The notes under the pieces are model-generated. The model ran no database searches. It worked only from the letters and a program-made list of their open reading frames with translations, and was not told where the DNA came from. A DNA stretch of 32,020 nucleotides from Candidatus Gracilibacteria bacterium CG12_big_fil_rev_8_21_14_0_65_38_15. Its GTDB lineage: Bacteria > Patescibacteriota > Gracilibacteria > BD1-5 > UBA2023. Every line of letters starts with the position of its first letter. Positions within the stretch are counted from its first letter, which is position 1. The stretch covers positions 1 to 32,020 of the forward strand of contig PCUR01000002.1 in the NCBI GenBank assembly GCA_002771035.1. The letters run 5' to 3'. The position numbers and the translations under genes are program-made. Positions 1 to 32,020 of this stretch are shown here, piece after piece.

Positions 1-42
1 GAAAACATTATCTTAAAAATTAAGTCATAATGAATTATTCAA

Positions 43-1371
43 TTAACTATTAATTTTCTGAAAAAACTCTATCATTAAACTGATAATTTCTCAAAATATA
101 AAATTTCATAGAAAATAGGTGATCAAAAATCATATGATGATATATCATCAAAAGGCGAAAGTTTTAAGTATTTTAATACTTTTATTTTGAGAAATTCAAA
201 AAGTCTTATTCTTAAGATGATAAAGATTGGTAATTCTATATAGTCTTATAAGTATTTTTTTTGTTTCAACATCTATAGGATTAGATATCTTGTTAAAATA
301 GTCTTTTGGATCTGGACTCAAAATTCATTTCTCACCATAAGCTCACAAACATTCTTGCTCACCAAACATCTTTGCAAGATATTCCTTATCCACAATATCT
401 CAAGCCTTGAGATCTTTGATATCGATAAAGTCCTGTTCAGCAAGCTGAAAAGTTATAGTATAGCTATATGTAAGTATCTTAAATACTCAGTATAATGCTA
501 TATAAAGAGTAAAAATTCTTAAAAGATAAATTTTTATCTCATTTGGATTAAGAATATATTCATATACGACGAAGCCAATCAAAATTATAAGAAGGACTCC
601 TATTAGGACAAAATCTAGAGTTGTATTATTCTCTATTCCACCTTTCTTTTTTAGAACTTCTTTCAGTTTTCCTATCAAAACCCTTATTCCATAAACAATT
701 CCGATAAACACTCAAATAAGAGCGAAAAGTATATAGGAAGTATAATTTTTAAAATATTCCAATAATTGGATATAATAATGAGTTTCTTGTATATAGGTGA
801 ATAAATACAGTCTCGCAAGTCGTATACTTACAAAAAATATCAGAAAGAGTAGAATCCATTTCAGGAGCTTCAGGAAAATTGCATTCTTATAGAAATTGCC
901 ATCACCATGTTTCAAAAAATTTACAAGCCTATCCTTTAAGTCTCCATAAATATTTACATACAGACTTTTAGCATAACTCCAATGAAACAAACATTTTCAG
1001 AAATAAAAATAAAGAAAATATAAAAGGAGATATGCAAGAGTGATGAGTGCAATATTACCGAGAAAAGGGATAATGCCTATATGCGGTATAAAAAGCGCAA
1101 GTACCAACAGATATTTTGCATCTCCGGCGGACCAAACTCAGTAATAATACAGTATAAAAGATACAAGTATCGTAAGAAGCATTGATCAGAGAAATAGTGG
1201 GATATGTATCTGAACGGAGGCGGAAAATAAATATATATAATAGAATGGAACGAGAAAAAGAAGGTATCCGAGTAGTTTATTTGGAATTTTCTTGTATTTT
1301 ATATCGGAGCTTATTATCTTATAATTAAGATAAAAAAATGGTATGAGAAGGAGATACAAATAATATTGCAT
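43..1371 (-). CDS. A24-family prepilin peptidase with long C-terminal extension
   Basis: Membrane aspartyl protease that would cleave prepilin signal peptides; about 442 aa when TGA is read as Gly (roughly 14 in-frame TGA). The start is ATG at 1371 (MQYYLYLLL). Asp23 lies in SSDIKYKKIPN and Asp84 in SAGDAKYL, the two catalytic Asp motifs (D..xxKIPN and GDxK) of type IV prepilin peptidases. Several hydrophobic segments surround them. After the core comes a motif DLKAGDIVDKEYL at about residue 310, resembling the cytosolic C-terminal part of archaeal-like A24 peptidases, then a final pair of hydrophobic segments; the stop is TAA. The bacterial N-terminal methylase zinc domain is absent, so it may cleave without N-methylating (inference). 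The likely substrate in this window is the pilin-like protein at 17852. Family assignment is firm; the role of the C-terminal extension is not known. Confidence 0.85.
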
Positions 1372-1392
1372 AATTTTTATTTAGAGTATACT
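1366..1392 (+). promoter_or_regulatory. Putative promoter of the HEXXH-type gene
   Basis: TTGCAT at 1366-1371, 15-bp spacer, TATACT at 1387-1392. It lies 40 bases before the ATG at 1432 and overlaps the start region of the divergent peptidase gene. Confidence 0.4.
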
Positions 1393-1400
1393 TTTCCTGT

Positions 1401-1428
1401 AGTATATTTTTATTGCAGTAAATATCAA
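1401..1428 (-). promoter_or_regulatory. Putative promoter of the prepilin peptidase gene
   Basis: On the minus strand TTGATA (1428-1423), 16-bp spacer, TATACT (1406-1401), about 30 bases before the ATG at 1371. It faces the promoter at 1366-1392, so the two would interfere with each other. Confidence 0.45.
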
Positions 1429-1431
1429 TAT

Positions 1432-2553
1432 ATGGAATCAAAATATTATGTTCTCGGAAAGAAAGATAATCAAATGGTATCATCTTATTTTGATAAATAT
1501 TATCTACTTCTTGTTTCTTATCTAGAAGCTCTTCTAGAGAAATGAGTTTTAACACGAGAAATATCGGATCTCTTAAAAAGAGAGAACAAGGATTTTATAC
1601 TTTCTCCTGACCAATCATCCATTATTAATCTCCTTTACAAAGAGATTATAGAAGAAAAACCGCAATATCTTTGAGAATACAAGACTTATGAACAACAACT
1701 TAAAAAAGAAATAGATCTATTCCTGAATGGAAAGTGGGATGAACTTGTTATGAATACGGGAAAATATATCCATGGTACCAATATAAAACTTACAATTGTG
1801 GATAATAATCCCTATAATCAAAGAGATGCTCATCCTGAGCATCAAGCAACGGGCGGAGTTATGTGATATTGAAAAAAGAAAGAAGAGGATTGGATTTCAA
1901 TCTATGGAAAATCTTTTGAATTATTGAAAACTATAGATGAGTGAATGTACGCTGAACTGAATCAGATTATAAAAAAAATCATTCCACTCTGAACGGCTCT
2001 GTGACTACATAATTCTGCTTCATATAAAGAGTGTGTTGGGCATCTCTATATGGGATATACTATCGATGCGGATTTACCCGAAATAAATAACCTAGAGGCG
2101 ATAATACATGAATCATCTCATAATAAACTAAATCTCATCCTGCAATTTGATCCGATTGTACTCAATGATAAAACAGAAAAATATTATTCTGCTATCAGAC
2201 CCGATGCTCGACATATCCATGGAATTTTTCTCGGTTACCACGCGTTTGCTCCTACGATGTATATTATTATGAAGGCATATCTGAACGGCTCTCTCTGAGA
2301 AAATAACCAATGGTTCGAAAAAATAGTGCTTTACTATATAAAGACAAAATTTCTTCAAAAGATGATTAAAAAATATGCTGTTTTAACAGATTTATGAAAG
2401 GAGATTTCCGAAGAAATCGACTCTGTGATAGAAGAAATGGATATTCTTATAAGAAAGCTGAATCCAAGTCCGGAAATACTCAAAAGAGCAAAAGAAAGAC
2501 AGCAAGAACACTTCAATGAAGTGAATACTAAATATCCATATCTGGAATATTAA
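1432..2553 (+). CDS. HEXXH-motif putative peptide-modification protein (aKG-HExxH/mod_HExxH-like)
   Basis: 373 aa with TGA=Gly; ATG at 1432, TAA at 2551. The C-terminal half carries AIIHESSHNKLN (His226, Glu227, His230), then YYSAIRPDARHIHGIFLGYHAF (Arg256, Asp258, Arg260, His263). This order, HExxH plus an R-x-D-x-R-x-x-x-G block about 25 residues later, is as I recall it from the HEXXH peptide-modification family, some members of which are iron/2-oxoglutarate peptide beta-hydroxylases acting on ribosomal peptides. The N-terminal 190 residues are helical and unrecognised. No secretion signal is seen, so it is probably cytosolic. It has its own promoter and is followed by a tiny ORF that could be a substrate (speculative). 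Alternative: a zinc metalloprotease using HExxH, but the conserved R/D/R/G block argues against that. Family call moderately sure; reaction unproven. Confidence 0.6.
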
Positions 2554-2558
2554 AAAAT

Positions 2559-2723
2559 GTGACAAATAAAGTATTTTCCATATACTCTTGAACTATACCA
2601 GAGCAAGGATTGATTTTCTGATTTCTTGAATTCTTCAGTATCTGCGGAACGGGAGCCGTCCGCCTAGGTGGACTGGGATTCGGACATGACCTCGATACCT
2701 ACAAATTTAAAAAATCAGAATAA
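2559..2723 (+). CDS. Possible 54-codon small hydrophobic glycine-rich protein
   Basis: GTG at 2559, TAA at 2721, TGA=Gly. It begins six bases after the stop of the HEXXH-type gene. The product has a hydrophobic stretch followed by GTGAVRLGGLGFGHDLDTY and a basic end. The glycine-rich hydrophobic pattern weakly recalls a TM2-type domain; alternatively it could be a peptide substrate of the upstream enzyme. The DNA here is locally more GC-rich than its neighbours and holds a near-perfect 16-bp palindrome at 2658-2673. An overlapping frame (ATG 2557) is open for only 37 codons. Existence of the gene is uncertain. Confidence 0.3.
2658..2673. repeat. Near-perfect 16-bp palindrome in a GC-rich patch
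   Basis: GTCCGCCTAGGTGGAC is self-complementary except for one G/T position. It sits inside the small ORF and could form a weak hairpin. No T-run follows, so it is not a typical terminator. Confidence 0.35.
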
Positions 2724-2755
2724 GATACTTAAAAAAAATTAAAAATTTTCAAATT

Positions 2756-3379
2756 ATGGATACTCTTCTTTCTCTTCTCGAAACGGTTCGTTCTTTTTTT
2801 ATGGGAATATTTTCCGTTATATCCGCCAATATGAGCATAGATCTCGGGATCAAACTCGTACTCGGATATTTTTTCATTATCTGGGCGGCGTTCATTATCT
2901 GGGTTATTAAGGATATCACAAATCGTACGACAAATATCCTCGTTCAGACGATTTCCATTTTCATTATTCTTTTTTTTACACCTATTTTCGGACTTCCGAT
3001 CTATCTCCTTATTCGTCCATGATCGACTCTTTTCGAACAATATTACGAAGATGAGGAAGTAGAGGAATTAGAAGATGATGATGTGGAGGAATTTTATCAT
3101 TGTCCCGGGTGTAGTCATAAAGTATCTCGAGATTTCAAATTCTGCCCAAAATGCATGCTGGAACTCACTATTTCCTGTCCGTCTTGTAAAAAACGGATTC
3201 ATTCCGACTGGGCTCTCTGTCCATATTGCGGAGAAAAGGAAATTGTTCCAAAAAAAGAACCATTAAAAGAAAAAAAGGGAGGGAAAATACCAGTTAAAAA
3301 GATTGGGAAGAAAGATGATGATGCTAAACAGAAAGATATTCACCAGAAAAAGGAGAGCTTAAAAGAAAAAGAATCCTAA
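2756..3379 (+). CDS. Membrane protein with cytoplasmic double zinc ribbon
   Basis: 207 aa, ATG at 2756, TAA at 3377, one TGA=Gly at 3020. Two hydrophobic segments (about residues 30-55 and 62-87, the second ending at LLIRP) are followed by an acidic linker rich in E and D, then a double zinc ribbon: CPGC and CPKC spaced as one knuckle pair, then CPSCKK and CPYCGE. The tail is very rich in Lys/Glu. The layout (PLDc_N-like membrane hairpin followed by zinc ribbons) suggests an anchored protein- or nucleic-acid-binding protein. Function is unknown. It ends at a strong terminator. Confidence 0.7.
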
Positions 3380-3409
3380 AAAAATACCCCGAAATTTCGG
3401 GGTATTTTT
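3380..3409. terminator. Perfect-stem intrinsic terminator
   Basis: AAAAATACCCCGAAA is followed directly by its exact reverse complement, with a CCCC/GGGG core and flanking A/T runs, immediately after the stop of the zinc-ribbon gene. The symmetric A- and T-runs would let it work in both directions. Confidence 0.9.
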
Positions 3410-3424
3410 ATAAGAAGCCAAATT

Positions 3425-3547
3425 CGGAATCTCCTGAAAAATGATGAAGTTCGTATGAAAATCGAGTACCGAAGCGAGCCATACGACTTGTACGGAGAGC
3501 GAGGAACGGAAGATTTGAATGCGAAATTCGCATTTTGCAGAGATTCC
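3425..3547. repeat. Palindromic repeat element, copy A (intergenic)
   Basis: Bounded by an 8-bp inverted repeat GGAATCTC (3426-3433) / GAGATTCC (3540-3547). Inside are two hairpins: CCATAC/GTACGG around 3479-3495 and AATGCGAA/TTCGCATT at 3518-3534. Read in one frame it encodes EVRMKIEYRSEPYDLYGE, resembling the peptide EIRMQSEHQSETYG encoded inside dusB at about 4964. The neighbouring minus-strand gene ends inside its right edge (3547). Confidence 0.6.
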
Positions 3548-4068
3548 TAAAATGTTGTAGTTATGTTTTTCAAAAGTACTCTCCTATCTTCTGGGAATTT
3601 GATATTTTCGGTATAGGCAACCACTTTTTGGAAAATACAATACGGATTATCTGAATTCCAAAAAAATCCGTTTCCTTCGAATTTCATAGGATTAAATTCC
3701 TGAAGCATTCCGGAAAATACATTCTGTTCTGGCATTATAGGAGTGATTCCTGCTTTCATGTATTGGATAACATCTACCCCTTCATATTCATTATCAAAAA
3801 CAAAAAAATCAAAACCTACAAGATCGTTTTGGGAAACCTTTTCAACAGTGATAATATTCGCGATATCTGTGTTTTCTCCACCTATAACAACTGCTCCGAG
3901 TCCGATAGCAGCGATTCATTCCGAAACGAATTGTCGTTTCTTTGGATCTTTAATAGCGATGATTCCGAGAGAATTTATCGCTTTTGGAAAGGAATATATA
4001 GACTGAAGATTTTTTTTTGCCATTTGTTTGATTTCTCGAATAGAAGTTTTTGAAGTATTCATTTCCAT
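3547..4068 (-). CDS. Conserved-looking hypothetical protein
   Basis: 173 aa, ATG at 4068 (MEMNTSK; alternative ATG at 4062), stop TAA at 3547-3549, one TGA=Gly. N-terminal half looks helical, then GLGAVVIGGENTDIANI and VDVIQYMKAGITPIMP, then an aromatic-rich C-terminus with EGNGFFW and FPEDRRVLLKN. The 'YMKAGITPI' stretch recalls the nucleotide-sugar-binding part of GT-B glycosyltransferases, but the protein is far too short for a full one. I do not recognise a family. It is transcribed towards repeat copy A, which may have supplied its 3' end. Confidence 0.65.
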
Positions 4069-4265
4069 GATAGAGATATTTATTTGATAAGAAGGGTTGA
4101 GTTTTCCCCCGATATCTATATACTACCACACCTATGGAGAAATCTCCAAATATTTGCATTTATTTTTGCTTGACGGTACAACTCTTTAGTCTTTAGTTTA
4201 CTGGACTTCAGATATGAAAAATCTGTTCTTTGCTCTTAGTTATCCTTATTTATACCTCTCTTATT
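4069..4265. other. Divergent intergenic region upstream of dusB
   Basis: Separates two divergently transcribed genes. It holds a possible -35 TTGACG at 4170-4175 for dusB, but no clear -10 at usual spacing. No RNA gene or repeat seen. Confidence 0.3.
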
Positions 4266-5426
4266 ATGTCCAAAGATTTCTGGAAAAATCTCGCTTCGAA
4301 TGGTCCTATCTGTACACTTGCGCCAATGGATGGGTACACTGACAGTCCTTATCGTCAGATTGTAAAAAGCATAGCGCCGAATACGGTGTGTTTTTCCGAA
4401 TTCTACAGTGCCGATGGACTTGTTCATAGTAAACAACTTCAACAAACCGCTCTCACTTATGATGCGAGCGAGAAACCACTTATCATTCAGATTTTCGGGA
4501 AAGATCCCGAGATGTTTCGTAAAGCGGCTATTCTTATCGAACAAGCCTGAGCTGCCGGAGTGGATGTAAATATGGGATGTCCTGCGAAAAAAGTCGTGAA
4601 AAGCGGGCATGGTTCCAGTCTTATGATTAATACAGATACAGCTTTTCGCATTATCGAAGAAATGAGTAAAGCTGTAAAAATACCCATTTCCGTCAAGACC
4701 CGCCTCGGATGGAACAATTGGGAAGAACATCTTATTCCTTTTGCCCAAGGTCTCCAGAATGCCGGAGCGAATCTCATCAGTGTCCATGGTCGAACCTATC
4801 AGCAGGCTTTCGATGGAAAAGCCGATTGGACTGGTATTTATGAACTCAAAAAAAACCTTTCTATTCCTGTAATTGGGAATGGTGATGTGCTCGATTATGA
4901 TGATGGGCTCAAGAAAATTCAAAATCCATTTAATCAGATGAAAAAGATTTCTGGAGGAATAGATGAAATTCGTATGCAGTCCGAGCACCAAAGTGAGACG
5001 TACTGAAATAGTACGGTGAACGAAAAGCGGAGGAATAAATATGAATTTCGCGATTCATCCGGAAATCTTGATGGATTCATGATTGGAAGAAGCAGTTTTG
5101 GTAATCCTTGGGCCTTCCTTCCGGGAAGTTATATCCCTACTCTTTCGGAAATCCTTATTATTATGCACGAGCATGGACGTCTCCTAGTCGAAGCGAAGGG
5201 ACGGAAAGGAATTCTCGAGAGTCGAAAACATCTTGTTCAATATCTTCATGGATTTCCCGGAGTCAAAGAATATAGAAAATCGCTCGTATCCGTCGAGAAG
5301 CTAGAAGATATAGACAATGTGCTCTTACGTATTAAAAGCGAGCATGCCGGGCTTTTAAATACGAAACTAGAACGTGGTAAGGAAGCGATGGTAGAATCTT
5401 GGAGTGGGGAAGATTGCAGTTTATAA
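4266..5426 (+). CDS. dusB: tRNA-dihydrouridine synthase with in-frame insertion
   Basis: FMN enzyme that reduces uridine to dihydrouridine in tRNA D-loops. 386 aa, ATG at 4266 (MSKDFWKNL), TAA at 5424. Seen: LAPMDGYTDSPYRQIV (FMN site), GVDVNMGCPAKKV with the catalytic Cys, SVKTRLGW, SVHGRTYQQAF, VIGNGD, and GFMIGRSSFGNPW. TGA at 4548 encodes the first Gly of the GxxGVDVNMGCP motif. Between VIGNGDVLDYDDG and the DGFMIGR motif lie about 50 extra residues, including EIRMQSEHQSETYG, which derive from a repeat element (see 4962-5060). Usual Dus proteins are around 320-340 aa, so the insertion explains the excess length. Assignment to DusB rather than another Dus is by overall resemblance. A strong terminator follows. 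Confidence 0.9.
4962..5060. repeat. Palindromic repeat element, copy B (in frame inside dusB)
   Basis: Shares with copy A the 5' block GAAATTCGTATG, the spaced CGAG/AAG-GAG blocks, a central hairpin (CGTACT/AGTACG at about 4999-5015, perfect 6-bp arms) and a terminal hairpin (ATGAAT/ATTCAT at 5041-5058). It contributes residues to DusB between two conserved motifs without breaking the frame. The in-frame TGA at 5004 is read as Gly. Confidence 0.55.
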
Positions 5427-5437
5427 AAATGACCGTT

Positions 5438-5470
5438 AAAAAAACCGTTCAGATCTGAACGGTTTTTTTT
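5438..5470. terminator. Bidirectional intrinsic terminator
   Basis: A-run, then ACCGTTCAGA and its exact complement TCTGAACGGT, then a T-run. It lies between the convergent stops of dusB (5426) and the CHAP gene (5472) and can serve both. Confidence 0.9.
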
Positions 5471-5471
5471 A

Positions 5472-6518
5472 TTAATTAGTATAAATATATCCTTGAATGG
5501 AACTATCATTTTTTGATACTCTTCGAATAGTAATTTCGTTCAATCTTCTATAATTCATATCTTTTACCACTATATCAGATCCCTCTACATCTACAACAAT
5601 TCCTACATGTCCATAATAAGGATTATATCCGGATCATTGGAATGTTATTATAGCACCCGGTGTTGGAGTTTTTCCTGTTGGAACTCATGCAGCGGCAGCA
5701 TTTCTAAGCCAAGCATTAGCATTTCCACGCCAAGTGACATTTTTATGATTGGCTACAAAATACGTACAATTTCCCCATACAAATCTATTTCCTTTTCCTG
5801 TATAGTTAGTTGTGTAGGTTTTGCTTTCTATAATCTTTGATGTTGTATTTCGAACAACAGCCTTCTTAGTAATAATAGGTTTTGGTGGTGCTATCTTAAT
5901 AGCTCCAGGAATAAGGATTTCTTGTCCGATGAGAAGATCTTGTTTCGATGCCAGTTTATTTTGATTAATGATTTTATCAGTGGTAACTTTGTATTTTTTA
6001 GCGAGGCTTTCGATAGTATCTCCTTTGGCAACGATATAGACAAGCCCTGTTACGGGTGGGATTTTTATAACAACGTTCGGATGAAGAACACTATTTATAC
6101 TGAGATTATTTGCCCAGATAACAGAATTCATACTTACGTTGAATTTAGAAGCGATACTTCCGAGGGAATCGCCTTCTTGGATTGTATAAGAAAGAAGTTT
6201 ACTTGTTCCGCTTACATCACGAGTATCATCCAATGTACTATTGGACTTTATAAACCCTGATTCTTTTGAAAATATAGAACTATCCTCATTATCACCTTCG
6301 TAAGCAGAGATAATGGATGTTTCATCATAATTACCTACTGCAATCTGTTCATTGAGCCCAAAAGCTCAAAAAGAAGGATATACAGGGAGAATAAGTACAA
6401 TAAAAAATGAAAAAAATTTGAATTTTTTAAAAAGGGAGAAAATCTGTTTTTTATTGAAAGACGTGCTATTTCGAGCATGTCTTTTGAGACGGGCCTGAAT
6501 ATTGATTTTAAGTTTCAT
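5472..6518 (-). CDS. LysM-LysM-CHAP cell-wall hydrolase
   Basis: 348 aa, ATG at 6518 (MKLKINIQARLK), stop TAA at 5472-5474. Order: basic N-terminus, one hydrophobic segment/signal (about 37-55), a linker, LysM 1 (about 110-155, YTIQEGDSLGSIASKF), LysM 2 (about 160-205, YIVAKGDTIESLAKKY), then CHAP (about 240-348). The CHAP nucleophile is Cys251 in WGNCTYFVA and the His is His304 in YYGHVGIV. It would bind peptidoglycan through LysM and cut peptide or amide bonds, as exported or membrane-anchored enzyme in envelope remodelling or host attachment (inference). TGA=Gly occurs before VPTGK and at GSGYNP. It lies downstream of rplU with about 75 bases between. Confidence 0.9.
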
Positions 6519-6593
6519 TCAAGTGTTTTAGGAATAAAAACCCTCCTTTTATATTAAGATATTCATATCTTTTTACAAAGGGAGAAATCCTCC
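6519..6593 (-). other. Hairpin-rich spacer between rplU and the CHAP gene
   Basis: In minus-strand RNA, GGAG...CTCC just after the rplU stop and AAGATAT/ATATCTT around 6560-6575 can pair. An AAAGGAGGG block lies at about 6540-6549, roughly 25 bases before the CHAP ATG, too far for a normal ribosome site. It could be an attenuator or weak terminator. Confidence 0.3.
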
Positions 6594-6905
6594 TTATACA
6601 ATAGCTGTAACTTCAAGCTTTGTTTGTTCTGGTCGAAAACCGAAAGTTCGTGCGTAACGTTTCTTGGATTTCATTTTAAAAACACGAATCTTTTCTCCTC
6701 GAAAGTCCTCAATAACCTTGAGAGATACTTTTGCACCATCAACTACGGGAGTTCCTACTTTTACAGTAGAACCATCTTCACTAGAAACAAGAAGTGGTTG
6801 TACTTCCATTATGGACCCTACTTCGGTATTCTGATTATCTACCTCGATAATATCTCCTACTTTTACAGTAAATTGGTTTCCACCGATTTCTACGATCGCG
6901 AACAT
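6594..6905 (-). CDS. rplU: 50S ribosomal protein L21
   Basis: 103 aa, normal length for bL21, which binds 23S rRNA. Starts MFAIVEIGGNQFTVKVGDII (ATG 6905) and contains the family's FKMKSKKRYARTFGFRPEQT basic loop near the C-terminus. No in-frame TGA, unlike many neighbours. The usual partner rpmA (L27) does not follow; a cell-wall hydrolase does. It has its own promoter at 6945-6971 and tRNA-Gln upstream. Confidence 0.95.
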   Translation of the reverse strand: MFAIVEIGGNQFTVKVGDIIEVDNQNTEVGSIMEVQPLLVSSEDGSTVKVGTPVVDGAKVSLKVIEDFRGEKIRVFKMKSKKRYARTFGFRPEQTKLEVTAIV

Positions 6906-6944
6906 GAAATGAAAAATGAAAAAATAATTATTTTAATACGTGTA

Positions 6945-6971
6945 ACTATATGAATTTTCAGGAAAAATCAA
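6945..6971 (-). promoter_or_regulatory. Putative rplU promoter
   Basis: Minus strand TTGATT (6971-6966), 15-bp spacer, TATAGT (6950-6945), about 40 bases before the rplU ATG and just after the tRNA-Gln 3' end. Confidence 0.5.
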
Positions 6972-7000
6972 TTTTATTTACCTATTTATAGATGCATTTA

Positions 7001-7075
7001 TGGTTGGGGATGAGGGATTCGAACCCCCGAATGGCGGAGTCAAAGTCCGCTGCCTTACCACTTGGCGAATCCCCA
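7001..7075 (-). tRNA. tRNA-Gln (anticodon UUG)
   Basis: 75 nt including an encoded CCA (7003-7001). Acceptor TGGGGAT pairs with ATCCCCA; D-arm GCCAAGTGGTAAGGC; anticodon stem GCGGA/TCCGC with loop CTTTGAC (anticodon TTG); T-loop TTCGAAT. The U1-A72 type acceptor end is typical of bacterial tRNA-Gln. Confidence 0.95.
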
Positions 7076-7142
7076 GAGTATTCGAGTCCCAAAGGGAATA
7101 ACCTGGTAAATCTCTACAGCGCTTTATATTTTTAGCCCGTGT

Positions 7143-7169
7143 ATTATATGTTTTATTTGAAAATGTCAA
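7143..7169 (-). promoter_or_regulatory. Strong promoter upstream of tRNA-Gln
   Basis: Minus strand TTGACA (7169-7164), 15-bp spacer, TATAAT (7148-7143): both hexamers match consensus. It would start transcription about 60 bases before the tRNA. Confidence 0.6.
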
Positions 7170-7254
7170 AAAAATGTATAATTACGTTTATTTTTTGCTT
7201 TGTTTATAAAACAATGTTATCATATAACATATATATCTTTTTATATTTCAAACA

Positions 7255-7851
7255 ATGGATGAACAAAAAATAATCAATAATGTTCTTCGTTACATTCTCA
7301 ATCTTTTGGAACCTATTAATCATTATCCATATCATAATATTAATCATACACTTGATGTGTATACCAGAGTAGGATATTTAACGGATAAAGAATGAATACA
7401 CGGGGAAGATAAAACTGATTTGCTTATTGCAGCTCTTTTTCATGATACTGGTTTCACTGTTCAATATACAAACAATGAACGAATTGGTATGCAGATAGCA
7501 CGCAAATATCTTGAAAATATCCAGTACGAGGAGTCTCGAATACAAAAAATAGAACGTCTCATTTTTGCAACGGTTCTTTTTTCCGAAGCACATGATATTC
7601 TTGAAGGAATTATTCAAGATTCCGATCTCGATAACCTCTGACGAAAAGATTGTTTTGTGAAAACCCTTCTTGTGAGAAAAGAGCTCAATACCATTGCTCA
7701 TATGAAAACTCCGAAAAGAAAATGGATGGAATTCAGTTATAATCTTATATGAACATATCAATATAGGACATCAACGGCAAGATGAGAACGAAATGAAATC
7801 AAAACTATTAATACTCAAAGATTAGAGAAAAAAATATTAATTGATAATTAA
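7255..7851 (+). CDS. HD-domain phosphohydrolase
   Basis: 198 aa, ATG at 7255, TAA at 7849, several TGA=Gly. Seen: YHNINHTLDVYTRV (first His), LLIAALFHDTGF (the HD pair), SEAHDI and IIQDSDLDNLG (last Asp region). This is the layout of small metal-dependent HD phosphohydrolases acting on nucleotides or phosphomonoesters. Substrate is not evident. It ends 11 bp from the end of the convergent membrane-protein gene. Confidence 0.85.
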
Positions 7852-7862
7852 ATAGAAAATAT

Positions 7863-9083
7863 TTACGTTTTATATCGTAGATAGCTTATAAATAAAAGGA
7901 TGGATTCAAAAAATAAAATGGTGGATATTCATAATATATCGACGGAATTCATTTGGATAAAACAATATACGGAAGCGAGTATACTAAAGCTTATCGCTAT
8001 AGAATGAAGAATATAGAGATCTTTCGGATATTTAGGACGGATGAGATAACTTGTTCCTATAAAAATATAAGGGAGAATAAAAATAAATAATATATCTGAA
8101 ATGAGTGAGCCAGTTCAAAGAAGAATAAACGCTTTTATATATAAAAAAACAAAAAGAAGGAGAAATAAAGCATATGAAACATAATTCTTGAAAAAATTAT
8201 GTACTGAATAATGAAATAGTATGGAAATACTCAAAAGAGATAAAAGAAGTAGTGATAATGATTCAAATAAAATAGACATAGAGATAAACAGGGCTGTTGC
8301 ATATCCCGAATATATACCGATTGTTTGAGATATTTGTTTGAATGATCGAAAATATGATTTATAAGGGAATATAAAAGTATATACAATTATAAGAAGCGAG
8401 ATTATTCCCAAAAATGAGTGCCAGAGTGTGGTGGTGGGAAAAATAACGGATGCATAATAAAATCCGATAAGAAACAGATAAAAAAGAAATAATATATACG
8501 TATAAACTTTGTACTTAAAAAAGGAATCAAATATCAGAACACTCAAAAGTGTGACGATAGGAAACAGACTGTTTATAATGAAAAATATGTTTGGGGAGGT
8601 ATTTTCCCAAAGGAAAAAAAGAAGAAAAAAACTGTATATGATGCTATAAATTATGCAGTTTGAACGGAAAATAAGAAAAATTACTTCTTTCTTTTTCTGT
8701 AGAAAAAAGAAAAAAATACCAGTTATAATAAGAGAAAGAAAAAGAGTGATATAATGAAATATCTGGGAAAAACTCGAGAAATTATAGATAAGATTCATAC
8801 TATATACAAATCCATAAAGAGAAGCGTAGAAAAAGAGGAATGATGTATAATATGATCATTTTTTTAGAAATTCTATAATATTTTTTATTGGAATTTTTTT
8901 TGTTTTTTTATCAAAATCTTGTTCTTTAATACTTTCTTCTTTTATAAAAAAGGAAAGTATTTTACTGAAATAAATAATATATATAACCGATATTATTCAA
9001 AACAAGACACTTTCTATATATTGTCAGAATAAGAAGAAAAATAATGTAAAACTTACATTAATAAGAGAGAATAAGAAAACCAT
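7863..9083 (-). CDS. Polytopic membrane protein of unknown function
   Basis: 406 aa, ATG at 9083 (MVFLFSLINV), TAA at 7863-7865, several TGA=Gly. Two or three N-terminal membrane segments, a short charged Lys/Glu cytoplasmic loop at about 65-95, then about eight more hydrophobic segments almost without charges; extremely rich in Phe, Ile, Leu and Tyr. No catalytic motif seen. It is the last gene of a tight operon, starting 3 bp after the stop of its upstream neighbour. Could be a scaffold, transporter or histidine-kinase-like sensor remnant; I do not recognise it. Confidence 0.7.
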
Positions 9084-9086
9084 CTC

Positions 9087-10433
9087 TTAAAAGTTAAGTT
9101 GTAAAACAATATGAAAAAAAATGAAAATACCAGCATATATAATAAGACTGGATTTATTTTTTATAAATCTTGTAAGAAATGAAAAAAATGAAAAAATAAC
9201 GATTATCTTAATAATTCAATAATTAAAAGAGAATGATTGTCAAAGAGAAAAATAAATAAAAAATAGAGAATATATAAATATTATATATACCATATAATTT
9301 CCGATAGTTTTCAATAAAAAGATTATAACATCTAGATAATATTGAAATCATTTTACTATGCTAGTATAAGAAAATTTAACATTTTTAATACGTTTTTCTA
9401 TAAGTTGTATATTTTGAATAATAAGTCTTTTTCTTATAGAGAGGCGAGTTATTTTTTCTTTCTGAAAAAGAATAATAGCAATAAAAAGATCTTTTTGTGT
9501 TCTATGGAGTTTTTCTTTGTAAATATTAAGTTCTCTGAGATTTTTATAAAAAACATAGGATTGTGTATCGATTTTTTTTTCTTCGTTTAGAGTTTCTTTT
9601 TTTGTAAAAAAATTATTACTAATTTCAGTAATAATAATTTGAATTTTTTTATATATATCTGTTTCTGGATTTACGATTTTTTCTCATGATCCAAATTTTT
9701 TTAAAAGATCATTAGTTTCGCTGAGAAAATTCTGTTTTTCTTTTGTTTTATTCGTTTGAAGAAGTTCTAATTCTAATTCTCATATTTTAATAAGAACACT
9801 TTCCGCTATGATACGAAGTTTATCAATATTGGTAGTATTTTTTAGTTGCTTGAGTGTTATAAGAAAATCTTGGAGTTTTGTTTTTCTTTCAGATTCAATA
9901 TCTTGTCCGTAAATTTGAAGAATATTCTCTATCTTTTGTACAATTTTATCTATGAGAATATAATATTTTTGTAATTCCTTTCCCACGAAAGTATCTGAAA
10001 TATCAGTATAAGCAGCTTGAACTTGTGTTGTTTGTTCAATTTTTTCTTCTTTTTTTACTTCTTTTTTTGTATTCTGTTCAAGATACAAAAGATATCCTGA
10101 ATGAATTTTTGATGTTGTGAATCTTTTTTCTTCTTCTGTCGCATTTATATCTTCATAAATGGAAATAATCTGATAATGAAGATCATTAACGAGTTTTATA
10201 TATGCCTTGAAAATATCGGTAGATTGAATCTGTCCATTTTTTTTCTGTCCATCCAATATAATATCAAAATAAAATACTTTTCATCGATTTTCCGTTTCTT
10301 CTATTTGTTTTATAGTAATAATAGAATATCCCTGATTATGAAGAGCTTGACGAGCTTCTTCCAGGGAATTATATTTAATAACCAATTCTACTTTTTGATT
10401 ATTTTTAGCACAGACAGCCTGAAAACTTTGCAT
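9087..10433 (-). CDS. Helical protein with C-terminal membrane domain, unknown
   Basis: 448 aa, ATG at 10433 (MQSFQAVCAKNNQK), TAA at 9087-9089. The first ~70 residues (LEEARQALHNQGYSIITI) vaguely resemble the N-terminal segment of PilC/GspF platform proteins. Then comes a long helical, Glu/Lys-rich, partly coiled-coil middle (about 80-340) and three or four membrane segments in the last 110 residues. TGA=Gly at 9780 and elsewhere joins what look like two ORFs. It begins 7 bp after the stop of the upstream small gene. A pilus or envelope-assembly role is only a guess. Confidence 0.65.
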
Positions 10434-10440
10434 AGATTAA

Positions 10441-10656
10441 TTAAACAATATTATTTTTAAGATCTTGTAATCATCATTTTGCAGTTTGAATGGCATTATT
10501 CACTTTTTGCTCTCGAATAAGTCATGGAAAACCTTTAAAAAGTTGTGCAACTAATTCTTTTTTTTCAGGATCAAGAAAAAGAGTATCAAACATTTGTCAT
10601 GCTTGTTCTATAGAAATTGTTGTATTTTTTTGTTCTGATATATTTTCATTGCTCAT
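10441..10656 (-). CDS. Small hypothetical protein
   Basis: 71 aa, ATG at 10656 (MSNENISEQ), TAA at 10441-10443, with several TGA=Gly. Contains FDTLFLDPEKKELVAQLFKG and a Gln/Lys-rich helical tail. Gaps of 4 and 7 bp to its operon neighbours support it being real. Not recognised. Confidence 0.65.
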
Positions 10657-10660
10657 ATAT

Positions 10661-10972
10661 TTAAATATTATCAAATAATATATTAAAATCAATATTGTAT
10701 TCTTTTTCTTTTTGTTCTTTTGAACGTATTTCCTGGAGTTTTTCGATATTTTGTTCTTGTCATTGAATAATATCTTTTTCCTCAATTATATCGATAAGTG
10801 CAGTGAGTTTTTTATAAAAGAGATCGAGATATTCATCATCGAGAATATCAAGTGAATCAAAATAGAGTTGTTCTTGTTTTTTATCAAGTGAAAGACGAAA
10901 AATAACCTCACGAATAATCTGACGTTTTTCATTGTTTTTTGAAAATTTTTTTAAAAGACCTCAGAGAAACAT
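10661..10972 (-). CDS. Small charged helical hypothetical protein
   Basis: 103 aa, ATG at 10972 (MFLGGLLKKFSKNNEK), TAA at 10661-10663. TGA=Gly at codon 4 and once later. Predicted mostly helical, rich in Lys/Glu/Asp/Gln, with SLDILDDEYLDLFYKKL in the middle. First gene of the four-gene operon, behind a clear promoter. Not recognised. Confidence 0.65.
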
Positions 10973-11008
10973 TTGCGATTTTATATTTAAATAAATTTTT
11001 ACTGTTTT

Positions 11009-11036
11009 AGTATATCACTTTTATAGAAAATAACAA
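11009..11036 (-). promoter_or_regulatory. Putative promoter of the four-gene operon
   Basis: Minus strand TTGTTA (11036-11031), 16-bp spacer, TATACT (11014-11009), about 37 bases before the ATG at 10972. Confidence 0.5.
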
Positions 11037-11254
11037 AATATTTTATTTATCAGTAATAATATTATATTATTGATTTAATATTTAATAGATAGTAATATAT
11101 AATATGAAAAAATATAAAAAAGAATTGTTCTTAATAAAGCTATATTTAGAGGAAAGTTTTTAACATTTTAATAGAGTAAAAATCCAAATATTCTCTTATC
11201 TAAGAGGATAAAAATACTTTCTTACATTTTTCTTATAAAAAAGAAATAAATCAT

Positions 11255-11284
11255 TTGACTTGTGTTTTTATAGAAATTCATACT
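11255..11284 (+). promoter_or_regulatory. Possible ctpA promoter
   Basis: TTGACT at 11255-11260, 18-bp spacer, CATACT at 11279-11284, about 53 bases before the ATG. Spacing differs from the other promoters, so confidence is lower. Confidence 0.35.
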
Positions 11285-11336
11285 ATGAAATATGTAAGGA
11301 ATTAGTCTGTCTATTTTTATCATTCGTTCATAAAAT

Positions 11337-12695
11337 ATGTTAATTTCTCATAAAAAAATTTTTATATTTCTTCTTTGCTTTCTTTCTTTTTTACTCTGAG
11401 TTGTTATGAATAATATCATACCACTTCGAACTTTTGAAGGAAGAATACAATCTTTAATAGATTCAAAAACTTGAATAGATACATCAAGTGAATCTTTTCA
11501 AAAGAATTTATTTTCAAAAGAAAAATCTCCTATAAATCTTGATCTTTTCAATGAGGTTTATAAAAAAGTTTCCGAGAATTATTATGGATTTGATACTCTT
11601 TCAGAAAAAGAACTTGTTTCTGGTATGATAAAAGGTTTTATTGAAGCTTTTGGTGATAAACATAGTGAATATTTCAATATAGATGAAACAAAAAAATTCA
11701 ATGAGGTACTTTCCGGTGATTTTGAGTGAATCGGTGCTGTGGTAGAAAAAAATGATTTCGGTGTTATTATTGATCGTATTATCGCTGGATCACCAGCAAA
11801 AGAAGCTGGTCTTCTTGCAGGAGATATAATTGCTAAAGCAAATAATGAAGAATTAAAAGATATGAATCTTACTAATGCTGTTTCTAAGATTCGTGGAGCG
11901 GCTAATACTATCGTTACTCTTGAGATTCTTCGTCCTGGAGAAAAAGAAATCATAACAAAAATCGTTACGAGAAAAAAGATAGATATTCCATCCACAGATG
12001 GAAAAATAATAGAAGGTACGAACATTGGATATATTGCCCTTTCTATTTTCGGAGAAAAAACAGCAGACGATTTCGATAAAGTTCTTACAGATTTGGAAAA
12101 TAAAAAAATAACAGGACTTATTATTGATCTTCGTGACAATGGTGGTGGATATTTAGAAACAGCTGTTTCTATTCTTTCGAATTTTATAGAAAAAGATAGA
12201 GTTCTGGTAACTACCAAGGAGAAAAATCCATTTCTCAACAAATCATATTTTTCTTATGGAAATACAAGAAAACCTCTTCCAATCATTGTTCTTATAAATG
12301 AAAATTCCGCATCTGCTTCAGAGATTACTGCCGGAGCACTCAAAGATTATAATCTCGCTATTTTAGTGGGACAGAAGAGTTACGGAAAAGGTTCCGTACA
12401 ACAACCATTTAATCTGAGCGATGGAAGCGAAATTAAAATAACGGTAGCAAAATGGTATACTCCGAAAGATTACGGAATCGATAAAGTAGGAATCAAGCCT
12501 GATATCGAGGTAAAATTCGAAAAAGAGGATTATGAAAATAAATATGATCGACAACTGGAAGAAGCTAAAAAAGTACTCTCAGATTTTATTAAATTATGAA
12601 ATAAACAAAAAGCGATAGATCTTTATTTGAAAGATAAAGAAACATCTCTCTCAAATAAATTATTAGAAACCACTACAAGTACAACAAAGAAATAA
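11337..12695 (+). CDS. ctpA: C-terminal processing (S41) protease
   Basis: 452 aa, ATG at 11337, TAA at 12693, TGA=Gly at four or five places. One N-terminal membrane anchor (about 7-25), then an extracellular part: helical region 60-125, PDZ domain (about 130-205, VVEKNDFGVIIDRIIAGSPA), and the S41 catalytic domain. The catalytic Ser is Ser326 within ENSASASEI and the base is Lys351 within QKSYGKGSVQ, 25 residues apart as in Tsp/CtpA. It would degrade or process envelope proteins from their C-termini. Stand-alone gene ending at a terminator. Strong family call; the gene name is by class. Confidence 0.93.
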
Positions 12696-12715
12696 TAAAA
12701 ATTTTTAAGAAACCA

Positions 12716-12746
12716 AAAAATAATCCGCCGTGGCGGATTATTTTTT
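12716..12746. terminator. Bidirectional intrinsic terminator
   Basis: AAAAATAATCCGCC and its complement GGCGGATTATTTTT around a GT centre, between convergent ctpA and the ferredoxin gene. The stem reaches into the last codons of the ferredoxin gene (stop at 12738). Confidence 0.88.
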
Positions 12747-13061
12747 CTTAAGTGCTTCAAGATAGAGATTGCTTGCTTTGATGGGATCCATTCTATCAGA
12801 AAGTGCACCATTTATAACGATAACCGGACCGGTTTTACAATTTCCCTGACAACCGCACTCCTCTATAATACTCCGATTTCTCGTATCGTATTTTGCTTTT
12901 TCTGCGAGTAACCGCTTGAGTATATAGGGAGAGAATCTTCCCGCGCATGTTTTCCCGGTACAAATTTTCGCGGAAATCTTTGCAGGAGAGAGATTTTGTT
13001 GTTTCGGAGAAGATTTCATATCCTCGGAAATCGAAGTTATCTCGGAAATATCTATTGTCAT
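12738..13061 (-). CDS. Thioredoxin-like [2Fe-2S] ferredoxin
   Basis: 107 aa from ATG at 13061 (MTIDISEIT); a TTG further upstream is possible but would overlap the preceding gene. Cys motif CTGKTCAGR (Cys34, Cys39) then EECGCQGNCKTGPVIVING: the four cluster ligands and fold signature of the thioredoxin-like 2Fe-2S family (NuoE C-terminal type). It starts 23 bp after the superoxide-reductase gene, so it is probably co-transcribed and may pass electrons to it (inference). No in-frame TGA. Confidence 0.85.
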   Translation of the reverse strand: MTIDISEITSISEDMKSSPKQQNLSPAKISAKICTGKTCAGRFSPYILKRLLAEKAKYDTRNRSIIEECGCQGNCKTGPVIVINGALSDRMDPIKASNLYLEALKKK

Positions 13062-13084
13062 AAGAGTGTTAAATAAGTGATAAA

Positions 13085-13540
13085 TTATATCTTCATTCCT
13101 CGCCAAACGCCGTGGATATTACAACTAAGTCGAACTTCATACTCATCCAATCCGGGATTTTCAAAAATAATAACATCTTCCTCTGGTTGAAGTCGAAGTT
13201 CGATAATTTCGCCATCCGTTTCAAAAAGCCCGACATATTCAATAAAGTGATTTTCCTCTATTTCATGCGGATTATCACTAGTTCCAATTTGGACAACAAT
13301 AGTGTTTCATTGTTCTTTATAGAACGCTATATGACTCGCTTCTTGTTCGGTAATTCCCCCCAGAGAAGATACTTCCTGGATATTTGTAGGCGTTTCTATA
13401 AAACCTTCCTTTTCTTCTCCACAATGAGGACAAACCCAGGATTCATCGATATCTTCAAAGACGGTTCCCTGAGCGATATTTTCTTCTCAAATAAAAGGAT
13501 TATAAACGTAAGAACAAGCAGTACAGGTGAATTTTTGCAT
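13085..13540 (-). CDS. Rubredoxin-superoxide reductase (desulfoferrodoxin-like) fusion
   Basis: 151 aa, ATG at 13540, TAA at 13085-13087. Residues 1-45 are a rubredoxin-type iron site, CTAC (Cys6, Cys9) and CPHC (Cys37, Cys40). The rest matches the superoxide reductase centre: a His in ASHIAFY (the KHVP position), NPHEIEENHFIEYV (two His), and SCNIHGVW (Cys and His), so all four His and the Cys ligand are present. It would reduce superoxide to peroxide without releasing oxygen. The rubredoxin-type N-terminus is longer than the usual desulforedoxin domain of desulfoferrodoxins, with about 25 residues between the Cys pairs. TGA=Gly at two places. Confidence 0.87.
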
Positions 13541-13579
13541 AAATTTAAATAAGTATATAGGTACTATCCGGTATGAAAA

Positions 13580-13606
13580 TTGACTTTTTCTATTTTTTCT
13601 TATAGT
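13580..13606 (+). promoter_or_regulatory. Putative rny promoter
   Basis: TTGACT at 13580-13585, 15-bp spacer, TATAGT at 13601-13606. A leader of about 145 bases follows, with a hairpin AAGGAAAA/TTTTCCTT at about 13614-13635. Confidence 0.45.
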
Positions 13607-13758
13607 ACTCTATAAGGAAAAAAATTATTTTCCTTTCAAAATTCGATCAAAATGTTTCTAACATTCTTTCCACAAGATAACATCTCTATCCCAAACAGTA
13701 TAGGGAAAAACTTGTTTTATGCAATGTTCTATTTTATCTCTCAAATCAATAAATCTTT

Positions 13759-15291
13759 ATGCAAACCCTTTTAATGGGCATCTTTTCCGGTGCTATTGTT
13801 TCCGGTGTTGTTGTATATTTTCTTCTTGTTTTTTTTACAAAAAAACAAGAATGACAAGACCAAGAAAATCTCAATAAACTTCTCCAATCTGGACAAGAAG
13901 AAGTAAGAACTCTTATATCAGAAGCGAAAGCTCAAGCAGCAGAAGAACGAAAACGTATCGAAGAAGAGAAAGTGGAAATCCGTGAAAAAACAAGAAAAAC
14001 AGAAGAAATTGAGGCAAAAATCGTTCAAAAGGAAGAAAGAATCGAACAAAAACTTGAAGAAATTGATAAAAAACAGATTTCCCTCAGAGAAAAAGAAGAC
14101 GAACTTGAAAAAACTCGTTCCAGTATGGAAGAAACCAAAAAGGAACTTCAGTGAAAATTGTCAGAAATATCTCAACTGAGCGTAGAAGAAGCAAAAGAAA
14201 TGCTTCTCAAAAGAACCGAAGAGATATATGAAAAAGATATCCTTGCAGTTATCGAGAAGAAAAAAACAGAACTTCGTGTGAGAGAAAAAGAATTGTCTCG
14301 TGAAATTCTTATTAAATCTATCCAACAATATTCTGGAGATGTAACAGCTGAGATGACCCAAACACTTATTCATCTCGAAAACGACGATATCAAAGGAAAA
14401 CTTATCGGAAAAGAAGGACGGAATATTATCGCATTTGAGCGTGCAACGTGAGTTTCTCTTATTATCGATGACAGTCCAGACACAGTGTTTATCTCCAGTT
14501 TCGACTTGTTTCGACGTTATATTGCCAAGAAATCTCTCGAGCAGCTTATCGAAGATAAACGTATCCAACCAGCTCGTATTGAGGAAATCGTGGAACAAAA
14601 TCAACAGGATGCCGACAAAGTTATCTACGATCTCGGAGAAAAAGCACTGAACGAAATGGGTATTACTGGAATCCCGGACGAGATCATTCCGCTTATTGGA
14701 AAACTTCGATTCCGAACAAGTTATGGACAAAATATCCTTATCCATTCTAAAGAAGTTGCATATATCGCCGAAGCGATTGCCAAGCAAATCGGAGCTGATT
14801 CTCAATTGGCTTTGAAATGAGGACTTCTCCATGATATTGGAAAAGCACTTGATCATGATATCGAGGGAACACACCCAGAAATCGGAGGGAAAATCGCCCG
14901 AAAATACGGTCTTTCCGAAAATCTCATCAATATCATCGAATGACACCATGATGCGGTTCCACAGATTTGTATCGAGACAAAAATCATACAAATTGCCGAC
15001 GCCATCAGTGCTGTGCGTCCAGGAGCTCGCCGAATGAACGCAGAAGAATATATCAAACGTATCCAGGAAATGGAAAATGTTGCTATGAGTTTCTCTGGAG
15101 TTTCCAAGGCTTATGCACTTTCTGCTGGACGAGAAGTTCGAGTATTTGTCGATGCTGCAACTGTTTCTGATTATGAAGCAGAACAACTTGCTCAACAGAT
15201 AGCCGGATCCATCGAAGCGAATCTTTCCTATCCAGGAGAAGTGAAAGTGAATCTCATTCGAGAAAAACGAGTGATAGAATATGCGAGATAA
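13759..15291 (+). CDS. rny: Ribonuclease Y
   Basis: Membrane-anchored endoribonuclease that starts mRNA decay. 510 aa, normal for the family; ATG at 13759, TAA at 15289, five TGA=Gly. N-terminal membrane helix (about 4-27), long Glu/Lys/Gln coiled coil (about 30-205), KH domain ([17 protein letters not shown], then [18 protein letters not shown]), then HD domain ([16 protein letters not shown] and the HHDAV motif). TGA encodes the invariant Gly in ATGVSLI, KGGLLHD and IEGHHD, the best proof in the window of UGA=Gly. First of a run rny-lgt-comEC. Confidence 0.97.
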
Positions 15292-15329
15292 AAAATCCCC
15301 CGTAAGTTTTATATCTATAATAGAGACAT

Positions 15330-16097
15330 ATGTATCCCCAAATAGAAATACTCGGAATAACAATCTATACCTTCGGGCTCGCGCTTTCCATTTCATTTAT
15401 TCTCTTTTTCTTCATGCTGCATAAGCTTTCTGAGAAATTCGGAATCAATGCGAATTTTTTTCTTGGAAATATTTTCTGGTTTTTCCTTTCCATGTTTTTC
15501 TTTTCGAGATTTTTCTATATTATCGCGGAATGGCGTGATTTTCAATTTCTTTGGAGTCAAGGTATACTCAAATTTCTTTTCATGTCCGATTACAATTTCT
15601 CTCTTATGGGAGGAGTGCTTGGGTTTGCGGTGGTACTCGTACTTCAACTGAAACGGTTTAAGATTTCCACTCGAAAATACATAGATGCAATCGTTCTCGC
15701 TTTTTTCTTCGCTTCTATCATCGGGTTTATCGGAGCATTTTTCGGCGGACAGATCTATGGTCGTCCAACCGATTCCTTTATGGGAATCGCGGCAACGAAC
15801 GATATGAGTAATACTCCGTACACATCTCCAATGTTTCCTCTCGCACTTCTGTATTCTTTTGTTTCATTTTTCCTCTTTTTCTGTCTTTATCTCGTTCGTA
15901 AATTCACGAAAATAGAAGGATTGGTCGGATATATAGGAATCCTCCTTTTTTCCATCATTCTCTTTAGTGCGGAGTTCTATAGCGGAGGAACCGATATTTT
16001 CCAAGCATATGTTTTTTTCGATCTTAATCAGATAGGTTCCATTGTTCTTTTTGCAATCGGAGTGCGAGGACTTTATAAAATCTACAAAGAAGTCTAA
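15330..16097 (+). CDS. lgt: Prolipoprotein diacylglyceryl transferase
   Basis: 255 aa, ATG at 15330, TAA at 16095, no in-frame TGA. Seven-pass membrane enzyme that attaches diacylglycerol to lipobox Cys. Starts YPQIEILGITIYTFGLALS like other Lgt; central FMSDYNFSLMGGVLGF, then GAFFGGQIYGRPTD, a form of the family's conserved loop (usually GRIGNFxNxExxGxPT), and near the C-terminus AEFYSGG in place of the REFxR region. Motifs are divergent from the textbook form, as common in CPR. Follows rny by 38 bp. Confidence 0.85.
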   Translation: MYPQIEILGITIYTFGLALSISFILFFFMLHKLSEKFGINANFFLGNIFWFFLSMFFFSRFFYIIAEWRDFQFLWSQGILKFLFMSDYNFSLMGGVLGFAVVLVLQLKRFKISTRKYIDAIVLAFFFASIIGFIGAFFGGQIYGRPTDSFMGIAATNDMSNTPYTSPMFPLALLYSFVSFFLFFCLYLVRKFTKIEGLVGYIGILLFSIILFSAEFYSGGTDIFQAYVFFDLNQIGSIVLFAIGVRGLYKIYKEV

Positions 16098-16109
16098 TTT
16101 CTAGGCATA

Positions 16110-17603
16110 ATGATAAAAAATCTTCGCCTTCACGATCAATCTCTCTTTTTCCTCGGTTCGACTGGTGTTGTATCGGGGATTTTTTTGACCAATATCTTTC
16201 AGGAAAATACGATTTTTCTCTTATTATTTGTCTGTATCGTATCTATTCAGATTCTTTTCTTTTTTCGTTCACTTTTTCTCGGACTTCTCTTCTTTTTCTT
16301 TTGTTTTTCTCTCGGGGGATATATGAGTCTTGAGAGGCTTCAAGATATCGACACGATAACAACACTTTTTGAAAAAGAGACAGTATTTTTTACTCAGGAG
16401 GTGCGGGTAACAGGAACTCTTTGGGAGAAACTTGGAGAGACCGAAAAAAGTGCTCGCTACATTCTCCGGAGTGTGACTCTCGGGACTGAGAAACTTCCAG
16501 AAAAAGTCGGGATTCTCATAACTTTCCCAGATAGTCGTCACAAGAGCATTGATGATATTATCGCTTTCACCGGAAAACTCATGCTCCCGAGAACCAATGA
16601 AACTTTTGATTACCGGACGTACCTTCTTCTCGACCAGGTCTACGCGACCACTTTTGCCACTTTTCCTGATAAGTCAGGGGTAAATCCATTAAAGAACTTT
16701 GCAATCTTCATCCGAGAAACTCGAGAAAAACTCCTCTCCATTATAGAAGATATCTACCCATGAGAGAGTGCGAAGCTTCTCGAAGGGATCCTTATCGGAG
16801 AGCGAGCGAATCTTTCCACAGAAACGAAAGCGAATTTTAATGCCTCGGGACTCACACACATCATCGCGGTGAGTGGGTTCAATATCACCATCATCCTTAT
16901 ATTTCTCTCGTTTCTTTTTCGATCTTTTCCGGCTATCCTTCGTCTCGTTCTCGCATTCGTGTGTGTCGGGTTCTTTACGCTCTTGGTTGGTCCACAGATG
17001 CCGGTTCTCCGGGCAAGTGTGTTTGGACTTCTCGCGTACGGCATACTTCTCTCTGGGAAACGGATGCGAGCTTTTTCTATGCTCCTCGCGGTTGCGGTGG
17101 TGTTTGTCCTCCTCGATCCACTCATTCTAAACTATGATGTGAGCTTTCATCTCTCGTTTCTAGCGGTATTTGGACTCCTCTTCTTCGGAGATTTTTTTAC
17201 TCGGCTCTTCTCATTCTTCCCTAAGTGGTTCGGCCTCCGAGAAGCACTTGCGATGTGTTTTGGGGCGATGGTATTCACTCTTCCTATTCTTGTGGCGAAC
17301 TTCGGACAAATCTCCATCGTCTCCCCACTTGCCAATATTGTGGTAGTTCCCCTCATCCCTCTCGTGATGCTCGGAGGGTTCCTGAGCCTCTTCGGAGCAC
17401 TTCTTTCCTCGACTCTCGGTATATGGCTCGGATTCCCAACCTGGCTCGGACTCTCGTATATCCTCCAAGCGGTTGCGTGGTTCGGCGAACTTCCGTTCGC
17501 CACTGTTCCTGTCCAGCTTGGCGAATATAGATATCTATTTGAAATAGGATATTATATGGTTATAACTTTTTTGGTGGTGTATTTCCGAGAGGAGAATGAA
17601 TAA
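16110..17603 (+). CDS. comEC: ComEC/Rec2-type DNA uptake channel
   Basis: 497 aa, ATG at 16110, TAA at 17601, one TGA=Gly at 16761. N-terminal membrane hairpins, then a soluble OB-like region (DUF4131-like, about 60-190), then the competence domain: LLEGILIGERANLS, FNASGLTHIIAVSGFNITII (the HxxAVSG hallmark), MPVLRASVFGLL, and further membrane helices. The C-terminal metallo-beta-lactamase domain of many ComEC proteins is absent. It imports single-stranded DNA in natural transformation. Twelve bp after lgt. GC content is visibly higher than in neighbouring genes. Confidence 0.93.
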
Positions 17604-17677
17604 AAAGTTAGGGAGAACTCTCAGTGGTTTATGGTAACATTCCTTTTCTTTTCGTTTCTTTTTACTTTTTACGTATA

Positions 17678-17724
17678 CTACTAACTATAACTCTATTTAT
17701 CAGAAATGGGATTATAGTTAGTAG
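17678..17724. repeat. 13-bp inverted repeat, 21-nt loop
   Basis: CTACTAACTATAA (17678-17690) and TTATAGTTAGTAG (17712-17724) are exact complements. It could terminate comEC or be part of the pilin leader; no long T-run follows. Confidence 0.6.
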
Positions 17725-17736
17725 GCTATAGATTTT

Positions 17737-17846
17737 ATAAGGATTATGAAGTTAAAGTTTACGATTGGACTTATAAAGTCTTCTCGCAATTCTTTTCTAC
17801 ACAACATGGTTACATTTACATGTAATGTTTACTTCATAATCCTTAT
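17737..17846. repeat. 16-bp inverted repeat enclosing 78 bp upstream of the pilin gene
   Basis: ATAAGGATTATGAAGT (17737-17752) and its exact complement (17831-17846); the second arm ends five bases before the pilin ATG. The enclosed DNA holds a small hairpin GACTT/AAGTC at about 17768-17780. Confidence 0.65.
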
Positions 17847-17851
17847 CTACG

Positions 17852-20302
17852 ATGAATCCTATAAATAATACTTCCGTAATCCATACAGATCTTTCCAAGA
17901 AATATTCATATCAGAAACAAAAAAAGAAACTCCTCTGATTTACATTAGTCGAGCTCATTGTCGTTATCTCCATTCTTGCCATTCTTGGCACCATCTCTCT
18001 CATCTCTTTTCAATGATTCTCTGGTTCTGCCCGAGATTCCAATAGGGTATCCGATATAAACAATCTTTCCCAATCTCTTGAGCTCACTTCCATCAAAACC
18101 GGATATTATCCTCTCCCAGACAATTCCTTTACTATCACTTATTCAGGAGGAATTATTTGGACTCAGTGAAGCATAGGAGAGATAGTTATGAATGTACTTT
18201 CTGCTGATTGAGCGAAACTCAACAAGAAACCAACTGATCCTCTCAATCAAACTAAAGAATACACCTATTCTGTCCTCAAATACGGATCTGTCTATCAGAT
18301 TAGAGCAGACTGGGAAGGGGATAATATAACTTACGATACCTTTTCTCACTTTGAGAGAGGATTGGGGTGAGGGTTTATCGACCAAGCCCAGGCATCCTCC
18401 GGTAATCCTCTTCTCACCTATATCAGAGGAACTTATAACGGAGTTGTTACTAAAACAGAAACAGGAAGTATTAAATATATTCTTGCTATTCCCAGTCTCT
18501 TCCTAACTAACGGAACAGGAATAGTAATTCTTCCCACAAATACTCTCACCTGATTCTATATTCATGGACAAACCAATTCTGGGGGCATACTCTTCCAGCC
18601 AAGTCTTGTTTATTCCTCTGGTTCTCTTCCATCAACCAGTATTGAACGTCAAACTTTCGCTACCGCTCTCGCGAATGCTTATTCAGGAACCACTCTTGCC
18701 ACTCAAACGAACATTCAACCATTCATTACTGCACTCACCGATACTAATTCCGGAATACTCCTCGTGAATCTTGGAGAATCTGCTATAACAAATTGGCTCG
18801 GAGGAGGTTTAGTATTATTGTCCAGTACCTCTATTCCTGCCACTAACTGTACGACCACTACCTACAGCGGAGTAACTATCACTGCTCTCATAAGTAGCAC
18901 TTCACAGAACTTCACGAAATCTATTGCTTATGGAACTGGAGATGTAACTGCTACTTGTTTCAATGGAATAGTTGCCTATGAAAGTATTAATACTACCTGT
19001 GACATAAACTATGTCACATCGGGAGCCTGGAATTGTATAGCGGATAGTTGTACTGGAAGTGCTCCAACAAATAGTCAGCTTAATGGAACACAATGAACAG
19101 CTTCCTGGAATTACTCCACTACATCAGGACTCTGTAAATTCCAATGTCAGGCAGGATATTATTGGAATGGAATAGATACTTGTATTGTTGCTGCTGCTGG
19201 AAATTATGTCGCAACAGCAGGATTGTCAAATCAAACTGCTTGTACAATAGGGACATATCAGAATTCCACGGGACAAATTTCCTGTAGTATTCCAACTGTT
19301 GGATACTGGGCTTCCCCAATTAATAATGCAACTGCTAATATATCTCAAACCCAATGTCTCGCTGGAACCTATTGTAACGGATGAGTGAAAATCACTACGA
19401 CTGCTGGAAATTATACGAGCACCGCTGGAGCTATATCTCAAACCCAATGTCCCGAAAATAGCTATTGTCCAGCCGGAAGTGGAACCCCAACGGCCTGTGG
19501 TGGTGGTTTCATAAGTCCAGCCGGAAGTACGAATGTTGGTAGTTGTGTAGCACCACCAATAAATGGGGCTTGTGATAATACCACTATCTTTGCTTGTCTG
19601 AATGGTTCCACCTCAGTATCCAATGTGGCAAATAGTTGTGGGCAAAGTGCTACATGGGGATGTGATGGTTTGAATTTAGGAACCAGTACTACCGCAACAG
19701 CTTGTAGTAAAGCGAATACAGCATGTCGTTATACATGATGTAATATCGATGATATCATACTTTCCAACGGACAAATTTGGGCAGCTTGCAATATAGGATC
19801 AAGTGTAGCATGAACAACCGCTGCATCTTATGGAAGTTATATTCAATGGGGACGAAACGATGGTTGATGGACGACGACTGGAGCGGCCACAGACTGGCAG
19901 GCACGGAATGATAATTCATGGGGAGGAGGTACTACAACCAAGACCGCATGAACATGGGCTACTGTTTCCGCCGCGAACCAAATACTCATGAAGGGGCCAT
20001 GTATCGGAAGTTACCATATACCAACTGATTTTGAATGGGTAACTGCCGTGAATCTTGTAACCGGGAAAACTTCCGGATGGGTGGCATGAGATATTACCAC
20101 TCTCCAAAATACTCTGAAACTTCCCACACCAGGTCACCGTTCTTACTCAAATGGTTCGATAATTAGTCTGGGAAAGGGTTATTATTGGTCATCCAGTCCG
20201 AATACTACATATAGCTATTATCTATTCTTTTCCACGGCTATTTATCCGTCGGATTTTGACGTTCGGGCATTCGGAAAATCTGTACGTTGTCTCAAGAATT
20301 AA
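17852..20302 (+). CDS. Giant type IV pilin-like adhesin with C-terminal FISUMP domain
   Basis: 816 aa, ATG at 17852, TAA at 20300, about 13 TGA=Gly. N-terminus is a class III prepilin signal: basic leader to residue 28, Gly29 (a TGA at 17936), then FTLVELIVVISILAILGTIS with Glu at +5. Cleavage after Gly29 by a prepilin peptidase such as that at 43-1371 is expected. Residues 60-320 form a Ser/Thr/Asn-rich pilin-like body. Residues about 330-625 are Cys-rich, with GCC2/GCC3-like repeats (CPENSYCPAGSGTPTACGGG). The last ~185 residues match the FISUMP paralogous domain: NGQIWAACNIGSS, IPTDFEWVTAV, KGYYWSSSPN, SVRCLKN. Far longer than a major pilin; likely a tip adhesin or surface protein (inference). 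Confidence 0.85.
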
Positions 20303-20361
20303 GAAACCACACTCTTTCGTATTTTTCGTTGTCTCTGAAGAAAATCTTTCTCGAAAAAACG

Positions 20362-20380
20362 AAATTCTTAGAAAGAATTT
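20362..20380. terminator. Possible bidirectional terminator hairpin
   Basis: AAATTCTT-AGA-AAGAATTT, 8-bp arms, between the pilin stop and the stop of the convergent gene at 20379. AU-only ends make it weak. Confidence 0.4.
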
Positions 20381-21056
20381 ATATTTTCTCCAACTTCAAC
20401 TCCTTTAATTTCCTTTCTACTTCCTTGAGTATGAATTCCGTATAGAGCATAGCCTTTTCTTCGGATATATGGAGATTTAATGAGCCGAGGAAAAATATGA
20501 GAATTTTGGCAAGAAGGATGCTTGTATTCTTTTTTTCTTTGGTTGTGAGGATATAAAGGAATCGTTCCGTCATAACCACAGAAGGGTCGTAACTGATAAT
20601 AGCGAAAATATCTTCTATCCATTCATTGATACGTTTTCTGATAGTAGGATCGATAGTTTCGTCGTCGAATTCAATCGTCGTCGAATATGCCGGGAAACGG
20701 AATTCTCGGTGCGTTTGAACTTCTCATTCTTTCATATAATGGTCGCGGATAATATCCGAAGCTTTTTGGTGAACAAGCGAAAAAGCACCTATGACGATAT
20801 GGGAAGGGGTTCCAGAATCGAAAAGTGGAAAAATATGAGGAATAATTGCATCATATTTTCTGGAAGTGATAATTTCTCGCAAACATTCATGAAGGTGATC
20901 GTTGTCGCGTTTTGCTTTTCCTTCATCCTTCTGTATCCGCTTAATTCCTGCGAGGGATTTCGCGGCTTTTGCTCGGGCTGCTTCGGATTGTTGTTCAGTA
21001 CCACCCTCTGCTCCGCCTTCATCACCGTCGAGATTATCGAAACCGTCGAGTCACAT
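20379..21056 (-). CDS. Hypothetical protein
   Basis: 225 aa, ATG at 21056 with TGA=Gly as codon 2, TAA at 20379-20381. An acidic/Gly start, an Ala/Lys/Glu-rich helical stretch (about 20-50), then a mixed domain with YDAIIPHIFPLFDSG, IGAFSLVHQKASDIIRDHY and FDDETIDPTIRKRINEWIEDI, and a hydrophobic helix before a Lys/Glu-rich end. No motif recognised. Co-directional with glyA and the 117-aa gene, which precedes it by 24 bp. Confidence 0.7.
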
Positions 21057-21080
21057 AAAATAGTTGTTAGTAAGTAGTTG

Positions 21081-21434
21081 TTAGTTTCTCGTTCCAACGC
21101 GATCAAAGCATTCAAACTGAATCTCAGTATCTTTGAATATCTCATCAACTCTGTAGAAACCTTTCGTGCAAATTGTATTATTTTCGATAAAATGGGTTGT
21201 TTCCAGTAGAACGATACTTGCTTTCGGTCGGGAGAGTTTTCCATTTCCTCGGGTCTCGATGAGCGGTATCTCACCAAGGAGCCAGTAATTTCGTTGCCCG
21301 TTTTTAAGGAAAGGATACACTTTTCCTACCTCGAGATTTTCAGGAACGCACTCCTCTATTTTTCGATTGCCGTTCTCGAATTCAGAAATATTTCTGAGTG
21401 CAAGATCGGGATTGAATTCAACCTGAATGCCCAT
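21081..21434 (-). CDS. Hypothetical protein
   Basis: 117 aa, ATG at 21434 (MGIQVEFNPDLALR), TAA at 21081-21083, no in-frame TGA. Looks like a compact beta-rich domain: EVGKVYPFLKNGQRNYWLLGE, SIVLLETTHF, IQFECFDRV. Ten bp downstream of glyA and 24 bp before the next unknown gene, so probably one transcript. Not recognised. Confidence 0.7.
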   Translation of the reverse strand: MGIQVEFNPDLALRNISEFENGNRKIEECVPENLEVGKVYPFLKNGQRNYWLLGEIPLIETRGNGKLSRPKASIVLLETTHFIENNTICTKGFYRVDEIFKDTEIQFECFDRVGTRN

Positions 21435-21444
21435 AATTTAATTA

Positions 21445-22689
21445 TTATTTTGTATACAAAGGAAACTTCACACAAAGATTTTTCACTTCCTGCTTGATCT
21501 TCTCGAGTTCATTTGCATCTTCTCTGTTTTTGAGCGTTCGGACAATGATATTTCCGAGGATTTCCATCTCGGCAGCTCCCATTCCACGAGTGGTGATAGC
21601 AGGTGTTCCGATACGGATTCCTGACGGATCCAATGGTTTACGTGGGTCGAATGGAATCATATTTTTATTCGTACTAATTCCGACCGTTTCGAGTGCTTTT
21701 TCCGCTTCTTTTCCCGTGATTCCGAAGCTTCCGAAAACATCGAGAAGCATGAGGTGATTGTCGGTTCCTCCGGAAACAACCCGAAGTCCTTGGGCAGCGA
21801 GATTAGCAGCAAGAGTTTGAGCATTCTTCACTACTTGTTTCGCATATACTTCGAAAGATGGTAGGAGTGCCTCTCTGAAAGCCACGGCTTTTGCAGCGAC
21901 AAGGTTTTCATGAGGACCTCATTGAACTCCTGGGAATACGGCACGAGCGAGGGCTGGACCGAGATTTTCCTTCGACATAATGATCGCCCCTCGTGGTCAA
22001 CGAAGTGTCTTATGTGTCGTAGTGGTTACAATATCGCAGTAGGGAACTGGATTAGTAAGAACTTTTCCTGCAACGAGCCCCGCAATATGGGAGATGTCCG
22101 CCATAAGATAGGCACCAACTTTGTCAGCAATGTCTCGAAATCGTTTCCAGTCAAGATCCCTTGAATACGCGGAAAATCCGGCGATAATCATTCGTGGTTT
22201 TGACTCTATGGCGATTCTTTCGACTTCGTCCATGTCGATGGTTTCAGTTGTCTTGTCTACCCCGTAAGAGACGATATTATAGAGGAGTCCAGAGAAGTTG
22301 AGCGGATGTCCGTGAGACAAGTGTCCACCTTGATCGAGACTCATTCCGAGAACGGTATCGCCCGGTTGTAAAAGCCCGAGATACACGGCGAGATTCGCAG
22401 GGGAACCAGAAAGGGGTTGTACGTTCACGTATTCTGTACCGAAAATCTCTTTTGCCCGAGCAATAGCGAGATTCTCGACTACGTCGATATTGGTTTGTCC
22501 GGCATAGTAGCGTTTTCCGGGATACCCTTCCGAGTACTTATTCATAAGCACACTTCCCGCCGCTTCCATAACCGCTTTTGAAGCATAGTTTTCGGAGGCG
22601 ATAAGCTCGAGCTCATATTCTTGACGAGTGGTTTCCGCCTCTATGGAAGCGAATATTTCAGGATCTTGCTGTGCGAGAAGAGAAGACAT
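21445..22689 (-). CDS. glyA: Serine hydroxymethyltransferase
   Basis: PLP enzyme converting serine and THF to glycine and methylene-THF. 414 aa, ATG at 22689, TAA at 21445-21447. Seen: [41 protein letters not shown], and the PLP lysine in [16 protein letters not shown] encodes the Gly after THKTLR and the first Gly of the GGPH motif. It supplies glycine in an organism with an enlarged set of glycine codons, and works with FolD, encoded just upstream. Behind its own promoter and a structured leader. Confidence 0.97.
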
Positions 22690-22823
22690 AGGAAAGAAAT
22701 GTTAACAAATATAATTCCAAGATATTTTTTTTCACTTCCTACGAAACTCGTCTTTTATCTGATGACTCGGACAGTCCTCGGTAGCGCTCGAAAAATATAT
22801 CCTGGAATCTAAATTTTTATTAC
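22690..22823 (-). ncRNA. Structured leader RNA of glyA (possible riboswitch)
   Basis: The predicted transcript leader has an enclosing stem: AUUCCAGGAUAU-UUUUU (22808-22791) pairs with AAAAAUAUCUUGGAAU (22729-22714) with one G-U and a 2-nt bulge. Inside lie UACCGAGGA, a small hairpin GACU/AGUC and CAGAUAAAAGAC. The order recalls the glycine aptamer core (ACCGAAGGA, then CAGGCAAAAGGAC), but several conserved bases differ and the P3 stem is short. Structure moderately supported; ligand speculative. Confidence 0.4.
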
Positions 22824-22829
22824 ACAAGA

Positions 22830-22857
22830 AGTATAGGAAAAGTCGGTGTTTTTACAA
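22830..22857 (-). promoter_or_regulatory. Putative glyA promoter
   Basis: Minus strand TTGTAA (22857-22852), 16-bp spacer, TATACT (22835-22830). It lies about 140 bases before the ATG, leaving room for the structured leader. Confidence 0.5.
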
Positions 22858-22869
22858 ATAAAAAATTCG

Positions 22870-23109
22870 TTATTTTTTTAGCTCGATACTCCCTGTTCCC
22901 GAAAGTATCTTTCCATCGATTATGACTCGTATCTCGGAATGAGATTTTTCGACATCAAGCGTGTTTCCGTGCAGTCGGAGCGAAATCTGAAGTGAATTCT
23001 TGAGTTCATCGATTTCCTGACTTGAAAGACTTTTCCCGAAATAGTATCCAACAAAGAAGCTGGAAGTTATGCAGAAAAGAGTGAGGAGAAGAAGAGTGAA
23101 TTTATTCAT
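22870..23109 (-). CDS. Small single-pass membrane protein
   Basis: 79 aa, ATG at 23109 (MNKFTLLLLTLFC), TAA at 22870-22872. One N-terminal membrane segment (about 4-25), a short helix (SSQEIDELKNSLQISL), then a beta-type tail ending GTGSIELKK. Likely anchored with the tail outside. Sixteen bp downstream of folD, so probably co-transcribed. Not recognised. Confidence 0.65.
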   Translation of the reverse strand: MNKFTLLLLTLFCITSSFFVGYYFGKSLSSQEIDELKNSLQISLRLHGNTLDVEKSHSEIRVIIDGKILSGTGSIELKK

Positions 23110-23125
23110 AGAGAGAAGATTAAAT

Positions 23126-23950
23126 TTATATTTTATTCTTCGCCGCCAAATAGGTATTTTCCATAAGCATCGCGACTGTCATGGGTCCGACTCCACCTGG
23201 AACGGGAGTTATGAGACACATAGGCTCGAGCGCCTCGAAATCAGCATCGCCTCGAATTTTTCCATCTACGAGAGTGAATCATACGTCAATAATAGTTGCT
23301 CCAGAGCGAACCATATCTTTTCTCACCAGTCCGGGACTTCCCGCAGCGACGATGACGATATCGGCATTTTTGGTAAACTCTGCGACATTTTTTGTTTCTT
23401 TATTACACACTATCACTGTTCCTCCTGCATTCATAAGGAGAAGTGAAAGTGGTTTCCCGACGATATTGCTTTTCCCAATCATGACGATATTTTCCCCTTG
23501 TATTTTTACATTTGCTTCTTTTAAAAGTCGCATAACTCCCTTGGGAGTACAGGAAATAAGTTCGGCAGTTCCGAGAAAAAGTTTCCCGATATTTTGACTC
23601 GTGAAACCATCGACATCTTTTCGCGGATCAATCGTTTCGATAACACGATTTACATCGATATGGCGAGGAAGTGGAAGTTGGACTATCATCCCATTAACCC
23701 CGGGGTTGAGATTCATTTCTTGTATAGCGTCGATAAGTTTGTCTTCGGTGATATCGACATTCAAATGACGAAGTTCGAAATCGATCCCGGCTATGAGTGC
23801 AAAACATTCTTTCTGTTTGATGTAGGAGAGACTTGCAGGATTATCTCCGACAAGAATCACCGAAAGTTTCGGTTTTACCGAAAGTTTTTTTATTTTTTCG
23901 CGGAGATCCGAAAGTATGTCATTTGCTATGGTGCGACCATCAATAATCAT
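23126..23950 (-). CDS. folD: Methylene-THF dehydrogenase/cyclohydrolase
   Basis: Bifunctional enzyme that interconverts methylene- and formyl-THF with NADP(H). 274 aa, ATG at 23950 ([11 protein letters not shown]), TAA at 23126-23128. Seen: [16 protein letters not shown] (catalytic Lys), [22 protein letters not shown], and [15 protein letters not shown] (NADP site); C-terminus [18 protein letters not shown]=Gly at 23276-23278 after ATIIDV. Pairs with glyA in one-carbon metabolism. Confidence 0.96.
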
Positions 23951-23983
23951 TAATTCTTTTATAATCGGATAAAACGCCCGTAT

Positions 23984-24009
23984 AGTATAGATTTTTTGGT
24001 AAATACCAA
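23984..24009 (-). promoter_or_regulatory. Possible folD promoter with palindromic operator-like site
   Basis: TTGGTAAATACCAA (23996-24009) is a perfect 6+2+6 palindrome lying between divergent folD and trxA. On the minus strand its TTGGTA could be a -35 with TATACT (23989-23984) 14 bp on. Could be a regulator site or coincidence. Confidence 0.35.
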
Positions 24010-24018
24010 GTTTTGTTG

Positions 24019-24045
24019 TTGATTTTTTTCGATTTTCCGTACAAT
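24019..24045 (+). promoter_or_regulatory. Putative trxA promoter
   Basis: TTGATT at 24019-24024, 15-bp spacer, TACAAT at 24040-24045, about 30 bases before the ATG at 24076. Confidence 0.4.
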
Positions 24046-24075
24046 TACAATACTATTTTTTTACACATATCGATT

Positions 24076-24396
24076 ATGGCAGCAAACGTATTTATCACCA
24101 GTGATGCAAATTTTGAACGAGATATCTCTGCTGGAGTGGTTCTCGTAGATTTCTGGGCAGAATGGTGTGGACCTTGTCAGGTTATGATTCCACGTCTTGG
24201 AGAACTCGCAACCGCAATGGGTGAAACAGCAAAAATCATGAAAATGAACGTGGACGAAAATCCACAGACTCCTCAAAAATTTCGTATCATGAGTATCCCA
24301 ACCATGATTGTATTTAAGGATGGAAAACCAGTAGAACAGCTCGTCGGAGTAAAGGGAGTGGATGATCTTCAAACAACTCTCAAAAAATATCTGTAA
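24076..24396 (+). CDS. trxA: Thioredoxin
   Basis: 106 aa, ATG at 24076 (MAANVFITSD), chosen over an upstream start because it matches normal thioredoxin length; TAA at 24394. Active site FWAEWCGPCQVMIP, cis-Pro loop SIPTMIVFKDG, and a normal C-terminal helix. No in-frame TGA. Reduces protein disulfides in the cytoplasm. Its stop overlaps the mfd start (TAATG), so the two are translationally coupled. Confidence 0.96.
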   Translation: MAANVFITSDANFERDISAGVVLVDFWAEWCGPCQVMIPRLGELATAMGETAKIMKMNVDENPQTPQKFRIMSIPTMIVFKDGKPVEQLVGVKGVDDLQTTLKKYL

Positions 24397-27300
24397 TGTT
24401 ATTCGAACTTTCTTCACACACAACTTATACTGCCTCGGGAAATTCTTTTTCCCGAGCTTTTTTGCTTGGTGAGAACTTCAAAGACGGGAAAAATCTTCTC
24501 GTTTTTGATACCAGAAAAGAAGCGGAAGCTTTTTCGAAGATTCTTTCGTTTACGACAAAAGAGCATATTTCTCCTCTTTTTGAATTGTCACACATTGTCG
24601 ATTTTTTCAGTCGGGGAAATGGATGGTTCGTAACGACGAAAGAACTCTTTGAAATATCAATTAATTGGAAATACCATACGGAAAAAAACACGCTCATTTT
24701 CGAAAGAAATGGCGAAGTATCACCAGAAAAGTGCATTACGGCGCTTATTGATTCTGGGTATGTTCATTCCGCGTTTCTCTCAAAACCAGGAAGTTATAAG
24801 AAAGATGGAGATACTCTCTCTATTCGGCTTTCATTCGAGGAAAAAGTGGTAGCTCTGAGCTTCTTCGATACGGTGATTGATGAGATTCTCGTCTTTGATA
24901 CGCACGGACAATTCCTTACAAAAAAGGATCATATTCAACTTTCGTCCATACTGGACAAAAGAACCGTCGAAGAAGTCGAAACACGGGAAATCTCTAAGAA
25001 TTCCGAGATATATTTTTTTCTCGGAAATACACAAGTTATTTTTATGAATCTTGACTTTTGGGAATCACTCACAGAAGTGGCGAAAACGTGTCAAAAGTCC
25101 ATTGTTTTCGCGGGAAGTACCACAAAAAAATTCATTGATATTGGCATTAGAGAGCTAAAAGTTCCATCTCTCCAAGAATTGGAGATTCTTGTCAAAAGTT
25201 CTGGCAATAATGTCCATTTCTATACCAAACACATCAAAGTTCTTCGAAATTTTCTCGAATACAACAATTTGACGTCTGGAAGCGTGGAAGAAACAAATAT
25301 TACTGGATTGGAGAGTTTTGCCATATGAGACACATTCTTTGTCGCAGATGATATACTCGGAGATATTTTCATACGAAACCGCACAAAAAAAAGCATCGTC
25401 AAGAACCTTGATTTGCTCTTAGAAATCAGGCCGCAGGATTATGTGGTTCATCGGGATCACGGTGTCGGAGTTTTTCGGGAGATTGTCGAAAAGGATGTCG
25501 GAGGAAACAAAAGAGAGTATATGCTTATTGAATATCGTTCGGATGACAAGCTCTTTGTTCCATTGACGGAGATTCATCGGGTGAGTAAATATATCGGAAA
25601 CGAAGAACCAGTTCTCACGAGACTCTCGTCTAACGAATGGAAAAAAACTCTCGAGAAAACGAATGTGGATGTGGAAAAAATCGCTCGCGAACTTCTTGAA
25701 ACGTACGCGAAACGACGTATTTCCGAAGGGTTTTCATTTACTCGGTACCCAGAGCAGGAAGATACTTTTCGGAAAGATTTCCCCTATGAACATACGATTG
25801 ATCAACAAACAGCTATTGCGGAAATCCTCGCGGATATGGAGTCGAGCAATCCTATGGACCGACTCCTCTCTGGAGATGTTGGATTCGGAAAGACAGAAGT
25901 GGCGATGAACGCTATTTATCGAGCTTTTTTGAACGAAAAACAGTCCATTCTCATTTCTCCGCTCGTGGTTCTCGCCTATGAACATATGGAATCGCTTCAG
26001 AAACGTTTCGCGAACTTTGGAGTCCGTCTCGCTGTTTTGACACGGTTCAGTACGCAAAAAGAAGCAACAAAGATTCTTCAGGGGCTTGCAAATGGAACTG
26101 TCGATTGCGTCGTGGCGACGCACAGAATTCTTTCTGAAGGAGTCGTTTTCAAAAATCTCGGACTCCTTATTATCGATGAAGAACACAAATTCTGAGTGCT
26201 CGATAAAGAGAAGATAAACGCTCTCAAATCCAATATCGACATTCTTTCTCTTTCAGCGACTCCGATTCCGCGAAGTTTGAATCTTGCGCTTTCTGGAGTC
26301 AAAAAAATCTCCGTTCTCACCACTCCTCCGCCACAGAAGAAAGCGGTGACGACGATCGTGTCGAAGTGGAACGAATCAGTTATAAAAGAGGCAGTTGAAA
26401 AAGAACTTGCTCGCGATGGACAGGTTATTTTTATTCATAATAGAGTAGCTTCAATTGAATCAATACGAAAGCAACTTATCGGAATTCTTGGCAAGCATGT
26501 CAGAATTGCCATTGCCCACGGGAAGCTTGATGGGATGCAGCTCGAGGATATCATTATCGACTTCAAGAACTCCAAGTACGACATTCTTTTGTCTACGACT
26601 GTCATAGAAAACGGGGTCAATTTTCTCAACGCCAATACGATTTTTATCGATGATGCGGAACGTTTTGGACTCGCTCAGCTTCACCAACTTCGCTGACGTG
26701 TGGGACGAAAAGATCGGGAATCTACCTGTTATCTCCTGTATCATAGCGAGAACCTGGATTCGGACGGGAAGAAACGACTTCTGACCATCGTCAATAATTC
26801 CGAACTCTGAGCTGGGTTCGAGATAGCGCTTCGCGATCTTGAGATTCGAGGAGCTGGAGATGTTCTCGGTATCAAACAATCGGGGAAAACCCACGACACT
26901 GGACTTTCCCTCTATTTCACGCTTCTCGAAGAAAAGATTGAAGAACTGAAGAATGGAAAAAAGCCAGAGAAAAATGATTGTAAAATCGAGCTCGATATCT
27001 CCTATTTTATAGACAATGACTTTTTCGATTCGGAACTCGATAAGATCCGTTTTTTCCGAAATATCGAAGCGATTGAAACGCTCGAGGATTTGGAATACAC
27101 TCACACAACATTCGAAGAGGCAAATGAAAAACTTCTGGAAGCTTTCGAGAATCTCTTCCTTCTTTTGCGAGCCAGAATCATTTTTCGCAAATTTGGAGTA
27201 GTCTCTCTTAAAAAAATCGGTTCCAGCTACGTTTTCGAGTTCGATGTATCGGTGGAGGTACCAATGGTGCGCAAGTTCCTAGAACTCGATACCACGGGCG

Positions 27301-27398
27301 ATTTTGTACTCGTGACCGTACATAAAATAAAAGTGGATGTCAAGAGATTCCGAGGAGACAAGGATTTCTTGGAAACTATTGTTTCACGATCAACATAA
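24396..27398 (+). CDS. mfd: Transcription-repair coupling factor
   Basis: ATP-driven translocase that removes stalled RNA polymerase and recruits UvrA. 1000 aa, ATG at 24396, TAA at 27396, TGA=Gly at four or more sites. N-terminal UvrB-homology region (1-320, diverged), RNA polymerase-interacting CarD-like domain (about 345-400, PQDYVVHRDHGVGVF, KLFVPLTEIHRV), helicase core with Walker A GDVGFGKTEVA, DEEHKFGV, SATPIPRSLN, HQLRGRVGR, and EIRGAGDVLG. TGA falls at the Gly of DEEHKFG, HQLRG and the GAGF segment. Rather short against about 1150 aa in E. coli. Its 3' end overlaps the convergent methyltransferase gene by 23 bp. Confidence 0.95.
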
Positions 27399-27930
27399 CT
27401 CCGTCGTCCTCGTCGATTTTCAGAATCGAGTGGGCGATTTTTTCTTGTTTGATGTATTCGTAGAAACTGGACATCTTTTCGGAGAACTTAATGACATCGT
27501 CAATAATGAAAAATCCTCCTTCTTTCAGAAGAGGATAGGAAAGTTGGAAAAAATTGATAGTTCGTTTTTTTTGTCCGTCGATGAAAATCATATCGAAGGA
27601 TTCTTTCGGAAGCTTCGGGAGTTCCACGAGCGCGTTTCCGAAAATAAGCGTGGCGATATCGTCCATTTCCACAGCTTTGATATTCTCCACCGCTTCGTTA
27701 TACGATGGGAGCGAATAATCGATAGAGGTCATTTTTCCTCCATTTTCACGGAGCGCCATACAAAGATGAATAGTCGAGTACCCGTTCGCAGTTCCGATCT
27801 CGAGGAGGTTTTTCACTCCGCCGATATGGATCATATCTTTCAAAAACCGAGCGTTCTCGTCGGAGATATTAGGGATAGTATTTGCGAGACCGTGAGCACG
27901 AAGATCGAGCAGGAATTTTCGGATGTCCAT
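27376..27930 (-). CDS. Class I SAM O-methyltransferase (family 3-like)
   Basis: 184 aa, ATG at 27930 (MDIRKFLLDLRAHG), preferred over an upstream ATG at 27984 because family members start here; TAA at 27376-27378. SAM-binding motif LLEIGTANGYSTIHL, acidic ribose-binding residue in MTSIDYS, and MIFIDGQKK, GGFFIIDDV typical of the caffeoyl-CoA O-methyltransferase type. Substrate unknown. No in-frame TGA. Tail-to-tail overlap with mfd. Confidence 0.88.
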   Translation of the reverse strand: MDIRKFLLDLRAHGLANTIPNISDENARFLKDMIHIGGVKNLLEIGTANGYSTIHLCMALRENGGKMTSIDYSLPSYNEAVENIKAVEMDDIATLIFGNALVELPKLPKESFDMIFIDGQKKRTINFFQLSYPLLKEGGFFIIDDVIKFSEKMSSFYEYIKQEKIAHSILKIDEDDGVMLIVKQ

Positions 27931-27982
27931 AAAAATATTATAAATAATTAGATTCTTGTTTTCTTCGAAATACAAAAAAATC

Positions 27983-28014
27983 AAAAACCCCGCTTATATT
28001 AAACGGAGTTTTTT
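27983..28014 (-). terminator. Terminator of the atpD-atpC transcript
   Basis: In minus-strand RNA, ACUCCG pairs with CGGGGU (one G-U) around an 11-nt loop, followed by a U-rich run, three bases after the atpC stop. Confidence 0.8.
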
Positions 28015-28017
28015 GGA

Positions 28018-28428
28018 TTATCTGGTTGCCAACTGTTCCTTCGCGCTTTCCTTGAGAAATTGTTGTTCGAGTTCTATATAGGCTTCCATATCCATGGAAT
28101 CGCCTTTGGCTTTGTATTCTTCGAGAAGTTTATGTGCTTCTTCTTTTTTTGCACGAATGGCCTCGATATTGAGATTTTCACCTTCTTCTACCATATCGGC
28201 AGTAACTATCACGTTCTCTGCAGTTATCTCTGCAACTCCTCCACCGACAGCGAAAGAAGTTTCTTTTCCATCGGCACGAACGATAAGAATACCCGGAACA
28301 AGCGCAGTGATAAGCGGTTCATGATTTGCAAGAACACTGATTTCTCCATCGCGTGTAGGAATAGTAACCCATTCAATAACAGGAAGATCGAGAACTTTTC
28401 GGGCAATGGAAACAAGAGTAAATTGCAT
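28018..28428 (-). CDS. atpC: F1 ATP synthase epsilon subunit
   Basis: 136 aa, ATG at 28428 (MQFTLVSIARKVL), TAA at 28018-28020. N-terminal beta-sandwich with TRDGEISVLANHEPLITAL and FAVGGGVAEI, and C-terminal helical hairpin (AIRAKKEEAHKLLEEYK). Part of the central stalk. No in-frame TGA. Separated from atpD by a 60-aa ORF. Confidence 0.94.
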   Translation of the reverse strand: MQFTLVSIARKVLDLPVIEWVTIPTRDGEISVLANHEPLITALVPGILIVRADGKETSFAVGGGVAEITAENVIVTADMVEEGENLNIEAIRAKKEEAHKLLEEYKAKGDSMDMEAYIELEQQFLKESAKEQLATR

Positions 28429-28456
28429 GATTATATAGATTTTATGCTTATAAAAA

Positions 28457-28639
28457 TTAGTTCTTTCTCTCTTCTTCTGTGAAAGGATTATATCTTCCGT
28501 TAGCTATTTCCATAGCAATTTTGCTTGTTTCCTCATGAATATCATCAACAGAACGGAGAGGCTGTCTCATTAATACTTCCATTTCTTCAGAAGTTAAAAA
28601 TGGACCAGGAAAAGTTGCACGGAGTTGATCATTATTCAT
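28457..28639 (-). CDS. Small hypothetical protein between atpD and atpC
   Basis: 60 aa, ATG at 28639 (MNNDQLRATFPGPF), TAA at 28457-28459. Acidic, likely two helices; no membrane segment. Gaps of 24 and 28 bp to its neighbours and the shared direction support its being a real gene in the ATP synthase transcript. Not recognised; could be a regulator or assembly helper. Confidence 0.6.
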   Translation of the reverse strand: MNNDQLRATFPGPFLTSEEMEVLMRQPLRSVDDIHEETSKIAMEIANGRYNPFTEEERKN

Positions 28640-28663
28640 ACGAATTAAATTAATATCAAATAA

Positions 28664-30120
<1,457 letters not shown>

Positions 30121-30170
30121 AATTTTTCCGTCGGGATTTTTCCATAAAAGGAAAAGCTGGTATTTCCCCG

Positions 30171-30197
30171 TTGACATTTAAATGAAATCACTATACT
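30171..30197 (+). promoter_or_regulatory. Putative promoter of the RNB nuclease gene
   Basis: TTGACA at 30171-30176, 15-bp spacer, TATACT at 30192-30197, about 28 bases before the ATG. Confidence 0.55.
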
Positions 30198-30224
30198 TGA
30201 CTTGGTATATTTTTATTGAATATT

Positions 30225-31757
30225 ATGCAATCTAATGTCCTTGATTACATAGCCGGAGAGAATCATCATAATGAGATAATCCGTGTCGATTATTCTCCTT
30301 ATGCGATGAATCAGACGAGGCTTATCGAGCGCAATGGAATCGATGATCAGGCGGTAAAAAGGAAATACGAGGAAGGCGTGAGTATCGATGGAATCGAATC
30401 CCTCGATCTCGATGACGCTATTTGGGTGGAAAAAACCCGAAAAGGTTACGCAGTTTTCGTACATATCAGCGATGTGACGGAAGCAGTGCAAACCTATACT
30501 CCACTCGATATCGAAGCACTTAAGAGAACGACGAGTATTTACCGGGCGGAATGAGTCATCAATATGTTCCCACCGCTTCTTTCTCAGAACCTTCTTTCCC
30601 TGAATGAAAACGGAGAAAAACTCACCCTCAGTATGCAAATAGACTTGGATGAAAATGCCCAGATACGGGATTTCCATGTGTATGAATCAACGTTCAAAAA
30701 CAAGAGAAGATATGATTACGAGACGTTCGTCGATGATTTCATGAATCCCGACAGCGAAAACCATGGGACTTTACAGCTTATGTACGAGATAGCGAGAAAG
30801 AGACGAATTGTCCGAAGAACAGAGTGAGCCAATATGGATTACGACGAATCGGATCGACAGCTTTCCGTATGACAAAGAACAGAGAAACCTCATTCCGGAA
30901 GCAAAGCCATCCCCACGACTATCATCGAGGAATTTATGATTCTCGCGAATATAACGTCCGCGATGATATCGGTCAAGAACAGATACGATTCCGTATTCCG
31001 CCTCCATAAAGCCCACGACGAGCGGGCTTTTTACCATAATTCCGTCGGAAATCACACCGGACTTGCTCTGCAGAACTATACGCATTTCACTTCACCGATC
31101 AGACGGTATTCCGATATGATTGTCCACAGAGTACTGAAAATAGTCCATTTGCGATGAGAAGAACCCCCATATTCCAGCTCGGAAATCGGAGATATTGCAA
31201 AATATATTAACTTTTCTCGAACGGTTATCGATATCCTCGGTAAAGATACGGACAATGAACTTAGGGGAAGGAATCTCGTTTCAAAACTCAAGAAAACGAA
31301 CGGGAATACACTCAATGTTTCGCACTTTACCCAAAATTTGCGATCGACCGTCGGAGCCGGTAAAAAGATGCCACGAGTCGTCGTAGACGAGATAATAAAT
31401 GACCTGGAAAACGGAGAGAAATCCAATTGGGCTTGGGCAATCGGAGTGCTTCTTGTTTCCTGAAACGAAGATATAAAGAAGTACCTAAAGAAAGCACTTT
31501 TGGATGATAAGAAATTTCGTGCGATATCCGTCATTGCTCTTTTAAATACTACAAGAATTTCCTCTACTGACGAAGCATATCTCTTTCATATAGAAGAAAG
31601 AGAAGAAGGAAATGAATTTAGTATTGCTGTTTATTTTAGACGAAAAGAACTTTTTAATAGTTCCATTAATTATGGAAAAATCGAAGCCAAAGATGCAATT
31701 GGAAGAATGCGAAACAAAATATTAAAAAGAATTGTAGTGCATTTTTGTGGGAAATAA
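30225..31757 (+). CDS. RNB-domain 3'-5' exoribonuclease (RNase II/R type)
   Basis: 510 aa, ATG at 30225, TAA at 31755, five TGA=Gly (30552, 30825 and later). The RNB catalytic motif [13 protein letters not shown] carries the metal-binding Asp cluster; [41 protein letters not shown] and [19 protein letters not shown] are hallmarks of the family. No N-terminal cold-shock domains and no clear C-terminal S1 domain (the last ~150 residues are not recognised; they may hold a diverged OB fold). It would degrade RNA processively from the 3' end, complementing RNase Y. Confidence 0.92.
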
Positions 31758-31769
31758 AACGTTATATTA

Positions 31770-31964
31770 TTAGTGTGGAAAAAACTGACTTTCAATCAGT
31801 AAATTAAAATCCTTATCATAAGAAACTGCCTCCCTTTTCTTCTCTTTCTCCAGTATTTTAAAATTAATTCTTCAAAGAATTCCCTTTAGATATTCTTTAT
31901 CCTTTGTTAGGATAAATCTATCGGCATTTTTGCAAATATAGGCATAATAGAAAATAGTGTGTGG
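31770..31964 (-). pseudogene. Possible remnant or undetected gene, no start codon
   Basis: An open frame under code 25 of about 64 codons from after a TAG at 31965 to TAA at 31770-31772. The peptide (YYAYICKNADRFILTKDKEYL, then KREAVSYDKDFNLL) looks protein-like and the second part faintly recalls PIN-type toxins, but there is no ATG/GTG/TTG near the 5' end. Either a decayed gene or chance. Confidence 0.2.
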
Positions 31965-31971
31965 CTAAAAT

Positions 31972-32007
31972 AAGGAGTATTTGGTATTGTAAAGCCAAAT
32001 ACTCCTT
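31972..32007. terminator. Strong 13-bp hairpin at the window end
   Basis: AAGGAGTATTTGG (31972-31984) and its exact complement (31995-32007) around a 10-nt loop. T-rich sequence lies on both sides, so it could end transcription in either direction, probably of a gene beyond the window. Confidence 0.7.
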
Positions 32008-32020
32008 TACTTTTACAAGA

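Follow-up and report, generated by a model that had tools for sequence, protein, structure and literature searches.

How does one palindromic sequence come to lie both between genes and within the coding sequence of a conserved tRNA-modifying enzyme? The question is raised by a 32,020-nucleotide stretch (the window) of contig PCUR01000002.1 from Candidatus Gracilibacteria bacterium CG12_big_fil_rev_8_21_14_0_65_38_15, a genome (G000) in which TGA is read as glycine (genetic code 25). A preliminary description of the window had proposed that an intergenic element and a segment of dusB are members of a single repeat family. The features relevant to this proposal are listed below, with positions counted from the start of the window.

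3380 to 3411, no strand assigned: native bidirectional terminator-like hairpin, AAAAAATACCCCGAAATTTCGGGGTATTTTT, recognized in the sequence between the element and the left-hand gene.
3426 to 3548, plus strand: intergenic copy of the palindromic element, subfamily A (31 copies by blastn; covariance model E=1e-24; one hairpin of -44.6 kcal/mol).
3547 to 3549, minus strand: TAG stop codon of the minus-strand gene at 3547-4068 (from the list of open reading frames; stop position +2; sister orthologues end at the same residue).
4266 to 5426, plus strand: dusB, encoding a tRNA-dihydrouridine synthase with an insert, in code 25 (two stretches match Pfam Dus, E=8e-69; nearest structures solved, 1vhn and 6ei9).
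4926 to 5060, plus strand: 45 codons that are extra relative to insertion-free DusB orthologues (protein alignment, split matches; residues 233-277 of the 4230-5423 reading).
4944 to 5068, plus strand: dusB copy of the element, full length (covariance model E=9.5e-13; blastn 79% to copy C22:7976-8041).
4944 to 4952, plus strand: left arm of the dusB terminal stem, AAGATTTCT, complementary to the right arm.
5061 to 5068, plus strand: right arm of the terminal stem, GGAAATCT, coinciding with host codons for GNL that insertion-free orthologues also have (compared with L117-L120).

The intergenic element is indeed a repeat. As a DNA query it returned 31 blastn matches in its own genome (1.01 Mb, 74 contigs), with E values down to about 1e-3 and many below 1e-10; its coordinates, first given as 3425-3547, shift by one nucleotide. 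A covariance model built from 26 copies (alignment A2), with the dusB copy left out, matched 70 places in the same genome and recovered the dusB segment, which confirms that the two belong to one family and that further copies are abundant. The dusB repeat had been placed at about 4962-5060, slightly short at its ends. Most copies are 121-127 nt long and a few are 143-163 nt, around a family unit of ~124 nt, and they fall into three or more subfamilies. A search of Rfam with the window stretch and four other loci gave nothing above the gathering score. Some copies are composite, carrying a nested hairpin of ~42 nt (CCACACGGACTCGATAAATCTTTTATAAGGTCCGGTGACATG) near the left end (L030:1340-1514, L091, and L101, on contigs C33, C66:15194, and C35:9991). 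Separately, the first ~100 bases of contigs C18 and C49 (L019, L023) share the same unique flank and carry different element copies; the genomes are metagenome bins, and this difference may reflect strain variation or an assembly effect.

Is the dusB segment an insertion, or simply part of the enzyme? Among 27 genomes of the family, 23 have a DusB without the insert (a count that includes proteins with a short native loop), three carry the palindrome (G000, G020, and G022), and one (G010) has an unrelated long loop at the same site. The added segment predicted in the preliminary description is therefore real, although closer to 45 residues than to the 50 first estimated. Neither of the two outcomes that would have spoken against the preliminary description, a lack of further copies and a segment conserved in all related DusB proteins, was observed. 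These data refute the alternative that the segment is a conserved domain of a Dus subfamily whose likeness to the intergenic element arose by chance. A short native loop (IIHP...) does occupy the same place in several other genera, but the segment is absent from most of the family, matches the covariance model over its full length, and, used alone as a DNA query, finds the copy at C22:7976-8041 with 79% identity and E=1e-9. An AlphaFold model of the protein (mean pLDDT 80.7, pTM 0.79) has a confident barrel, with the insert modeled at low confidence in the loop that joins helix 7 to strand 8 (helix 211-218, strand 270-273). In TIM barrels, a helix-to-strand loop of this kind faces away from the active site. 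We considered the insert as a clade marker and rejected it: the three carriers do not form a clade, and G025, the sister of G022, lacks the insert. Parallel insertion or repeated loss is thus needed to account for its distribution.

We next consider the structure that defines the family. The two copies in the window had been described as having two hairpins each; instead, nearly every copy of the family folds into a single uninterrupted, imperfect hairpin, in which purine internal loops recur regularly. In the 48 copies outside model building, 96.4% of paired cells hold standard pairs, compared with 83.5% after shuffling and 29-47% when the partner position is slid, and double-sided changes are found in 182 cells, at 16 of the 23 pairs. 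On one strand the internal loops are rich in purines (60.7% purine overall), and in 64 of 70 copies this strand is predicted to be the more stable one (by 8.6 kcal/mol on average). Together, the purine bias and the greater predicted stability suggest that selection acts on the purine-rich sequence as a single strand, whether of RNA or of DNA. The outer 8-10 bp vary among copies but pair inside each copy: the longest terminal pairing run averages 7.7 between a copy's own arms and 5.0 with the arms of other copies (best of 300 permutations, 5.6). Terminal inverted repeats, a criterion for miniature elements of the MITE type, are hence present as within-copy pairing arms whose sequence differs from copy to copy. 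Because the right arm in dusB coincides with host sequence coding for GNL, the terminal stem can be partly host-derived. The left arm could have come to match the host arm if, for example, template switching extended the palindrome.

The dusB insertion is not an isolated case. At least 12 proteins, mostly housekeeping, carry a copy in frame, as counted by a scan that required an open frame through the element and that frame-broken insertions would escape. Beyond DusB these are RimO, MiaB, RsmA, MurB, PheT, TilS, RadA, a DnaQ/DinG-type protein, a BatA-like VWA protein, a UPF0020-type methyltransferase, and an MBL-fold protein. Sister orthologues of these proteins have empty sites in most cases, and all gaps that were measured are divisible by 3. 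Two further large open reading frames that span an element (C38:9660 and C36:15755) have no Pfam match and were excluded from the count; around the remaining copies, the neighbors look like separate genes. Some sites are filled more than once. The RsmA loop is also occupied in G021 (same subfamily) and in G023 (another subfamily), TilS has a copy in the same loop in G022, and so does the DinG-type protein in G020, while the RadA copy is antisense in G000 and sense in G020. Sites shared by different subfamilies or orientations, as in DusB, RsmA, and RadA, need hotspots, replacement, or loss to explain them. In MiaB, comparison of G000 with G020 shows GAAATTTCT on both sides of the insert, but GAAATTTCT is itself palindromic, making a target-site duplication ambiguous; none is clear at other sites. 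At the RimO loci of G021, G024, and G023 (L144, L145, and L147), element copies precede the part of the gene that encodes the radical-SAM region, which would seem to be a second insertion site within RimO or next to it.

A second, GC-rich palindromic repeat was also encountered (CCTCACCCC...GGAGAGGGG.CGGGGGTGAGG, with a peptide like SPRPLGEGSGVRA; L195, L198, L199, L197, L183, L193, L200, and L173). In sister genomes it occupies these loops, likewise in frame, in BatA-like, RsmA, DinG-type, methyltransferase, and RimO proteins. The presence of this quite different repeat indicates that the loops themselves are permissive.

How these coding sequences remain open is explained by the genetic code. 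All 12 inserts contain in-frame TGA, at a density of 36 in about 504 insert codons versus 30 in about 5,370 codons for the rest of these genes. Read by the standard code, all 12 proteins would terminate within their inserts. The coding strand is the purine-rich strand in 11 of the 12 in-gene copies (P=0.006), the exception being RadA of G000, and nine of the 11 sense inserts use a common frame, with DusB and MurB in another. Peptides encoded by the purine-rich strand are hydrophilic in all frames (GRAVY about -0.9), compared with about +0.1 for the other strand. Inserts would thus be tolerated because frames that TGA would otherwise close stay open when it specifies glycine.

An insert could also leave a normal protein if it were cut from the mRNA or bypassed by the ribosome in the manner of an intron. 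The strongly structured hairpin, its near-exclusive sense orientation within genes, and sites inside essential enzymes, such as that in RsmA, which adjoins the NIPY motif, would all fit such a process. Nonetheless, we regard it as very unlikely. In every insert found the frame is open and the length is a multiple of 3, which removal or bypassing would make needless, even if the scan sought open spans first. Over all copies, code 25 leaves open only 87 of the 210 sense frames (code 11, 17), so that the openness of the in-gene copies looks selected. Finally, the inserts occupy length-variable loops that also carry other repeats or short native loops.

Outside proteins, many copies follow a different positional rule. 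In the window, the intergenic element is untranslated and runs at its 3' end into the stop codon of the gene on the minus strand, with the native terminator on its other side; sisters have a similar hairpin near the stop codon and lack the element (L218, L219, L222, and L226). The same arrangement recurs across the genome: in 37 of 70 copies the element's 3' end lies no more than 3 nt from the stop codon of an antisense gene (open reading frames of at least 75 codons), and sense-direction genes show no peak at the element end in these 70 copies. The boundary extends to other genomes, where it was found for 14 of 20 copies, chosen by score, at positions -4 to +2 (in G001, of another genus, and in G023). 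For 16 of the stop-codon genes, we read most of the orthologues from six sisters; their C-termini are unchanged and the element is mostly absent, and it therefore lies between the stop codon and the downstream sequence without truncating the gene. In several cases, one stop codon bears different subfamilies in different species. A strict right-end target motif of TTA/CTA was considered and rejected; it fits the stop-codon copies but only about 4 of the 12 in-gene copies. The boundary may reflect target choice or selection.

This boundary raises the alternative that the element is mainly a functional RNA structure at 3' ends, terminating or protecting mRNAs, with the in-gene copies as by-products. 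Over half of the copies abut a stop codon, the element is kept at the same stop codon in several species (S13, C39:15788 gene), and truncated relics (L285 and L253) retain the stop-proximal half, all as this reading would have it. However, most sister orthologues are element-free at that position, often with an ordinary terminator or almost no spacer in its place; the hairpin, in that orientation, is not consistently followed by a run of U; of the two strands, the one that folds better is antisense to the preceding gene; and the in-frame copies in 12 proteins are left unexplained. We therefore consider a primary role at 3' ends improbable, if less so than removal from the mRNA.

The abundance of the element differs among genomes. 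Copy numbers are 10-70 within its own genus and 24 and 127 in a neighboring genus; other genera of the family mostly have 0-5 copies, and the rest of the order has almost none. The species tree is nearly star-like. No transposase partner or autonomous copy was identified, the transposase search being for Y1. A Y1/RAYT enzyme was rejected as the partner: PF01797 is absent from five of the seven genus genomes (G021-G025), including G023, which has 61 copies. Matches to this domain number 14 in G020 and a single weak one in G000. The latter (C58:24177-24512, L298) lies about 0.5 kb from the MurB insertion.

The preliminary description had likened the family to the palindromic elements of Rickettsia (RPE; Ogata et al. 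2000, 2002), and the analogy is apt: both comprise palindromes of similar size that lie in frame within conserved genes unrelated to one another and encode a hydrophilic product. In PMC2229807 and PMC10969869, RPE are described as ~105-150 bp long, with a long stem-loop and terminal inverted repeats, and as both intergenic and in frame in many unrelated conserved genes, as here; the mobilizer is known for neither. Traits of the RPE kind found in the present family are a long stem-loop palindrome of ~100-150 bp, in-frame inserts missing from orthologues, a preferred reading frame, and, in the DusB model, an insertion site compatible with the fold. The Gracilibacteria element differs in belonging to another phylum that uses code 25, in the use of TGA as glycine by every in-gene copy, in the location of over half of its copies at the stop codon of an antisense gene, and in its regular purine internal loops. 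Based on this comparison by description, the best reading is that the element behaves like RPE but belongs to another lineage.

The element is also MITE-like. ERIC/RU-1, YPAL/RU-2, and Correia/NEMIS are MITE-like palindromes of 100-170 bp that, according to PMC2759123 and PMC2229807, likewise give long stem-loop transcripts and occasionally fuse with open reading frames; for YPAL, target sites at dyad symmetry and empty and filled sites are described. In-frame internal insertion in housekeeping enzymes is rare in such families and a stop-codon boundary is not described in the accounts consulted, and, unlike them, the Gracilibacteria element shows no evident TA target. REP/BIME sequences with RAYT (Y1) share the palindromes, a preferred strand, and many copies, but REPs are 20-40 bp and extragenic (PMC2817692), and the Y1 transposase is missing from most Gracilibacteria carriers. 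We found nothing relevant on such repeats in Gracilibacteria in the openly licensed literature.

Taken together, our results are probably best explained by a nonautonomous, lineage-specific mobile palindrome whose copies settle behind stop codons or in frame in permissive protein loops. Such an element would have spread through the Gracilibacteria of its own genus and the neighboring genus. Its purine-rich strand is predicted to form one long rod interrupted by internal loops of the tandem G-A type, a fold that selection keeps, probably because a mobilizing enzyme recognizes that single strand. Copies are found at two types of site: between a stop codon and the sequence downstream, directly behind the stop and antisense to the gene that it ends, or in frame within loops of conserved proteins that permit them, where the purine-rich strand is the coding one. 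In the latter, the element would be translated as a hydrophilic loop of ~41-45 residues, presumably harmless and tolerated through TGA as glycine. A more specific version, in which integration of the hairpin is directed to stop codons in the antisense orientation, sites are reused by subfamilies, and spread into proteins was enabled by the change of UGA to glycine, is offered only tentatively, and we lean against it.

The invasion of conserved proteins by palindromes, in frame and on a large scale, was long taken as a peculiarity of Rickettsia (and Wolbachia). A further family in the candidate phyla radiation would point to a recurrent process in small, reduced genomes. Its total reliance on in-frame TGA ties the tolerance of mobile DNA to an altered genetic code in a way that can be tested, and the stop-codon boundary, which recurs in two genera, is a sharply defined and unexplained rule of targeting or selection. 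Gene annotation in Gracilibacteria should expect such inserts.
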